64,000 nt of DNA, from the NCBI GenBank assembly GCA_025916675.1, contig CP098402.1, forward strand, positions 1,111,205 through 1,175,204, written 5' to 3'. Below, piece after piece: positions 1 through 64,000 of this stretch. Origin of the DNA: Phycisphaera sp. GTDB taxonomy: Bacteria > Planctomycetota > Phycisphaerae > Phycisphaerales > UBA1924. Each line of letters begins with the position of its first letter. Position 1 is the first letter of the stretch. The translations under genes were made by a program, and so were the position numbers. The notes under the pieces are model-generated. The model saw nothing but the letters and a program-made list of their open reading frames with translations. It was not told the DNA's origin and did not search any database.

Positions 1-341
1 AAGGACCGCGCCAGGTCACGATCTCGCTCGGCGTACTCCGAACCAGCGGAAACCATGGAATGGACAAGATAGAAAGCGGCACAGCAGCCTCGCAATTGCT
101 CTGCGAGGGCGTTCGTGTCTTCCACGTCACCCCGGACGACTTCACATCGCTCGTGGCGGGCCCACTCACGATTGTCGAGTTTTCTCGGATCGCGTGCGAC
201 GCAACGAATAGCGTATCCCGCCTCGAGAAGGCGCGGCGCAAGCCGACCACCAATGTACCCGGTCGATCCCGTCAGCAAGACGCGGGCAGGTTCGTCCGTG
301 GCTTCCGCGGGGGGCAAGTGTTCCTGGGGTAAGGCGTTCAT
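1..341 (-). CDS. NAD(P)-binding epimerase-like protein, N-terminal fragment
   Basis: The reading frame runs off the left edge, so only the first ~113 residues are present. After a short polar leader it shows a Rossmann-fold start: a beta strand followed by TGSTGYIGGRL (about residues 24-34), the glycine-rich NAD(P)-binding motif TGxxGxxG, then RCVARDP and a VVRGDVED segment in which the acidic residue ends the second nucleotide-binding strand. YLVHSM follows. This is the pattern of atypical short-chain dehydrogenases/NmrA-like epimerases. The substrate cannot be told from the fragment. The ATG at 341-339 is the first in frame. No gene lies immediately upstream on the same strand. Confidence is high for the fold class, low for function. 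Confidence 0.8.
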   Translation of the reverse strand, partial: MNALPQEHLPPAEATDEPARVLLTGSTGYIGGRLAPRLLEAGYAIRCVARDPRKLDNREWARHERCEVVRGDVEDTNALAEQLRGCCAAFYLVHSMVSAGSEYAERDRDLARS

Positions 342-395
342 GGCGGTACCGCGGCCCCAAGTAGGGTAAGAAGTCAGATCAATACCGGCTGGGGC

Positions 396-605
396 TCAGA
401 CTCGAACCCGGAAGCTCGGCAGCCAGCCTAGGTGGACACGCACGGGCACACCAAGGCGCGGCACCGGGAGCCGCTTGGTCGCCCGGCGGGCACGCCACAG
501 GTTGAGTACCGACGAGAGCCCGAGGGCGCCGTACACGTGGGCCGCCCCATCTTCGAAGCGGATGGTGAACCGCGTCGGGCGTGGTCCATCGCCGGCATGC
601 GCCAT
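396..605 (-). CDS. Small hypothetical protein, 69 aa
   Basis: A short frame starting at ATG 605 and ending at TGA 396. It encodes a basic protein with a FTIRFEDGAAHVYGAL segment and an arginine-rich second half. Codons strongly prefer G or C in the third position, as in the neighbours, which argues for coding. It begins 14 bases after the preceding gene (620-853), so the two could be co-transcribed. It may instead be the 3' part of a longer gene broken by a frameshift, because the frame stays open upstream to about 692. No family recognised. Confidence 0.4.
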   Translation of the reverse strand: MAHAGDGPRPTRFTIRFEDGAAHVYGALGLSSVLNLWRARRATKRLPVPRLGVPVRVHLGWLPSFRVRV

Positions 606-619
606 GAGCTCGCCGGCGA

Positions 620-853
620 TCAGGATTTTGGGTCGGATGCGCCCGTTGCGCCGTCGCGCGTGCGGATGCGAACGGTGCCATCGAGCATCCAAGACGCATG
701 GTTGGCCCGATCGCCGGTGCCGCTCGGCACGCGGACGTTGAGCTTGTCGAACTCGTACGCGATCTCGGCACCCCGGCCGGTGAGGCGGTCGTAGAGGCCG
801 ATGGCCAGGTCGGGCCAGGTGGTCGTGTGGTCTGCGTCGTTCGTTTGGGACAT
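620..853 (-). CDS. Small conserved hypothetical protein, 77 aa
   Basis: The protein starts MSQTNDADHTTTWPDLAIGL and contains YDRLTGRGAEIAYEF, a DKLNVRVPS stretch and a WMLDGTVRIRTRD segment. It is soluble, without signal peptide or membrane segment. The pattern (acidic N-terminus, LxDRLTGRGAEI motif, then a short beta-rich body ending in TVRIRTRD) resembles a small conserved bacterial protein family seen from memory, but I cannot assign a function. The ATG at 853-851 is preceded by a GGAGAT-like ribosome site. It is followed by the 69-aa frame at 396-605, which may be co-transcribed. Confidence 0.6.
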   Translation of the reverse strand: MSQTNDADHTTTWPDLAIGLYDRLTGRGAEIAYEFDKLNVRVPSGTGDRANHASWMLDGTVRIRTRDGATGASDPKS

Positions 854-1077
854 GGTGGATCTCCAGAGATTAGGGTTAATCGGGATTCTGGCAACGATTG
901 GGGCGGCCTCGGCCCGCCGCGAGGCCAAACTTCGATTGTTCGGGGCAATCACGTCACGCGGGGGGGAGCAGCCCCAGCGCCGGGCGGGAATGCCCGTGAG
1001 GCCTGACCGAGAGCTGTCCCGCGGTCCGGGCGCGAGGGCGGTCGAAACCCAGCACACCGGCTCGCGTACAGCTGCTT

Positions 1078-2073
1078 GTGCAATGCCCCGATTGCCAGTA
1101 CGAGCTCTGGAACCTGAACACCCCGGTCTGCCCCGAGTGCGGGCGCGACTTCGAGCTGGGCGAGTGGGATTTTTCCAGCAGCGACGCTCGGTTCGCGTGT
1201 GCCTCGTGCGGCGAACGATTACCCGGCACGACGCCCCGAGAGCTGCCATGGGCGTGCCCGGCGTGCGGCGAGGCGGTCAATGCCACGGCGGCCATGGTCG
1301 TGCCGGGCGAATCATGCAAAGACGTGCCGCGGGTTGCGGATCCCGACCGGCTGACGGTCATCGGCGGCGTGTTCTGCACCGGGGTGATGGTATTGTCGGT
1401 GTGCTTCGGCGGGCTCGTGCTTCTTGGCATGGGAAGGAACGGCGGCCATGGCGCGGGCATGCTGTTGTTCTTCGCGATCATCGGCACGATGGCGGGTTTC
1501 GCCGGATTCTGGCCAAAGGTCGAACGCCGCCGCGCCGTTCTCGTGTTCTTCTTGCTGATCTCAATGTGCGTGGCCTCGATCATCGCGACCGATATCGGCA
1601 ACACGCGACATCGCCAGCGGACGCGCTCGTTCAGGTACTCGACGATGGCCCGAAGCCTCATCCAAGCCGTCGAGATCTACCGCCAGAACAACGGATCATT
1701 CCCCAGCAACCCCCAGCCCCTCGTCGATCAGGGTTACATCCCCGCCGAGATGTTCTACGAACCCAACGCTCCGGCCCCCACGCAACTCACCTGGACCCAA
1801 CTCCAGGGCGGCTGGATCGAGATCGGCATGTTCCGCATCGACTGGAACGAGCCATCGTGGCTCGCGCTGAGCAACCCTTCGAGCGGTGTGACCGCCGTCA
1901 TCATTGCCGCACCAGCGCAGAAGCTCCCCGGCACCTCGGTCGGCTTCGCCGACATGCACGTGGAGTACTACTCCTGGGGTGCGTGGCCCGCGACCGTCCA
2001 GCAACTCAACGCCGACCGCGCGGCCGCGGGGCTCAAGCCGATCCCACTGGCAGCCCTTCCCACACCGCCATAG
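1078..2073 (+). CDS. Zinc-ribbon membrane protein with pseudopilin-like C-terminal domain
   Basis: 331 residues from a GTG start. The N-terminus carries two zinc-ribbon-like pairs of CxxC knuckles (Cys3/Cys6 with Cys18/Cys21; Cys41/Cys44 with Cys60/Cys63). Three hydrophobic segments follow between about residues 92 and 165 and would anchor the protein in the inner membrane. The C-terminal ~150 residues begin with an amphipathic helix (MARSLIQAVEIYRQNNGSFP) and end with VGFADMHVEYYSW, like the soluble domain of planctomycetal type II secretion G-like proteins. Such combinations of cytoplasmic zinc ribbon and exposed pilin-like domain are common in planctomycetes; their role is unknown. It lies 75 bases upstream of the large kinase gene on the same strand and may share its transcript. 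Confidence 0.75.
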   Translation: MQCPDCQYELWNLNTPVCPECGRDFELGEWDFSSSDARFACASCGERLPGTTPRELPWACPACGEAVNATAAMVVPGESCKDVPRVADPDRLTVIGGVFCTGVMVLSVCFGGLVLLGMGRNGGHGAGMLLFFAIIGTMAGFAGFWPKVERRRAVLVFFLLISMCVASIIATDIGNTRHRQRTRSFRYSTMARSLIQAVEIYRQNNGSFPSNPQPLVDQGYIPAEMFYEPNAPAPTQLTWTQLQGGWIEIGMFRIDWNEPSWLALSNPSSGVTAVIIAAPAQKLPGTSVGFADMHVEYYSWGAWPATVQQLNADRAAAGLKPIPLAALPTPP

Positions 2074-2148
2074 GACGGAAGTCCGGGCGAAGCAGTGTGA
2101 GGAGTAAATTCTCGATATGGGTTTTGCGGAGCGTACACTCCCGCCGAG

Positions 2149-5100
2149 ATGAGCATGCCGGGGCGGATCGGGCCCTTCCAGATCGAAGCGGAGCTGGGCC
2201 GTGGGGGCCACGGCGTGGTCTACCGGGCGCGGGACGAGCGTCTCGATCGGCTCGTCGCCATCAAGGCGGTCGCGGCCGGCATCGCGTCCGACGACGCCAA
2301 GATGGCGCGATTCCGCGACGAGGCCCGGATCATCGCGCAGCTCAACCACCCGCACATCGCTCAGATCCACCAGATGCTGGAAGTGGATGGCCGGACGTAC
2401 CTCGTGCTCGAGTATGTGGCCGGCGGGTCGCTGACCGAAGTAGTCAAGGGTGGGCGGGCCGATGTCGGAGCTATTCTGAGTCTGATGGCCCAGGTGGCCG
2501 ACGCCATGGAGTCGGCGCACGCGCACGGCATCATCCATCGAGACCTGAAACCAGACAACATCCTCGTGACCCACGATGACGTTGCAAAAGTACTCGACTT
2601 TGGGATCGCGTACGTCGCACCGAAGGCTACCGATACCGAGGCACCGACCATCATGGGTGGGCCCAGGGGTGAGCCGGGGATGCTCGGGACGCCCGGCTAC
2701 ATGAGCCCCGAGCAGTGCCGTGGCGAGACAGCCGACGTTCGCGCGGACATCTTCAGTTTTGGTTGTGTGCTGTACGAATGCCTGTGCGGGCAACCGGCGG
2801 TCAGCGGGCACACCGTCGCCGATCGCATCGCCTCGACACTGACGACCGACCCCGACTTTGGACGCTTGCCGGCGGGCCTCCCGGACGGCATTGGAGCGTT
2901 GGTCCGTTCGTGCCTGGCTCGCCGGGTGGACGACCGCCTCGGTGCGATCCACGACGCCCGGGTGGTGCTGCGGGAAGCCATTGGCGATGGCCAAGGTGGT
3001 CGTTCGGCACCGGATGCCCAGAAGGCTGCCGAGACGCCCACCCGCAACAACCTACCACGGCAACTTGACCATTTCATTGGCCGGCGCGAGGAAGTAGCCC
3101 AGCTCATCCAGGTGCTGGACGACCGGTCGATGGCGACGCTGGTCGGGCCGGGAGGTTGTGGCAAGACGCGATTGGCGATCGAGGTGGCCCGCCGCGTGCT
3201 GCAGCGTTTCGAGGGCGGCGTCTGGATGGCCGAGCTTGCCACCAGCGACGCGGCACGAGTGCCCAGCGTGGTGGCCGCGGCGTTGGGTATCCAAGACGAA
3301 CCGGGGAAGTCGGCGGCCGAGAGCATCGCGTCGAGCATCGGAGCGTCGCCAGTCTTGCTGGTGCTTGATAACGGCGAGCACGTGCGCGACGAGGCGCGTG
3401 AGTTCGTGTCTGTGCTTCTCGATCGTTGCCCCGCGCTGCGCGTGCTAGCCACCAGCCGCGAGCCGTTGGGCGCTCCGGGCGAACTCGCGTGGCGGGTGCC
3501 CAGCCTCGGTGTGCCCGGCAAGGTGAGGACCGCTGGGCCTGCCGCGGTGACTCCGGGTTCCGCGAGATCGACGCCCCCAACGGCCACGCCCTCTCGGACG
3601 CCGACCGGGGGCTGGGCCATGGACGATCTGCTCGCGTGCGAATCGGTCGTGCTGTTCATCGACCGCGCCCGCGAGGTCCGCCCGGGCTTCACGCTGAACC
3701 AGGCCAACGCCGCGCCGATCGCGAGCATCTGCCGGCGCCTCGACGGCATCCCACTGGCCATCGAGCTCGCCGCCGCCCGCATCGGCGTGCTGTCGGCCGA
3801 GCAGATCGAGCAGCACTTGGACGATCGCTTCCGCCTGCTCCGTTCCGCATCGGGTCGCCCCGAGCGGCATCAGACGTTGCGTGCGGCCATCGATTGGTCA
3901 TTCAACATGCTCGACCAGCGCACCCGCGTCGTGCTCCAGCGCCTCGCGGTCTTCAAGGAAGGGAGCAGCTTAGAGGGGGCGTGCGCCGTGCTCGGGCCCG
4001 ACGCGGACATGTTCGAGACGCTCGACGTGCTCACGATCCTGTCGGACAAGTCGCTGCTCAACACCGAGCACGCGGAGTCCGCCGTGCGATATCGATTGCT
4101 GGAAACCGTCCGCGAGTACGCGTTGGAGAGGCTCGAAAACGACGGCGAGCTCGCTGGAACGCTGGCCAAACGGACGAGCTACTACGCCGAGTTGGCCGGA
4201 AACGCGCGTGAAGGCCTTGTCGGCCCGGAGCAGGTGGCCTGGCTCGAGAGACTGGAAGCGTGCGGTGAGGATCTGCTCGATGCCATCGATCAGGCGGCCA
4301 CACAAGACCCCGGCGTCGCCCAGCGAATCTGCGCCGACGTCTGGCGCTTCTGGTGGATCCGGGGTCGCATGCGTGTCGGGCTGATCGCGTGCCAGCGTGC
4401 CTGCGACGCCGACGCAGCACCGACGGCCTCGCGTGGCGACGCGCTCTATGCCGCCGGTGCTCTAGCGTGGGCGCTCGGAGAGTTGGATTTGGCGTGGACG
4501 CATCAGAACGAGTCGCTCGCCATCCAGAAGCAACGTGGCAACCATCGGGGCATGGCCGGTTCGCTCAACAGCCTCGGGCTCATCGCCAAGGACAGGGGTG
4601 ATCTGGCCGCGGCCGACCAGATGTTTGCCGAGTCGTTGGACATCAAACGCGAGCAGGGCGATGAGCGCGGCATCGCCATGTCGCTGAACAACCTCGGCAT
4701 GACCGCCCGCTTGGCGGACCGGCTTGTCGAGGCGAAGGCCCACTACGCAGAGTCGGCCGAGATCCTGCGCTCGCTGGGCGACCACAGGGGGATGGCGCGG
4801 TCGCTCATCAACATGGCAGAGGCTGCGCTCAAGACCGGCGATCTCGTGGTGGCGCACCGAGGGTTCCAAGAAGCGCGAACATGCTTCGAGGCCGTCGGCG
4901 ATCAGCAGGGCATCGCGCTGGCGAGCACCAACCTGAGCGCCGTCTTCCAGGCGGAAGGGCGGCCCGATGAAGCCGGCCCGCTGGTTGCCCAGGCGGTCTC
5001 GCTCTTCAACGAGATCGGCGACCGCCGCGGCCTGGCCGATGCGATCGAGCACGCGATCGGGCTCGCGGCCTCGCTGGACGCCTTCGAGACGGCGGCCCGG

Positions 5101-5322
5101 CTCAGCGGCGCGATGGCGTCGTTGCGATCGAGTTGGGAGATGCCGCGCGACGCATCGCACCAGGGCGTGGACACGCTGATCGCAACCGCTCGCGATGGCC
5201 TGTCCGGCGAAGCCCGGGCCGCGTGGGATCGCCACGAACGCGAGGGCGCGTCGATGGACATCGATCGGGCCACCGAGGCCGCGCTCGCGTGGCTGGCCGA
5301 GGGGGCGGCCGCGTCGTCCTAG
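2149..5322 (+). CDS. Ser/Thr protein kinase fused to AAA/NB-ARC-type ATPase and TPR repeats
   Basis: 1057 residues, three modules. Residues 8-275: eukaryotic-type kinase with glycine-rich loop GRGGHGVVY (17-25), Lys39 in VAIKA, catalytic HRDLKPDN (130-137), DFG (150-152) and activation segment GTPGYMSPEQ (~185). All catalytic residues are intact. Residues ~300-600: a signalling NTPase of the kind called predicted ATPase, with P-loop GPGGCGKT (~332-339) and a Walker B region LLVLDNGEH, where relatives usually read LDNCEH. A helical and winged-helix region follows (TLRAAIDWSF). Residues ~760-970: tetratricopeptide repeats recognisable by repeated SLNNLG-type helices. The protein should sense a ligand or partner through the TPRs and couple it to kinase or NTPase activity in the cytoplasm. 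No membrane span or signal peptide. The start ATG at 2149 is close to the kinase domain, as is usual. Confidence 0.92.
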   Translation: MSMPGRIGPFQIEAELGRGGHGVVYRARDERLDRLVAIKAVAAGIASDDAKMARFRDEARIIAQLNHPHIAQIHQMLEVDGRTYLVLEYVAGGSLTEVVKGGRADVGAILSLMAQVADAMESAHAHGIIHRDLKPDNILVTHDDVAKVLDFGIAYVAPKATDTEAPTIMGGPRGEPGMLGTPGYMSPEQCRGETADVRADIFSFGCVLYECLCGQPAVSGHTVADRIASTLTTDPDFGRLPAGLPDGIGALVRSCLARRVDDRLGAIHDARVVLREAIGDGQGGRSAPDAQKAAETPTRNNLPRQLDHFIGRREEVAQLIQVLDDRSMATLVGPGGCGKTRLAIEVARRVLQRFEGGVWMAELATSDAARVPSVVAAALGIQDEPGKSAAESIASSIGASPVLLVLDNGEHVRDEAREFVSVLLDRCPALRVLATSREPLGAPGELAWRVPSLGVPGKVRTAGPAAVTPGSARSTPPTATPSRTPTGGWAMDDLLACESVVLFIDRAREVRPGFTLNQANAAPIASICRRLDGIPLAIELAAARIGVLSAEQIEQHLDDRFRLLRSASGRPERHQTLRAAIDWSFNMLDQRTRVVLQRLAVFKEGSSLEGACAVLGPDADMFETLDVLTILSDKSLLNTEHAESAVRYRLLETVREYALERLENDGELAGTLAKRTSYYAELAGNAREGLVGPEQVAWLERLEACGEDLLDAIDQAATQDPGVAQRICADVWRFWWIRGRMRVGLIACQRACDADAAPTASRGDALYAAGALAWALGELDLAWTHQNESLAIQKQRGNHRGMAGSLNSLGLIAKDRGDLAAADQMFAESLDIKREQGDERGIAMSLNNLGMTARLADRLVEAKAHYAESAEILRSLGDHRGMARSLINMAEAALKTGDLVVAHRGFQEARTCFEAVGDQQGIALASTNLSAVFQAEGRPDEAGPLVAQAVSLFNEIGDRRGLADAIEHAIGLAASLDAFETAARLSGAMASLRSSWEMPRDASHQGVDTLIATARDGLSGEARAAWDRHEREGASMDIDRATEAALAWLAEGAAASS

Positions 5323-5354
5323 CACACAGCCGATGAAACCCTGCGAAACGAAAA

Positions 5355-5376
5355 CGAGGGCCCGCACAGGCCCTCG
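5355..5376 (-). terminator. Rho-independent terminator (leftward)
   Basis: An 8-bp perfect stem CGAGGGCC/GGCCCTCG with a 6-nt loop. Read on the minus strand it is followed by TTTTCGTTT, the U-rich tract of an intrinsic terminator. It lies about 57 bases past the stop of the gene remnant ending at 5433, and also 33 bases past the end of the convergent kinase gene, so it may serve both. Confidence 0.65.
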
Positions 5377-5432
5377 CGATCAGGCTCGGGCTGGCATCGG
5401 GCTCACGCAGCCACGCCCATCGAACCGCTCTC

Positions 5433-5620
5433 TCAGGCGGTGTCGAAGCGGATGGTGGCCGTCTCCGACCAGTCGCTGGTCTGGCCGTTGCTCAGCCGCA
5501 TGCGGGCGCGAAAGTCGATCGATCGCACGCCGGTGGGCACGCTCGCGTCGAAAAACCCATTGTTCTCGTCGGCCTGGCCGACATCGACGGTCCCGTCGTT
5601 GAGCAGGCTTGCGGCCGGGC
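5433..5620 (-). pseudogene. 3' remnant of a secreted-type protein
   Basis: The last ~60 codons before TGA 5435-5433 read as ordinary protein: a NDGTVDVGQADENNGFFDA segment, then SIDFRARMRLSNGQTSDW and SETATIRFDTA, a beta-sandwich edge like those at the ends of secreted fibronectin- or Ig-like domains. Upstream of about 5620 the same frame becomes proline/arginine/serine-rich and looks non-coding, and no other frame continues the domain. A leftward terminator lies 57 bases downstream, which fits a former gene. I read this as a gene whose 5' part has been lost or replaced by the palindrome-rich DNA at 5640-6200. It could alternatively be a short free-standing ORF. Confidence 0.4.
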
Positions 5621-5708
5621 CGGTGGGGTTGTGCGGGCTGGGTAAGGTGGAGGGAGGTGAGCGGCCGCGAGGGCAGGAGCGAGCGGTTCCAAGTCCCAAC
5701 GGACTGAC

Positions 5709-5734
5709 GGATCCCGGCGGTGACGCCGGGATCC
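5709..5734 (+). repeat. Perfect 11-bp palindrome with GTGA loop
   Basis: The arms GGATCCCGGCG and CGCCGGGATCC close a four-base loop GTGA. Transcribed rightwards the loop is GUGA, a GNRA tetraloop. There is no T tract on either side, so it is not a classical terminator. It shares its core (CCxGCG-GTGA-CGCxGG) with the hairpin at 6181-6200, which suggests a repeated REP-like element. Confidence 0.6.
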
Positions 5735-5938
5735 CACTCCGGGGGGGCATCGCGGAGCCTACGGCGGGGGTGCGGCCGCCACTATCGGTCCCGCGGCAGG
5801 CGCCAGCACCGCTGTGGATCGCGCTCGCACGGCCTCGGATCCCGCCAGCACCGCGGCGATGAGCGGTCGCAGCGATGCGGCCGCCACCACCACCCCGGCG
5901 ATCGCCGGGCCTACCGCTGCGGCTTGCTCCCGCAGGGC

Positions 5939-5976
5939 TGCGATTGCCAGCTGCAGCCCTGCGATTGGCAATCGCA
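5939..5976. repeat. 11-bp inverted repeat TGCGATTGCCA with 16-base spacer
   Basis: TGCGATTGCCA at 5939-5949 is exactly complementary to TGGCAATCGCA at 5966-5976. The spacer holds a further direct copy of TGCGATT overlapping the right arm. It lies in non-coding DNA with no nearby promoter, so a protein-binding site or a structural element are equally possible. Confidence 0.5.
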
Positions 5977-6180
5977 CCGCGCGAATCCGGACCAAGCCCC
6001 CTCTGGCGCTGCCTCCAGGATGGCTAACGCGAACATGGACCAGAAAAAAAGTCAGGATTCGGTTCGGCCCGGGGTTCCGGCCGGCGAGGACCGGATTCTC
6101 GGGCGTGGGCGGCAGGCTGCCGGCGTGCGGGCCCACTCGGTGGGGGCCGTTGTTCCGCTCCGCGGCCCAGCTCCGACGAA

Positions 6181-6200
6181 CCCCCGCGGTGACGCGGGGG
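6181..6200 (+). repeat. Perfect 8-bp palindrome with GTGA loop
   Basis: CCCCCGCG-GTGA-CGCGGGGG, located 18 bases beyond the stop codon of the metal-efflux lipoprotein gene. It may stabilise the 3' end of that operon's mRNA. On the minus strand only two T residues follow the stem, so intrinsic termination is not well supported. It has the same loop and core as the hairpin at 5709-5734. Confidence 0.55.
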
Positions 6201-6217
6201 GCATTCAGTACTCGTCG

Positions 6218-6834
6218 CTACTCCAGGATGGGCGTTGCCGAGCCCACGACCTTCGTGCCGTCGGGCTTCTCGATCTCGATCCACCACATCGTGTTCTCGG
6301 GCAACGGATCGGGGGCCATGGCGTGGATGTCGTAGTCGTCGTGGCTGGGCGCATAGTCACCCTTGCCAACGAATGACAGCGTGCGGTCGTCGGTGCCGAT
6401 CCACGCGCGCACAACGGTGGCGCCGTTGTCGTTGTATGGCAGCTTGACGATCAGGTGGCCTTCCTTGCCCGCTTCGACGGCGCCGTGGCCCTGGGCGAGT
6501 GCCACCGTCATACCGCCGATGGTGGCCGGGTCGAGGTCCACCTCGTCGTCGTGGTGGGCGTGCTCGCCCTGGGGATCGGTGTGGCCCTGCGGGTCGGTGT
6601 CGTGGGCGTCGTGGGTCGAGCCGTCGGCGTGGGTGTGGGTGTCCGAATCGCCATGGCCCGCGTCGCCGTCGTTGTCGTGCCCCGGATCGCTGTCCCCCGG
6701 GCCGTGGTCTTCGTGGGTCGAGCCGTCTTCGTGGGAATGCGCGGCCCCGTCCTGATCGTGGGACTCGTTGCAGCCCGCAAGCGCGAGGCCGAGTGCCGCG
6801 GCAACGACGGGGAGGACGAGTGGTGTTGTCGGTT

Positions 6835-6838
<4 letters not shown>
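6218..6838 (-). CDS. Histidine/aspartate-rich lipoprotein of the metal-efflux operon
   Basis: 206 residues. A lipoprotein signal ends in LALAGC with Cys23 as the lipidated residue. Residues 24-100 are a His/Asp/Gly-rich, probably disordered region (repeated DGSTH and HxHxD patterns) typical of metal-chelating linkers. The C-terminal ~100 residues form a conserved domain with HLIVKLPYNDNGATVVRAWIG and a PDPLPENTMWWIEIE segment. The start ATG overlaps the TGA of cusA by ATGA, so translation is coupled. Its position as last gene of an RND efflux operon points to a periplasmic metal-binding accessory. A paralogue with the same C-terminal domain lies at 39789-40313 next to a broken cusA. Function is inferred from context; the family name is unknown to me. 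Confidence 0.85.
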
Positions 6839-10041
<3,203 letters not shown>

Positions 10042-10061
10042 GGGTGGAGTCTCGCTTTCAC

Positions 10062-11468
10062 TTAGTGCTCGCCGTGGAAGGTGCCGTCGGCGTGGAAGTG
10101 GCCGCCCTGCTGGCTGACCCCGCTCTGCTCGCTGGCCAGCTTGAGCTCGTACGCGCCGTCGAGGACGACCTCGTCGCCCAGGGACAGGCCGCTGTTGATC
10201 GCCACCCATCGGCCGTCGTCCACGCCCAGGTCGGCCTCGACGCGGATGGCCTTGTTGGGGTCGCTGGGGTCGCGGCGGAAGAAGACGTGCGTGATGCCGT
10301 CCTTGACCACGGCGGTGCGCGGGATGGCCAGCGCCGGGCCGCCCGTCGTCTCGGCCACGACCTCCAGGAACGCCGACACGCCCGGCCGGATCCAGGTCCG
10401 CCCCTCGGCGGGCGTGGCCAGCAGCGTTACGGTGCGCTGCTGGGGGTGCGCCTCGAGGCCGATGGTCACGGTGGCCTGGACGCCATCGCTTAACGGGATG
10501 CCCGGCGTGGTCGGCGGCACGATGCTCGCCTCGGGCGTGGCGCCCAGGCGGGCCAGGTCCGACTGCAGAGCCATCGCGCGGAAGCGCACCTTCTCAGGGT
10601 CGATCGTCGAGAGCACGAGCGAGGGTGCCTGGGCGAACGAGCCGTCGGTCAGGGCGAGCGCCTCCACCACGCCGGCCCCGGTCGCGCGCACCTCGATCCA
10701 GTCGATCAACCGGTAAGCGGGCACGGCCTGGCCCTCGTGCCGGGCCTCGGCGGCGAGCTGCGCCTCGGGGATGCCGGTGGCGACCGACGCCCGGTGCAGG
10801 GCGTGCTCGCGGGTGCGCTGCGCGTTGGCCAGCGCGGTCTCGGCCTGGCGCCGCTCGGCGCGCAGGCGGGGCAGGCTGGCCTCGAGTTCGGCCGTCTGGC
10901 CTTCCAACTCGGCGTTTCGCGTCTCGGCCTGCGCCAGCGACGACAGCCGCTCGCGCATGATGGCCAGGCGGCGCTCGGCCTCGTCGATCCGCGCCCCGGC
11001 CACGTCGATCGCGGCCCGGGCCGACTCGATGTCCTGTTCGCCCATGATGATCTCGTGCTGCAGCTCGGGCCACGCCGGCGAGCGGAAGCGGTAGAGCACG
11101 TCGCCCGTTTCGACGCGTTGGTACTGATCGACTTCGAGTTGCACGGTGCCGGGCAGCGTCAGGCGGTACTCGTGCCGCGCGAGCGGCTGGAGCTCGAAGG
11201 CCCCCGGCACGCGGATGGTGCCGTCCACGCGCCTCCGCTCGACCTTGGCGAAGGTGATGCCCAGGTTGCTGCGCACGGTCGAGGGGATGTCGATGCGGTT
11301 GGTCGCCGCCGTGGACTCCTGGGCCGGCTCGGCGGGCTCGGCGCCGCGGTTGGAGCAGCCCATCGTCGCGAGCACGAGGCTCGCCAGGAGCATCGCGAGG
11401 ACGTGCCGGCTGCGCGTCGTGGTCGCGGTGTTCGTTGCGGCGATTGTGGGGGTGTTCGTCGTGGTCAA
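10062..11468 (-). CDS. cusB: Efflux RND periplasmic adaptor (CusB/HlyD family lipoprotein)
   Basis: 468 residues. The N-terminus has a signal with lipobox ending at Cys38 (LVLATMGC). The membrane-fusion organisation is clear: lipoyl-like half domain (VPGAFELQPLARHEYRLTLP), a long coiled coil (about residues 125-220, rich in Ala/Glu/Arg heptads), second lipoyl half, and beta-barrel (RPGVSAFLEVV). The C-terminus ends in HFHADGTFHGEH, a His-rich tail likely to bind metal. It joins CusA in the inner membrane to the TolC-like channel. Its ATG overlaps the upstream channel gene's TGA by ATGA, showing translational coupling. Confidence 0.92.
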   Translation of the reverse strand: MTTTNTPTIAATNTATTTRSRHVLAMLLASLVLATMGCSNRGAEPAEPAQESTAATNRIDIPSTVRSNLGITFAKVERRRVDGTIRVPGAFELQPLARHEYRLTLPGTVQLEVDQYQRVETGDVLYRFRSPAWPELQHEIIMGEQDIESARAAIDVAGARIDEAERRLAIMRERLSSLAQAETRNAELEGQTAELEASLPRLRAERRQAETALANAQRTREHALHRASVATGIPEAQLAAEARHEGQAVPAYRLIDWIEVRATGAGVVEALALTDGSFAQAPSLVLSTIDPEKVRFRAMALQSDLARLGATPEASIVPPTTPGIPLSDGVQATVTIGLEAHPQQRTVTLLATPAEGRTWIRPGVSAFLEVVAETTGGPALAIPRTAVVKDGITHVFFRRDPSDPNKAIRVEADLGVDDGRWVAINSGLSLGDEVVLDGAYELKLASEQSGVSQQGGHFHADGTFHGEH

Positions 11469-12913
11469 GGTGTCACCTCGTCGGTGGTCGGGGTCGGGCC
11501 ATTGGTGTGCGGCGTGGGTGGGGCGGGCTCGGGTTGGTGCGGGGGATCGGGCGGCGGGCCGACCAGGCCGACCAGTTCGGCCAGCGCGAGCGACTCGTCC
11601 AGCCGTGCGTCGATCAGGGCCAGGCGGGTCTCGGCCGACCGCGACAGGCTCTCGAGCAAGACCAGGCCACCGCCCTCGCCCAGTTCCAGCAGGGCGCGTG
11701 CGTCGGCCATCTGCCGATCGACGATCGGGATGAATTCGGCTTCGATGGCCCGGCGCTGCTCGGTTGCGGCGAAGAGATACTCGGCCTGGGCGGCAACCGA
11801 TCCGGCAAGACGCTCGTAGGCCGTCTCGAACTCGGCCCGCGCCAGCTCGCGCTGCGCGTGCGCCTCGGCGATGCCCTGCTTGTTGGCGTTCAGGATGGGG
11901 ATGGGCAGCGAGAGCGACAGCCCGAGCAGCGTGTCGCCGCGATCGAATTCCGCCAGCGGGCCGATGGTCAGGTCCGGGTACTGCTCGCGCACCTCGCGCC
12001 GGAGCGTCTGCTCGGCGACCTCGTACTCCTCGCGCAGCCGCCCGAGCGTCGGGCTTCGCTCTGCCAGCGCTTCGGCGGTCAGACCATCGGGGTCAGCGTC
12101 CAGCACGAGCGAGGGCGTCAGCTCGAAGGGGGCCCCGGGCGAGAGGCCCAGCAGGCCGCGGAGCTCGTGCTCGAGCGCCACGGCCTCACGACGCGATCGG
12201 AGCCGGGCTTGCCGCAGGCTTGCCCGCTCGATGACGAACAGCGCCGCCTCGGTCCGCGGCATCTCGCCCGCGTCGGCCAGGCTGGCCGTCGAGTCCACCA
12301 GGGCGTCGATCGACCCGAGCAGCGCGGCGGCCTGCTCGTCCTTGAGCCGGACTGCCGACCAACGCAACCACGCTTGCCGAACACGGGTGCGCGTCGCCCA
12401 TTCGAGCTCGGCCACGCGGGCCAGCTCGGCGGACAACTCCGCGTCGGCCCGGTCCTTCTCGGCGCCCAGCCGGCCCGAGATGGGGATCGTGAAGGCCAGC
12501 CCGGGGGTGACCTGCCACGGGTTGGCCGCGCTCTCGGTGACGGTCAGCACGTCGAGGCCGAACTGGGGATCCTCCCACAGGCCCGCGTGCTCGGCCGTGG
12601 CCAGTGCGACGCCGGCTCGCAGCCGGGCCAAACGCAAGTCCGGGTTAAACACAAGGGCGACCAGTTCGGCCTCGGCCAGCTCCAGCCCGTCGGCGGGATC
12701 GAAGGCCGTGGGCTGGCCGGCCTGGGCCAGGCGGCGGGCGAACGCTCGGACCGGCTCGTCGCCGGCGGTGCGCTGGCGCCAGGCGTCTCCGTGGGCGGGC
12801 AGGTCCAGCGGCCTGGGCTGGTAGCTCTGGCAGCCGGGCAGGATCGCCGCGACGCCCGCGAACGAGAGCAGCGCGCCGGCCAGGCCGGCGGATCGGGATG
12901 GATGCGTGGGCAA
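11465..12913 (-). CDS. TolC-like outer-membrane efflux channel (CusC family lipoprotein)
   Basis: 482 residues from a TTG at 12913, chosen because a GGAG lies eight bases before it and because it places a lipoprotein signal (LSFAGVAAILPGC, Cys28) at the N-terminus. An ATG at 12994 in the same frame would add 27 residues of no clear value. The body is the duplicated outer-membrane efflux fold: long alpha-helical stretches such as AELSAELARVAEL and the repeated EAVALEHELRGLLGLSPG and AHAQRELARAEFETAYERLAGSV. It is the first gene of the efflux operon and provides the outer-membrane exit duct for CusAB. The C-terminus is proline-rich. Confidence 0.9.
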   Translation of the reverse strand: MPTHPSRSAGLAGALLSFAGVAAILPGCQSYQPRPLDLPAHGDAWRQRTAGDEPVRAFARRLAQAGQPTAFDPADGLELAEAELVALVFNPDLRLARLRAGVALATAEHAGLWEDPQFGLDVLTVTESAANPWQVTPGLAFTIPISGRLGAEKDRADAELSAELARVAELEWATRTRVRQAWLRWSAVRLKDEQAAALLGSIDALVDSTASLADAGEMPRTEAALFVIERASLRQARLRSRREAVALEHELRGLLGLSPGAPFELTPSLVLDADPDGLTAEALAERSPTLGRLREEYEVAEQTLRREVREQYPDLTIGPLAEFDRGDTLLGLSLSLPIPILNANKQGIAEAHAQRELARAEFETAYERLAGSVAAQAEYLFAATEQRRAIEAEFIPIVDRQMADARALLELGEGGGLVLLESLSRSAETRLALIDARLDESLALAELVGLVGPPPDPPHQPEPAPPTPHTNGPTPTTDEVTP

Positions 12914-13016
12914 GGGTCGTACTCCGAACGTGTGCGTTGAGACCGGATCGGGGTGCCGGGCGTGCCCGCTCGCAGCGGGCGCACGCAACAGCACGGCTGG
13001 AAGGGGCCAGCCGGAT

Positions 13017-13457
13017 CTAGGTCAGCAGCACGACGGTTCGGAGGTGGACGATGTGGTCCGGCGGTCGCCCGCGGGCATGTGGCCGCACCCGCTCGAAGGC
13101 ACGGGCCCAATGCGCCCATCGAGGCGCACAGTCGGCAATCGCGATCGGCTGCGGCGATGGCAATCGCTCGCGATCACGGCCACGCAGGGTGTCGGAATCA
13201 ACCGAAGGCTCGTGATGGTGGTGATGGCAGCAGCAATGCGAAGCGTCGTTGGGCTCCGCTGGCACCAATTCGTTCCGCGGCGCGGATCCATCATCCGCGT
13301 GATGGGCGTGCCCATGCACGTGCCCGTGACCATGGGCTGCCGGGCCGTGGCCGTGCCCGACAAGCATCGCCCTCGACGCGGCCGGCGCACCCAGCATGGC
13401 TCCTGCGACCATCGCCAGCAGAGCCACCGCCATCATGTGCATGAGCCGGGAACGCAT
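13017..13457 (-). CDS. Secreted histidine-rich metal-binding protein
   Basis: 146 residues from ATG 13457. The N-terminus MRSRLMHMMAVALLAMVAGA is a signal peptide or anchor. Then come two His-rich blocks: HGHGPAAHGHGHVHGHAHHA and CCCHHHHHEP, strongly suggesting transition-metal binding. It sits about 100 bases upstream of the efflux operon on the same strand and is probably expressed with it as a periplasmic metal buffer or sensor. Relatives of this layout (short signal, His/Cys clusters, no enzyme domain) exist among copper-responsive proteins, but I cannot match it to one family. The true start could be one of the internal methionines a few codons later. Confidence 0.75.
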   Translation of the reverse strand: MRSRLMHMMAVALLAMVAGAMLGAPAASRAMLVGHGHGPAAHGHGHVHGHAHHADDGSAPRNELVPAEPNDASHCCCHHHHHEPSVDSDTLRGRDRERLPSPQPIAIADCAPRWAHWARAFERVRPHARGRPPDHIVHLRTVVLLT

Positions 13458-13566
13458 GGACCGCAGTGTAGGCGGAGGTTCCAAGCGAGCTAACGCGGCG
13501 GCCTATGGCCCTCCAATGAGCCCTGGACCCGGATCGCGGCTGCCCGCGCGGCTTGAGCCGGATCTG

Positions 13567-13608
13567 GTAGCAGGCCATCTCCGTCGACCTGTCTGCTACA
13601 CATGCTAC
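13567..13608. promoter_or_regulatory. Candidate activator binding sites (GTAGCAG/CTGCTAC)
   Basis: GTAGCAG at 13567-13573 is inverted as CTGCTAC at 13593-13599, and TGCTAC is repeated at 13603-13608. The cluster sits 125-165 bases upstream of the sigma-54 promoter at 13733, the usual distance for enhancer-binding protein sites. Assignment as the upstream activating sequence of the regulator at 18464-19786 is inference from spacing and symmetry only. A second inverted repeat, AAGCGA-ATC-TCGCTT, lies at 13677-13691. Confidence 0.35.
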
Positions 13609-13732
13609 TTGCCGCAGGCCAATTGTGGGGTGATCTGCGTTCCGCCCGCGAACAACCTTGCGCATCAACCTGCCGAAAGCGAATCTCGCTTCGTACGCCC
13701 TCATTCTCACAGCCCAAGAGAGGGTACGGGCG

Positions 13733-13750
13733 TTGGCACGCTCCTTGCAT
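13733..13750 (+). promoter_or_regulatory. Sigma-54 (RpoN) promoter, -24/-12 elements
   Basis: TTGGCACGCTCCTTGCAT matches the sigma-54 consensus YTGGCACG-N4-TTGCW at every defined base, with the GG at 13735-13736 (-24) and the GC at 13747-13748 (-12) exactly 12 apart. Transcription should start near 13760, about 23 bases before the ATG of the first cassette gene, and an AGGAGA ribosome site follows. The only sigma-54 activator in the window is encoded at the far end of the same cassette. Confidence 0.8.
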
Positions 13751-13782
13751 CGTCGTTCCTCAAGCACACGCAGGAGACAGCT

Positions 13783-14736
13783 ATGCACGACCTTGATCGC
13801 ATCCAGGCGGAATTTGAAGACGACACGGGATTCGATGCTCGCGATCCGTTCGAGGATGAGTTCGAGGCGGACGACCTCGACGATGACCAGATATTTGATC
13901 ACGCTTCTCGCGAGAGCGCTGATGATAGTGATTTGTATGACGAGGACGATGACGACGACCTCGAAATGGCGGACGAGTTTGATGATTCGTATGACGAGAA
14001 TGGGTCCGATCCGGCCTCGGTGGACGACGACGACCTTCCGCTGGACGAAGACATGGAGATGGAGCTGGCGTCCGAGCTCCTCGCCGCGACCGACGACGAG
14101 CAGCTCGAGCGCACCATGCACCGGATCGTCCACGCGCGAACCCACCGGCGTCGTCCACCGAGGCTTGCCATCGATGCGGATGACGACGAGTTCGACGATC
14201 TCGACATGGACGATGGCGAGGACGACGAGCGTCGACGCCGACGGCGCAGAAGGCGGCGCCGACGCGGCCGCCGGCGGCGTGGCTTCCTGGGCAAGGCGTT
14301 AAAGGGCATCGCCAAGAAGGCGCTGCCAATCGTCGGCGGCGCCATCGGATCGGCGATTCCGGTGGTCGGCACGGCAGCCGGCGCCGCGCTGGCCAGCGGC
14401 GCCGGGAAGGCCTTCGGCCTCGAGCTGGAGGGCCTGAGCCCCGAGGACCAGGAATTCGAAGTCGCCCGACGCATCGTGCGACTCGGGGCCGAAGCGGCCG
14501 CCGAGGCCGACGACATCGACGAGGCGGTCGACGACGAGACGGCGGCCAAGGTGGGCATGATCCGTGCCGCCGGCAAGCACGCCCCGGGCGTCATGCCGCG
14601 TCCTGGCTCGATGGGTCGGGGGGCGGGGGGCGGGCGCCGTCGGCGTCGATCCCAAGGCCAGGCCGCGAACACCGGTGATGGCCAGTCCGGCCGCTGGGTG
14701 CGCCGAAACGGCCGCATCGTCCTCTTAGGTCTGTGA
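13783..14736 (+). CDS. Acidic / arginine-rich / glycine-zipper protein, first gene of sigma-54 cassette
   Basis: 317 residues from an ATG with AGGAGA eight bases before it. Residues 1-80 are extremely Asp/Glu-rich. About residue 85 a short helical motif ELASELLAATDDEQLERTM begins. A second acidic stretch (~125-145) is followed by some 18 nearly uninterrupted arginines (~150-168). Then comes a hydrophobic glycine/alanine block, FLGKALKGIAKKALPIVGGA and SAIPVVGTAAGAALASGAG, which looks like a glycine-zipper membrane-active segment. A GLSPEDQEFEVARRIVRLGA motif and a basic C-terminus complete it. There is no classical signal peptide or enzyme motif. The sharp charge segregation suggests a protein that binds nucleic acid, inserts in membranes or is packaged. 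The conserved-looking ELASELL and LSPEDQEFEVARR motifs suggest a real family, whose role I do not know. Confidence 0.8.
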   Translation: MHDLDRIQAEFEDDTGFDARDPFEDEFEADDLDDDQIFDHASRESADDSDLYDEDDDDDLEMADEFDDSYDENGSDPASVDDDDLPLDEDMEMELASELLAATDDEQLERTMHRIVHARTHRRRPPRLAIDADDDEFDDLDMDDGEDDERRRRRRRRRRRRGRRRRGFLGKALKGIAKKALPIVGGAIGSAIPVVGTAAGAALASGAGKAFGLELEGLSPEDQEFEVARRIVRLGAEAAAEADDIDEAVDDETAAKVGMIRAAGKHAPGVMPRPGSMGRGAGGGRRRRRSQGQAANTGDGQSGRWVRRNGRIVLLGL

Positions 14737-14752
14737 ATAGGGGAGCCTTCGC

Positions 14753-16021
14753 GTGCCACTGTCCCCACCAGTCCGAGCCCACCTCCTGCAGGAAGCCGCC
14801 ACGCTCCACGAGCGGGTTCGCAACCTGATGCCGTTCGATCTGCACATGGCTGCCCTCCCCGCGGCGAGCATCTCGGCCCCGGCCCGCCAGCTCATCGACG
14901 ACTTCATCGAACACGGGCGGCGTGACGTTCTGGACCGTCTCGCGGAGTACTGCAACTGGCTGCAACAGGAGCCACGCGCGGACGACGCCGAGGCCCAGCG
15001 GCGCCTGACCTTTATCCGACTGCGCACGGGAACGATGCTCTCACGATTCGATCTGTACGCGGACGTCTTGACGCAACGAAGCGAGCACCGCGTGGGCATC
15101 TGGCTGGCCGGTCTCGAGGCCGCCGCCGAGGATGGCCTGGGCATCGAGGGCGTGGCATCGCCGCCGGTGGTCTGCTATCTCGATCGAGGGGGCGGCGCCG
15201 CGATCCGCCGGGCCCGCACCCGGCTGCCCGGCGGCGAGTTCAACCCGGTCGCGCTCGTGCGCATCCCGCGAGAGCGCATGATCGGCAGCGGGGTGTCTTC
15301 CTCGCTCATCCACGAGGTCGGCCACCAGGGCATGGCCCTGCTCGACCTCGTCCCCTCGATCCGCCCGACCATCGCGGGCTTCGAGGCCCATCGCCCGCAG
15401 GTGTGGTCCCTGTGGCGGACCTGGATCAGCGAGATCCTGGCGGACTTCTGGTCGGTCGCGCGGGTGGGCCCCGCGTCGGTGCTCGGCGTGATGTCCGTGG
15501 TCAGCCTGCCGCGGGCCTTCGTCTTCCGCATCGGCGTGGACGATCCGCATCCGTTCCCCTACATCCGCGTCCGGCTGGCGTGCGCGATGGCCCAGGAACT
15601 CTACCCGCATCCGCAATGGCGCCACCTCGATGGCGTCTGGCAGCGGCTGTACCCGCTCGAAGGGCTGGATGGACGCAGCCGCCGCATCATTGCCGATCTG
15701 TCGGCAACCATGCCAGCGCTCGCCCGGCTCATCGCCGAGCACCGCCCACCCAAGCTCGGCGGACGCAGCCTTCGGCTCGTTCTCGCCTGCCCGTGCAAGG
15801 GCCCCGAACGGCTGCGAAGAACCATTGTCGAGATGCGAAGAGGCAGCGCAAGGCTGGACGACCGATCGCCCTGCCGTGCCCTCGCGGTGCTCGGCCAGGC
15901 GAAGTTCGACAAGCAGCTTAGCGCTGCGCAAGAGACTCGCATCCTCGAGAGGCTGCTGACACACTGGGCGCTGACGCGCACCCGCAACGAAGTGAACACC
16001 TGCGCTGCCCCCGCGGCGTAG
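14753..16021 (+). CDS. Putative zinc metallopeptidase of the sigma-54 cassette
   Basis: 422 residues from a GTG with GGGGAG ten bases upstream, 16 bases after the preceding stop. Residues 187-191 read HEVGH, the HExxH zinc site, with SSLI before it. Glu227 in WISEILADF, 36 residues on, is placed like the third ligand of gluzincin peptidases. The N-terminal 150 residues are helical; the C-terminus is basic with a CPCKG motif. No signal peptide. A soluble zinc peptidase is the best reading, with the neighbouring cassette proteins as possible substrates. The substrate is unknown and the assignment rests on the motif geometry alone. Confidence 0.75.
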   Translation: MPLSPPVRAHLLQEAATLHERVRNLMPFDLHMAALPAASISAPARQLIDDFIEHGRRDVLDRLAEYCNWLQQEPRADDAEAQRRLTFIRLRTGTMLSRFDLYADVLTQRSEHRVGIWLAGLEAAAEDGLGIEGVASPPVVCYLDRGGGAAIRRARTRLPGGEFNPVALVRIPRERMIGSGVSSSLIHEVGHQGMALLDLVPSIRPTIAGFEAHRPQVWSLWRTWISEILADFWSVARVGPASVLGVMSVVSLPRAFVFRIGVDDPHPFPYIRVRLACAMAQELYPHPQWRHLDGVWQRLYPLEGLDGRSRRIIADLSATMPALARLIAEHRPPKLGGRSLRLVLACPCKGPERLRRTIVEMRRGSARLDDRSPCRALAVLGQAKFDKQLSAAQETRILERLLTHWALTRTRNEVNTCAAPAA

Positions 16022-16038
16022 ATCGAAGGAGTCCTATC

Positions 16039-17550
16039 ATGACACAACTGAACGTGACCCAGTCTCAAACATTGCCGCCAACGACCGACGACCAAGGGCT
16101 CTGGAGTGCCATCCGCAACCGCAGTGAAGCAATCTCGTTCGACCGGTACGCGGCGTTCCTGCAGGCGGTGTTCTGCGATGAACAGGAGCCAACGACGACA
16201 TGCTCGTCGATCGCACGGGGCGACGATGGCCTGTTGAATCAGAAGGACGAACTCAAGAACATCGGCCATGGCACGAAGGCGTATCAGACGCTCAAGGCCG
16301 CCACCGAAGTGTTTTTGTTGCTGAATACCGGCATGTACATCCATGAGGGTGGCGCTACGAGCACGTATGCCCGCTCGGAAGACACGACCCCGGGCGGGAC
16401 GGTCTACGTGCCAGCGGCACCGTGCGCCGAGAATCCGTGCGCCGATGCCGCCAACCTAGGAGCATCGGGGCCGCTCCATAACGAAGACAGTGAGGCGACG
16501 CGCATGGCCAACCACGAGAGCCTCGATCTCAAGGCTGTCCAGGAGTTGCTCGAGAAGTATCTTACGGATACGCACGCCATCCTGCCCTACCTCGATCGCA
16601 TCGTGAACGCACTCAACCTCAGCATCGATGACGGCGGCAACGCCTTGTGCGCGCCGCTGCTCGCACGCCGCGTGCATTGCCCCCTCATGATCGAGCTCAT
16701 CTGGAACTACTGGCACGAGGCCGGTGGCCAGATTCAGACCATGAAGGCCATCACGCGGCGGTTCCAGAACCGCCGGGCGTGCGACGCGAACGACCCGCTG
16801 GCCGACCTGGACATCGATCCGCTGCGCCCCCTGGGCAACATCCTGTGGGGCTACGTGCAGGACGAGAGCAACCAGCTCAGCGTGCTCCGCCGCGTGTACG
16901 AGTACGACCACCATTATGGCATGAGTTTGCGTGGCAAGGCCATCCCCCGGATGTGCACCGCCGACAGCCGCTCGAAGTTTATCGCCGGCTTCCACAACCT
17001 GCTCCGCATGGCCCTGGCGTACTACAAGGCCGCCGAGGACACGCAGGTCATCCCCGATACCTTCCCGATGCTCAACAGCTTGAAGGAGGTCCACCTGCTG
17101 CTGGCCGAGGGCGCCGGCAACCAGTTCGGCGACCTGCCCCACCAGTCGCGCATCGAAATGCTCGTGGAGCAGTGGATATTGGGACGCGAAGAGATGCGCG
17201 AGTTCCTGCGCGGCCGCGTGATGGTGCCCTACCCCGCCGCCTTCATGGGCCGCGTCGACACGATGCGCAAGCTCCAGGGCTGGGGCGACACCTCGTTCCG
17301 CTACTTCTACGAGCTGGCGACCTTCGGCGAGCGCCTCCTGCTCTCGATCCGCTTCGGCGACTGGAGCGCGACCTCCAGCGCCGCGAGCGCCGCGAACTGG
17401 GCGAACTACTGGCGCGAGGAGATCCAGGCGTACGTGCACTCGTATCGCGTTGTCACGGGCGTGGACCTGTCGGACACGAAGGCGGACCCGGCGACGCTGC
17501 GGCGGATCGTGACGCCGCCGCAGGAGCTGCTGTCGTCAACTCGCAGCTAG
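16039..17550 (+). CDS. Conserved hypothetical protein of the sigma-54 cassette, 503 aa
   Basis: 503 residues, ATG preceded by AAGGAG at the right distance, 17 bases after the peptidase gene. After a polar N-terminus with several cysteines (CSSIARGDDGLLNQKDELK) the protein is largely helical, with well-formed segments such as CPLMIELIWNYWHEAGGQI, DIDPLRPLGNILWGYVQDE, YEYDHHYGMSLRGKAIPRM and LAEGAGNQFGDLP. The strongly patterned tryptophans, tyrosines and charged pairs look like a conserved globular family, not a shadow frame. No catalytic motif, signal peptide or membrane helix is evident. Given its length and position it may be the core structural or effector component of the cassette. Function unknown. 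Confidence 0.75.
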   Translation: MTQLNVTQSQTLPPTTDDQGLWSAIRNRSEAISFDRYAAFLQAVFCDEQEPTTTCSSIARGDDGLLNQKDELKNIGHGTKAYQTLKAATEVFLLLNTGMYIHEGGATSTYARSEDTTPGGTVYVPAAPCAENPCADAANLGASGPLHNEDSEATRMANHESLDLKAVQELLEKYLTDTHAILPYLDRIVNALNLSIDDGGNALCAPLLARRVHCPLMIELIWNYWHEAGGQIQTMKAITRRFQNRRACDANDPLADLDIDPLRPLGNILWGYVQDESNQLSVLRRVYEYDHHYGMSLRGKAIPRMCTADSRSKFIAGFHNLLRMALAYYKAAEDTQVIPDTFPMLNSLKEVHLLLAEGAGNQFGDLPHQSRIEMLVEQWILGREEMREFLRGRVMVPYPAAFMGRVDTMRKLQGWGDTSFRYFYELATFGERLLLSIRFGDWSATSSAASAANWANYWREEIQAYVHSYRVVTGVDLSDTKADPATLRRIVTPPQELLSSTRS

Positions 17551-17597
17551 ATTGGAAACCCCGGGCTTAAGCCCAAGTGGACAGCAAGGAGTAAAAC

Positions 17598-18467
17598 ATG
17601 ACTTGTACTTGTGCGCCTTCCAACGGTATTGGCGATCAACCTCTGGCAAATGAAGAGGAAGTGTTCGAGCTGGTCATTCCGCGTCAGCAGGCGTTGGTGA
17701 ACTATGAAGAAGAGGCCTTTCTAGGCTTTGGTAAGAAGAACAAACGCAAAGCATCTGGAAAGAAGCGGCAGGCAAGCAAGTCCAGCAGTCCCACCAAGAG
17801 GGCACGCAATAATCCTTGGAAACATGGATTCGAAGACATGCAGAGCATGGAGTCAGAGTACGACAGCGCAATGGAGAATCAGGACTCGGAGACTTCCGAG
17901 CCCTCGTTTGTAAAGTATGCGGATCAGCAACTCCGAAGTTGGGCAGGTAAAGTTAAGACAACGTCAAGCCTTAGGCATGTTGAGCGTGAGAATCACCGGC
18001 TTATGAGTCTGCGATATGTGCGAATGGGCGTAATCGCGGAGCGCATTGAAAGGCTGGTCGCTCATTATACTCGGTCAGGCGGAAACATTTCAACGGGTGC
18101 TGCAATCTATGCAGGGCAATACTTGTCAGCCGATGCGGATCTGAAGGACAAGGAACGCCAAGTGAAGCGTTTTATGAAAGAGTCGGAGAAAATCGGGATA
18201 CGAGCTTGGAATCAATCTGCGACACATGGCGGCACGAACAGCATGAGCAAAGATGCATGGGAGGACAATGCCATCAGGATGGCAACCGGTAACTTCCGAA
18301 GTGATCCAATCCTTGCACTGATTATTGCTGCGCCAGATCAACTCGCAGAAATCGATGCTGTAGCAAAGTACAAAGGCATGGTGGAGCAGATCCAGCGCCT
18401 TTGGAGGCAGAAATACGAGCGGTATTCTGGTGAATCGTACAAGCGTGTTGAGAAAATCAGACGCTAG
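17598..18467 (+). CDS. AT-richer hypothetical protein, last gene of sigma-54 cassette
   Basis: 289 residues with AAGGAGT before the ATG. The N-terminus has CTC and an acidic EEEVFELVIPRQ, then a strongly Lys/Arg/Ser-rich stretch (GKKNKRKASGKKRQ), and a helical C-terminal half (RMGVIAERIERLV ... LADLKDKERQVKRFM-like heptads) without enzyme motifs. Codon use is visibly different from every neighbour: many codons end in A or T, whereas flanking genes are strongly GC-ending. This suggests recent acquisition or a fast-evolving, perhaps cargo- or immunity-like, member. Its TAG shares a CTAG palindrome with the TAG of the convergent regulator gene. Function unknown. Confidence 0.7.
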   Translation: MTCTCAPSNGIGDQPLANEEEVFELVIPRQQALVNYEEEAFLGFGKKNKRKASGKKRQASKSSSPTKRARNNPWKHGFEDMQSMESEYDSAMENQDSETSEPSFVKYADQQLRSWAGKVKTTSSLRHVERENHRLMSLRYVRMGVIAERIERLVAHYTRSGGNISTGAAIYAGQYLSADADLKDKERQVKRFMKESEKIGIRAWNQSATHGGTNSMSKDAWEDNAIRMATGNFRSDPILALIIAAPDQLAEIDAVAKYKGMVEQIQRLWRQKYERYSGESYKRVEKIRR

Positions 18468-19786
18468 TCGGAGGTGGCCTTCCTCATCTGCACCGCCCGC
18501 TCGCTCACCCCCAGCACCTCCGCCGCACGCCGAGAGTTCCCATCGGCGTCCTCGAGCGCAACGCGGAGGGCCAACGCCTCCGCGTCTCGCCCGATCGCCT
18601 TCATGCCGTGGCCCTGGGCCAGGCCGCGGCGAACGGAGTCCTTGAATTGCTCGTCGGGCCAGCCGGCTTGGCTCGTACTTGATCGATCCTCTGGAGGAAT
18701 GTCCCCCGGCGTGATCGGCCCAGCCCCGCCGTGCCGCGTCATGACGCGGACCATGAGCTGGCGCAGCTCGCGGAGGTTGCCCGGATACGCGCGTTGCATG
18801 AGGTATCGATCGACCGCCGGGCACATCTCGATGGGGGCAGAGCCGCCCGAGACCATCGCGGCGAAGTGGCGTGCCAGCAGGGGGATGTCCTCGGTGCGTT
18901 CACGCAGGCTGGGCAGTTGGACGTGCCAGCCGATGGCCCGGTGATACAGGTCCAGGCGGAATCGTCCCTGCCCGACGTCCTCATCCAGATCGCGGTTGGT
19001 CGCGCAGACGAGCCGGAAGTTCGCCCGCTTCCACTGCACGGCGCCAACGGGCTTGTACGCCCCGTCCTCGAGCGAACGGAGCAACTGGGCCTGGATCGAC
19101 ATGGGCAGCTCGCCGAACTCGTCCAGGAACAGCGTGCCGCCGTGGGCGAGCGCGACGGCGCCCTCGCGCTCGGCGATCGCCCCCGTGTAGGCTCCGCGGA
19201 CGTGGCCAAACAGTTCGCTGCCGGCGAGCTCGGGCGACACGGTGCCGCAATCGAGCACGACGAACGAGCCACGCTTGTCTCGGCCGTCAAGCGCATGGAT
19301 GAGCCGCGCGGCGAGTTCCTTGCCGGTGCCGCTTTCTCCGGTAATCAGAACATTCGCGCTGCTGAACCGCGCAATCTCGACGAGCCGCCGAAGGCACGCC
19401 ACCCACGCGTGGCTGGTGCCGAGCACGGTCCGTTGTACCGCGTCTGAGGCCACGAGCGAGTCGATATCCGAAAGCCGTTGGGCCCGTTCGACCACCGCCG
19501 CGGCGGCCGCCTCCTCGTCTAATCCTTCGATCACATCGAGTGCGCCCGCATCCATGCAATCCCATGCGCTCTTCGGTGCAACATGATCTTGGCACACGAT
19601 GAGGTGTGGTACTGGATCTGAGGGCCCGGACTGACGAATATCTTCGGGCCGTTCGACAAGCGAGACCGCGAGCGTGACATCGGGGTCCGCTGCTTCGACC
19701 ACTCGCACATCATGGCTACGCAAAATGGCCTTGAAGCGTGCACGCCGGTCGGAACTGCTCGTGCTGCAAAGCAATACGCTGGCCAC
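18464..19786 (-). CDS. Sigma-54-dependent transcriptional activator (enhancer-binding protein)
   Basis: 440 residues from a GTG start. Residues 1-115 form a receiver-like domain that lacks the usual phospho-acceptor aspartate at the end of strand 3 (LIVCQDHV), so it is probably not controlled by a classical kinase. Residues ~120-345 are the AAA+ sigma-54 interaction domain: Walker A GESGTGKE (150-157), the sigma-54 contact loop GAYTGA (198-203, a conservative change from GAFTGA), Walker B GTLFLDEFGE (217-226) and an arginine-finger region NLRELRQL. The C-terminal ~35 residues are a Fis-type helix-turn-helix (SRRAAEVLGVSERAVQMRK). It faces the four-gene cassette that starts with a sigma-54 promoter, so it is very likely its dedicated activator. 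Confidence 0.92.
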   Translation of the reverse strand: MASVLLCSTSSSDRRARFKAILRSHDVRVVEAADPDVTLAVSLVERPEDIRQSGPSDPVPHLIVCQDHVAPKSAWDCMDAGALDVIEGLDEEAAAAAVVERAQRLSDIDSLVASDAVQRTVLGTSHAWVACLRRLVEIARFSSANVLITGESGTGKELAARLIHALDGRDKRGSFVVLDCGTVSPELAGSELFGHVRGAYTGAIAEREGAVALAHGGTLFLDEFGELPMSIQAQLLRSLEDGAYKPVGAVQWKRANFRLVCATNRDLDEDVGQGRFRLDLYHRAIGWHVQLPSLRERTEDIPLLARHFAAMVSGGSAPIEMCPAVDRYLMQRAYPGNLRELRQLMVRVMTRHGGAGPITPGDIPPEDRSSTSQAGWPDEQFKDSVRRGLAQGHGMKAIGRDAEALALRVALEDADGNSRRAAEVLGVSERAVQMRKATSD

Positions 19787-20369
19787 CGTAGTTGCTCACT
19801 CGGCCGTCCCTGGCCGACGCCCAGCTGCATCCGATGTTAGCCATAAGTGTACCTGAAATTGAAGTACTCAATGTGAAGATATGGCGTGTCGGGCACGCAT
19901 GGGGCGTGGGTAGTTGGTGCCAAATTATGGGGACTCTTGCTGCTCGGATGGCCCACATGACCCTCAAGCCCACGTCCAACACTCCGCTCCCCACCCACCG
20001 ACCCCGCCTCCGCGCGGGCGTGCAGGCCGAGCGGCAGACGGACCACTACCCGCACCAGGCTTCGCCACCAGTGCCAACTTGTATGTGTTCTACGATCTTC
20101 GCTTGGTGTATCCCAAAGCCCACTTAGCCGGCGAAGACTCCGACAGTTCCTCCGCTGGGTGCGGGGGAGCGAGTGCGCCGCGAGGGAGTGGTCCGCGTGC
20201 TCACGCGACGCGGCTCGGAAGGAGATCACCACGGAGCGGCCCGACACGGAGTGGGTCCTCCGCGAAAGTGTCCCAACGGAGTTGCTTAGCGGAGCGGGTC
20301 TTGGTACCGCTCACCCCCGGGCCATCCCCTCGGCCTATAGAAAAACCGCCCTGACGCCCTCAGGAAGAG
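19787..20369. other. About 580 bases without a recognisable gene
   Basis: This stretch follows the regulator's start and should contain its promoter. Around 19840-19930 it is distinctly AT-richer than its surroundings. No open frame has convincing protein texture, and I see no tRNA, strong hairpin or phage-like site. The right half contains several CGGAG words in irregular spacing. Confidence 0.4.
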
Positions 20370-20516
20370 TTGATCGTCAAGCGTCAAAAGTTGATTGAGG
20401 CTCATCGGAAGTTGATGAACGTCCATCAGGAGTTCATGGAGCTCCATCAAGAGCTGGTCGGCGTCCATCGGGTATTGATGGAGGTCGGTCGAAAGCCGAT
20501 GGGCGGGCATCATGGG
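20370..20516 (+). repeat. Seven degenerate 21-bp tandem repeats encoding a heptad
   Basis: The DNA is built of seven 21-base units starting TTGATCGTCAAGCGTCAAAAG, each beginning TTG/TTC/CTG/CCG and usually carrying CAT at the fifth codon. Read rightwards they give the heptads LIVKRQK, LIEAHRK, LMNVHQE, FMELHQE, LVGVHRV, LMEVGRK and PMGGHHG, i.e. a leucine/methionine first position and a histidine fifth position. The frame stays open from TTG 20370 to 20657. The minus strand is also open (20286-20513) with a related heptad. A short repeated helical protein on one of the strands is possible, but no ribosome site decides it. Confidence 0.55.
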
Positions 20517-20553
20517 CTGGCAAAGCCTCCGAAATCAATCCCGGGGCTCGGTC

Positions 20554-20571
20554 GGGAGGTACCAACCTCCC
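20554..20571. repeat. 7-bp perfect palindrome GGGAGGT/ACCTCCC
   Basis: Inverted arms GGGAGGT and ACCTCCC close an ACCA loop in the intergenic DNA between the 21-bp repeats and the small membrane protein gene. There is no following T tract. Confidence 0.35.
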
Positions 20572-20625
20572 AGACGCCAACACCGCGAGCCGCCACTATG
20601 CCCCAAGAGGCCCGCACCGGGGTGC

Positions 20626-20889
20626 TTAGGGCGTCGCGGGCGACAGCTTCGGCCTAACACAACGCAAAAGCCACAGGCCTACGAGGACCGCGATCACGAT
20701 CACAACCTCCCGGCGACAGGAGATGCCGCCCTGCCAGCAGACCCCGTTGTATGTGCCCCGGTCGCCGCACTCTGCGACGGTGGGGGGCGGGCCGACCGAT
20801 GGGCTCGGGTGAGCCTCGACGACGCGCTCCGGGCGCGGGCCCTCCGGGCGGGGTGGGCCCTCCTGGCGGGCTGAAGAGGGATCGGCCAT
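20626..20889 (-). CDS. Small proline-rich single-span membrane protein
   Basis: 87 residues. The proline/arginine-rich cytoplasmic half contains the block AHPSPSVGPPPTVAECGDRG and a TYNGVCWQGGI segment. One transmembrane helix follows (VVIVIAVLVGLWLLRCV), and the protein ends LSPATP. It is clearly paralogous to the protein encoded at 27740-27976, which shares the PSPSVG, YGDRGTY, WQGGI, VVIVIA, LWLLR and LSPATP blocks; this conservation between two loci is the main evidence that both are real genes. It is divergent from the sigma factor gene 70 bases away. Function unknown. Confidence 0.75.
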   Translation of the reverse strand: MADPSSARQEGPPRPEGPRPERVVEAHPSPSVGPPPTVAECGDRGTYNGVCWQGGISCRREVVIVIAVLVGLWLLRCVRPKLSPATP

Positions 20890-20958
20890 GGCAACTCCTA
20901 TCGCCCGCGCCGAGACCGGGTCAGGGAATCACCAGATCAATGCCGGATACCATCGGGG

Positions 20959-21633
20959 ATGCCCGCTCGCGATCCCATCGCAGAGAAGACCGCCGCACGC
21001 GACCCTCTTAGCCGCGTCAGCCTCGGCACGCAAACCACAACCCAACTGCTCGACGACCTCCGCGACCGGGCCAACGCCCCGGCGTGGGAGGCCTTCGACG
21101 CCCGCTATCGGCCGATCCTGACGGCCTTCGCGCACCGCCTGGGCTTCGCGGGCGACGATGCGGCCGAACTGGCGCAGCAGACCCTCGCCGAGTTCTCGCG
21201 CGCGTACGCGCAGGGTCGCTACCAGCGCGGGCAGGGCCGGCTAAGCTCGTGGCTTATCGGCATCGCTAGCAACGTCGGCTCGCAGCTGCGGCGCAAGAGC
21301 GCGCGCCATGGTGGGGCGGCCGAGTTCGATTCGCAGATCGATGGCGATGGGGTTGCGTGCGACGACGAGCGCGAGCTCCGGGCCGCGTGGGACCGCGAAC
21401 GCGACCGAGCCGCCATCGCCGAGGCGCTAACCGTCCTCCGAGACAATAGCCGCGTGAAGCCCCAGACCATGCGGGCCTTCGAGCTGTTCGCCATCCGCGG
21501 CGTGCCGGCCGAGGAGGTGGCGATCCAGTGCCGCATCTCGGTCGACGCGGTGTACGTCATCAAGAACCGGCTGACCGGCCGGCTGCGCGAGATCGTGGCC
21601 GAGCTGACCATCGCCTACGACGAGGGCGACTGA
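20959..21633 (+). CDS. ECF-type RNA polymerase sigma factor
   Basis: 224 residues. Region 2 is recognisable as ANAPAWEAFDARYRPILTAFAHRL followed in pattern by DAAELAQQTLAEFSRAY and RLSSWLIGIASNVGSQLRR (core-binding and -10 recognition). Region 4 near residues 165-210 has RAFELFAIRGVPAEEVAIQC and the helix-turn-helix RISVDAVYVIKNRLTGRLR. Planctomycetes have many such sigma factors encoded beside Ser/Thr kinases. Here the kinase gene starts with GTG directly after this gene's TGA (TGAGTG), so the pair is translationally coupled, and the kinase may control the sigma factor. The preceding ~20 residues before region 2 are poorly conserved, so the start could lie slightly downstream. Confidence 0.88.
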   Translation: MPARDPIAEKTAARDPLSRVSLGTQTTTQLLDDLRDRANAPAWEAFDARYRPILTAFAHRLGFAGDDAAELAQQTLAEFSRAYAQGRYQRGQGRLSSWLIGIASNVGSQLRRKSARHGGAAEFDSQIDGDGVACDDERELRAAWDRERDRAAIAEALTVLRDNSRVKPQTMRAFELFAIRGVPAEEVAIQCRISVDAVYVIKNRLTGRLREIVAELTIAYDEGD

Positions 21634-24600
21634 GTGCGCGCCTGCCCGGGCGAGGCTGAGCTCGAGCGGCTGGCGTCGATCGGTGGGAATTCGACCGATC
21701 GCGCCGATCGAAGCCTCCTGCGTCACGTCGAGCGGTGCTCGTCCTGCAGCGCGAGGCTCGAGACCGTCCGCGCCAACAACCGCTTCCTCGCGCACGCGGG
21801 CGGCGATCTCGCCGAAGCGCTCAACAGCACGCCAGCCCGAGCGACCAGCACGCCGGTGACCAGACCGCTCCCCGAACCGGGCACCGTGCCGGGCTTCCAG
21901 ATCATCGAGGAGATCGGCCACGGCGGGCAGGGCGTGGTGTACCGGGCCGTGCAGATCGACACGCGCCGGCCCGCGGCCATCAAGATGCTCCTGGCCGGCG
22001 CGTTCGCCACCAGCCGGCAGCTCCACCGCTTCGAGCGCGAGATCGAGCTGGCCGCCGGCCTGCGGCACCCAAACATCGTGACGGTGTTCCAGTCGGGCGT
22101 CGCCGCCGATGGCGGCCGCTACGTCGCGATGGAGTTTGTCCGGGGCGTGCCGCTCGACCAGTTCGTCGCCGAGACGCTCGGTCCGGCGGCGGGCACCGGC
22201 AGGGACAGGGCAGACGCGATCGTGCGGCTCATGCTCCAGGTCGCCCGGGGCGTGGGGCATGCGCACACGGCGGGTGTCATCCACCGCGACATCAAGCCGG
22301 GCAACATCCTCATCGATCCGCAGGGCGTGCCGCGGGTGCTCGACTTCGGGCTCGCACGCACGATCGCGACTGCCGGCGCAACGCAGACCCTTGTGACCCA
22401 GGACTTCGCCGGCACGCCCGCCTACGCCGCGCCCGAGCAGCTGAGCGCCGATCACGAGACCACCGACGCGCGCGGCGACGTGTACACGCTGGGCGTCGTG
22501 CTGTACCGATTGTGGACCGGCACCGCGCCCTATCCGTGCGATGGTCCGCTGGCGGTGGTGGTGCGGCACGTGGCCGAGACGCCGCCCACGCCACCCTCTC
22601 GCCACGTCCCGCGCCTGCCCGCCGACCTGCAGACTATCGTGCTGCGTTGCCTGGCCAAGGACCCCGAGCGTCGGTACGCCAGCGCCTCGGCGCTCGCCGA
22701 AGACCTCGAGGACTACCTGGCCGGCCAACCCATCTCGGCCCGGCGAGATAGCGCGACGTATGTGCTCTGCAAGCTCATCCTTCGGAACCGCGCCATATCC
22801 GCGGCGGCGGCGGTCGTCGCGATAACGGTGCTGCTCGCGGCGGTCGGGTTCGCCCTGCTGGCCGCCGACATGGACCGCTCGCGACGAGATGCCGAGGCGG
22901 CGCTGGCCGACAGCACCGTGCAGCGAGCCCGCATGATGGCCATCTCCGGCGATCCGAAGCGCGCCGAGACATTGCTCTGGGTCGAGGCCAAGCGGGCTGG
23001 CGTGACCACGGGCGACGAGGCGCTCTGGAGCGGCACGCCCGAGCGGCGCCGCTCCATCTGGTCGCTGGCCGAGTTCTACGCCCGGCTGCCCAGGATGATG
23101 CATGCGCGGACGGATGGCCTCTGCTCAAGCGTCGGCTTCGACATCGAGCGCCAGGAGCTCTGGGCCCTGCACGGCGACGGTTCGCGCTCGACGTGGTCGC
23201 TCGACGGGCAGTTCATCGAGCACACGTCCGCGCTAACACCGTGGGCCGAGACTGCGACGGCCAGCCCGAACGGGCGCTTCGTCGTTCTGCAGGGAGAGGG
23301 TCAGGCCCAGGTGTGGGACGCCAAAGAGCGCGTTGCCATCGCCCCGCCGTTTGCGTGCAGCCAGCCCGCGTACTACGCGCGGATCGACGACGAGGCCAAC
23401 GTAATCGCCTATGGCAATATCCCCGAGACGGGAGCCCTCCTCGTGGCCGATGCGCGCAGTGGCGCGGTGCTGGCCCAACTTGATCCCATGATCTCTGGGT
23501 ACGTGGTGCGTACCAGTGCTGCCGGCGAAGTCGAGGTGCTGGCGGGCACCAGGACCATGCCGGTCCCCCAGTTGCTCGCGGGACGCTCGCCCGACTGGAG
23601 ATTCGAGCCGTTGCCGGGCATTGGCGAGATGATGGACGCCAGCGTCATCGGCGGTATCCGCAACGTCACGCCCAACCGGGACGGCCGCCTCATCGCCCTA
23701 TCGGTCGACTGCCACCTCTACCTCTTCGAACGATCGCCCGAACCAACGCTCGTCGGCCACGCTGAGGTGCCCACCAAGGGCATCGACCGCCTCGCGTTCG
23801 ACGAGCGGGAGGGATCCATCATCGTGGCCGGGCGCGACGGGCTGCTGGCGCGGTTTGCGGTGCCGGGGTTGGAGCAGCGGGCGCTCCTCCACACCGGAAA
23901 CTTGCCATTCGCGCTCGCTTCGGCGGAGACGCCGCCGCTGGCTGCTCTGGCGATGATGGACGGCGGTGTGGCCGTGTATGCGGCGTCGAAGCATCCGTGG
24001 GTGACGACGATAGAATCTACGCCGTACACCCACGCATCGGTCGATGTCTCGATGAGTGGTGCCCTGGCTTGGGGCGACGACGCCGGCAAACTGCACATCC
24101 TGCCGCGGATTGGGGACGAACCGCTGGTCGTCGACGCGCACGATCGCGTCGTGACCTCCGTGGCGTTCTCACCCAATGGAGAGCGGATCGTCACCGCGAG
24201 CTTCGACGGAGCGATCCGAGAGTGGAGCATTGACGGCGAGCCGATCCGCGAGATCGCCGCCGGGCTCACGCCGATTTCGTCGGCGCGGTACTCGCCTGAT
24301 GGCCGATCGATCGCCTCGGGCCAGACCAGCGGCACCGTCCACGTGTGGCGCGATGGCCAGCCAGCCCTCGAACTGCTGGTGAACGCCTATCGCGTGCCCA
24401 TGGTCGCCTTCAGCCCCGACGGCCGCTTGCTGCTGTGCGCGGTCGTCAATCCGGACGCGGCCATGGCCAGCATCTTCGACCTGACAACGGGAACCAAGCG
24501 CTACGAACTCGGCGGGCATGGCATCGCGATTCGCGCCGTCGCGTGGTCGGTCGACGGAACCATGTTCGCAACCGCAGGAGACGACCGCACCGTGCGCATC

Positions 24601-24945
24601 TGGAGCGCTGCCGACGGTCTCGAACTGCAGGCCATCACCGGCCTGCCGTGGGGACCTTATGGCATCGCGTTCCATCCCGAGGGCTCTGTGCTCTTCGCCG
24701 TGGGACCGGGCGGCTCGGTCATCGTGGCCGATCCGTTGGCCGGCGTCGAGCTGGCCACGCTGCCCATCCACGAGCGTCACGTCTTCTCAATCGTGATTGG
24801 ACCCGACGGGGCCACGCTTTACACGTCTGGCGAAGATTCTTGGATCGGCGTCACCGACCTCCACCATCTGCTGCGATACATCCGTGGGAACGAAGCGTAC
24901 TGGCGCTCACAGGGAAGCCAAGACGAAGTGACGACACCCGATTGA
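21634..24945 (+). CDS. Zinc-finger, Ser/Thr kinase and WD40-repeat membrane protein
   Basis: 1103 residues. The N-terminus has an anti-sigma-like zinc motif HVERCSSC (His31, Cys35, Cys38). Residues ~88-370 are a eukaryotic-type kinase with GHGGQGVVY (95-103), AAIKM (Lys117), HRDIKPGN (~215), DFG and GTPAYAAPEQ; all active residues are present. A single transmembrane helix (~387-410, rich in Ala/Val) follows, and the rest (~490-1090) is WD40-type beta-propeller repeats, e.g. VTSVAFSPNGERIVTASFDG and AWSVDGTMFATAGDDRTVRI. The propeller should face the periplasm and sense a signal that is relayed to the cytoplasmic kinase and the sigma factor encoded immediately upstream. The GTG start abuts the sigma factor stop. 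Confidence 0.92.
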   Translation: MRACPGEAELERLASIGGNSTDRADRSLLRHVERCSSCSARLETVRANNRFLAHAGGDLAEALNSTPARATSTPVTRPLPEPGTVPGFQIIEEIGHGGQGVVYRAVQIDTRRPAAIKMLLAGAFATSRQLHRFEREIELAAGLRHPNIVTVFQSGVAADGGRYVAMEFVRGVPLDQFVAETLGPAAGTGRDRADAIVRLMLQVARGVGHAHTAGVIHRDIKPGNILIDPQGVPRVLDFGLARTIATAGATQTLVTQDFAGTPAYAAPEQLSADHETTDARGDVYTLGVVLYRLWTGTAPYPCDGPLAVVVRHVAETPPTPPSRHVPRLPADLQTIVLRCLAKDPERRYASASALAEDLEDYLAGQPISARRDSATYVLCKLILRNRAISAAAAVVAITVLLAAVGFALLAADMDRSRRDAEAALADSTVQRARMMAISGDPKRAETLLWVEAKRAGVTTGDEALWSGTPERRRSIWSLAEFYARLPRMMHARTDGLCSSVGFDIERQELWALHGDGSRSTWSLDGQFIEHTSALTPWAETATASPNGRFVVLQGEGQAQVWDAKERVAIAPPFACSQPAYYARIDDEANVIAYGNIPETGALLVADARSGAVLAQLDPMISGYVVRTSAAGEVEVLAGTRTMPVPQLLAGRSPDWRFEPLPGIGEMMDASVIGGIRNVTPNRDGRLIALSVDCHLYLFERSPEPTLVGHAEVPTKGIDRLAFDEREGSIIVAGRDGLLARFAVPGLEQRALLHTGNLPFALASAETPPLAALAMMDGGVAVYAASKHPWVTTIESTPYTHASVDVSMSGALAWGDDAGKLHILPRIGDEPLVVDAHDRVVTSVAFSPNGERIVTASFDGAIREWSIDGEPIREIAAGLTPISSARYSPDGRSIASGQTSGTVHVWRDGQPALELLVNAYRVPMVAFSPDGRLLLCAVVNPDAAMASIFDLTTGTKRYELGGHGIAIRAVAWSVDGTMFATAGDDRTVRIWSAADGLELQAITGLPWGPYGIAFHPEGSVLFAVGPGGSVIVADPLAGVELATLPIHERHVFSIVIGPDGATLYTSGEDSWIGVTDLHHLLRYIRGNEAYWRSQGSQDEVTTPD

Positions 24946-24950
24946 GAAGA

Positions 24951-25148
24951 TCACTGGCGGGTGCCGCTGTACCATCGATGGACCGAAAGCCCGGCGACCA
25001 CGAGCAATGCGATCGAGTCGATCACGAACACACCGATGAGCAGCCAACTCGTCCGGCCGGCGCCGATGCTCACCATCGCGCCAATCGCGATGGCCGCCAG
25101 TATCACCTGCACCGCGAATGCTGTTGCAAACGTGACCATGGGTCTCAT
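24951..25148 (-). CDS. Small two-span membrane protein
   Basis: 65 residues from ATG 25148. Two hydrophobic helices are evident: residues ~5-27 (TFATAFAVQVILAAIAIGAM) and ~36-56 (LLIGVFVIDSIALLVVAGLSV), ending in a short basic tail. The frame is open upstream, but the extension is not hydrophobic and looks non-coding. It is convergent with the kinase gene, with five bases between stops. No family recognised. Confidence 0.55.
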   Translation of the reverse strand: MRPMVTFATAFAVQVILAAIAIGAMVSIGAGRTSWLLIGVFVIDSIALLVVAGLSVHRWYSGTRQ

Positions 25149-25186
25149 GCCGCTCTCCGGGATCGTGCCGGGCAGAGAAGGCCTCA

Positions 25187-25205
25187 CCCCCGCACTTCGC
25201 GGGGG
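25187..25205. repeat. 7-bp GC palindrome CCCCCGC/GCGGGGG
   Basis: Arms CCCCCGC and GCGGGGG around a five-base loop ACTTC, between the stop of the dockerin-tailed gene and the start of the small membrane protein gene. It resembles the arms of the hairpins at 6181 and 30957. No T tract, so it is more likely a REP-like or mRNA-stabilising element than a terminator. Confidence 0.4.
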
Positions 25206-25242
25206 CAAGGCGAGGGGCGAATAGTCCGCCCAACCGCATGGC

Positions 25243-27525
25243 TTATGGACAGCCAACCGCGAATTCGTTCTGGAAGCACAAGAAGTCGAACAGCGTCAAT
25301 GCACCGTCGCTATCGCAGTCCGCCACCGGATCGCCGGTCGCGAACAGGTTCTGGAACGCCAGGAAGTCGAACAGCGTCAGCGCCCCATCACCGTCCAGGT
25401 CGGCGTAGCACGGCTCGTTGATCTCCGGCAGCACCGTCTCCGGATCGAACAGCACCAGCTCGGACATGTTCTGCACGGTGAAGTCCAGCGATGCCAGCGG
25501 CCCCGCCGGCGGCGCACCCTCCGCGAGCGCACGGACCTCGTGTACAAGGAACTCGCGGCCGTCGGGCAGGCGCATGAGCGTGTCGGTCGGGTAGCAGATC
25601 GTGAAGCACGGCGTGGGGCCGCCCAACTTGCCGACCTTCGACGGCCACTGACTCGTACCGCCGGCGATCCCCTGGAGCCCCGACTCCGTGTGCACCATCG
25701 TGCCCGAATCATCAAAGATCTGGAGCGTGTACGTCTCATCGCCAACGCTGCTGAAGTCGGGCGCGATGGCTGTCAGCGACGGCTCGATAGGCCAGGGATC
25801 GAAGATCGTCTTGCCCGTCGGGATGCTGACCGGCCCTACCTCGAACGAGCACACCGTCATGCACGCGGCCGACGGGTCTGGTGCCTGCACATCGAGGCCG
25901 ACTGTGGCTGACACGACGCCGCCGAGTTCCATGTGGAAGCCGTTGTCAGCCTCTGGATCGAGGCTGGGCAGCACACGAAGATCTGGCGCCCCATCACCGA
26001 TCATTTGAGCTGCGATCAACTCCGGCGAACTCTCATCGGCGTTCTTTGTACGAATTGACACGCCCACCTGCGTCGCAACGCCGCCGTCGACGGGGCGCGG
26101 TTTCGACTCGGCCTCACCGATCACAACGCCAGGTGCGCTCGAGTCCACGTCGACCGCCACGCCCACCAGCCCGCTAATGGTCACACTCAGGTCCAGGGGC
26201 GGCTCTCCAGCGAGGGTTGGCATCATCGGCTCGATCCAGACCTCGTCGCCGATCAACCGGACGCCGCCGTCCGGTGGCACCACAACGGCTGTTCCGAACG
26301 ACGCGCCGTACGTCTGCGTCGAACTCTTCAGCGCGCCGCTCTCGAAGTATTCCTTATGGATCTTGCACTCGGCCTTGAAGCCACCGCCAAAGAGCCCCTT
26401 GATGAAGTCCCAGATCGGCCCTTCGCCCGCGTCGGCGAAGCGAACCGAGCCCGACGCCTGGTCTTCCAGTGTGCCCACCTCTACGCCGTCACGAAACACA
26501 CGTACGCGGAAGCGATCGAACGCCGGGTTGTCCGAGAGCACGTCCAGCACGGCCTGGTCCGGGTCGGCCGGGTTGGCATGGAAGACGAGCCGATCGCTCG
26601 TGGTCGCCCCGTGGAAGCCGATGTCGACGATCGGATCGGTCTCGTCGCCAGTGGACATCACGCGGAATGAGAGGTCGGCGCCCATCGTCAGGTCGCCAAG
26701 CGCGATGGACAGGCCGCCGTCGCCAAACGCGGCCACCTCACCGCCCGCCGTGCCAACGACGACCGGGCCGATCGGCGTGATGGGGAATCCACCAAGCGTC
26801 GGCAACTCAAACGCATCGATCACGCCGACCGAGATCGCCGCATGGCTGTTAGGAAAACCTACGACGGCGGTGTCGATGAACTCGTGTGCCCCGCAGGCGG
26901 GCGCCCGCAGATACGTCGGCGACGACTGCCCCAACCCGTTGAATCCAAGCGACAGCAGCGCCCCGTCGCCGCCATCTGACGGCCTGCGCGAGGGTGTGTC
27001 GAGTTCGACGATGAATGGAGCGCCCGCGGGCAGGAAGGCTGCCGGCAGCGTCGCGGTGAAGAATTCGCCCGTCGTCCCGGCGGGCACCATCACCGTCGTT
27101 TCGGATAGCACCGGTCGCGTGGCGTGGGGGGCCGTAATCGGCCCACCCAGGATGCGCACGTGGCATGGCCACGCCGCCCCGGTGTTGCTCGTCACGCCAA
27201 AGGTCACGCACGAGATCGTCATGTCGTAGGGCGCGGTAAATTCGCGGCCGATCTGCGTCTCGGCGTTTGTTTCGAGCGAGCCGCACCACACCGCCCGCGC
27301 AGGCTGGATGGTGTCCGGATCGATCGACTGGGTCACGTCCAGCGGTCCGCATTGGACCATGGCACAGTGGGCGGTGGTGCCCAGTGCCAGCACGCCCAGT
27401 GCGGGCAAGCCGCCCAGGCCCACAGCGGAAGCCCCGAGCGAGCCCCCAACGGAGCCCACAGCGGCGAGCAGTGCGGTGACGGACCCGGCCCGAATCCGAG
27501 CCAACGGTAACGAATTCGTAAGCAT
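25243..27525 (-). CDS. Secreted protein with C-terminal GC-type dockerin tail
   Basis: 760 residues. An N-terminal signal-like hydrophobic stretch is rich in Ala/Gly/Val (residues 15-50). The central part is beta-rich and Asp/Gly-rich, with no enzyme motif. The last ~55 residues carry two calcium-loop repeats, ADLDGDGALTLFDFLAFQN and DCDSDGALTLFDFLCFQNEF, ending in VGCP. This tail, shared by two other genes in the window (50552 and 52387), is the GC-type dockerin seen in Phycisphaerales surface proteins and probably anchors or sorts the protein on the cell envelope. The structural role of the middle is unknown. The ATG at 27525 follows no strong ribosome site, so a start a few codons downstream is possible. 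Confidence 0.88.
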   Translation of the reverse strand: MLTNSLPLARIRAGSVTALLAAVGSVGGSLGASAVGLGGLPALGVLALGTTAHCAMVQCGPLDVTQSIDPDTIQPARAVWCGSLETNAETQIGREFTAPYDMTISCVTFGVTSNTGAAWPCHVRILGGPITAPHATRPVLSETTVMVPAGTTGEFFTATLPAAFLPAGAPFIVELDTPSRRPSDGGDGALLSLGFNGLGQSSPTYLRAPACGAHEFIDTAVVGFPNSHAAISVGVIDAFELPTLGGFPITPIGPVVVGTAGGEVAAFGDGGLSIALGDLTMGADLSFRVMSTGDETDPIVDIGFHGATTSDRLVFHANPADPDQAVLDVLSDNPAFDRFRVRVFRDGVEVGTLEDQASGSVRFADAGEGPIWDFIKGLFGGGFKAECKIHKEYFESGALKSSTQTYGASFGTAVVVPPDGGVRLIGDEVWIEPMMPTLAGEPPLDLSVTISGLVGVAVDVDSSAPGVVIGEAESKPRPVDGGVATQVGVSIRTKNADESSPELIAAQMIGDGAPDLRVLPSLDPEADNGFHMELGGVVSATVGLDVQAPDPSAACMTVCSFEVGPVSIPTGKTIFDPWPIEPSLTAIAPDFSSVGDETYTLQIFDDSGTMVHTESGLQGIAGGTSQWPSKVGKLGGPTPCFTICYPTDTLMRLPDGREFLVHEVRALAEGAPPAGPLASLDFTVQNMSELVLFDPETVLPEINEPCYADLDGDGALTLFDFLAFQNLFATGDPVADCDSDGALTLFDFLCFQNEFAVGCP

Positions 27526-27739
27526 TCGATGCCTCCCATGCGTTCAAGGGAGCGGAGACGCAAGACGTTGCGCTCCCCCTCCGCCTGGGACTTGTCACTC
27601 AGGCATCGAACCTAACACTTCGCCCATGGGCCATGCCCCAGCATCTTTCCAGCGCTTGCCGAGCCAGCCACGACCGCAACCATCGCGGTTGGGCGTTTCC
27701 GGGGCTCGGGACGACAGTCCGAAGGCCGCGACTCGCCGC

Positions 27740-27976
27740 TCACGGCGTCGCGGGCGACAGCATCGGGCCCACGACACCGCGCAGCAGCCACAGGACCACG
27801 AGGAACGCGATCACGATCACGACGCCCCGGCCCCAGGGAATGCCGCCCTGCCACCAAGTTCCTTTGTACGTGCCCCGGTCGCCGTACTCCTCGGCGGTGG
27901 GGGGCAAGCCGACCGACGGGCTGGGGTGGGCGTCGGGGGCGTTTTTGGGAGGTTTCAGGTGCGGGGATTGCGACAT
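27740..27976 (-). CDS. Small proline-rich single-span membrane protein (paralogue)
   Basis: 78 residues from ATG 27976, the MSQSPHLKPP start. It shares almost every feature of the protein at 20626-20889: AHPSPSVGLPPTAEEYGDRG, a TYKGTWWQGGI block, a transmembrane helix VVIVIAFLVVLWLLRGV, and the LSPATP end. The two must come from one ancestral gene. It lies between a dockerin-tailed secreted gene and the zinc-ribbon membrane protein, all leftward. No function is known; conserved WQGGI and YGDRGTY suggest a fixed cytoplasmic interaction. Confidence 0.75.
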   Translation of the reverse strand: MSQSPHLKPPKNAPDAHPSPSVGLPPTAEEYGDRGTYKGTWWQGGIPWGRGVVIVIAFLVVLWLLRGVVGPMLSPATP

Positions 27977-28027
27977 GCACGGTTCCTTCGGAGGCATCGG
28001 TTCCGATCCGGAAGCCTACGCCCGCGA

Positions 28028-28501
28028 TCAAGGATCGTTCTTGTGTGCGGCGGTCGCACCGAGGGGCGGTTGCGTGCGGCGGCCGCACTCGGGGCACACC
28101 GCCTGACCCACCTTCCTGGGCAGGCCCTCCAGCACGTAGCCGCACGAGGCGCACACGTCGTGCCCGAGGTCTCGCAATGCGCGGCGGACCGCTCCACGGA
28201 GCAGCGGGGTGAACAGCACGAACCAGCCACCGATGAGCAGCAGCGGTGTCAGTATCCCGGCGGCCGTGATCGACGCGGGCCGCGGCAGGCCGGCCGTGCG
28301 GCCCACCCACATCAGCGATAGGCCCAGCGCCCAGCCGCCAGCGATTATCGAGGCGACGCCGATGGCCGTGTACGCCTTGAGCCTGGTGTCGTGCGACACA
28401 ATGCCGTTCACACGCTCCTCGAGGGCGCGCAGATCGTCCTTGCCAAGGTCGATCCGGCGGCTCGTGGCCAGGTCAACGAGGTAGCGGCGCGAGAGCGACA
28501 T
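28028..28501 (-). CDS. Zinc-ribbon two-span membrane protein
   Basis: 157 residues. Residues ~44-65 and ~80-100 are transmembrane helices. The C-terminus carries a treble-clef-like zinc ribbon CASCGYVLEGLP ... CPECGRR, the familiar planctomycetal ribbon in which two CxxC knuckles are separated by ~15 residues. The N-terminus (LSRRYLVDLATSRRIDLGK) is cytoplasmic. Function unknown; similar ribbon-plus-membrane proteins occur at 1078 in this window. Confidence 0.7.
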   Translation of the reverse strand: MSLSRRYLVDLATSRRIDLGKDDLRALEERVNGIVSHDTRLKAYTAIGVASIIAGGWALGLSLMWVGRTAGLPRPASITAAGILTPLLLIGGWFVLFTPLLRGAVRRALRDLGHDVCASCGYVLEGLPRKVGQAVCPECGRRTQPPLGATAAHKNDP

Positions 28502-28550
28502 GCCGCAGCGTAGGAGGTGGAAGTTACACTCTCACGCCAGATCCCTGCGC

Positions 28551-30863
28551 CTACTCCTCCCCCTCTTCCCCCATCACCATGTCAACGAACGCCCAGATGT
28601 CGGCGTATGCCTCGAGCTGCTTGGTCACGCTCGTGCCGGCGCCGTGGCCGGCGTCGCGCTCGATGCGGATCAGGATGGGGTCAGGGCTGCCGGTGGCCTT
28701 CTGCAAAGCCGCGGCGAACTTGAAGCTGTGCATGGGCACGACGCGGTCGTCGCGGTAGGCCGTCGTGATCATCGTGGGCGGGTAGCTCACGCCCTTGCGC
28801 ACGTTGTGGTAGGGGCTGTAGGCGTACAGCGCCTCGAACTGCTCGGGATCGTCGGCGCTGCCGTAGTCGCTCACCCAGAAGCGGCCGGCGCTGAACAGGT
28901 GGAAGCGGAGCATGTCGAGCACGCCCACCTGGGGGATGGCCGCGCCGAACAGCTCGGGCCGCTGCGTGAGGCACGCGCCAACCAACAAACCACCATTACT
29001 TCCGCCCATGATGGCGGTCTTTTCCGGGCTGGTGTAGCCGTTGGCCTGCAGGAACTCGGCCGCGGCGATGAAGTCGTCGAACGTGTTCTGCTTGACCAGC
29101 CGGCTGCCGGCCTCGCGCCAGGGCAGGCCGTACTCGGCGCCGCCGCGTAGGTTCGCGACGGCGTAGATGCCCCCGCTCTCGAGCCACGCCGCCCGGCTCG
29201 TGCTGAAGCCGGGGGTCAGCGGGATGCCGAAGCCGCCGTAGCCGTACAGCAGCGTCTTGTTGCTGCCGTCGAGCTTGGCGTCCTTCTTGTGGGTAATGAA
29301 CATGGGCACGCGGGTGCCGTCCTTGGACGAGTAGAAGACCTGCCTGGTCACGTACGGCTCGGAATCGAAGTCGACCTCGGACTCCCGGAAGACCGTGCTC
29401 TCGCCCGACGCGATGTCGTAGCGGTACGTGGTGCTGGGCTGGGCGAAGCTGGAGAAGCCGTAATAGGTGTACGTGTCGCTCTGGCGGCCGCCAAAACCGA
29501 AAGCGCTGCCCACGCCCGGCAGCTCGACGGTGCGCACGAGCTCGCCGCTTGGCGTGTAGACGTTGACCTCGGGCAGCACGTCACGCAGGGCCCGGGTGAT
29601 GATGTGCCCGCCGACCATCGACGCGCCCTGCATAGCGACGTCGCCCTCGGGGATGACCTCGGTCCAGTTCTCGCGGCCGGGGTTGGCCGGGTCGATCGAG
29701 ATGACGCGGCCGAAGGGCGCATCGTCGGTGGTGTAGACGATCAGGCGGGCCGGCTCGTGGCCCTCCTGCGTGCCGGCCATCACGGGCACGCTGCCCAGCA
29801 CGCTATAGCGTGCCTCGAACTCGCTAATGATCGGGCGGAAGTCTTCCATGCCCGGCGTGGTACCCGTCAGGTCCTTCACATACAGCAGGTTCTGCGGCGC
29901 GGTCGTCTCGCTGCCGTACACCATCAGGAACCGGCCGTCATCGGTGAGGCTCGCGCCCCAGCCGCGGTTGGGGTGGTCTGGCGTCTCCCAGACCAGCTCG
30001 TCTTCCCAAGCGATCGAGCCGCCTTCGGTCTCGGTCATGCGGTGGAAGTAGACCTTCTGGTCCTGGTTCAGGCTCGTGAGTTCGGCGCTGCCGGTGGGCT
30101 TCTCGGGGTAGCGGCTGTAATAAAAGCCGCTGCCGTCCTTGGCCCAGGTGATTCCGCTGAACTTGGCCTCCTCGATCTCGACGCCCAGGTCCTCACCGGT
30201 GGCGACGTCCATCGCCTTGATCGTGCGCCAGTCGCTGCCGCCCTCCTGCACCAGGTAGGCTAGCATCGTGCCGTCCTCGCTTGGGGTCCAGCCGCCCAGG
30301 CTGATGGTGCCCTCGTCGCTCCAGGTGTTGGGGTCGAGCAGCAGGCGGCCGTCACCCTTCTCCGTGGTCGAGACGCGCAGCTCGCTCTGGTTCTGCAACC
30401 CGTCGTTGTAGGTGAAGAAGTACCGCCCGCCCCGCTCGCGGGGCGTGCCGTAGCGCGGCGAGTCGTACAGCGCCGTCAGGCGTTCGAGGTAGGCCCCGCG
30501 GTTGCCCGCGTGCTCGATGATGTGGTCGAACAGCACGTCCTGCCGCTCGGCCCAGTCGGCGAGCCGCGCATCATCGGGATCCTCCATGTAGCGGTACGGG
30601 TCGGCGACCTCGACGCCGTGGATCGTGTCGACCACGTCGTCGGCGGGTGCCTCGGGATAGTCGAGCACCTGCCAGGGCTCGAAGCCCTCCTGATACGCCT
30701 CCTCCCAACGCAGCAGCGGCAGGCCGCCCTTGGCGGCGGCGGCCAGCGGGCCGTGGTAGGCGGCGCGATCAGGGCGGTCGATGGTGCAGGCCGTGAGCGT
30801 GGCGGCGGTGGCCAGGCCGGCCAGGGCGAGGAGCAGCGGGGTGGTCGAGCGGATGGTCGGCAT
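28551..30863 (-). CDS. Prolyl oligopeptidase family serine peptidase, lipoprotein
   Basis: 770 residues from ATG 30863. The N-terminus has a lipobox ending at Cys26 (AATLTAC), so it is lipid-anchored in the periplasm. An S9A beta-propeller (residues ~100-480) precedes the alpha/beta-hydrolase domain. Nucleophile Ser lies in GGSNGG (about residue 622), the acid in YRDDRVVPMHSFKFA, and the catalytic His in RDAGHGAG. The family cleaves short proline-containing peptides after Pro. Family length is normal. An ATG 32 codons upstream exists, but the extension is not signal-like. It is followed downstream by the zinc-ribbon protein gene on the same strand. Confidence 0.93.
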   Translation of the reverse strand: MPTIRSTTPLLLALAGLATAATLTACTIDRPDRAAYHGPLAAAAKGGLPLLRWEEAYQEGFEPWQVLDYPEAPADDVVDTIHGVEVADPYRYMEDPDDARLADWAERQDVLFDHIIEHAGNRGAYLERLTALYDSPRYGTPRERGGRYFFTYNDGLQNQSELRVSTTEKGDGRLLLDPNTWSDEGTISLGGWTPSEDGTMLAYLVQEGGSDWRTIKAMDVATGEDLGVEIEEAKFSGITWAKDGSGFYYSRYPEKPTGSAELTSLNQDQKVYFHRMTETEGGSIAWEDELVWETPDHPNRGWGASLTDDGRFLMVYGSETTAPQNLLYVKDLTGTTPGMEDFRPIISEFEARYSVLGSVPVMAGTQEGHEPARLIVYTTDDAPFGRVISIDPANPGRENWTEVIPEGDVAMQGASMVGGHIITRALRDVLPEVNVYTPSGELVRTVELPGVGSAFGFGGRQSDTYTYYGFSSFAQPSTTYRYDIASGESTVFRESEVDFDSEPYVTRQVFYSSKDGTRVPMFITHKKDAKLDGSNKTLLYGYGGFGIPLTPGFSTSRAAWLESGGIYAVANLRGGAEYGLPWREAGSRLVKQNTFDDFIAAAEFLQANGYTSPEKTAIMGGSNGGLLVGACLTQRPELFGAAIPQVGVLDMLRFHLFSAGRFWVSDYGSADDPEQFEALYAYSPYHNVRKGVSYPPTMITTAYRDDRVVPMHSFKFAAALQKATGSPDPILIRIERDAGHGAGTSVTKQLEAYADIWAFVDMVMGEEGEE

Positions 30864-30956
30864 CGTGGGGATCCTCGTGGAGGTATGGTGGGTTGCGGCC
30901 CGTTCGGCGTGGTCCAGCCGAGGGGGCATGCTAAGCGGGCGGGACGAGGAATGAAA

Positions 30957-30978
30957 CACCCCCGCGTGGGCGGGGGTG
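30957..30978 (-). terminator. Rho-independent terminator (leftward)
   Basis: A 9-bp stem CACCCCCGC/GCGGGGGTG with a four-base loop. On the minus strand it is followed by TTTCATTCC, and it lies 30 bases after the stop of the DUF1579-like gene, so it should end that transcript. The palindrome resembles the REP-like hairpins elsewhere in the window. Confidence 0.65.
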
Positions 30979-31007
30979 CGGTGCGAGTCAGGGCTGTGTG
31001 TGGCGGT

Positions 31008-31784
31008 TTATCGCCTGTTGTTGCCCTGGTTGTTGTTACCACCGTTGCCGACCATGCCGTTGCCCGCGCCCTTGCGGGTGTAGGTGATGCGGAAGCTGTC
31101 GACCCAGTCCTGGCCCTCCTCTGCCTGCACGCCCATCCCGGCGGCGATCTCCGGCGGGTACTGCATGACGAAGCTGAACGTGTCCTTGCCGTCCATGGTG
31201 ATGACGTGGCGGTAGCCGAAGGTCTCGCCGCTCATCGGGTCGGTCTCCTCGCCCTCGTAGACCCAGCCGGTGCCGGTCTTGTCGCCCTTGACCACGTAGA
31301 GCGCGGTGCTCATGCTGTCGTGCCACACGCCCTCGTATTTCTTCGAGGCCTTGTTGTAGCCACTCAGGCCGATGCCGGTCATCGGGGAGCCCATCATGGT
31401 GCCGTTGTAGTGCTGCTTGATGAAGCGGCCGCCCATGGTCGACTCAAACGTGGCTGAGCCGGTGCTGTTGAAGGCCTCCATGCCGGGGCTGAGGGCCTCC
31501 ATCTTGGTGTCCCACGAGCCGACGAAGACGGCCAGTTCCTTGTGCTCATTGCCGGGCTCGTTCAACTGGGCCATCATCTCCATCATGGCCTCAGGATCCA
31601 TCTCGCCCCAGCCCTCTTGGCCTTCCTGGCCGTTCTGGACGGGTTGGATGGTGGCGCTCCCGCTACCTCCGTGCGTGCCGGCGGCGATGCCGAAGCCGAG
31701 GGCGATGCCGGCGGCGATCGCGACAGCGACCACGGGACCACGGCCGCACGAGGAAAGCAGTGTGCTGATGCGTTGCATGTTCAT
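31008..31784 (-). CDS. Secreted DUF1579-family protein
   Basis: 258 residues with an N-terminal signal/anchor (VVAVAIAAGIALGFGIAAG). The central domain begins LAVFVGSWDTKMEAL and continues FESTMGGRFIKQHYNGTMMG and GYNKASKKYEGVWHDS, the lipocalin-like beta-barrel pattern of DUF1579. The C-terminus is glycine/asparagine-rich (GNGMVGNGGNNNQGNN). Members are secreted or periplasmic and of unknown function. No obvious partner nearby; the prolyl oligopeptidase gene lies downstream beyond a terminator. Confidence 0.85.
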   Translation of the reverse strand: MNMQRISTLLSSCGRGPVVAVAIAAGIALGFGIAAGTHGGSGSATIQPVQNGQEGQEGWGEMDPEAMMEMMAQLNEPGNEHKELAVFVGSWDTKMEALSPGMEAFNSTGSATFESTMGGRFIKQHYNGTMMGSPMTGIGLSGYNKASKKYEGVWHDSMSTALYVVKGDKTGTGWVYEGEETDPMSGETFGYRHVITMDGKDTFSFVMQYPPEIAAGMGVQAEEGQDWVDSFRITYTRKGAGNGMVGNGGNNNQGNNRR

Positions 31785-31877
31785 TCTCCCTGTTGGCCCG
31801 GGCGATCGGGGTTCGAGGAGGTCGCCGCCCGGGCGAGGGAAGAGTGTATGCGCGGGAGAGCCCAGTCGAACTGGGGG

Positions 31878-33221
31878 CTATCCCTGCCGATTGGAGACAA
31901 CCCGGGGGGCTTCTAGGGCCCCCAGGGCGATGTCCCGGCGGAGTTGCACGCCCTTGAAGTGGATCTTGTCCGCGGCGGCGTAGGCCCGCTCGCGAGCGTC
32001 CTCGACGGTGGCGCCCAGGCCCGTGACGCCCAGCACGCGGCCGCCGGCGGTGACGAGCTGGCCCGTCTTATCGACCTTCGTACCCGCGTGATAGACGAAC
32101 ACGCCCTCCATCGCCTGGGCCTCGTCGATGCCGGTGATGGGCATGCCCGTGATCGGCTTCTCGGGGTAGCCTTCGCTGGCGAGGACCACGCACACCGCCG
32201 CGCCCGGGTGCCAGGCGAGTTCGAGGTCTTCCACGGTGCCTGTGGCCGTGGCGTAGAGCATCTCGAGCACGTCGCTGGCCAGGCGTGGCATGAGCACTTG
32301 GCATTCGGGGTCACCAAAACGCGCGTTGAACTCGAGCACCTTGGGGCCCGCGGACGTCAGCATGAGGCCCGCGTAGATGACGCCGCGGTAGTCGATGTCG
32401 TCACGGCGCATGCTGTCGATGACCGGCAGCAGGATCTCACGCTCGACGCGCTCCATCGTGGCGTCGTCGATGAGCGTGCTCGGGCAGAACGCGCCCATGC
32501 CGCCGGTGTTGGGGCCCTCGTCGCCGTCCTTCAGGCGTTTGTGGTCCTGGCAGGCGTCGAGGATGTACACGCCCTTGCCGTCGGTGAGCGCGAAGACCGA
32601 GACCTCGGGGCCCTCCAGCCGTTCCTCGACCAGCACGCGCGAGCCAGCCTCGCCGAAGGCCTTGTCGTTGAGCATCCAGCGGATGGCGTCGGCCGCCTCC
32701 TTGTGGCTCTTGGGCAAGACCACGCCCTTGCCCGCGGCCAGGCCGCAGGCCTTAATGACCGGCGGCTGGGTGCGGCTGAGCGAATAGGCCACCGCGTTCT
32801 CGGCGTCGGTGAAGCTGCGACTCTCGGCCGTCGGCACAGCGGCCCCACGCATGAGGTCCTTGGCCCAGTGCTTGTCGGCCTCCAGCTGGGCCCCGTCCTT
32901 GTTGGGGCCAAACACCGCCACGCCCTTCTCGCGGAGGCAGTCGGCAAGTCCAGCCGCAAGCGGCCCCTCGGGCCCGATGACTACCAGGTCGATGCCCTTA
33001 TCGCGGCAGAAGAACTGGGCTCGGTAGGCCGTCCCGGCGTCGATGGGCACGCCCGCGGGGGTGGCCAGGGCGGCGATGCCTGGGTTCTCGCAGTTGGTGG
33101 CGTAGAGCGTGCCCAGGCGTGGCGAGGCCGCGATCGCCTCGGCCAGGGCGTGCTCGCGGCCGCCGCCGCCGACGAGCAGGACGTTGAGCTTCTTGTGATC
33201 TGAGTCGTTGGGAATGGTCAC
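31878..33221 (-). CDS. purD: Phosphoribosylamine-glycine ligase
   Basis: 447 residues from a GTG at 33221. It catalyses the second step of purine synthesis, joining glycine to phosphoribosylamine with ATP in the cytoplasm. Landmarks are the N-terminal [14 protein letters not shown], the [17 protein letters not shown] segment, ATP-grasp residues [14 protein letters not shown] and [24 protein letters not shown] and [10 protein letters not shown]. The frame is open upstream but the extension overlaps the divergent acetyltransferase gene; the GTG is chosen because it gives a normal short N-terminus before the first beta strand. Length is slightly above the ~425-430 usual for PurD. Confidence 0.96.
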
Positions 33222-33248
33222 GGGCCAGTGTAGTGCCGGGCGTACGCT

Positions 33249-33788
33249 ATGGGGATGACCACCGTGCGTGATTTCGCGCAGCAGGACGTGGCTCCGGCCA
33301 ACGCGCTGACCAATTGGTACATCGAGCATACCGCCGTCCACTTCGCGTTCGAGCCCCACGACGATGCGGAATTCGAGACGGCTTGGCGCGAAGGCAGCCG
33401 AACGCACCCCTGGCTTGCGGCGCAGGTCGACGGGCGGTTCTCCGGCTACGCCAAGGCGGGCGTCTGGCGAGACCGCAAGGCCTATGAGCGGACCTGCGAA
33501 ACAGGCATCTACGTCGAGCGAGGCATGGAGGGCAAGGGCGTCGGCCTGGCGCTGTACAACGAGCTTCTACCCAGGCTCCGGGCCGCCGGCTTCCGCACCG
33601 TCATCGGCGGCATGACCCTGCCCAACCCCGCCTCGGCGGCCCTGCACGAGCGTGCCGGCTTCCGCAAGGTCGCCCACTTCGAGCAGGTCGGCCGCAAGTT
33701 CGACCAGTGGCACGACGTGGGCTTCTGGCAGCTGACCTTCCCCGACGGACATGCCGAGAGGCTGGATTCCGAGCAAAGCGGGGCGTAA
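33249..33788 (+). CDS. GNAT acetyltransferase, phosphinothricin-acetyltransferase-like
   Basis: 179 residues. The motif GIYVERGMEGKGVGLALYNELL is motif A of GNAT enzymes (Arg/Gly-rich acetyl-CoA loop, RGMEGKG), and GMTLPNPASAALHERAGFRKV is the typical C-terminal half. N-terminal TNWYIEHTAVHF and the KAGVWRDRKAYERT strand match the PAT/bar-like subfamily that acetylates small amine substrates such as phosphinothricin or methionine sulfone. The physiological substrate is unknown. It is divergent from purD with only 27 bases between starts, so the two promoters overlap. Confidence 0.9.
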   Translation: MGMTTVRDFAQQDVAPANALTNWYIEHTAVHFAFEPHDDAEFETAWREGSRTHPWLAAQVDGRFSGYAKAGVWRDRKAYERTCETGIYVERGMEGKGVGLALYNELLPRLRAAGFRTVIGGMTLPNPASAALHERAGFRKVAHFEQVGRKFDQWHDVGFWQLTFPDGHAERLDSEQSGA

Positions 33789-33804
33789 ACTCTCGACCAC
33801 AGAT

Positions 33805-33878
<74 letters not shown>

Positions 33879-33883
33879 TTGAT

Positions 33884-33911
33884 CAACCCTCTCCGAAGCC
33901 GGAGGGGGTTG
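33884..33911 (+). terminator. Rho-independent terminator after tRNA-Met
   Basis: A 12-bp stem (one T-G pair) from CAACCCTCTCCG to CGGAGGGGGTTG around an AAGC loop, followed by CTTCATTAT. It lies six bases after the tRNA and should end its transcript. Confidence 0.7.
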
Positions 33912-34180
33912 CTTCATTATGGAGCCGCCGAATCGGGTACGCCGGCCTGTCGGTCGCACGCGCATCCCTTTCGACATGGCCGCTGGGTGTGAGCCTATCG
34001 ATCTCCGGACAGATTCGATCCGAGAAACTTCGGAGATCCGTTTGAAGGAAGCCGATCGCTGGGGAATGGATCAAGGTACTACGGCTTCTGGTCGAATCAG
34101 GCTTCAACAATCGGTTCCGACAAGCACCAACACCACGGTACTTGTTGTGGACATGAAAGCCACGCTACCGGTGGGTGCGA
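33912..34180. other. Intergenic stretch without a convincing gene
   Basis: About 270 bases between the tRNA terminator and the end of the large peptidase gene. Short open frames on both strands lack protein texture and ribosome sites, and I see no hairpin or repeat. Confidence 0.4.
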
Positions 34181-37100
34181 TCAGTCGCCATCGGCAACCT
34201 CATATCGATCGGCCTCGGTTTCCACCGCTTGGTTCTCTGCTTCATCGCTCGGATCCTCGACCCCCATCGTCCGCTTGATGAAGTCCCATTGGAGCCGGCG
34301 ATACTGGCCCGAGCGGATACCGTGGCGGCTGCCAGGGTAGATGGCGGTCTCGAAGAGCTTATTGGCCCGCTGGAGGGCGGCAATCAGCCGGATCGAGTTG
34401 TGCATGTGGACGTTGTCGTCGATGGTGCCGTGAGCGATGAGCAGGCGGCCGGCCAGGTTCTTGGCACCCTCGACGGCGCTAGTGCGTTTATAACCCTCCG
34501 GGTTTGCCTGCGGCGTCGACATGTACCGCTCGGTGTAGATCGTGTCGTAGTCGCGCCAGTCGGTGACGGGCGCGCCGGCGATGCCAGCGGTAAAGAGGTC
34601 GCTGTGCGTGAGTGCATACGCGGTGATGTACCCGCCGAACGAATGGCCGTTGATGCCCACGCGCGAGCCGTCGGCCCAGTCGTTCCCAAGCACCCACTCC
34701 ACGGCGTCCTCAAGGTCTTGGAGTTCGCGCACGCCCAGATTCAGATAACTCGTCCATGCGCTCTTCGCACCCTTGCCGCTGGCGGCGTAGGGGTCGGTCC
34801 GAAGCACGACAATGCCCGCCGAGCAGAGCAACTGCTCCCACGTGCGGCCGCCCTGCCATGAATCACGGACCGTCGGCGCATGCGGGCCAGCGTACGTCAT
34901 GACCCAGAGCGGGTACTTCTTGGTCGGATCGAAGTCCGGCGGATAGTGCAGGATGCCCTCGAGTTCGATGCCTTCGTGACGGGTGGGAATCTTGACGTGC
35001 TCGAGGGTTGCGACCCGGTAGTCTTCCAATTCGTACACCGGGTTGGTGTCGAGCCACCGGATGAGCGCACCATCGACGGTCGAGCGCAGCGCTGTCCGTC
35101 CCGGTTGGTTGACGGCCGACCAGGAGTCGATGAACATCGTGCCGGCCGGGTTCAGGTCCACCGAGTGCGAGCCCGGTTCGTGGGTCAGGCGGGTCAGCTC
35201 GCTGCTATCAAGGCGAATCTTGTAGAGGTTGCTGCCGATGGGCGAGTCGACGGTGCCCGTGAAGTAGATCCAATCATTCTCCTCATCGACACGGAGCACG
35301 CGACGGCACTCCCACTCGCCGCTCGTGATCTGCCGAATGATCTTTCCCTTGCTGGAATAGTGATACAAGTGCTCGAAGCCGTCCCGCTCGGAAGACATCA
35401 GGAAGCTGCCGTCTTCGAGATAGCGGAACGAACCGGGTGATTGGATCCACGCCTCGGTCGAGTCGCGCATGAGCTTGGTCGGCGAGCCCCCACGCGTCGG
35501 GACGTGCAGCACGTCGAGCCAGGTCTGGATCCGATCCTGCACGTGGACGACGCAATTCTTGCCGTCGGGCGTCCACGACACATGGCTGATCAGGAAGAGC
35601 CCATCGTCGTAGCCCGACAGGTCGGCCATACTGATGCCGCCCCCGTCGCGGCTGACAATCCCAAGCTCGACGTCGGGGTTGCGTTCGCCCGGGCGTGCGT
35701 AGCGCTCGACCTCGACGGTCTGCTCGCGTCTCTGGTTATCCACGATCGTGTACTCGGGGACGGCCGAGCAATCCGACATCAAAAAGGCGATGTGCTGGGA
35801 GTCGGGGCTCCACCAGAACGCTCGCCAGCTCCGGCCAAAGAGCTCTTCGTAGTACAGCCAGCTCGCCTTGCCGTGGCGGATGGTGTCCGTGCCGCCGATC
35901 GTGAGGGCTCGCGGTGTCTGTGTTGCAACGTCGACGACCCAGAGGTCGTTATCCTGGACGTACGCAACGAACTCGCCATTCGGGCTCGACGACCACGCCT
36001 CCTCCCGCTGCGGCGTCGCGGTCAAACGCACGGCCGTATCACCCTCGGCCGAGACGAAGTACAGGTCGTTCTCGTGGTTGAACACGAGGCCACTATCCCG
36101 CTCGAAGCGGTAGCTCGATCGAGCGACCTGGCGGGCCCGGTCTTTGTTGATCGTCGGTAGTTCTTCGATGACAGCCGCGACCGCTTCCCAATCGGTCTCT
36201 TCCACGTCCTCCACCGGGCGGCCGGTCATCGCGTTGACCCTGAAGCTGCCCTCGACACCCGGCACCGACTTGCTGAGGTGCTCATCGTCAAGCCAACCCA
36301 GCCGTGCCCGGCCCGCGCCGCTCAGGCGGGGCGAGCCACGCCGATCGATGATCATCTCGGCGGTGATCCGCTTGGGTGGCTCGCGATCTTCGGCGAGCGT
36401 CTTCGCGCTACGGGTGAGGATCGGTGCGGGCTCCGGCAATCGATAGATCGGATAGTCCCCGCCCCGCTCAAGATGATCGTCGAGAAAGTTCCAACTCGCA
36501 AGGCCATCGGTCGCCTGCGGCTCGAGCATGTACGACGCGAGGTTGCCCAAGTCCTGCTTGGTGCGCACCATGTACCACCCCGGTTCGACACGCACGCCGC
36601 GCACGACCGGCGTGACCCGCGAGATGTTGACGAGGTGGTGGCCCTGGAACGCCCGCTCGGCCCGCGCCATCTCGTCAATGCGATAGGCCTCCGCGTCGAG
36701 TTCCATGCCCTCACGCACCTCGAGCACGTCGATGCCGTGGCGTTGCAGGTGCTGCGTAACGTGCTCGAGATCAGCGGGAATCAGGTACGCCCATGGCCGC
36801 TCCACGCTCAGCGTGGGCTCGAAGCCGTTGAGCATCTCGACCTCGTAGTCGCGATGCTCGTCGGTCGCCTCGATCTTGTTGCCCTCGCCGTCGTACTCCT
36901 GATATCCCAGGGCGGTGAAATCGCCCTCGAGCGCGATGGCCCGCTCGCGTAGGGATATCTGGCGCGCGTCGTCGGTGTTGTTGAACGCGTCGGCGGTCCG
37001 GGTCGCTTTCTGAATGGCCTCCTTATGCTCGGCCGACTCTTGCAATACGGCCCGGCAGAACTCCAGCGTGCCCAGCACGCGGTCCTCGAACGCGTCATAG

Positions 37101-37981
37101 GCGTACGCCTCGGAGAGCAGCCCGATGCGATTGCGCAGGCCGCGGTAGGGCGTGCCATAGCGCGGTGAGGCCGGGTACGTCGTCCACTTCGTGTGCTTGT
37201 CGGCAAAGTTGCCGTACACGAACGTCTTGTACTCGGACTGTTCCTCGAATCGCTCGCCAACCTGCGGGATGAACGTATCGCGGGCGAATGCGATGAGGGT
37301 CGGGTCGCTCGCGGGGTGCTTCGGCCCCTGGTGGGTGATGGTGTAGCGGTGGTGCGAGCCGTTCGTCGTGTGGCTGTCGACGATGACGGCCGGATCCCAA
37401 TGACGCATGAACCGCACGAGCGCTCGCGTCTCGGGCGCTTCCAACTTGATCCAATCGCGGTTGAGGTCCAGGTCCTGGGCGTTGTGCCGCAGGCCCATCT
37501 CGTCGGGGCCGTTCTGGTTCCGGCGGTTGTCGGGTCCCATCTTGTCGTTCGAGTCCGGGTTGTAATTGGGCACGAAGCACACGATCAGGTCGTCGAGCAA
37601 CTCCGATCGCTCGCCGAGCGCCAGCTCGCGCGCCAGCATCTGGAGGGCTTCCTTCCCACACGTTTCGCCCGAATGGATGTTGCCAAACAGGAGAACGACC
37701 AGCTTGCCGCTCTTGCGGGCCGCTTCGGCACTGGCCACCGGCGGATCGGCCACGACCAGCAACGGCAGGCTCTTGCCCTCGTTCGACTCGCCGATCGAGC
37801 CCAGCCAGGTCCGCTCGCTCTGCTCGTCGAGCGTGCGAAGGAAAGCCTCGACCTGCTCGGACGTTCCGGTCTTGCTGAAGCCGGTCTGCTCGGCAACGGT
37901 GACCGGGGGCCGCGGCTCATCCTGGGATGCCCACGCGGGACAGAAGAGGAACAAGCCGAGGACAAGCATCGCAATTCGCAT
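34181..37981 (-). CDS. Secreted M14 carboxypeptidase / S9 prolyl-peptidase fusion
   Basis: 1266 residues from ATG 37981, with GGGAGGT before it. A signal peptide (MRIAMLVLGLFLFCPAWA) sends it out of the cytoplasm. Residues ~30-330 are a zinc carboxypeptidase of family M14: HSGE with His103/Glu106, third ligand His204 in IVDSHTTNG, substrate-binding LNRDW, and catalytic Glu291 in LLSEAYAY. Residues ~560-950 form a beta-propeller of family S9B (dipeptidyl peptidase 4-like, with RDGGGISMADL-type blades). The last ~260 residues are an alpha/beta hydrolase with nucleophile GHSFGGY (~1110), acid in HGTIDDNV and His in PGSRHGIR. Both active sites look intact. One chain could therefore remove residues from both peptide ends. 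It stands alone; downstream is non-coding. Confidence 0.92.
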   Translation of the reverse strand: MRIAMLVLGLFLFCPAWASQDEPRPPVTVAEQTGFSKTGTSEQVEAFLRTLDEQSERTWLGSIGESNEGKSLPLLVVADPPVASAEAARKSGKLVVLLFGNIHSGETCGKEALQMLARELALGERSELLDDLIVCFVPNYNPDSNDKMGPDNRRNQNGPDEMGLRHNAQDLDLNRDWIKLEAPETRALVRFMRHWDPAVIVDSHTTNGSHHRYTITHQGPKHPASDPTLIAFARDTFIPQVGERFEEQSEYKTFVYGNFADKHTKWTTYPASPRYGTPYRGLRNRIGLLSEAYAYDAFEDRVLGTLEFCRAVLQESAEHKEAIQKATRTADAFNNTDDARQISLRERAIALEGDFTALGYQEYDGEGNKIEATDEHRDYEVEMLNGFEPTLSVERPWAYLIPADLEHVTQHLQRHGIDVLEVREGMELDAEAYRIDEMARAERAFQGHHLVNISRVTPVVRGVRVEPGWYMVRTKQDLGNLASYMLEPQATDGLASWNFLDDHLERGGDYPIYRLPEPAPILTRSAKTLAEDREPPKRITAEMIIDRRGSPRLSGAGRARLGWLDDEHLSKSVPGVEGSFRVNAMTGRPVEDVEETDWEAVAAVIEELPTINKDRARQVARSSYRFERDSGLVFNHENDLYFVSAEGDTAVRLTATPQREEAWSSSPNGEFVAYVQDNDLWVVDVATQTPRALTIGGTDTIRHGKASWLYYEELFGRSWRAFWWSPDSQHIAFLMSDCSAVPEYTIVDNQRREQTVEVERYARPGERNPDVELGIVSRDGGGISMADLSGYDDGLFLISHVSWTPDGKNCVVHVQDRIQTWLDVLHVPTRGGSPTKLMRDSTEAWIQSPGSFRYLEDGSFLMSSERDGFEHLYHYSSKGKIIRQITSGEWECRRVLRVDEENDWIYFTGTVDSPIGSNLYKIRLDSSELTRLTHEPGSHSVDLNPAGTMFIDSWSAVNQPGRTALRSTVDGALIRWLDTNPVYELEDYRVATLEHVKIPTRHEGIELEGILHYPPDFDPTKKYPLWVMTYAGPHAPTVRDSWQGGRTWEQLLCSAGIVVLRTDPYAASGKGAKSAWTSYLNLGVRELQDLEDAVEWVLGNDWADGSRVGINGHSFGGYITAYALTHSDLFTAGIAGAPVTDWRDYDTIYTERYMSTPQANPEGYKRTSAVEGAKNLAGRLLIAHGTIDDNVHMHNSIRLIAALQRANKLFETAIYPGSRHGIRSGQYRRLQWDFIKRTMGVEDPSDEAENQAVETEADRYEVADGD

Positions 37982-38134
37982 TCGAACCTCCCTGGACGAG
38001 AACGGGCGGCAGGTGGTTTTCGGACCTGTCCCGATCCATCTCCACATGCGGTTATACCACATCCGTGCCCCGGGTTCAATGGAAAGTCGTCGTCTGCACG
38101 GACATGTCGTCCAGCCACGCCCTCCAGGGGGAAC

Positions 38135-39037
38135 TCAGCCGACCACGCGTTCACCCTCGGTCGACGTCAACGCGCTAAACAGACCCGACAGCCTCGCGGT
38201 GATCGGCCCACCCGCCGCACCGCCGATGCGCCTGCCATCGATCTCGACGACCGGTGCGATTTCCCCCATCGTGCCGGTGCAGAAGACCTCCGACGCCCGG
38301 TAGGCTTCGGCCAGCGTGATGTCGGCCTCCCGGCAGTCGATGTCGTTCTCATTGCAGAGTTCGAGTATGGCCGCCCGTGTAACGCCCTCCGGGCACGCGG
38401 CGGTCGTCGGCGTGCGGATCACGCCGTCCTCAACGAAGAACAAGTGCGTGGCGTTGGTTTCGGCCACAAAACCCCGCGTGTCGAGCATGAGCGCGTCGTC
38501 GGCACCCGCCGCGTTTGCTTCGAGCTTCGCGAGGATCGACGTGAGCTGGTTGCAGGAATGAATCTTCTGGTCGAGCACGTCGGCCGGTGGCCGGCGATGC
38601 GCGGAGGTCTTGAGCGTGATGCCCGACTTGTCATACACCGGCGGCTTGTGCTCGGCCAGGATGATGAGCGTGTGGCCAAGCGTGTTGATCCTGGGATCGA
38701 GCCCCGACGTGTACTTCTCGCCCCGCGTCAGCGTAAGCCGGACATGCACACCGTCCCGCATCGCGTTCGCTTCAAGGGTGCGCGAGAGCTCATGGATGAT
38801 CTCCTCGTCGCTTGGGATGCTCGCGTATGCCAGGGCCATCGCGGAGTGCCGCAGCCGAGCCAAATGCTGCTCGAGCCTGAAGATCCGCCCGTCGTAGAGC
38901 CGCAGACCCTCCCAGACCGCGTCGCCGTTCTGCACCGAAGAGTCGAAGGGGCTCACGCCTGCCTCCGATCGCGGCGTGAGCGTGCCGTTGATGTTCACGA
39001 TGAGGTTCTGGTTGAGTGGGTTGGCTTGCTGGAGCAT
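38135..39037 (-). CDS. Class IV aminotransferase (branched-chain type)
   Basis: 300 residues. The fold-type IV PLP pattern is present: VNINGTLTPRSEAGVSPFDS at the start, DAVWEGLRLYDGRIFRL, VRLTLTRGEKYTSG, then the lysine of VLDQKIHSCNQLTSI, and LMLDTRGFVAETNATHLFFV, with TGTMGEIAPVVEIDGR near the end. The family transaminates branched-chain amino acids, D-amino acids or 4-amino-4-deoxychorismate; the ilvE-like type is most likely but specificity is not decided. The start ATG immediately follows the stop of the sulfotransferase-like gene (TAG-ATG), so the two genes are coupled. Confidence 0.9.
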   Translation of the reverse strand: MLQQANPLNQNLIVNINGTLTPRSEAGVSPFDSSVQNGDAVWEGLRLYDGRIFRLEQHLARLRHSAMALAYASIPSDEEIIHELSRTLEANAMRDGVHVRLTLTRGEKYTSGLDPRINTLGHTLIILAEHKPPVYDKSGITLKTSAHRRPPADVLDQKIHSCNQLTSILAKLEANAAGADDALMLDTRGFVAETNATHLFFVEDGVIRTPTTAACPEGVTRAAILELCNENDIDCREADITLAEAYRASEVFCTGTMGEIAPVVEIDGRRIGGAAGGPITARLSGLFSALTSTEGERVVG

Positions 39038-39766
39038 CTAGTCCTCGTCAATCGGGCGCAGAGCGTGCTCGATGAGTCGCTCGTAAAGCGTCTCGCATTC
39101 CTTGAGCAAGGGAAAATGCCTGCTCGGGATCTCGGCATCTTTTGGCTTGTAGGGCGCAAAACCGGTCGAGCGTTCAACGTTCGCGTACCAATACTCGGCC
39201 CAGATGCCATCGGTCGCACGCGGCCCGGGCTCCCATGACAGCATGCGATCGGTATACGGCACGCCGAGCGCCACGCACAGCGCCCGGAGCGAACCCTCGG
39301 GCTGCTCGAGCACCGTACGCGCGTCAAGCACGGGCAACGACCATCCAAACCGTTCTTGCAGCTTCATCTGAGCCGGGAGCCCGGTCGCATCCAAGTCCGG
39401 GTTGGGCAACACTTCGATCAGCGACGCCAGCATGTCTCGCGGCTCGCGGACGAGCAGCGCGTTCGACAGGCCATCGACCCATCCAAGATCCATCCCACCA
39501 AGGAGGTGGTGCGCCATGTGCTTCTGGTACACATACTGGTAGGGTTCGCTTGGTGGAGAGGTCAACGCTGCGACAACGGTGCCAAGGTCCGTTTCCCCCG
39601 CCGCGATGACTTCTGCCGCGCCCGGGTGCTCCAGGCCGGTCCGCTCCAGATAGTGCGCATACAGCGGCTCATCGACGACGAGCGTGTCGCCGCGCGCTTC
39701 CCAGGATCGCATCATCGCTGTCGAGATGTTGCGCGGGCCCGACCACGTGGCGATGATCGTCGTCAT
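39038..39766 (-). CDS. Sulfotransferase-like P-loop protein
   Basis: 242 residues. It starts TTIIATWSGPRNISTAMMRS, where SGPRNIST is the PAPS 5'-phosphosulfate loop position of sulfotransferase-fold proteins, and ALLVREPRDMLASL contains the REPRD box that contacts the 3'-phosphate. The middle has VYQKHMAHHLLGG. The C-terminal half is helical and less recognisable. Proteins of this type often sit beside class IV aminotransferases, as here, where the aminotransferase start touches this gene's stop. The true activity (sulfotransferase or a related nucleotide enzyme) is unproven. Confidence 0.8.
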   Translation of the reverse strand: MTTIIATWSGPRNISTAMMRSWEARGDTLVVDEPLYAHYLERTGLEHPGAAEVIAAGETDLGTVVAALTSPPSEPYQYVYQKHMAHHLLGGMDLGWVDGLSNALLVREPRDMLASLIEVLPNPDLDATGLPAQMKLQERFGWSLPVLDARTVLEQPEGSLRALCVALGVPYTDRMLSWEPGPRATDGIWAEYWYANVERSTGFAPYKPKDAEIPSRHFPLLKECETLYERLIEHALRPIDED

Positions 39767-39788
39767 TGGCAGCGTACCTGCAAACGGA

Positions 39789-40313
39789 TCACTTCATCGC
39801 CACCGAACCGACATGGGTGATGCCGTCGGCCAGTTCCACCTCGATCCACCAAGACGCACTATCGGGCAATGGATCGGGCGCGACGGTGCGAAGCTCGTAG
39901 CCGCCCGCTTCGGCAGAGTATCGGGCCAGCGCGACCACAGAGGCATACCGATCGTTGGTGCCGATCCAGCCACGGACGGTGGAGGTGCCGCTGTCGTCTT
40001 CGGGAAGCCTGACAACGAGGTGGAGCTCCTTGCCGGGGGTGGCGGCCCCATCGCCCTGGAACGCCTGGATCTGCATTTCGCCGACGGCCACGGCACCCAG
40101 CGGTTCCAATTCGTGGCCATCACGGTCGCCATCATCAGGATCATGGCCGGCGCTCTCGCCGCCGTCGTGGTCCGCACCGTCATCCCCACCGGCCTCGGCC
40201 TGGCCGTACTCGCCGCCGGAGGTTCCCGTGCTCGGGCCAGGCTCCTCGCAGGCCGCAATCGAAAGCGCCGTGGCGAGCCCGGCAACGAGGAGCATCCGTG
40301 CGAGTGCAGTCAT
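39789..40313 (-). CDS. Lipoprotein paralogue of the metal-efflux accessory
   Basis: 174 residues from ATG 40313, lipobox ending at Cys22 (ALSIAAC). After a Gly/Asp/His linker it has the same C-terminal domain as the lipoprotein at 6218-6838: LHLVVRLPEDDSG, VRGWIGTNDRYASV, APDPLPDSASWWIEVELADG. The linker is shorter and less His-rich than in the other copy. Its start overlaps the stop of a broken cusA-like gene by ATGA, exactly as the intact pair does. This copy therefore seems to be a survivor of a decayed efflux operon. It may still bind metal; it precedes the sulfotransferase-like gene by 22 bases. Confidence 0.8.
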   Translation of the reverse strand: MTALARMLLVAGLATALSIAACEEPGPSTGTSGGEYGQAEAGGDDGADHDGGESAGHDPDDGDRDGHELEPLGAVAVGEMQIQAFQGDGAATPGKELHLVVRLPEDDSGTSTVRGWIGTNDRYASVVALARYSAEAGGYELRTVAPDPLPDSASWWIEVELADGITHVGSVAMK

Positions 40314-40887
40314 GGTGGGGCCTCCCGGGGCTCGATGGCAGTGCGTTGCTCGGCCGTGTGCCCGAACACTAGGGATTGCTCTGCTGGCACGACAAAGAGC
40401 TCCCACAGGGCCGATATCAACACGCCGCCGAAAGCCACGATTGCCAGCAAGGCCAACAACAACCCGCTTCCCAGCTCGCCGCCAGCAAGTGCCAGTTGTT
40501 GCAACCCGAATGCCGCTACGGCCCGGGGTATGAATGGGCGAGACGCGATCCACGGAACCCTAAACGATCGTCTGGCCCGGCACGACAGCCTCGTGCCGCA
40601 TGAGGTAGTTGTAGTAATCACGGAGCCAGGATGCCGTTGCCCACAGCCATGCTCCAGGAGCGTGATGAGACCCACCACGCTGGCGATCGAGATGATCGGC
40701 GGCATGACGCGCGACCAAGGCCGATGCGCGGAAGCGGCTGGTCCACAATCACCAAGAGGGCCGCGCGTACCAACGTGGCACCGATCCGCCGCAACACAAG
40801 CAAGGCCGCGCGCCTGCACTGGGCGTTCTCGCGCGAGATCGGGCTGCTCGAACGCTGTAGCCCGCTATCGGCCACATCACCCAGCCG
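40310..40887 (-). pseudogene. Eroded CusA/CzcA-family RND transporter
   Basis: Fragments of an HME-RND transporter are spread over three frames. Compared with the intact copy at 6835-10041, SPISRENAQCRRAALLVLRR (~40830) matches the IARENAQRKAVVSLNVA region. LVRAALLVIVDQPLPRIG (~40780) matches LRVSLLVLVNLPLALIGG. PPIISIASVVGLITL (~40700) matches PVISIASLVGFITLFG. AVGNGIL and DYYNYLMRHE continue in other frames. GSGLLLALLAIVAFGGVLIS and the following FVVPA match the last helix. At least three frameshifts and several deletions are needed. The final stop still overlaps the lipoprotein ATG, as in the intact operon. No product of useful length can be made. Confidence 0.85.
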
Positions 40888-40919
40888 TGCTGCCTCGTAC
40901 CGAGAACAACGGTCGCTGT

Positions 40920-41129
40920 TCAGCTCGCCTTCGCGGGCGCGAAGCCCGCGCAGCCGCTGGTCGCGGTGACGGTCAGGTTCAGCGGCTTGAGCTGCGGATG
41001 GCCGCAGTGCTCTTGGAAGTTCTCGGGTGCCTGACCGCTGATGCGGATCTGGACGAGCTTCTGGTCGGCGGCGTGGTCTTCGCCGAAGTGGGCGCACTTG
41101 CCGCACTGGCCTTCGGTAATCTGGAGCAT
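40920..41129 (-). CDS. Small cysteine-rich protein, putative zinc binding
   Basis: 69 residues from ATG 41129, with GGAGG nearby. MLQITEGQCGKCAHFGEDHA and CGHPQLKPLNLTVTATSGC show a CxxC pair plus two further cysteines that may form a zinc site. The clear hydrophobic/charged patterning and the ribosome site make it a probable gene. It lies just upstream of the eroded transporter, so it may have belonged to that operon. I recall similar small planctomycetal proteins, but cannot name the family. Confidence 0.6.
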   Translation of the reverse strand: MLQITEGQCGKCAHFGEDHAADQKLVQIRISGQAPENFQEHCGHPQLKPLNLTVTATSGCAGFAPAKAS

Positions 41130-41367
41130 GTCGTGCCTCCTGTCAAGAAGGGCCCAACCCATCTCGGGCCCGCACCGTCAGTATGACATAGAACGCCCAA
41201 ATTGGAAGTGAGAATGCGTCTCATTCCAAAAGTGAGACAGAGTCGCATTCGCAGCCCACCAAAAGCATCAGCACTGGACTGACGCCCCCGGCCGCCGAAT
41301 ACTTGGGGCCTGTCCGCTCGGCTCCAGGGCCTCACCGGCTCGAGAAAAGATCGGATTGTGTTCGGTT

Positions 41368-41440
41368 GCCACCTTAGCTCAGTTGGTAGAGCGAAGCTTT
41401 CGTAAAGCTTAGGTCATCGGTTCGAGTCCGATAGGTGGCT
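41368..41440 (+). tRNA. tRNA-Thr (CGT)
   Basis: 73 nt cloverleaf. Acceptor GCCACCT/AGGTGGC, D arm TAGCTCAGTTGGTAGAGC, anticodon stem AAGCT/AGCTT around TTCGTAA (anticodon CGT), T arm ATCGG-TTCGAGT-CCGAT. Discriminator is T; CCA not encoded. CGT reads the threonine codon ACG. Confidence 0.9.
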
Positions 41441-41466
41441 CTTTTCGGTCCCCGTCAAGAACGCAA

Positions 41467-41496
41467 CGAGCCCGGCGGCAAAGGCCACCGGGCTCG
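41467..41496 (+). terminator. Terminator-like hairpin after tRNA-Thr
   Basis: Stem CGAGCCCGG/CCGGGCTCG (9 bp) extended inside by GG/CC after one mismatch, 26 bases beyond the tRNA and followed by CTGTCTT. The tail is only partly T-rich, so intrinsic termination is likely but not certain. Confidence 0.5.
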
Positions 41497-41616
41497 CTGT
41501 CTTCGTACGCGATGGGCATATTGAGAGAGAGGGTGCGAGAACAGCAACACCCACCGCATGACCCAAATTACCCAAATTCACAGGTAATGTAAATACGGAA
41601 TTACCCATATTTCTAC

Positions 41617-42894
41617 TCAAACACCTCCGCGGTCCTGCAGCGTGACCTTGAAGTCGATCCGCTCGCCGTCGCGTTCGACGGTCACGGTCACCACGTCGCC
41701 GGGGTCGTGTCGCATGAGCTGGCCCATCCAGTCGCGAACGTCACCGACCGCCTGGCCGTTCCAGCCCACGAGCCGGTCACCCGACTCGAGGCCCGCGTGG
41801 TCGGCGGGAGAGTCTGGCGTCACGCCGCCCACGGCCACGCCCGACACGCCCTCGACATAGCTGCCCGGACGGATGCCAAAGCGGACGCGGATGTCGCCCA
41901 TGCTCGGACCGGCGGCGGGGCGCTGCCCGCCGACGAATGCCATGTTGCTCGTTGTGGTGGCCAGGGCGTGGACGACCTGGGCGAACACCGCCGCGGTCTC
42001 GGCCCCCTGCGTCCGGTTGATCTTCCACGACTCGTCATTCTGCGTGTGGTAGTCATCGTGCTGGTCCGTCGCGGTGACGAACAGCCCCGGCACGCCCGCC
42101 TCGTAGAACGCCCAGTGGTCGCTGCGACCACTCAAGCCAGATTCAACCTGCTCGATGAGCGGCGAAGCATCGAAGATCGGTTCGACGACATCCTCAAGGC
42201 CGACACCGGTACCAACGCCGGAAACGCTCAGCCGGCCATCCTTGATGCGGCCGATCATGTCGAAGTTGATCATGAGCGTGTGCGTGGTGATCGGGGAGAC
42301 GGGGTTGTTGACGTAGAACGTCGCGCCATTGAGGCCCGATTCCTCGCCGCTGAAGGCAATGAACAGCACGCTCCGTCGATCGCCGTCGAGCTTGGCGTAG
42401 TCGCCGGCCAGGCCCCGGGCCATCAGCAGCATGCCGGCCACACCCGAAGCGTTGTCGTCGGCCCCGGGGTGCAACGAGCCCGTCTCTCCACGAGACCCGA
42501 ATTGGCCGTCGCCGAGATGATCCAAGTGAGCGCCAATGACGATGTACTGGCTCGCGAGGTCTCCGCTGCCTCGGATCAAGCCGGCGACATTCTCCGCATT
42601 GGTGTTCTCGATCGAGAACGACTGCCGCCACGAAGCGCTCTCACCGGATCCGAACGCCGGCTCGAGCCCAGCCAGCTCGAGCGATCGCTGCACGTAGTCC
42701 TTGGCCATCGCCATGCCCTTGCTGCCCGGCAGGCGGCCGCCCATGGCAGGGCTGGAGAGCGTGGTCACGTGCGTGTCGAACAGCCGGACCTCGGCGTCGC
42801 TGGCGGCGAGCGCCTCGGCGATGGGGCAGTCTTGGGCGAGAGTTGGCAGGCACGCAAGAGCCAGAGCCGCTGCGGCGGAGATGAACTTGGTCAT
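41617..42894 (-). CDS. Secreted M28-family zinc peptidase with C-terminal PDZ domain
   Basis: 425 residues from ATG 42894; the N-terminus is a signal peptide (FISAAAALALACLPTLAQ). The catalytic domain shows M28 aminopeptidase residues: HLDHLGDG, PGADDNASG (bridging Asp), SGEESGLNGA (Glu-Glu), FDMIGR and HDDYHTQND. The C-terminal ~90 residues form a PDZ domain starting RVRFGIRPGSYVEGVSG and GGVTPDSPADHAGLESGDRL. It should trim N-terminal residues from extracellular or periplasmic peptides. The upstream open frame is arginine/serine-rich and not signal-like, so the ATG is preferred. The gene follows the DoxX-like gene by ~60 bases. Confidence 0.92.
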   Translation of the reverse strand: MTKFISAAAALALACLPTLAQDCPIAEALAASDAEVRLFDTHVTTLSSPAMGGRLPGSKGMAMAKDYVQRSLELAGLEPAFGSGESASWRQSFSIENTNAENVAGLIRGSGDLASQYIVIGAHLDHLGDGQFGSRGETGSLHPGADDNASGVAGMLLMARGLAGDYAKLDGDRRSVLFIAFSGEESGLNGATFYVNNPVSPITTHTLMINFDMIGRIKDGRLSVSGVGTGVGLEDVVEPIFDASPLIEQVESGLSGRSDHWAFYEAGVPGLFVTATDQHDDYHTQNDESWKINRTQGAETAAVFAQVVHALATTTSNMAFVGGQRPAAGPSMGDIRVRFGIRPGSYVEGVSGVAVGGVTPDSPADHAGLESGDRLVGWNGQAVGDVRDWMGQLMRHDPGDVVTVTVERDGERIDFKVTLQDRGGV

Positions 42895-42955
42895 GGGTCG
42901 GGTCGCTCCTTGAGACAGTGTCTCAATAGTGTAGGAGCGGCCCAAAGAGCCGGAA

Positions 42956-43423
42956 TCAGCCCTTGGCCAGCAATCCCAGGATGGTGTCTCGCCGCAGGAA
43001 CGCCACCATGAGGGAGAGCAGCAAGACGCCGATGGCCATGCCGAAGAGCATCCCGCCGTCGTCGCCCGTGCCATCGGGGGTGGGCACCTTGATGCCAATG
43101 ACTGCCAAGTGCGAGCCGATCGCCCCGATCATCATCAGGATGCCAAGCAGGGCACCCCAGGCGGCGGTCTTGGGGATCAGGATCAGCACGACAATGACGA
43201 GTTCGACGACGCCCGAGGCGATGGCCGCCGGCCGGCCGCCGAGCTTCTCGAAGATCACCTGCGTCTCGGGGGCGTTGGTGAACTTGAAGAACAAAGTCTG
43301 CGCAAGGACGATCGCGACGATGACCTGGCCCATCCACGACGTGATGGTGTAGGGCTTGCTGGTGTGGACGGTGGGCAGGCCGGAGGCCTGCGTCGTGGCG
43401 GCGTGCTCGGCTTGTTCGGTCAT
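42956..43423 (-). CDS. DoxX-like membrane protein
   Basis: 155 residues from ATG 43423. Four hydrophobic segments are seen, with the DoxX-type layout TITSWMGQVIVAIVLAQTLF, FKFTNAPETQVIF, ELVIVVLILIPKTAAWGALL and GMLFGMAIGVLLLSLMVAFL. The first ~25 residues are polar. The family comprises small inner-membrane proteins of uncertain role, sometimes tied to quinone or thiosulfate redox. The upstream open frame that extends beyond it is not convincing as protein. Confidence 0.85.
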   Translation of the reverse strand: MTEQAEHAATTQASGLPTVHTSKPYTITSWMGQVIVAIVLAQTLFFKFTNAPETQVIFEKLGGRPAAIASGVVELVIVVLILIPKTAAWGALLGILMMIGAIGSHLAVIGIKVPTPDGTGDDGGMLFGMAIGVLLLSLMVAFLRRDTILGLLAKG

Positions 43424-43520
43424 GCTGATACCCCGTATGTGCGGACAAAACCCTGTAGACCAATCAAGTGAAACCCGATCGGCAATATTCCGGGTGTATC
43501 CAGGGAGCAGCAGGAACCTG

Positions 43521-44330
43521 TCAGGCCCGAGCCGCGACGCACACGATAAAACTGTCGTCGGCCTCCTCCGTGTCGTCCATCGGCTGGATGTACGGCCGGC
43601 CGTCGCCGTCGACCGCGTCGGGGAGCTGGCCATAGACCGCGGACGAGGCAAACCCCGCTTCGAGCAAGGCGTCGCGTAATTCCGGCACCGACCAAAGTCG
43701 CCAGTGGTAGACGAACGCATCAATGTGTTCGGCGTCGATAAAGCCCGCCCGCTCGATGCGGAAGTGCAGCGCGTTGGTCACCATGCCCGTGAGCGGGTTG
43801 GCCTCACGCTGCTCCCACGTATACCGCACGCGCCAGCCGCCCTTGCCGTCGGGTGCGTGCTCTGCAGGTAGGGGATGGAAGCGGTGGACCTCGCCGATGG
43901 TGTAGGCCGTCTCGCCGCCATAGGTATCGCACACGAAGACCCCACCCGGCTTCAACCGTGCCCGAACGTGCTTGAGGTAAGCGAGCAAGCTCGCCCGATC
44001 ATGGTGGTAACCAACGGAAAAGTTGCCCACCCAGATCGCATCGACACTCGCCGGCTCGTCCATCACGTCGCCGACACGGGTCTCGATGCGGTCCGCACCA
44101 TCACAACGCGAGAGCGTCTCGGCGTCCCGATCAACACACCAGGCTCGATGACGCCCGCTCTGCCCAACCCACGCCCGGCTCACCGCACCGCTACCGGCGA
44201 AGTCCTCGCCGAGCAGCGTGGGCTCATCACCGTGGATGGCTCGGACCAGATCCACCACGTGCCTGGGGCTCTGCACACAGAGCTCGTAGAGATCTTGCGC
44301 ACCAGGGGTCTGGGATGCGGCCTCGGTCAC
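43521..44330 (-). CDS. SAM-dependent methyltransferase
   Basis: 269 residues from a GTG at 44330 whose first bases overlap the TGA of the ABC permease gene (GTGA). The SAM-binding motif I is LLGEDFAGSGAVSRAW; motif II region is CVDRDAETL with the acidic residue binding ribose; motif DAIWVGNFSVGYHH and RLKPGGVFVCDTYGG follow. It is a class I fold. Substrate unknown. Coupling to the transporter suggests a shared product or pathway, for example modification of the exported compound. Confidence 0.85.
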   Translation of the reverse strand: MTEAASQTPGAQDLYELCVQSPRHVVDLVRAIHGDEPTLLGEDFAGSGAVSRAWVGQSGRHRAWCVDRDAETLSRCDGADRIETRVGDVMDEPASVDAIWVGNFSVGYHHDRASLLAYLKHVRARLKPGGVFVCDTYGGETAYTIGEVHRFHPLPAEHAPDGKGGWRVRYTWEQREANPLTGMVTNALHFRIERAGFIDAEHIDAFVYHWRLWSVPELRDALLEAGFASSAVYGQLPDAVDGDGRPYIQPMDDTEEADDSFIVCVAARA

Positions 44331-45703
44331 GCCATCCGCACCCAGCGAACCAGCGTCCGGAAGTTCGGCGGCTTGCCAAACATGAGCATGCCCACGCGGA
44401 AGATCTTGCCCGCCAGCCACACCGCGACCACGGCCCCGAGCGCGGCGACGCCCAGGCTCAGCAGGATCTGCCACGTAGGCGGCGGATTATTACTAGCGAT
44501 TCTGAGCATCATGATGAACGGATTGATCGGCGGTACGAAGCTCAGCGTCACTGCCAGCGTCGAGTTCGGCGCCCGCGGCACCACGATCATCATGAAGTAC
44601 GGGATCATCATGAACATCATGATGGGCGTCATGAACGCCTGCGCCTCGCGAAGGTCGTTGACGGCCGCCCCCGCGGCCGCCATGAGCGAGGCGATCATGC
44701 CGTAGCCGGTCAGGAAAAATAGGAACATCCACACCACGTCCATGGGGTTGATGAGGTCGCCCAACGCAAACGCAACCAAGGCACTGATACCCACTCCCGA
44801 GTAGATCGTGAGCATCGACAACCCCACGAGCATCTGCCCCAGAATCTTGCCCGCCATGAGCTGCGTGGGCGAGACGGCGCTCAGCAGCACCTCGACCACG
44901 CGGTTGGACTTCTCCTCGATGGTCGTGGTCAGCAGGTACTGGCCGCCCGTGAACACCGCGCCAAGCACGAGCATCATCATCACCATGGGCAGGATGAAGC
45001 TCATCGCGCTCGTGGAGTCGCGCTCACCCTCCTCGGTGACCTCGGTGGTGCGCGGCGCATCCACGCTGGTCAAGGCCTCAATGTCCTCGATCTCAAAACC
45101 ATTCGCCTCGTACCGAGCCTCGCGCACACTACGGCGTAACCCGCCGCGGATCTCGTCGATGATCCGATCGTCGAGCCTGGGCATGACCGTCAGATTGAAC
45201 GCACCGAACCGTTCCGCCGATTCATCTTTCACGACCGCGCTGGGATCGATGATCGCGACGGCGATGGTTGAGTCAGGATCGTCCTTGACGGCCGCACGGA
45301 TCCGCTCTTTGGCCTCGTCGAGATCCGCATCGGGCTCCAGGATCTGCACGGAGAGGTTCGGGGCCGTGCCAAGCACCATGTCCATCGCCTGGCCCGTGGC
45401 ATCGGGGGAGGCTCCGGGCATCGACGGCATGGCCTCGCCGGCCTGCTTCGCAAGGTCCCCCCGGCGCTCGGCGATCGCCTCGGGCTTGAGGTACTCCACA
45501 AGCCGCGGCGCAACCTCGCCCGTCGGGTCGATCACCGCGACCGTGCCCACAATGGCGGGCGCCTTCTGCTGGCTGACAATGAAGATGACCACCGGGATGG
45601 CGATGGCCAGCACCGCCGGCACGACGACCGCGCCGATGATGAAGCCCTTCGTGAGAACCGTCGAGGCGAATTCCCGGCCGGCGATGTGCAGGATTCGGGT
45701 CAT
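44327..45703 (-). CDS. ABC-2 type transporter permease (NatB-like)
   Basis: 458 residues from ATG 45703. One N-terminal helix (GFIIGAVVVPAVLAIAIPVV) is followed by a large ~230-residue extracytoplasmic domain, then five or six helices from residue ~270 (SFILPMVMMMLVLGAVFTGG, YGMIASLMAAAGAAVN). This is the ABC-2/NatB layout used in Na+ or drug export. ATG overlaps the ATPase gene's TGA, and the stop overlaps the methyltransferase start. Substrate unknown. Confidence 0.9.
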   Translation of the reverse strand: MTRILHIAGREFASTVLTKGFIIGAVVVPAVLAIAIPVVIFIVSQQKAPAIVGTVAVIDPTGEVAPRLVEYLKPEAIAERRGDLAKQAGEAMPSMPGASPDATGQAMDMVLGTAPNLSVQILEPDADLDEAKERIRAAVKDDPDSTIAVAIIDPSAVVKDESAERFGAFNLTVMPRLDDRIIDEIRGGLRRSVREARYEANGFEIEDIEALTSVDAPRTTEVTEEGERDSTSAMSFILPMVMMMLVLGAVFTGGQYLLTTTIEEKSNRVVEVLLSAVSPTQLMAGKILGQMLVGLSMLTIYSGVGISALVAFALGDLINPMDVVWMFLFFLTGYGMIASLMAAAGAAVNDLREAQAFMTPIMMFMMIPYFMMIVVPRAPNSTLAVTLSFVPPINPFIMMLRIASNNPPPTWQILLSLGVAALGAVVAVWLAGKIFRVGMLMFGKPPNFRTLVRWVRMA

Positions 45704-46689
45704 GCCGACGCTCCTTCCAGGGCTTCGCTCTCGTCGGCCGCCCCATGCAGAGCGTCGCGAACCTCGGCCTGCTTCTCGGCATTCCCGCCGGCGACCTGCT
45801 CGACGAACACATCCTCGAGCGTGACACGCTTGGCGGCCACGCTGCGGACCTCCAGGGCGCTGGCGATCGCACGCACGGCCTGGGGAGCGGGCAACCGCAG
45901 GGGATCGATATGGGCGGCCCAACCTTCAAGCGTGCGCTCGATGCGGCGGATGCCCTCGATGCCCGCGACCTGTTGGGGATCTTCCCCTTCGATGGGATCG
46001 AACAGCACCACGCTCGACTCATGGGCAGCGCGGATCTCGTCGATGCTCGCGTCGAGCACCTTCTGCCCATTGTTGATCATCACGATGCCCTGGCACATCT
46101 GCTCGGCCTGGAACATGACGTGCGTGCACAAGATCACGGTGCGGCCCTGCTGGTGCTGCTCGGTCATGAGCTGCTGCAGCAGGCGCAGGTTGACCGGGTC
46201 GAGGCCGCTGAACGGCTCGTCGAGGATGAGCAACTCGGGCTCGTGCAGCACGGCGGCGACAAACTGAACCTTCTGCTGCATGCCCTTGGACAGCTCCTCG
46301 CACCGCTTGCTAGCGGCATCGGCGAGCTCGACGCGCTCGAGCCAGTGGTGGACGCGGTTGCCCAGTTCGGGGTCGCTCAGGCCCTTCAACTTGCCGATGT
46401 ACTTGAGGAACTGGGTGACCTTCATCTTGCGGTACACGCCGCGTTCCTCGGGCAGGTAGCCGATGCGGTCCTTGCTCTCGAGCGCACTCTTCTTGCCCAG
46501 CACCTGCAGCGTGCCCGAGTCTGGGAAGAGGATGGACATCAGCATGCGGATGGTCGTGCTCTTGCCCGCGCCGTTGGGCCCGATGAGCCCGGTCAGGCTG
46601 CCGGCCTTGACACGCAGGTCGAGCCCTTCGACGGCCACCTTGGGCCCGAAGGTCTTGCGCAGGTTGTCCATCACGACGGCGTCTTGCAC
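45700..46689 (-). CDS. ABC transporter ATPase subunit
   Basis: 329 residues from a GTG at 46689, preceded by AAGGAGG seven bases away; this beats the upstream ATG at 46725, which has none. Walker A GPNGAGKS, Q-loop YLPEERG, signature LSKGMQQKVQF (a K replaces the usual G), Walker B LLILDEPFSGLDP and H-loop CTHVM are all present. The C-terminal ~90 residues are the regulatory extension of this subfamily. It powers the permease encoded next, with which it overlaps by four bases. Confidence 0.95.
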   Translation of the reverse strand: MQDAVVMDNLRKTFGPKVAVEGLDLRVKAGSLTGLIGPNGAGKSTTIRMLMSILFPDSGTLQVLGKKSALESKDRIGYLPEERGVYRKMKVTQFLKYIGKLKGLSDPELGNRVHHWLERVELADAASKRCEELSKGMQQKVQFVAAVLHEPELLILDEPFSGLDPVNLRLLQQLMTEQHQQGRTVILCTHVMFQAEQMCQGIVMINNGQKVLDASIDEIRAAHESSVVLFDPIEGEDPQQVAGIEGIRRIERTLEGWAAHIDPLRLPAPQAVRAIASALEVRSVAAKRVTLEDVFVEQVAGGNAEKQAEVRDALHGAADESEALEGASA

Positions 46690-46785
46690 GAGCGCGCCTC
46701 CTTGGGGGAAGTACTGTGGCGGCAACTGTAGGTGCAGCCGGCCGCTTGCCCGGCTGATTGGGATCTGGGGGAGCGTTTTTTCGGC

Positions 46786-47334
46786 TTACGTCGGGCCGTT
46801 CCGATTCCAAGGCATGGCGGCGAGCAGTTTGGCCATGCCGCACCAACCGCTCAGGCCGGCGAAGAGCAGCCCGCAACCGACAAAAGCTGGCACAACCAGC
46901 AGCCAGGGTGTGAGCGTGACACCGAGCAGCATGCCGATGGCCACGAGCGAGCCCGCGGCGATCTGCACCTGCCGCATGATCTCCAGCCGGGGTGCTCCGG
47001 TGGTGTGCGCCACCGGCTTCCCGGCTGCCTTCCAGGCCTCGATGCCGCCCCTGAGGTGGAACGTCTCGATGCCGGCTTGTCGAAAGACGATCTCGCAACG
47101 TTCGAGCGCCTTGCCAGAGCGCGCCCCGCTGCGGCAATGGAATACCAGCCGCTCGCCCATGTGTTGGGCTTTGAGCGTGTCGGGCTCGATCTGTCCCAAT
47201 GGCACATGCCGAGCGCCCTCAATGCGCTCGGTTGCGTGCTCGAATGGCTCGCGTACATCCACCAGCACGGCCTGGCCCGTCTGGAGCCACGCCTGCAGGG
47301 TGCTGGCATCAACCGTGCGGTCGCTGCCGTCCAT
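46786..47334 (-). CDS. Rhodanese domain with C-terminal membrane helices (YgaP-like)
   Basis: 182 residues. Residues 10-110 are a rhodanese: LVDVREPFEH, FHCRSGARS with the active Cys in CRSGAR, and HLRGGIEAWKAAGKP. The C-terminus has two membrane helices, AAGSLVAIGMLLGVTLTPWL and VVPAFVGCGLLFAGLSG. YgaP-like proteins transfer sulfane sulfur at the inner membrane. It follows the metallo-beta-lactamase/rhodanese gene by 31 bases and probably forms a sulfur detoxification pair with it. Confidence 0.9.
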   Translation of the reverse strand: MDGSDRTVDASTLQAWLQTGQAVLVDVREPFEHATERIEGARHVPLGQIEPDTLKAQHMGERLVFHCRSGARSGKALERCEIVFRQAGIETFHLRGGIEAWKAAGKPVAHTTGAPRLEIMRQVQIAAGSLVAIGMLLGVTLTPWLLVVPAFVGCGLLFAGLSGWCGMAKLLAAMPWNRNGPT

Positions 47335-47365
47335 TTTTTCTGACTCCCCTCGAGATCGGTCCCTA

Positions 47366-48799
47366 TTAGACGGCGGCGCTGGCGTGCTCCTTAAGCCAGG
47401 CCTCGTAGCCGTCCTTCATGTTGATAACGTCGTAGCCCAGACGCTGGAGGAAGCCGCAGGCACGGGCGGAACGGATCCCGCCCAGGCAGTGTACCAGCAG
47501 CTTCCCATCGGTCGGCAACTCGTCGAGACGAGACGCCAGCCGCGTGTGAGCTATGTTCCGGGCATTCTGGAGGTGGCCGGCGGCGAACTCCGTCGCACGC
47601 CGCACATCCAAAACACCCACGATGCCCTGATCGATGAGCTTCGCCGCTTGGGCCGGCTCGACTTCGGGCGTGGTGACCAGCGGGGTATCCGGGTGGGGAG
47701 GTGCCCCGGCGAGTTCCGCTGGATCGATCCATCCTTTGATGCGATCCAAGCCGATCCGGACAAGGTCCCGGACGGCTTCTTCGACGCGATCCGGTTCGAT
47801 GATGAGGTAGATGTCCTCGTCCTCGCGCACCATCGAGCCCACGTCGGTGTTAAATGTCGTGAGCAACGGGAAGCTCATGGCCCCGGGCAGGTGGCCGTCG
47901 CGAAACTGCGGCCAGGACCGCGTGTCAAGGATCGCAACCTGCTCGGCATCGAGCCCGACAATGTCCGAGATCGAGAGCTGCCGGGGCTGGGGGAGCTTCC
48001 CCATCACCTCTGGGCCGTCCCTGTTCACCCGCTTCATGCGCGCAAAATACAGCGGGGGTTCGGGCTGGCCTTCCAGAATCGAATCGACGAACGAGCGTTC
48101 GCTGGCGTCCGGACCGACGGCCGCCCTAAGCGTGCCGTTGTACCGCTTCTCGTACCCGATGGTGCTCATGGGCACGGCACCCAGCGCCTTGCCGCACGCA
48201 CTCCCCGAGCCGTGCCCGGGCCACACCTGGACGTACTCGGGCAGCGAGTTCAGCCACTGGGCGCTGGAAAACAACCGGCGTGCGCCGGGCTCGCGCTCGC
48301 CGACCTGACCGGCCGCGGTTTCCAGCAGGTCGGGCCTGCCCAGGTCGCCCACGAACAGGAAGTCGCCGCTGCACACGCCGATGGGCTCGCTGGCTCCCGA
48401 GCCGTGGTCGGTCACGACGTACACCATGTGCTCGGGCGTGTGCCCAGGTGTGTGGACAGCCTTGAACTCGATGTTGCCGATGCCGAACGTGTCGCCGTCT
48501 TTCAGGATGGTGTGGTCATACCCGCCAACCCATCGGCTCTGCCAGTCGTCCCCGCCCTCACCCGAAACATACACGCGGGCACCCGTCCGCTCGGCCATCT
48601 CCCGCGCACCGCTGACGAAGTCGGCGTGGATGTGCGTCTCGGCGACGGCCACGATCCTCAGTTCGTTCGCTTCGGCGATCTCGATGTAGCGATCCACATC
48701 ACGCTGCGGATCGACGACGATGGCCTCGCCGCTCTTCTGGCAGCCGATGAGATAGGCTCCCTGGGCCAGCTTCTCGTCGTAGATCAGTCGCATCAACAT
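47366..48799 (-). CDS. Metallo-beta-lactamase fold persulfide dioxygenase with two rhodanese domains
   Basis: 477 residues. The N-terminal 250 residues are metallo-beta-lactamase: THIHADF (the HxHxDH box with Phe in place of the last His), HTPGHTPEH, and SGDFLFVGDLGR (iron ligand Asp). This is the persulfide dioxygenase (ETHE1/Blh) type that oxidises glutathione persulfide to sulfite. Two rhodanese domains follow: ~265-360 (AILDTRSWPQFRDGH, lacking an active Cys) and ~375-470 (GVLDVRRATEFAAGH, active Cys in VHCLGGIRSA). With the neighbouring YgaP-like rhodanese it would handle sulfide or persulfide. The start ATG is MLMRLIYD. Confidence 0.9.
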   Translation of the reverse strand: MLMRLIYDEKLAQGAYLIGCQKSGEAIVVDPQRDVDRYIEIAEANELRIVAVAETHIHADFVSGAREMAERTGARVYVSGEGGDDWQSRWVGGYDHTILKDGDTFGIGNIEFKAVHTPGHTPEHMVYVVTDHGSGASEPIGVCSGDFLFVGDLGRPDLLETAAGQVGEREPGARRLFSSAQWLNSLPEYVQVWPGHGSGSACGKALGAVPMSTIGYEKRYNGTLRAAVGPDASERSFVDSILEGQPEPPLYFARMKRVNRDGPEVMGKLPQPRQLSISDIVGLDAEQVAILDTRSWPQFRDGHLPGAMSFPLLTTFNTDVGSMVREDEDIYLIIEPDRVEEAVRDLVRIGLDRIKGWIDPAELAGAPPHPDTPLVTTPEVEPAQAAKLIDQGIVGVLDVRRATEFAAGHLQNARNIAHTRLASRLDELPTDGKLLVHCLGGIRSARACGFLQRLGYDVINMKDGYEAWLKEHASAAV

Positions 48800-48850
48800 G
48801 GGGCGGGCGTACTCCGATCGCAGCCCACTATTGTAGGAAGCCGGCGCGTT

Positions 48851-49867
48851 TCAGGCCCCCTTGGTCGCCGAGGTGGGTATCGGACCAGCCGACTTAGCCC
48901 AGCGGTCGATCGACGCCTCGTTGGTCAGGTCATACCGCAGTGGCGTCACCGTCACCGCCCGGCGGAACAACCAATCGACGTCGGTGCCGCTCTCGGTGTC
49001 CTGGAAGTCCATGCCCCCGGCCGCCGCCCAGTAATAGCTCCGCCCGCCGGGGCTCACCCGGCCCTCGAACCGGTCCACGTGGCCGTGCGTGTTCATCGGG
49101 CACACGACGATCGGCAGCCGCTCGTCGGGATCGGCCGGATGCACCGCCTCGTTGCCCTGCCGGGTCACGCGTGTGTCGCTCTGGTCGAAGTTGGTGGGCA
49201 AGCCCGCGCTGGTGCGCTGCTGGTTGGCTTCGGCCCGCGCCTCGGGGGTGTCATCGATCGGATCCTCGCACCGAGGCACGTTCAGGTTCAGCACCTCGTG
49301 CGGCCTCGGCAGCCCGTCGGCCAGAAGCGTCTCGATCGCCCGCCGCGCGTGGATCGCGCCAACATCGAACCGCGTCGACGCCTTGCCCAGATGCAAACTC
49401 ACCGCGATCGACGGGATCCCCAAGAACGCCGCCTCGATCGCAGCCGCCACGGTCCCGGAGTAGATCACGTTAATCCCGCAGTTCGCCCCGGCGTTCATGC
49501 CGCTGATGACCAGATCCGGCCTCGAGGGCTTCCCGTCGGGTCCCGGGCCAAACTCGCCCGGCCAGATCTCACTGAGCGCCAGCTTCACACAGTCAGCCGG
49601 CCGCCCATCAACCGCGGCACCATTCATCCGGCCCCGAATCCGCGCCGGCTCGACCATCAACGGCTCATGAAACGTCACCCCGTGGCTCGTGGCGCTCTGC
49701 ACGGTGGCGGGGGCAACGGTGTAGATCAGCTCGATCGGCGTGCCAGCGACCATGATCGGCCCGCCCAGCGTCCCCTCGTGGCCCGGGATGGTGTCCATCA
49801 GGGCGTCGTACAGGGCCACGATGCCCGGGGCCCGGATGCCGTCGTCGTTAGTGAGCAGGATTCGCAT
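48851..49867 (-). CDS. surE: 5'/3'-nucleotidase SurE
   Basis: 338 residues. The N-terminus MRILLTNDDGIRAPGI contains the TNDDG metal site; VAPATVQSATSHG, NGAAVDGRPADCVKLAL, DLVISGMNAGANCGINVIYSGTV and the WLFRRAVTVTPL end are typical. It removes phosphate from nucleoside monophosphates in the cytoplasm. At 338 residues it is about 80 longer than the usual ~255; the extra length lies around residues 28-48 (PGHEGTLGGPIMVAGTPIE) and in an acidic loop at ~205-250. Confidence 0.93.
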   Translation of the reverse strand: MRILLTNDDGIRAPGIVALYDALMDTIPGHEGTLGGPIMVAGTPIELIYTVAPATVQSATSHGVTFHEPLMVEPARIRGRMNGAAVDGRPADCVKLALSEIWPGEFGPGPDGKPSRPDLVISGMNAGANCGINVIYSGTVAAAIEAAFLGIPSIAVSLHLGKASTRFDVGAIHARRAIETLLADGLPRPHEVLNLNVPRCEDPIDDTPEARAEANQQRTSAGLPTNFDQSDTRVTRQGNEAVHPADPDERLPIVVCPMNTHGHVDRFEGRVSPGGRSYYWAAAGGMDFQDTESGTDVDWLFRRAVTVTPLRYDLTNEASIDRWAKSAGPIPTSATKGA

Positions 49868-50111
49868 TGGGCCAGCGTAGGGCGGCGGCTGGAGGCGGTG
49901 GCTACGCTTGCCACTGATGACCGTGATTGCCTGAACAGGTTGCGTTGCCCATCCCAGGGGCCCTGCCGCTCGCGTTTGACGAGCCGGCTCGGCTGTCGTT
50001 GCGCGAGGCCCGCGCGTGGGGATGAGGCCGGCCCCGGGCGCCGTTCAGCCAGTGATCTCTTGAATCCGCGTCGCGGCGATCTTCCGCCCGACGCGATGGG
50101 CCATCTCCCAC

Positions 50112-50555
50112 ATGCCACCAAAGAACCGCAACCGTTCCGGGCGCGACCACCGTGCCAACTCCGACCAACCCGACCACCAGCCCCGCCCACGCCACGGCCG
50201 GCGCGACGAGTCCGAGGGCTTCACCTGCATCAACTGCCGCGCGCACGTCACCGGCAGCGCCTGGGGCACAAAGCAACGCAACCACTGCCCCGCCTGCCTG
50301 CACAGCAAGCACGTTGACGACACCCCCGGCGATCGCGCCAGCCCCTGCGGCGGCACGATGGAGCCCATCGCCGTGGCCGTTCGCTCAAGCAGCGACGACG
50401 CGGGCGAATGGGTGCTCGTCCACCGGTGCGCCCGCTGCTCGGTGCTCAAGGTCAACCGCATCGCGGGCGACGACGACGAGCGATCCCTCCTCGCCCTCGC
50501 CCTGCGCCCCCTCGCCCGCCCGGCCTTCCCGATCGACGACCCAAGAGGGAGTTAG
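50112..50555 (+). CDS. RNHCP-domain protein
   Basis: 147 residues. The hallmark RNHCPACLHSKHVD (residues 56-69) gives the RNHCP family its name. Other cysteines in FTCINCRAHV and HRCARCSVLKVNR form likely zinc knuckles with CPACL. The N-terminus is basic and disordered (RNRSGRDHRANSDQPDHQPR). Members may bind nucleic acid, but their function is unknown. Its stop overlaps the stop of the convergent dockerin-tailed gene by two bases. Confidence 0.88.
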   Translation: MPPKNRNRSGRDHRANSDQPDHQPRPRHGRRDESEGFTCINCRAHVTGSAWGTKQRNHCPACLHSKHVDDTPGDRASPCGGTMEPIAVAVRSSSDDAGEWVLVHRCARCSVLKVNRIAGDDDERSLLALALRPLARPAFPIDDPRGS

Positions 50556-51946
50556 GGGCAGCCGGCCACGAACTGGTTCTGGAACTCAAGGTAATCGAAC
50601 AGCGTGAACGCCCCGTCCCGATCCATGTCGGCACGCGGGTTCTCTCGCGAGAACAAGACCAGAAACGCGGCGAAGTCGTCGGCATCCACCGTGCAATCGT
50701 TATTCACGTCGACCCGACACAGGGGCTCGGCCGCCCAACGCGCCACCGAACCGGCTCGGCGCGATGGGTTGATGAACGAGCCCGCAGAGTGCAAGTCGGG
50801 CCCCGAGCCAGCGTCGAACACCAGCAAGTCAAGTACGCCCATGTCGCTCGTGCGGATCGGGACGAAGCGACCGTCTTGGTACTTAGCCACGCCATTGGAT
50901 GACAGGATGAAGTTGCCGCCGGCGAACAAGGCCTCGCCGCCGCCGTCGTCGAACACGACCAAGTCCGTGGCGTGAAAGGTCTCCCAGACCGCCGACAGCG
51001 GCCGCCACGCCTGGCCGTCCCACACGATTACGCCGTCCCGCGCGATCTCCTCACCGCCCTGCAGCAACGTGAGCCGACCGCCGGCAGCCAGCACCGGGCG
51101 TCCCTCGTACGTCCACGGCAGCATCGGCCAAAAGTCCGCAGCGAACAACTCCTGATCGGGGCCCACGGGGCGGGTCCACGCCACACCATCAAAGCGGGCA
51201 ATCCTGCCGCCGATCTCATCGCCAATCAAGTAGTAATTTCCCGATGCAAACAGGTCGCCTCCGAAGCTCGCCAGCCCATACACGGCACCGCCCTTCGGCG
51301 GCGCGTCATCCCCAACCGGCGACCATGTGGAACCGCTCCAGCGCTGGACACCGCCCGCCGATTCGGTCGTGCCGCGGTCGACGAACTCGCCGCCCACATA
51401 CAGCGCCTCGCCATCGCCGAAATCGTGCGCGTGAATAGCCAGCACGCGACCCCGGACGCCTCCAAGCGTGGGCTCACCGAGCGTGGACCAGCCCGACGCG
51501 TCGAATCGCGCGATGCCTTCGGCCTCAAGGCCAGCGATCGTGGTAAACTCGCCGCCGACGTAGAGCGCCGGCCCGGTACCATCATCCCAAACCGTCAGCG
51601 TGATCGCCCGGGCGTCGGGCTCGAACTCCGCACCATCGAGCCCAGGGACGGCGAGCCAGCGTTCGCCGTCCCATCGGGCGATCGCCGGCGAACGCACCTC
51701 GCCAAAGACCGGGTCGATGATCGCCTGGAAGTTTCCGACGACATAGAGCATCGGCCCATCGCCCGCGTCGAAGACCGCCATCTGTGAGATGCGATCTTGG
51801 CCCGGAGTTGGAAACCCAGGCGTGATCCCTTCTACCAAGGGAGCCCATTCGCCGCAAATCGACTGGCCATAGGCACTCGAAGAGACCCACAGTGCTCCAA
51901 CGACCCCACAAACCGTAAACGCCCGACGCCCCGCTCCATGCATCAT
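50552..51946 (-). CDS. Secreted protein with GC-type dockerin tail
   Basis: 464 residues. A signal peptide (AFTVCGVVGALWVSSSAYG) leads into beta-propeller-like repeats of the type GDGPMLYVVGNF, GTGPALYVGGEF, GDGEALYVGGEF and GDLFASGNYYLIG, each with an LYVGG-like core strand followed by RFDASGW or RWSGSTW. The tail has two calcium-type repeats, DVNNDCTVDADDFAAFLVLF and DMDRDGAFTLFDYLEFQNQF, ending in AGCP. It is a surface-associated protein of the same sorting class as 25243 and 52387. The reporter-type repeats suggest a folded adhesin or scaffold; no enzyme motif is seen. Confidence 0.88.
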   Translation of the reverse strand: MMHGAGRRAFTVCGVVGALWVSSSAYGQSICGEWAPLVEGITPGFPTPGQDRISQMAVFDAGDGPMLYVVGNFQAIIDPVFGEVRSPAIARWDGERWLAVPGLDGAEFEPDARAITLTVWDDGTGPALYVGGEFTTIAGLEAEGIARFDASGWSTLGEPTLGGVRGRVLAIHAHDFGDGEALYVGGEFVDRGTTESAGGVQRWSGSTWSPVGDDAPPKGGAVYGLASFGGDLFASGNYYLIGDEIGGRIARFDGVAWTRPVGPDQELFAADFWPMLPWTYEGRPVLAAGGRLTLLQGGEEIARDGVIVWDGQAWRPLSAVWETFHATDLVVFDDGGGEALFAGGNFILSSNGVAKYQDGRFVPIRTSDMGVLDLLVFDAGSGPDLHSAGSFINPSRRAGSVARWAAEPLCRVDVNNDCTVDADDFAAFLVLFSRENPRADMDRDGAFTLFDYLEFQNQFVAGCP

Positions 51947-52386
51947 CGCGATTCCCCTTTCGCATCACATACCAGAACTCCCAAAGCCGGGAGGCGGTCC
52001 GGGATCACCCCGCACAAGCACCCCGTGCAGACGGTGAATATACCCGATCTCGCGAGCATCCGTTGCAGATTCGCGGCCATTTTGCAGCCTCGGCCGCCGA
52101 CCCTTGTGGAAATAGGCAGGAAAGTGGTTCTGGCAGGTCCCAAAGCCGGCCCGACCCCAAGCGGCCGTCACAATCTGGACCGGATCACCACCGAAGCGCG
52201 CAACCCGGCGGCGCTGCACGAAAAACGGCTTGACGCCGCAAGCCGTTCCTGTAACGTGTGATCATGCTCGACGAGAAACTCAACCCGATCCGCGTTCCCA
52301 TCCGTACCCGCATGAAGGCCCGCGCGAAGGCCGAAGCCGAAAAGCGGGCCCGCGCCGAAGCGAGGCGGCGGTGGTACCGGCAACCG
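51947..52386. other. About 440 bases between two dockerin-tailed genes
   Basis: This stretch holds the upstream region of the gene at 50552-51946. From 52264 a rightward frame (LDEKLNPIRVPIRTRMKARA) is GC-ending for ~40 codons and then runs antisense through the next gene, so it may be a decayed or false start. I see no hairpin, tRNA or repeat. Confidence 0.4.
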
Positions 52387-53682
52387 TCACGGGCAGCCGT
52401 CGTCGAACTCGTCGATGTATCGAAGAAAGTCGAAGATGGTCAGCACACCGTCGCCGTCGAAGTCGGCCCGGAGGTCGCCCGCGTCGAACAGCGTCTGGAA
52501 CGCGAGAAAGTCGAAGATGGTCGGCACGCCGTCGCCGTCGAGGTCGACACGGCACGGCGGTGCGGGGTCAAGGACCGCCAGGAAGGCCTCGGTCTGGCCG
52601 CTCGGGTTCGTGCCCGCGCCAACGATGGCCGTCTGGCCGCTGTCGGTGTGGACGGTCACGTCCAGGGCGAGTGTCAGCGTCCAGCCGGTGAGGTCCAGGC
52701 CGAAGTCGCTCGTCAGCGTGTCTTGCAACGATCGCACGCCATCGTCCTGGGTCCAGTACATGGCCGTGAGCGAAGCGCCCGCTTGGCCCCAGCCGACGAT
52801 CACGGAACCGTCCTCGCTGGCAGCCTGGGCAATCAGGTCGCTGTCTTCGAACGGGGGCGGAGCGCCGAGGCTCTCGATGCCGGAATCGGTCCACCGCACG
52901 GCATTCCGCTGGTCGCCGGATCCGGTCGACCAGCCAACGATGGTCGCCCCGTCTTGGCTGATGCCCGCGGCCTCTCCGACGGGCGATGGCCCGGGGAGCA
53001 ACTCGAGCGCGACCATGCCACCGGGCGCCGTCCAACGGAATGGCTGCGTGGTCGCGCCATCGGCGTCCGCCGTGCCGGCGATGATCGAGCCATCTCCGCT
53101 GACCGCTGTGGCTGTCGAGGAGCCGCCCCCCCCGAGCCGGCCGAGCCCGATCATGCCGAGTGCGGGAGTCCAAAGAAACGCCTCGTCGCCCAGCGGACCC
53201 GACGCCGAACGGCTCGCACCGACGATCGAATCGCCGTCGGCGGAAATCGCGTTCGCCTCGCTCTGCACCGGGCCACCCGGTAGGTCGCCCAGGGAAGCCA
53301 TGCCCGAATCCTGCCGCCAGCGATAAGCCAGAATGCCCGGTGCGGCCGCGGCGGCACCGGTCACCAGCGACCCATCGGCATTGACCCCCGAGGCAAAGCT
53401 GAAGAAGAACGAACCGCCGAGATCGCCCAAGCCAACCATTCCGCCGGCTTGGGTCCAGCGGAACGCCTCACGGCCATTGGCGCTTGCGGCATTGCCCACC
53501 ACCACGAGGCTATCGACTCCTCCCAAGGCCGCGTCAAAGGAACTGACCCCGTTGGCCGACGAGAACGCGTCGCCGCCCGGCAGGTCGCCGAGTGGAATGA
53601 ATGCGCTCTGCGCGAGGGCGGCAGCGGGCGCCAGTGCAACGGTGAGTGGCAACCAACGAAGAAGGAACACAGTTTTGGGCAT
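52387..53682 (-). CDS. Secreted HAF-repeat protein with GC-type dockerin tail
   Basis: 431 residues with a signal peptide (LRWLPLTVALAPAAALAQ). The body consists of about six HAF-type repeats of the form EAFRWTQAGGMVGLGDLGG, alternating with a dgs-iVGwa strand (EDGSVIVGWG), which fold as a beta-propeller in other secreted bacterial proteins. The C-terminus carries two calcium-loop repeats, DLDGDGVPTIFDFLAFQ and DFDGDGVLTIFDFLRYIDE, ending in DDGCP: the third GC-type dockerin of the window. Likely a surface protein; the binding target is unknown. It is transcribed toward the 50552 gene of the same class. Confidence 0.9.
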   Translation of the reverse strand: MPKTVFLLRWLPLTVALAPAAALAQSAFIPLGDLPGGDAFSSANGVSSFDAALGGVDSLVVVGNAASANGREAFRWTQAGGMVGLGDLGGSFFFSFASGVNADGSLVTGAAAAAPGILAYRWRQDSGMASLGDLPGGPVQSEANAISADGDSIVGASRSASGPLGDEAFLWTPALGMIGLGRLGGGGSSTATAVSGDGSIIAGTADADGATTQPFRWTAPGGMVALELLPGPSPVGEAAGISQDGATIVGWSTGSGDQRNAVRWTDSGIESLGAPPPFEDSDLIAQAASEDGSVIVGWGQAGASLTAMYWTQDDGVRSLQDTLTSDFGLDLTGWTLTLALDVTVHTDSGQTAIVGAGTNPSGQTEAFLAVLDPAPPCRVDLDGDGVPTIFDFLAFQTLFDAGDLRADFDGDGVLTIFDFLRYIDEFDDGCP

Positions 53683-53885
53683 GGTGGATTCTCAACAAAT
53701 TTGGGCTGGTGGCGGGTGTGTTATCATCGGAGAAACTACAAGTAACTTTCGGGGAACGCAAGTCCAATACGTATCGCATCGGGTTGTTCCCGATACTAAA
53801 CCCAAGCTTGAGGTGCTACTGCCATCGTGAAGGTGTATTCATGAGCAGTTGTGCCCATGAACATGTGGCGAACGGAAGATGCGGA

Positions 53886-54359
53886 CTACGTCTCTACGGC
53901 GGCGAGCGCGGCTCTGATGAACTGTTTGTGCCGGGAGAGGCGCAGATCTGCGGTGATCGCTTGCCCCACAGTGCCATCGGGCAAGAGCAGATACGTCACG
54001 CGGCGGGGCATGCCCAGAATACCCAGGCCGCCAATGGCTCGCAAGATAATTTTCTTTTCATCGGCGATAATCGGGAACGGCAGGTCGTGCCTCGAGGCGA
54101 ACTTGTCATGGCTCTTGCGGTCTTGTGGGCTCACCCCGACAACGCGCAGCCCGGCGCTGGTAAACTCTTCGGCCTTCTTGGACATCTCGTCACGCATCAT
54201 GCAGGCCTGCCGGGTACACATCGGTGATCCATCGGCGGGGTAGCTATACAAGACGATTGGTCCTTCGGCGACCAAATCGCGCAGCGTCGTGGGCTCTTCG
54301 CACAGGCCCGGCGTTGCGGGAATCGTGACATCAGGGATTGGCGAACCTTCTGGCAGCAT
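53886..54359 (-). CDS. Peroxiredoxin, BCP/AhpC-like
   Basis: 157 residues from ATG 54359. The thioredoxin-fold peroxiredoxin active site is SPMCTRQACMMRDE, with peroxidatic Cys48 and a resolving Cys53 five residues on, as in BCP-type atypical 2-Cys enzymes. Flanking blocks are GPIVLYSYPADG, GVSPQDRKSHDKFA and FPIIADEKKII. It reduces peroxides with thioredoxin in the cytoplasm. The frame stays open upstream for almost 400 codons, antisense to the aminotransferase gene, which is not coding. Confidence 0.92.
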   Translation of the reverse strand: MLPEGSPIPDVTIPATPGLCEEPTTLRDLVAEGPIVLYSYPADGSPMCTRQACMMRDEMSKKAEEFTSAGLRVVGVSPQDRKSHDKFASRHDLPFPIIADEKKIILRAIGGLGILGMPRRVTYLLLPDGTVGQAITADLRLSRHKQFIRAALAAVET

Positions 54360-54389
54360 GGTGGAGCCTAGGGACGTACCCTGCTGGTC

Positions 54390-55568
54390 ATGATCAAGTC
54401 GAATGCTGTCGCCGACCGCTTGCGGCCCTATGGATCGACCATCTTCGCGGAGATGACGGCTCTGGCGATGCGCCACAAGGCGGTAAATCTGTCGCAGGGC
54501 TTTCCCGACTTTGACGGCCCGGCGGCGATGCTGGAGGCCATGGGTCGGGCCGCTGGCGGTGGCATGAACCAGTATGCGCCTCTTACGGGCCTCCCCGAGC
54601 TGCGTCGTGGGATCGCCCATTGGTTCGCTCAACTCGGTGGGCTCGACGTTGATCCCGATGCTTGGGTGACGACGACCTGCGGCTGCACCGAGGCCATCGC
54701 CGCCACCATGCTGGGGCTCATCAATCCGGGCGATGGGTTGATCCTGTTCGAGCCGTGCTATGACAGCTATCAGGCGACGGCGTCGATGGCCGGGGCCAAG
54801 GTCATCCCCGTCACGCTGGCTCCGGACGAACGTGGCGAGTTCGTGTTCGATGAAAGTAAGCTGCGCGAGGCGTTCGCGCAGGAGCCCAAGGCGATCCTGC
54901 TGAACACGCCGCACAACCCCACGGGCAAGGTGTTCTCGCACGAGGAGTTGTCGCTCATCGCCGAGTTGTGCGTGACGCACGACGCCATCGCGATCACCGA
55001 CGAGGTGTACGACCACCTGGTGTACGAGGGCGAGCACCGGCGGCTGGCGGGCTATCCCGGCATGGCCGAGCGGACGATCACGATGGGCAGCATCGGCAAG
55101 CTGTTTAGCGCGACGGGGTGGAAGGTTGGTTGGACGGTGGCGGCGCCGGTTCTGGGCCAGGCGGTGCGCAGCGCGCACCAGTTCCTGACGTTCTGCGCCA
55201 ATGCGCCCGCGCAGGCCGCGGCCGCGAAGGCGTTGCTCGAGCACCTGGACAGCACTGTTCAACTCTGCGAGAACATGCGCGCGAACCGCGACCTGCTGTG
55301 CGAGGCGCTCGAACGGGCGGGGCTGTGCGTGTTTCGTCCGGCCTCGGGCTACTTCGTGTTGTGCGACCACTCCGGTGTTTCGAAGCGGTTGGGCATCGAG
55401 GGTGACGTGGCGTTCTGCAGGCACCTGGTCGAGAACGTGGGCATCGCGGCGATCCCGCCGAGTTCGTTCTATATCGATCGCTCGCAGGGTACACGATTCG
55501 TGCGGTTCGCGTTCTGCAAGAAGCGGGCGACGATCGAGCAAGCCATCGAGCGGCTCGGCAAGCTCTAA
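54390..55568 (+). CDS. PLP-dependent class I/II aminotransferase
   Basis: 392 residues. Fold-type I pattern: VNLSQGFPDFDGP, NQYAPLTGLPELRRGI, TCGCTEAIAATM, LLNTPHNPTGKV, ITDEVYDHLVYEG, and the Schiff-base lysine in GSIGKLFSATGWKVGW (~residue 237). The order and PDF/FPDF signature match methionine/kynurenine aminotransferases of the YbdL-like class. The exact substrate is open. Divergent from the peroxiredoxin gene by 30 bases; convergent with the phosphohexomutase. Confidence 0.9.
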   Translation: MIKSNAVADRLRPYGSTIFAEMTALAMRHKAVNLSQGFPDFDGPAAMLEAMGRAAGGGMNQYAPLTGLPELRRGIAHWFAQLGGLDVDPDAWVTTTCGCTEAIAATMLGLINPGDGLILFEPCYDSYQATASMAGAKVIPVTLAPDERGEFVFDESKLREAFAQEPKAILLNTPHNPTGKVFSHEELSLIAELCVTHDAIAITDEVYDHLVYEGEHRRLAGYPGMAERTITMGSIGKLFSATGWKVGWTVAAPVLGQAVRSAHQFLTFCANAPAQAAAAKALLEHLDSTVQLCENMRANRDLLCEALERAGLCVFRPASGYFVLCDHSGVSKRLGIEGDVAFCRHLVENVGIAAIPPSSFYIDRSQGTRFVRFAFCKKRATIEQAIERLGKL

Positions 55569-57061
55569 GCCAGCAGCTTCTGGACCTCGTCGAGAAGGGC
55601 GTTGGCGGCCTCTTCGTCGGGCGCTTCGGCGATGAGCCGCACGATGGGTTCGGTGTTGCTGGCACGCACGCTGAGCCAGGCCTTCTGGTCGTCGAGGTCG
55701 ATGCGCACGCCGTCCTGGAGGTCGACGCGGCCGGGGCCCTCGAAGGCTTTGGTGACCGCGTCGATGGCGGGCTTGGCGGCTTCCTTGTTTGGGATGTCCT
55801 GCTTGCGCTTGACGATGGCGTAGCTGGGCAGGCTGTCGACGATCTCGCTCAGCGGCTTGCCGTGGCGGGCCATGAGGGCGAGGGTGAGGCCCATGGCGAC
55901 GACCGAGTCTCGCACGAACGAGACGGCGGGCCAGATGACGCCGCCGTTGCCCTCGCCGCCGAGCACGACGTTCTTGTCATCGGCGAGCAGTTCGAGCATG
56001 CGGCCGACGACGTGGGCTTCGCCCACGGGGGTGCGCTCGACGCGGGCGCCGAAGCGTTCGGCGAGGTCGTCGATCATGCGACTGGTGGAGAGGTTGGTGA
56101 CGAGGATGGCATCGTTGGTGTCTTCTTCGGCTTCGAGCAACGCGAGTGCGGAGAGCACGAGGGTGTATTCTTCGCCGATGTAGCGGCCGGTTTCGTCGAC
56201 GATGGCCAGGCGATCGGCGTCGGGGTCTTGGGCGAACCCGACGTCGGCTTCGACGCCGGGCACGACGGTGCAGAGGCCGCCCTTGCCCGAGAGGTTTTCT
56301 CTGGTGGGTTCGGGGGTGTGGGGGAAGACGCCCGAAGGTGAGCAATTGAGTGGGATGACGTCGGCGAGGTAGTCGAGGAAGGGCATGCCGACGAGGGCGC
56401 CGGAGCTGTTGACGGCGTCGAGGACGCAGCGGAGGCCGATGGTGCCCTCTCTATCGTGCTGCTGGAACACTTCGTCGGGCATCTGGTGCAAGACGAGGAT
56501 AGAGACGTTCACCCAGTGCTGGGTTGCAGCGTCCGACTCATCTTGGAGCGAGGTGAAACAACTCGCGTCCACCCATTCGGGCCCTGCCTGGTATTGCTCG
56601 ATGATCTGGTGGGCGAGATCGGCAGGTGGGGCGCACGCGAAGTCGAACTCGGTCTCGCCGTTGCCGGCGGTTCCGGCTATGAGGAGCTTCAGGCCGTTCC
56701 ATTCCTGGGGGTTGTGGCTTGCGGTGACGATGACGGCGCCGCCGACCTCGCCCATGGCCGCGAAGCCGATGGTGGGGGTGCTTGCGACGCCCAGGCGGGT
56801 GACCGAGCAGCCGGATCCGAGCAGGCCCGCCACGGCCGCCTCATACACGGCCTCGCCTCCCCGCCGGCCATCGCGGGCGATGAGGACGTGGGGGGCGGGG
56901 TTCTGGCCCTTGAGGAATGTTCCGTAAGCGGCGGCGTATCGGAGGGCGACCTCTGGGGTGAGGCTGCGGCCGGTAATGCCCCGCATGCCGCTGACGCCGA
57001 GCATGAGTGGGGCTTGGGGCTGGTTTTCGGTCTGTTCAGAGTTTTTGGAGTTTTTGGGCAT
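55565..57061 (-). CDS. Phosphoglucosamine mutase-like alpha-D-phosphohexomutase
   Basis: 498 residues from ATG 57061 (MPKNSKNSEQTENQP). All four phosphohexomutase motifs are present: phosphoserine loop TASHNPQEWNG (~120-130), metal loop DPDADR, sugar loop GGEGNGG, and phosphate loop RASNTEP. GlmM and PMM/PGM of the same superfamily are the candidates; the sugar loop GEGNGG and the length (usual 445-470) make an archaeal-type GlmM/PMM likely. It would supply amino-sugar or mannose phosphates for wall or lipid glycan synthesis. The long open frame upstream is antisense to the next gene and not coding. Confidence 0.88.
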   Translation of the reverse strand: MPKNSKNSEQTENQPQAPLMLGVSGMRGITGRSLTPEVALRYAAAYGTFLKGQNPAPHVLIARDGRRGGEAVYEAAVAGLLGSGCSVTRLGVASTPTIGFAAMGEVGGAVIVTASHNPQEWNGLKLLIAGTAGNGETEFDFACAPPADLAHQIIEQYQAGPEWVDASCFTSLQDESDAATQHWVNVSILVLHQMPDEVFQQHDREGTIGLRCVLDAVNSSGALVGMPFLDYLADVIPLNCSPSGVFPHTPEPTRENLSGKGGLCTVVPGVEADVGFAQDPDADRLAIVDETGRYIGEEYTLVLSALALLEAEEDTNDAILVTNLSTSRMIDDLAERFGARVERTPVGEAHVVGRMLELLADDKNVVLGGEGNGGVIWPAVSFVRDSVVAMGLTLALMARHGKPLSEIVDSLPSYAIVKRKQDIPNKEAAKPAIDAVTKAFEGPGRVDLQDGVRIDLDDQKAWLSVRASNTEPIVRLIAEAPDEEAANALLDEVQKLLA

Positions 57062-57163
57062 GGAGTCGAGGTTAGGCCCGGACGGTGCGGCCTTGGGCGG
57101 TGTCGAGTGGTATAGAGAACCGGGGCTTGCTACGACGGCCCCCCAATGGCAAAGGAGCCAGCG

Positions 57164-58243
57164 ATGCGTACTCGAATGACACTCATGCTCGCCGCGTGTG
57201 GGCTGGCGCTGGGGCCCGTGGCCCAGGCGATGCCCCTTGGCGATGGAATGGCCCAGACGGCCCAGGTGGGTCGGGCGACCGATCGGAACGCCGCGCTGGA
57301 GTATTGGCGGCTGATCCATACCGCCAGCGGCCACTCTGAGGTGATCGATCGGGCCAAGGGGGCGGTAAACCTGCAAATGCACCCGCGGCCGGACTCTGGC
57401 GAGGTGGCGGTTGACTCGCCGGCGACGCTGGAGCCCGGTGGTGCACTGGCGTTGGAACTGGTCGAGTTGGCCGGGTATCTGGATGATGCCGAGCGGGCGA
57501 CGCGGACGCCGGTGTGCGATTTTCAGATTCGGTACGAGGACGGCTATGCGATGCTGATCTCGCACCTTGGGCCGATGCGGGGTATTGCGTTCCTGATGGT
57601 GGCCGACGCGCGGCGGTTGGCGCTGGCGGGCGATGAGGCCGGCGCGGCCGAGCGCCTGGCGTCGACGATCCGCCTGTCTCGTCACGTCGTGGGGGACCGG
57701 ACGCTCATCAACTCGCTGGTGAGCGTGGCGATCATGTGGATCGTGATCGAGGAGTCCGAGTGGCTTCTTGATCGTGCGGGGGATCCGGCTGCGATTCGCC
57801 GGGTCATTGGTGAGGCGCTCGAGCGGTTCCCGCTTGATGATCCGTACAACGTCGAGGGCGCTTTGCGTATCGAGCAGGACATGGCCGCTTCGCTCGCGCG
57901 GCAGTTCCATGGCCCGAACGCGGGGCGGGACTTTCTGGCAGCGATGGACTTCTCGTTCTCGGGAGAAGACAACACGCACGCCAACGAGGTTCGCGCGATG
58001 GATGGGGCCGCGTTCAAGCGGGCGACGGAGCGGGTCGTGGACGTCTTCGACCTGGTGCTGGAGGCCTGGCGTGAGGATGATCCGCAGGCGGCGCTCCACG
58101 AGATCGAGCGGGCGTGTGTCGAGGGGCAACACGGGCCGCTGACGAGTCTGATCGTTCCCTCCCTGAGCAACGCCCAGAACCGAGACGCGGAGGCTCGTGC
58201 GAAGCTGCGGGCGTTCAGGGATCACGTGGACGGTGATGGCTGA
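57164..58243 (+). CDS. Secreted helical hypothetical protein
   Basis: 359 residues from ATG 57164, with AAAGGAG seven bases upstream (preferred to the ATG at 57146). The signal peptide is MTLMLAACGLALGPVAQA. The rest is an all-helical protein of the kind found in planctomycetal hypothetical proteins: ALEYWRLIHTASGHS, YLDDAERATRTPVCDF, LMVADARRLALAGDEAGAAERLASTIRL. No catalytic motif. It overlaps the sigma factor gene start by eight bases (ATGGCTGA), so they form an operon with a regulatory link. Function unknown. Confidence 0.7.
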   Translation: MRTRMTLMLAACGLALGPVAQAMPLGDGMAQTAQVGRATDRNAALEYWRLIHTASGHSEVIDRAKGAVNLQMHPRPDSGEVAVDSPATLEPGGALALELVELAGYLDDAERATRTPVCDFQIRYEDGYAMLISHLGPMRGIAFLMVADARRLALAGDEAGAAERLASTIRLSRHVVGDRTLINSLVSVAIMWIVIEESEWLLDRAGDPAAIRRVIGEALERFPLDDPYNVEGALRIEQDMAASLARQFHGPNAGRDFLAAMDFSFSGEDNTHANEVRAMDGAAFKRATERVVDVFDLVLEAWREDDPQAALHEIERACVEGQHGPLTSLIVPSLSNAQNRDAEARAKLRAFRDHVDGDG

Positions 58244-58814
58244 CACCGCGAACAGCGAGGAAGCGAGCAGCGCCCGGATCGTGGAAGATCGGGCGTTGCT
58301 CGCCGCGTTCCATCGCGGGGACGACGCGGCCGCCCGGGAGTTGTGGGCGCGTCACGCCGGAGCGCTCCGCGCGTATGCCGGATCGTTGGTTGGGGATGCG
58401 GCCGCGGACGACGTGGTGCAGGCGGTGTTTCTCGGGGCGTTGAGGGTGAAGCGGTCGCAGATCAGGGGTGTTCGTGATCCTGCGGCCTGGTTGTGTACGC
58501 TGACGCGGAACGCCGCATTGAACTCGCGGCGCGCCGCGGGGAGGGCCACGGCACGAGATCGGGATGCGCGGGTCAGGGAGCCAGATCCCGATCGGAGCCG
58601 CGATGACCTGAGCGCGCTGCTGGAACGCATGCCCGCACGGCTGCGCGAGGCGGTGGTGTTGCGGCATGCCTATGGCTTCACGCTGGAGAGGCTCGCCGAG
58701 GCGCTGGGTGTGTCGAGGTCGGTCGCGGCGGATCGGTACGCCCGCGGCATCGCTCTGGCACGCGAATCGAACGAATCTCCGGTACGCTCAGGAGGACACC
58801 AGCATGTTGGATGA
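58236..58814 (+). CDS. ECF-type RNA polymerase sigma factor (second)
   Basis: 192 residues, ATG overlapping the previous gene's stop. Region 2: LLAAFHRGDDAAARELWARH, LVGDAAADDVVQAVFLGAL, DPAAWLCTLTRNAALNSRR. Region 4: MPARLREAVVLRHAYGFTLERL and AEALGVSRSVAADRYARGI (helix-turn-helix). It is a short ECF factor with only a normal linker. The following small membrane protein gene starts before this stop (58804 versus 58814), a position typical for an anti-sigma partner. Confidence 0.9.
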   Translation: MADTANSEEASSARIVEDRALLAAFHRGDDAAARELWARHAGALRAYAGSLVGDAAADDVVQAVFLGALRVKRSQIRGVRDPAAWLCTLTRNAALNSRRAAGRATARDRDARVREPDPDRSRDDLSALLERMPARLREAVVLRHAYGFTLERLAEALGVSRSVAADRYARGIALARESNESPVRSGGHQHVG

Positions 58815-59211
58815 CGATCGCATGTTCAAGGAACTGGCGACAACCGAGTCTGGCCCTATGCCCGGGTCGGTCGGTGACGCTGTCGCTCGGAGGCGGATGG
58901 TGGTTCGGGTCCGCCGGGGGGGTGCCATTGCGGGTTGTATCGCGCTCTTCGGGTTGATCGTGGCGTTGTGGGGGCCTCCGGCGTCCGCACCGCACACCCA
59001 GCCGGGGCCGGTGGTGGACAACTCTGCCAATAGCGAGCCCGCCACGGGCGTGCGGTTCGCGAGTGGCTCGGTTCTGGCGCTGCGGATGTCCGGATTGGAT
59101 GAGGCGTGGCCCGCTGTGCCGGCGAGCCCTCGTCGTGTTCATCGGGACGATTCGACCATGTACCGCCTCCGCGAGCGCGAATTGACGGGGCTCTCGCTGC
59201 CCGCTTCATGA
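58804..59211 (+). CDS. Single-span membrane protein downstream of sigma factor; possible anti-sigma factor
   Basis: 135 residues from ATG 58804, overlapping the sigma factor end. N-terminal ~30 residues are cytoplasmic and acidic (MLDDDRMFKELATTESG), a single helix follows (GGAIAGCIALFGLIVALW), and the rest is periplasmic. The topology and coupling are those of ECF anti-sigma factors, but no zinc HxxxCxxC motif is present, so this is inference only. Confidence 0.7.
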   Translation: MLDDDRMFKELATTESGPMPGSVGDAVARRRMVVRVRRGGAIAGCIALFGLIVALWGPPASAPHTQPGPVVDNSANSEPATGVRFASGSVLALRMSGLDEAWPAVPASPRRVHRDDSTMYRLRERELTGLSLPAS

Positions 59212-59245
59212 AGCGACCCCCGGCCGTGGACCGATAGTGCTTGGG

Positions 59246-62173
59246 ATGTCCCTGTTCGTCCTTCGATCGTGGTTTCAGGCTTTGGCACTCTCACTGCTGT
59301 GTGTGAGTTCTGCCGCGGGCCAGATCCCCGAGGAGGCCGCCGACCAATCGCAGCAGGTCATCCGTCCTGCCTCCATCGGCCGTGTGGTCCGCCACTTCGA
59401 CTTCGAGGAGCGGGGGTTCAACTCGCTGGACATCCCGCTGTATTGGATCCGTGCCCAGCACGATCCCGAGGTCCGTGAGCGGCCGGGATTCCCGATCTCC
59501 AACCTCGGACGGCTCGACTACACCTCCCAGGCCTCGAGCGGGTTCGGCAGTGTGCGGCTCGACACCGCCGGCGGGAGTACGAGCCTGAGGCTTGATCCTG
59601 GCGTCGTGCCGGTGTTCCCCTCTGTGCAGTACGCCGTTGGTGCGATGGTCCGCGTCGATGGGCTCGAACACGCCCACCCGCGATTGATCGCGAGGCTGCT
59701 GGACGAGGCGGGCCAGCCGATCGCCGGGACCGAAACTTCGCAAGTCATCTGGCCCACATCGGGTGGATGGGATCCCGGCTATGTGCCTGTGTTGTTGAAG
59801 CTCCCTCCTGCGCCCTCGGCGGCGGTGTCGGTGCAGATCGATCTCGAGTTGGCCCAACCACGACAACGTGGCGGCGGCGCGGATGCGTACAAGCTCTGGC
59901 AAGAGGACTACGCCGGATCGGTTTGGTTTGATGATGTCGTGGTCGTGCAATTACCAACCGCCTCGCTTGCGAGCGTGCGAGAGAGCAATACCTTTGTCGC
60001 GGGCGAGCGGCCCGAACTCCTGGCAGCCGTCCGAGACCTCTCGGGCGACCACGTCGTGATCGACCTGTTCGTGCGTGACATCGATGGTGTCGTCGTGGCG
60101 CACCGGAGCGAGCAATTCGAGATGGGCCATCGCGAGTATCGCTGGCAGCCAGAGCTTCCCGCTCTGGGCTGGTACGAAGCCGAACTCGTGGTCCGCGTCG
60201 GTAAGACACCCATGCTGCGGCTGAGCGAGCGTTTCGTGTGGCTGCCCGATGTTGCGCGGGTGGCGAACGCCGTTGGCTCGACCAGTGACGGTGCCGTGCC
60301 CGATCGGGTGTCCCTGGCGATGCTCGCCGATCGCCGGCGGCTCGGCCTGGTCTTCCCGGACTCACCCGGCGAAGGTATGCCCGCTGTCGCCGGTGAGATC
60401 CTCGAGCGCAGCGGTTCACGCTCGCTGATGGCAACCGTCGAGATTCCTGCCGAACCAGCGGGGCTGGCCAATCCTGCGAATCAGGCCTGGTCTGGACTGG
60501 CGCGACAGATTACCGCGATGCGGACGCGGCTCGGCGTTGAAACGACCATCGTGCTCGAAGCCGGTGATGAGTCGGGCGACCAGGGCCACACCAGTGGGGG
60601 CGATCGGGCGTTCATGGCCCTCGAGGACGCGCAACTGTGGGACGATTTCCTGGTGGGTCTGATCGATAGGCTCGCCGTGGGCGTGGACCGTTGGCATATT
60701 GGGCCGCTTGGCAACGATGCACTCGCGGCATCTCCCGGTACTGTTGCGCGCTTGGATGCCATTTCGACGCGCCTCGCCCGCTTGGCGCCTGAGCCCACCG
60801 TTGGCATTCCGTGGTGGGGGAGGTTCGATCCCGCTGGTGCCACGCTGCCGGCTGTTGATTCGGATAACGGCCGCCGATGGGCCGTCACGGTTGGTGCACC
60901 GCCGGATGCCGATGCCGGATGGGTTGGCGAGGTCTCCGATCGCTTGCAAGGCATGATCGGATCGAACAAGACCGCCGAGGGCGTGATCGTGCTTGGTCCG
61001 CTGGCGCCCACATTGCACAGCCGGCGAGGCTCCGTGGCACGCCTTGCGGAGCAGATGCTCGCGTTTTGGGATGCTCTGCCCGCGATCCCAAAGACATCCG
61101 GTGCCGAGGTGCCGGCAGCACCCATGCGCCTTGGACTGGCCGGGGCGTTCGAGTGGGAACCGAGCACCGGTCGGGTCGAGATGGACGCGCGCCTGGCCGC
61201 ATGGCGTGGCATCGGCGACCGCTTGGTGGGGCTGAGGCGGATTTACGGCTTCGACAACGCCGACGGCATCGAGGCGAGCGTTTATGAGCCCGCGGTTGAC
61301 CGCGTTGATGGGAGCGGCGGGCTGCTCGTGCTGCGGCCGTCTGCAACAAGGAGCGTCGATCATTTCGAGCTCTATCTGGGTGAACTGCCCGTACGAGTGT
61401 ACGACGTCTTTGGGAACATGACCGTGATCAACGCCACGGAGGTTCCCGAGCCGCACACACCCACCCCCCGGCTGGTCCATCGGATCCCACTGGGCGATAT
61501 GCCGGTGTTTGTCGAGGGGATTGATACCGACCTGCTGATGTTCATCGCCTCGCTGCGTCTCGAGCCCGCCTTGCTGCCCGCGATCGATGTCGATCACGAG
61601 GCGGCGCTTGTCATGTATAACCCGTGGCCCGGGGTTACCTCGGTCCGCGCCCGGATCGTGTCGCCGGGCGGGTTTGGAGGTCTCCCCGTCAGCGAGCGTT
61701 CCTGGGAGATCTCTCCCCGCCTGACCGACCTGTTGCTCGAAGGCGGGCAGGAACGCCGCGCGCCCGTCAACATCCGATTCCGACGCAGCGAACCCGCGGG
61801 CCGGAAGAGCCTTGGGCTCGAACTGGACATCCGCGGCGAGAACTCCGCCCGGCGTGTGCGTGTCGACGTGCCGTTCCGCATCGGGCTGGACTACCTTGAT
61901 GTCACGGCGTCGGCCCGGCGGACCGGTGACGGCGTGCTCGTGCTCGCCGAGATACGGAATCTGGGCCAGCGTCCGGTCACCCTCGAAGCTACGGCTATTG
62001 CACCGGGCGTGGGCCGGCAGCGGGCGGTGATTGCCCAGCTCGCGCCGGGTTCGACCGCCCGGCGTGAGTTGCTGTTGCGCGGCGTGTACTCGGCCGATGC
62101 GGGGCGCATCCTGTTGGCGGTCGAAGATGTCGATGTCGGCGCCAGGCTGAATTATCAGGTTGATGCTCCCTGA
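59246..62173 (+). CDS. Large secreted protein of unknown function
   Basis: 975 residues from ATG 59246 (a GTG three codons earlier is possible). Signal peptide SWFQALALSLLCVSSAAG. The N-terminal ~200 residues (RVVRHFDFEERGFNSLDIPLY) look like a carbohydrate-binding jelly-roll, followed by a beta-rich domain, then a central region (~350-560) that may be a TIM-barrel-like catalytic domain (GLVFPDSPGEGMP, DDFLVGLIDRLAVG, WHIGPLGNDAL, TVGIPWWGRF). The C-terminal ~250 residues are Ig-like (ALVMYNPWPGVTSVRARIVS). A glycoside hydrolase-type enzyme is possible; no catalytic residues can be assigned. It closes the sigma-factor operon. Confidence 0.65.
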   Translation: MSLFVLRSWFQALALSLLCVSSAAGQIPEEAADQSQQVIRPASIGRVVRHFDFEERGFNSLDIPLYWIRAQHDPEVRERPGFPISNLGRLDYTSQASSGFGSVRLDTAGGSTSLRLDPGVVPVFPSVQYAVGAMVRVDGLEHAHPRLIARLLDEAGQPIAGTETSQVIWPTSGGWDPGYVPVLLKLPPAPSAAVSVQIDLELAQPRQRGGGADAYKLWQEDYAGSVWFDDVVVVQLPTASLASVRESNTFVAGERPELLAAVRDLSGDHVVIDLFVRDIDGVVVAHRSEQFEMGHREYRWQPELPALGWYEAELVVRVGKTPMLRLSERFVWLPDVARVANAVGSTSDGAVPDRVSLAMLADRRRLGLVFPDSPGEGMPAVAGEILERSGSRSLMATVEIPAEPAGLANPANQAWSGLARQITAMRTRLGVETTIVLEAGDESGDQGHTSGGDRAFMALEDAQLWDDFLVGLIDRLAVGVDRWHIGPLGNDALAASPGTVARLDAISTRLARLAPEPTVGIPWWGRFDPAGATLPAVDSDNGRRWAVTVGAPPDADAGWVGEVSDRLQGMIGSNKTAEGVIVLGPLAPTLHSRRGSVARLAEQMLAFWDALPAIPKTSGAEVPAAPMRLGLAGAFEWEPSTGRVEMDARLAAWRGIGDRLVGLRRIYGFDNADGIEASVYEPAVDRVDGSGGLLVLRPSATRSVDHFELYLGELPVRVYDVFGNMTVINATEVPEPHTPTPRLVHRIPLGDMPVFVEGIDTDLLMFIASLRLEPALLPAIDVDHEAALVMYNPWPGVTSVRARIVSPGGFGGLPVSERSWEISPRLTDLLLEGGQERRAPVNIRFRRSEPAGRKSLGLELDIRGENSARRVRVDVPFRIGLDYLDVTASARRTGDGVLVLAEIRNLGQRPVTLEATAIAPGVGRQRAVIAQLAPGSTARRELLLRGVYSADAGRILLAVEDVDVGARLNYQVDAP

Positions 62174-62176
62174 TCG

Positions 62177-62959
62177 CTACCGCTCGCGCCGTAGAACCCA
62201 GAGCGCATAGCCTGGCGACGCCGGTTCGATGTCACGCCCTTGCTCGTTGACGCACCCCCACACCGAGAGGGGAGATCGCGTGAGCACGGTTTCCCATTGC
62301 GATCGGTCATAGCTGCGCAGGCCATACGCCGAGGGGATGACTTGCGTGCCGCTCGGGCGGGTGACGGCGAGCACGTTGTGGACCTGCTCCGTGCGGTCGC
62401 GGCCACCGTGGGCGGGGGTGTACTGGACGACCTGGTTCACCTTCAGGGACCCGCGCGAGCCCTGCCAGGTGTCCTCGCTTGGTTGCTCGAAGCCATAGAC
62501 GCTCAGGCTGAGGCCGATGACATAGACGCCGCCCGGACGCAGCGCGTCGTGGACGCGCTGCATGTGCGCGAGAAGGTCGGCGTCGTTCTCGAGGTGGCGG
62601 ATCGTGTTGATCGGGTTGAAGACCAGATCGAATCTCCAGCCGGGAGCGAGGCTCGCGGCATCGAACGTGCGCATGTCGGCCACGCCCAGGCGGTACATAC
62701 CGGGATCCGCGGCGTCCATACGCGATCGTGCGTAGTCGATCATGGCCGGGGATAGGTCGAACGCCGCGACGCGAACGCCCTGGGCCACCGCCGCGCGCAC
62801 GTACCTGCCACTGCCGCAGGCGGGCTCGAGCCAGGGGCCGGTCGGGTCGAGCCCGAGCCGATCGCTGAGGTGTCGCAGGCCGCGGATCTCGTCGGCGGTG
62901 CCTTTGCCGTGCAGCACGTCGTAGAGCATGGGCTCGTCGTAGAATCCCTCGGCGATCAC
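62177..62959 (-). CDS. Class I SAM-dependent methyltransferase
   Basis: 260 residues from a GTG at 62959, chosen because it puts YDEPMLYDVLHGKG near the start, as in relatives; the ATG at 62929 is an alternative. Motif I is WLEPACGSGRYVRAAVAQG with AAFDLSPAMIDYAR; motif IV LVFNPINTIRHL; motif post-I VHDALRPGGVYVIGLSL. Substrate unknown. Stop is three bases from the end of the convergent secreted gene. Confidence 0.85.
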   Translation of the reverse strand: MIAEGFYDEPMLYDVLHGKGTADEIRGLRHLSDRLGLDPTGPWLEPACGSGRYVRAAVAQGVRVAAFDLSPAMIDYARSRMDAADPGMYRLGVADMRTFDAASLAPGWRFDLVFNPINTIRHLENDADLLAHMQRVHDALRPGGVYVIGLSLSVYGFEQPSEDTWQGSRGSLKVNQVVQYTPAHGGRDRTEQVHNVLAVTRPSGTQVIPSAYGLRSYDRSQWETVLTRSPLSVWGCVNEQGRDIEPASPGYALWVLRRER

Positions 62960-63001
62960 CGGCGAGGCTAGGTCGCCGGTTCGCAAGAGGAGACCGTGAG
63001 C

Positions 63002-63967
63002 ATGAATCGGACTTGGATTGGGCGTGCGTTCGTCTTGGCACTGGTCGCCGTTGTGGGCTTGGGGGCGGCGGCTGCGAACCCCGAGACCAACGAACCGCTG
63101 CGGGTGTTCGAGGCCGCCGGCCGGCGGGTGGTCATCGATGCCAGCACACGGACGATGAGCTTCGACGGCGCCAGCCTGGCCGAGGCGAGCAGCGTAACCG
63201 ACGCGACCGTGATGGAGAACTACCTGTTCGTCGCGCGGCGGGGCGGCGAGGTGCTGGTGTACGAGCTGCCGGATCCCGAGACCGACGGCGTGCCCGCGCT
63301 GGTCCAGAGGCTCGAGGGTTTGGGGCGGGACGCGCGATCGATCGCGGCGGCGGCCGATGTCGGGCGGGTGCTCCTGCTCTCGGCGGGCACGACCGAGATC
63401 TTCGGCATCCGCATCCACGATCGCGACGTGATCGACGGGGGCGAGGTCGATGATCCCGCGTACGTGGACCACGCGCGGTTCCTCGACTTCATTCGCGACG
63501 AGGACGGCAACGCCGACGAGCCCCGGGCCATGGCCGTCGGCCCCCGGACGCTCGCGCTGGCGACCGACAAGGAGGTGCTCGAGCTGGTCTATCCCGATCG
63601 CAGCTACAACGTTGTCACGCGCGCCCCGCTGCCCGAGGGGGTGGCACGGATCGACGCCATCGCGTACACGGGATCGCACTGGGTCTTCACCGGCCTGAGC
63701 GACACGGCCGACCCGGTGCTGATGGCGGCCGCCGGGGTCGCCGGGCCCTGGAGCGATCTTGGCGTGCTGGTGGTCGACCAGGCGCTCAAGGGCAAGGACG
63801 GCCCGATCGCGTGGCTGCCCGGCGGGTTCACCGTGGAGGATGGCCGGGTCCACCTGGCGATCCGGGGCGAGCGGGGGGCGGTCGCGTCGTGGCCCGCGTC
63901 GTTGCTGGAACTGACCAATGCGGCGGTCGAGGTGCGGTGGCTTGGTGGTGCGGGGGACGGAGGCTGA
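63002..63967 (+). CDS. Secreted beta-propeller-like hypothetical protein
   Basis: 321 residues from ATG 63002, nine bases after GGAG; the in-frame GTG six bases earlier is too close to it. Signal peptide AFVLALVAVVGLGAAAA. The body has irregular beta repeats (VMENYLFVARRGGEVLVYEL, RSIAAAADVGRVLLLSAG, LALATDKEVLELVY). Function unknown. The gene ends 33 bases before the window's end and is complete. Confidence 0.7.
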   Translation: MNRTWIGRAFVLALVAVVGLGAAAANPETNEPLRVFEAAGRRVVIDASTRTMSFDGASLAEASSVTDATVMENYLFVARRGGEVLVYELPDPETDGVPALVQRLEGLGRDARSIAAAADVGRVLLLSAGTTEIFGIRIHDRDVIDGGEVDDPAYVDHARFLDFIRDEDGNADEPRAMAVGPRTLALATDKEVLELVYPDRSYNVVTRAPLPEGVARIDAIAYTGSHWVFTGLSDTADPVLMAAAGVAGPWSDLGVLVVDQALKGKDGPIAWLPGGFTVEDGRVHLAIRGERGAVASWPASLLELTNAAVEVRWLGGAGDGG

Positions 63968-64000
63968 GGGCGGTCGCGGGAGCGTCCGGCCGCGCCCTCA

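What the first reader, a model, noticed from the sequence alone, without database searches (positions are those of the whole stretch)
13783..14736. Protein with extreme charge segregation: acidic head, arginine run, glycine zipper
Asp/Glu-rich head (1-80), about 18 near-consecutive arginines (~150-168), then a hydrophobic Gly/Ala helix and a LSPEDQEFEVARR motif. This order resembles a carrier or pore-forming/packaged protein with a nucleic-acid or polyanion-binding belt. No known family is recalled. It is the first gene after the sigma-54 promoter.
Basis: partly seen in the sequence, partly recalled or inferred. Interest (0 to 1): 0.65.

Follow-up and report, generated by a model that had tools for sequence, protein, structure and literature searches.

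The report
Signature protein of unknown effector operon
The oddly charged protein is the first gene of a widespread but undescribed bacterial operon that carries swappable cell-wall- and lipid-degrading, protein-cutting and toxin-like enzymes, and it may help those enzymes reach or cross a membrane.

Summary
P1 (13783-14736, 317 aa) has an acidic head (net -42), 16 Arg in 17 residues (150-166), a Gly/Ala segment, LSPEDQEFEVARR and a basic C-terminus. A consensus sigma-54 box ends 33 nt upstream.

P1 matches no Pfam, NCBIfam, PHROGs or PADLOC family and no PDB fold. Relatives occur in Pseudomonadota, Bacteroidota, Actinomycetota, Nitrospirota and Calditrichota. The Arg homopolymer is confined to the genus, where selection keeps it (16/17 residues identical, 9 synonymous changes). 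The charge order is general: acidic head 47/50, basic belt 50/50, basic tail 50/50.

All 44 independently fetched relatives lie beside an HExGH metallopeptidase, and all with enough flank beside a second unknown protein (ORF3). A PLP enzyme, an amidohydrolase and a divergent sigma-54 activator are common. A variable slot holds peptidoglycan hydrolases, trypsins, OmpA, lipase, deaminase and Ntox5 domains, without N-terminal hydrophobic signals and often with an acidic-then-basic N-terminus. In the sister species that slot holds an unrelated VanY protein.

Best reading: the signature protein of an undescribed polymorphic effector locus, probably an acid-shielded membrane-active carrier matured by the protease. 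The operon is well supported; the mechanism is inferred.

The parts
13734..13749 (+). sigma-54 (-24/-12) promoter box TGGCACGCTCCTTGCA
   Evidence: 12/12 consensus positions, 33 nt before the P1 start codon; boxes scoring at least 10/12 upstream of P1-type genes in 28 of 50 loci
13783..14736 (+). P1, signature protein of the operon, 317 aa
13783..14058 (+). P1 acidic head, residues 1-92
   Evidence: net -42; head negative in 47 of 50 relatives; predicted disordered
14059..14166 (+). P1 ELASELL helix pair, residues 93-128
   Evidence: family consensus MELAxELLxVxxExELxQFLG; helices 89-101 and 105-121
14167..14229 (+). P1 second acidic block, residues 129-149
   Evidence: 14 D/E, no K/R; an insertion relative to most relatives
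14230..14280 (+). P1 arginine run, residues 150-166
   Evidence: 16 Arg in 17; restricted to the window and its sister species but selected there
14281..14325 (+). P1 cationic helix GFLGKALKGIAKKAL, residues 167-181
   Evidence: cationic in 49 of 50 and amphipathic beyond shuffles (p <= 0.1) in 43 of 50 relatives, though not in the window's own 18-mer
14326..14418 (+). P1 Gly/Ala segment, residues 182-212
   Evidence: G189, G196, G200 kept in 90% or more
14419..14511 (+). P1 LSPEDQEFEVARR helix, residues 213-243
   Evidence: E214, E221, E224, E226 invariant or nearly so; helix 220-243
14686..14733 (+). P1 C-terminal basic hairpin SGRWVRRNGRIVLLGL, residues 302-317
   Evidence: G303 and W305 invariant; positive in 50 of 50; strands 304-308 and 311-315
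14753..16021 (+). ZN, HExGH putative zinc metallopeptidase, 422 aa
   Evidence: H187, E188, H191, E227, D231 invariant in 30 relatives; beside P1 in all 44 independently fetched loci
16039..17550 (+). ORF3, all-helical protein of unknown family, 503 aa
   Evidence: present in every locus with enough flank; model pTM 0.81
17598..18467 (+). ORF4, variable cargo (candidate effector), 289 aa, starts MTCTC
   Evidence: no relative in any locus; the sister species has an unrelated MTCTC...VanY protein here
18464..19786 (-). sigma-54 activator (AAA+ and HTH), convergent at the end of the operon
   Evidence: Sigma54_activat E 2.6e-52; same place in 28 of 52 loci

Best explanation
P1 is the signature protein of a previously undescribed, sigma-54-controlled effector operon with the constant core P1 - HExGH metallopeptidase - ORF3, often with a BioF/Kbl-type PLP enzyme and an amidohydrolase, plus a variable slot for signal-less envelope-attacking or toxin-like enzymes. 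Shown here: the operon and its spread over phyla, the conserved charge order, the polymorphic cargo, and acidic-then-basic N-termini shared by P1 and cargo. Inferred: a sigma-54 activator switches the operon on; the acidic head masks the cationic helix and Gly-rich segment; the co-encoded metallopeptidase removes the head; the freed cationic, Gly-rich part assembles on a membrane and lets the cargo, which has no Sec signal, pass to the envelope of a target cell or of the producer. The arginine run is this genus's version of the basic belt.
For: P1-ZN in 44/44 fetched loci and ORF3 wherever flank allows, order kept in 44/47. sigma-54 box and activator. Invariant HExGH and ExxxD in ZN. Charge order conserved in 50 relatives, amphipathic cationic helix in 43/50. 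Arg run under purifying selection within the genus. Cargo: PG_binding_1 in 12/57, trypsin about 10/57, OmpA 5, amidases, GH25, glucosaminidase, VanY, M23, M74, LCAT, deaminase, Ntox5, against unrelated housekeeping families in 57 flanking genes. No N-terminal hydrophobic segment in 0/47 cargo against 34/155 controls that have one; CxCxxC in 12/47 against 0/155. Acidic-then-basic front in 21/53 cargo against 3/173. P1-type domain fused to an OmpA-type cargo domain. Cargo swapped between sister species while the core stays 74-86% identical.
Against: No classical transmembrane helix in P1 or in any core protein, so no membrane channel is evident. No cleavage site is identified. ZN is a peptidase by motif only. 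The PLP enzyme and amidohydrolase have no role in this model, and both are missing from the window's own operon. The window's own 18-residue cationic helix is not more amphipathic than its shuffles. Nothing shows that cargo leaves the cell. Most Hymenobacter loci lack a recognisable sigma-54 box.
Confidence: 0.45

Rival explanations
1. Self-lysis or abortive programme: P1 is a protease-activated membrane-disrupting protein (holin- or gasdermin-like in role), and the signal-less peptidoglycan hydrolases, lipases and proteases dismantle the producing cell, for example under stress or phage attack.
For: Cargo lacks N-terminal signals, as endolysins do; no conserved immunity gene was seen beside cargo; peptidases recur in the loci, including a caspase in a deep-branch relative and trypsins; a far ZN homologue lies in a patatin/PLD/CHAT/S8-peptidase cassette.
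Against: Deaminase, Ntox5 and OmpA domains are more typical of effectors aimed at other cells; cargo genes carry special N-termini, which lysis alone would not need; PADLOC has no model for the core.
Confidence: 0.25
2. Packaging or condensate scaffold: acidic heads and basic belts of P1 and cargo pair with each other and drive co-assembly of effectors into a particle or condensate that is released by another route; P1 is structural, not membrane-active.
For: Complementary charged blocks in both P1 and cargo; P1 often in two or three copies per operon; disordered head; weak hydrophobicity.
Against: No capsid, tube or sheath protein in the locus; conserved amphipathic helix and glycines are more specific than coacervation needs.
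Confidence: 0.17
3. P1 is a large pro-bacteriocin: the acidic head is the leader, the cationic Gly-rich part is the antimicrobial peptide released by ZN, and the other genes are accessory.
For: Acidic pro-segment before a cationic amphipathic, Gly-rich segment; adjacent peptidase.
Against: The conserved C-terminal half (LSPEDQEFE helix, W305 hairpin) is as constrained as the cationic part; no ABC transporter or immunity gene is conserved in the loci; the cargo set is unexplained.
Confidence: 0.08
4. A low-complexity or nucleic-acid-binding protein whose charge pattern has no specific operon function.
For: Head and linker are predicted disordered; the Arg run itself is genus-specific.
Against: Conserved core, gene order and charge order across phyla, with selection on the run within the genus.
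Confidence: 0.05

Closest known systems
Polymorphic toxin systems (Zhang et al. 2012, PMC3482391)
   Same: Swappable effector domains (peptidoglycan hydrolases, deaminase, Ntox5, nuclease-like GIY-YIG, OmpA) behind a conserved type of N-terminus; cargo replaced between sister species.
   Different: No recognised trafficking domain, no RHS or filamentous repeats, no evident immunity genes; constant core P1-ZN-ORF3 has no curated family.
T6SS and extracellular contractile injection systems with their effectors
   Same: Overlapping effector types aimed at the envelope; eCIS cargo also comes with an HExxH peptidase (PVC-metallopeptidase, PMC3482391).
   Different: 12 of 18 genomes with the operon have neither a Phage_sheath_1 nor a VipB match; ZN is HExGHQ with a downstream ExxxD and not the HExxHxxQ signature.
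Holin-endolysin lysis cassettes and bacterial gasdermins
   Same: Candidate membrane-active protein next to signal-less peptidoglycan hydrolases and/or an activating protease.
   Different: No holin-type transmembrane helices in P1; no such match in the sequence or fold searches; ZN and ORF3 not found in phage collections.
Acidic-leader antimicrobial peptide or bacteriocin precursors
   Same: Acidic segment before a cationic, amphipathic, Gly-rich segment, with a peptidase gene beside it.
   Different: Much larger protein with conserved C-terminal domain and hairpin; no conserved transporter in the locus.

Membership tests
Polymorphic toxin system | Variable C-terminal toxin/effector domains in a constant context | tested here: met
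   57 cargo genes with many unrelated effector domains in the same slot; swapped between sister species
Polymorphic toxin system | Known trafficking N-terminus (T2SS, T5SS, T6SS, T7SS, PVC, TcdB/TcaC, MuF) | tested here: not met
   No Pfam or NCBIfam match for P1, ZN, ORF3; no N-terminal hydrophobic segment in 47 cargo proteins
Polymorphic toxin system | Adjacent immunity genes | tested here: inconclusive
   No conserved small gene after cargo in the gene maps, but ORF calling in GC-rich loci is imperfect
T6SS / eCIS effector locus | Contractile sheath genes in the same genome | tested here: not met
   Absent from 12 of 18 carrier genomes, including two of three congeneric ones; G000 itself has a T6SS about 210 kb away
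PVC-metallopeptidase (DUF4157-type) family | HExxHxxQ-E signature | tested here: not met
   ZN has HExGHQ with E227 and D231 invariant, no Pfam match
Zincin metallopeptidase (broad fold) | HExxH plus downstream Glu/His ligand | tested here: met
   H187, E188, H191, E227 invariant in 30 relatives; kept in a 25% identical homologue. Activity and fold not tested
Holin | One or more strongly hydrophobic transmembrane helices | tested here: not met
   Kyte-Doolittle 19-residue maximum 1.6 or more in only 4 of 91 P1-type proteins
Bacterial gasdermin | Gasdermin fold | tested here: inconclusive
   No convincing match of the P1 model in PDB; a missing match does not exclude it
Bacteriocin / RiPP precursor | Leader plus small core peptide with dedicated exporter | tested here: not met
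   220-430 aa proteins with conserved C-terminal half; no conserved exporter in the loci
sigma-54 regulated operon | -24/-12 box with a co-located enhancer-binding protein | tested here: met
   Exact box at 13734-13749 and activator at 18464-19786; promoter activity not tested

The most novel reading that the evidence does not exclude
A new type of protein delivery or cell-lysis machinery with no contractile, type III or type VII parts: a charge-shielded cationic Gly-rich protein, activated by a dedicated metallopeptidase, carries or admits a swappable set of signal-less enzymes marked by acidic-basic (and CxCxxC) N-terminal tags across a membrane.
Probability: 0.35. Interest if true: 0.92.

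Novelty: categorically new. Interest (0 to 1): 0.72.

Why it matters
A conserved operon spread thinly over at least five bacterial phyla encodes peptidoglycan hydrolases, lipases, proteases and toxin-type enzymes without any known export route, around three protein families absent from the curated libraries searched. If the reading is right it is an unknown way of delivering enzymes to, or lysing, bacterial cells, and the acidic-basic N-terminus would be a portable tag by which further effectors could be found. The system is small and makes direct predictions about cleavage, vesicle leakage and tag-dependent release.

Tried and rejected
(1) Curated families: P1, ZN and ORF3 have no match in Pfam, NCBIfam, PHROGs or PADLOC beyond noise (FliG_M E 0.4, tape measure 0.025). 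(2) Sequence search of solved structures: best P1 rows are designed helical proteins and a phage tape measure protein (E 0.03-2), taken as composition matches; nothing for ZN or ORF3. (3) Fold searches: the P1 and ORF3 models gave no Foldseek match at E 0.001 or better in PDB, nor ORF3 in BFVD; VIA Z at most 4.4 for P1 and 3.2 for ORF3 (the ORF3 list includes alpha-pore toxins AhlB, MakB and ClyA at tied low Z; not used as evidence). (4) Literature: motif strings and operon-level terms gave no paper describing the system in the open-access library; subscription journals and preprints are not held. (5) Phage origin: no relative of ZN in viral contigs and none of ORF3 in phage records. (6) T6SS/eCIS dependence: rejected as a general rule. 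(7) Replication slippage as the cause of the Arg run: rejected by mixed codons and synonymous divergence. (8) Frequent recent transfer between phyla: the ZN tree mostly keeps phyla together, so patchy presence (4/294 genomes in the own phylum, 3/299 in Pseudomonadota, centre genomes counted) may be loss as much as transfer.

Full report
CHECK OF THE OBSERVATION. The ORF at 13783-14736 (+) is real and encodes 317 aa. It has an acidic head (residues 1-92: 45 D/E, 3 K/R), a conserved ELASELL helix pair, a second acidic block (129-149), R12-G-R4 at 150-166, the helix GFLGKALKGIAKKAL, a Gly/Ala segment (182-212), the LSPEDQEFEVARR helix and a basic end, SGRWVRRNGRIVLLGL. The Arg run is longer than in any of 20,000 composition shuffles. 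It is written in mixed codons and, against the sister species, keeps 16 of 17 residues with 9 synonymous changes and one replacement, so it is selected for rather than a repeat accident. A consensus sigma-54 box (TGGCACGCTCCTTGCA, 13734-13749) lies 33 nt before the start codon.

FAMILY. P1, and the products of the next two genes, have no significant match in Pfam, NCBIfam, PHROGs or PADLOC. There is one copy in the genome and few relatives in its own lineage. A scan of 84,980 species genomes with a three-row alignment found 44 loci in Pseudomonadota, Bacteroidota, Actinomycetota, Nitrospirota and Calditrichota; plasmids of Rhizobium, Ensifer and Paraburkholderia add a few. In 50 aligned relatives the head is net negative in 47 (median -19.5), the belt between the ELASELL helices and the Gly segment is net positive in 50 (median +8.5), and the C-terminus is positive in 50. 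The 18 residues before the Gly segment are cationic in 49 and amphipathic beyond shuffles (p <= 0.1) in 43, against about 5 expected; the window's own helix is one of the seven exceptions. G189, G196, G200, E214, E224, E226 and W305 are invariant or nearly so. A run of five or more arginines occurs only in the window and its sister species. Caveat: the scan patterns contained PEDQEFE, so that motif's invariance is partly by construction; paralogues and the relative found through ZN (L070) vary it (LSNEDREFE, LSPENQELE).

OPERON. With profiles built from the neighbours, every one of the 44 loci also holds the HExGH protein (ZN, window 14753-16021), and all with enough flanking sequence hold ORF3 (16039-17550); in the two without ORF3 (L045, L053) the contig ends first. 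Adjacency is kept for P1-ZN in 44 and for ZN-ORF3 in 44 of 47 loci. A BioF/Kbl-type PLP enzyme is present in 37, an Amidohydro_2 enzyme in 25 and a sigma-54 activator, usually on the opposite strand at the far end, in 28 of 52 loci; the last three counts are lower bounds because loci are cut at about 8 kb. The window's own operon has neither the PLP enzyme nor the amidohydrolase. A sigma-54 box scoring at least 10 of 12 lies upstream of the first P1-type gene in 28 of 50 loci, nearly always 30-97 nt away counted from the box start, but is missing in most Hymenobacter. In ZN, H187, E188, H191, E227 and D231 are invariant. ORF3 is predicted all-helical (pTM 0.81) and resembles no solved or viral fold convincingly. 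Distribution is patchy: about 1% of sampled genomes in the own phylum and in Pseudomonadota. The ZN tree mostly respects phyla.

CARGO. Between ORF3 or the PLP gene and the activator lies a variable set of genes. Of 57 scanned, 12 hold peptidoglycan-binding domains, about 10 trypsin-type peptidases, 5 OmpA, 4 Amidase_2, 4 GIY-YIG, 2 DUF2272, and single ones GH25, glucosaminidase, YkuD, VanY, M23, M74, LCAT, an APOBEC-like deaminase and Ntox5. The same scan of 57 flanking genes gives mixed housekeeping families, none in more than two genes. None of 47 cargo proteins has an N-terminal hydrophobic segment (34 of 155 flanking ORFs do), and 12 of 47 carry CxCxxC near the N-terminus (0 of 155). Twenty-one of 53 have an acidic stretch followed by a basic one within 220 residues, against 3 of 173 flanking ORFs (odds ratio 37, p 2e-12; related loci are not independent, and ORFs were called mechanically). 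The window's fourth gene (17598-18467, starts MTCTC) has no relative in any locus held. At the same place the sister species has a different protein, also starting MTCTC and ending in a VanY domain, while ZN, ORF3 and the activator are 74-86% identical. A P1-type domain is fused to an OmpA-type cargo domain in L055. In a deep-branch relative (L068) a weakly P1-like protein upstream of ZN carries a C92/NlpC-like domain, and a caspase gene follows an ORF3-like gene. A far ZN homologue in Bradyrhizobium sits among S8 peptidase, patatin, PLD and CHAT genes.

MODEL OF P1. AlphaFold2 with 37 sequences gives helices at 89-101, 105-121, 145-180, 196-210, 220-243 and 251-266 and a C-terminal hairpin at 304-315; 105 residues reach pLDDT 90; head and linker are disordered, and the Gly-rich stretch around 181-195 is uncertain. 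No fold match is convincing. The Gly segment is only weakly hydrophobic, so a classical transmembrane helix is not indicated; interfacial or oligomeric insertion, or a soluble adaptor, both remain possible.

HOW IT MOST LIKELY WORKS. Shown: an operon with a constant core and swappable, signal-less, envelope- or toxin-directed enzymes; P1 and many cargo proteins share an acidic-then-basic front. Inferred: the acidic head shields the cationic, Gly-rich part (the logic of acidic pro-segments); the operon's own metallopeptidase removes it; the freed part acts on a membrane and gives cargo access to the envelope. Whether the membrane belongs to a rival or to the producer cannot be told from sequence: toxin-type domains favour rivals; the lack of evident immunity genes and the recurrent proteases favour self-lysis. 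Dependence on contractile injection is not general, since 12 of 18 carriers lack both sheath families tested.

KNOWN OR NEW. The logic of swappable effectors is known from polymorphic toxin systems (PMC3482391), but the recognised trafficking domains and the PVC-metallopeptidase signature are absent, and the three core families are in none of the curated libraries used. Open-access text searches found no description, which does not exclude one elsewhere. I rate the core as categorically new, with the mechanism still a hypothesis.

Noticed in passing
L068:1173-8475 (G269, same phylum, other family): Deep-branch version of the operon: two P1-like proteins (the second with a C92/NlpC-like domain), ZN, an ORF3-like gene, then a caspase (Peptidase_C14).
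   Followed up: partly
L069:2613-9411 (G324): Another deep-branch version: an acidic-headed, Lys/Arg-rich protein upstream of ZN, followed by a 705 aa unknown protein and a second protein with an HExxH motif.
   Followed up: partly
L063:2162-11884 (Bradyrhizobium quebecense plasmid): A 25% identical ZN homologue that keeps HEVGH lies in a cassette of S8 peptidase, patatin-like phospholipase, DUF2252, phospholipase D and two CHAT proteins; it looks like a separate conflict system using the same peptidase family.
   Followed up: partly
many loci, e.g. L016:4103, L019:14554, L029:11913, L044:7755: Short CxCxxC motif near the N-terminus of cargo and of a third P1 paralogue (12 of 47 cargo, 9 of 91 P1-type, 0 of 155 controls); possibly a metal-binding or sorting tag.
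   Followed up: partly
L020, L043 (Nocardiopsis): ZN lies upstream of P1 instead of downstream, and P1 is a tandem double-domain protein.
   Followed up: no
G000:C1:912591-913499: The window's genome has a T6SS sheath gene (VipB) about 210 kb from the window; two congeneric carriers of the operon lack it.
   Followed up: partly
window 18464-19786 (-): The activator's closest PADLOC model is RtcR_PspF2 (CARF_AAA_HTH); its N-terminal 110 residues match nothing and may be a degenerate sensor domain.
   Followed up: no
window 6835-12994 (-): RND-type heavy-metal efflux cluster (inner-membrane pump, adaptor, outer-membrane factor, small His-rich protein) directly upstream, judged from sequence only.
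   Followed up: no
window 20959-24945 (+): Sigma-70-family (ECF-like) factor followed by a serine/threonine kinase with WD40-like repeats; no link to the operon seen.
   Followed up: no
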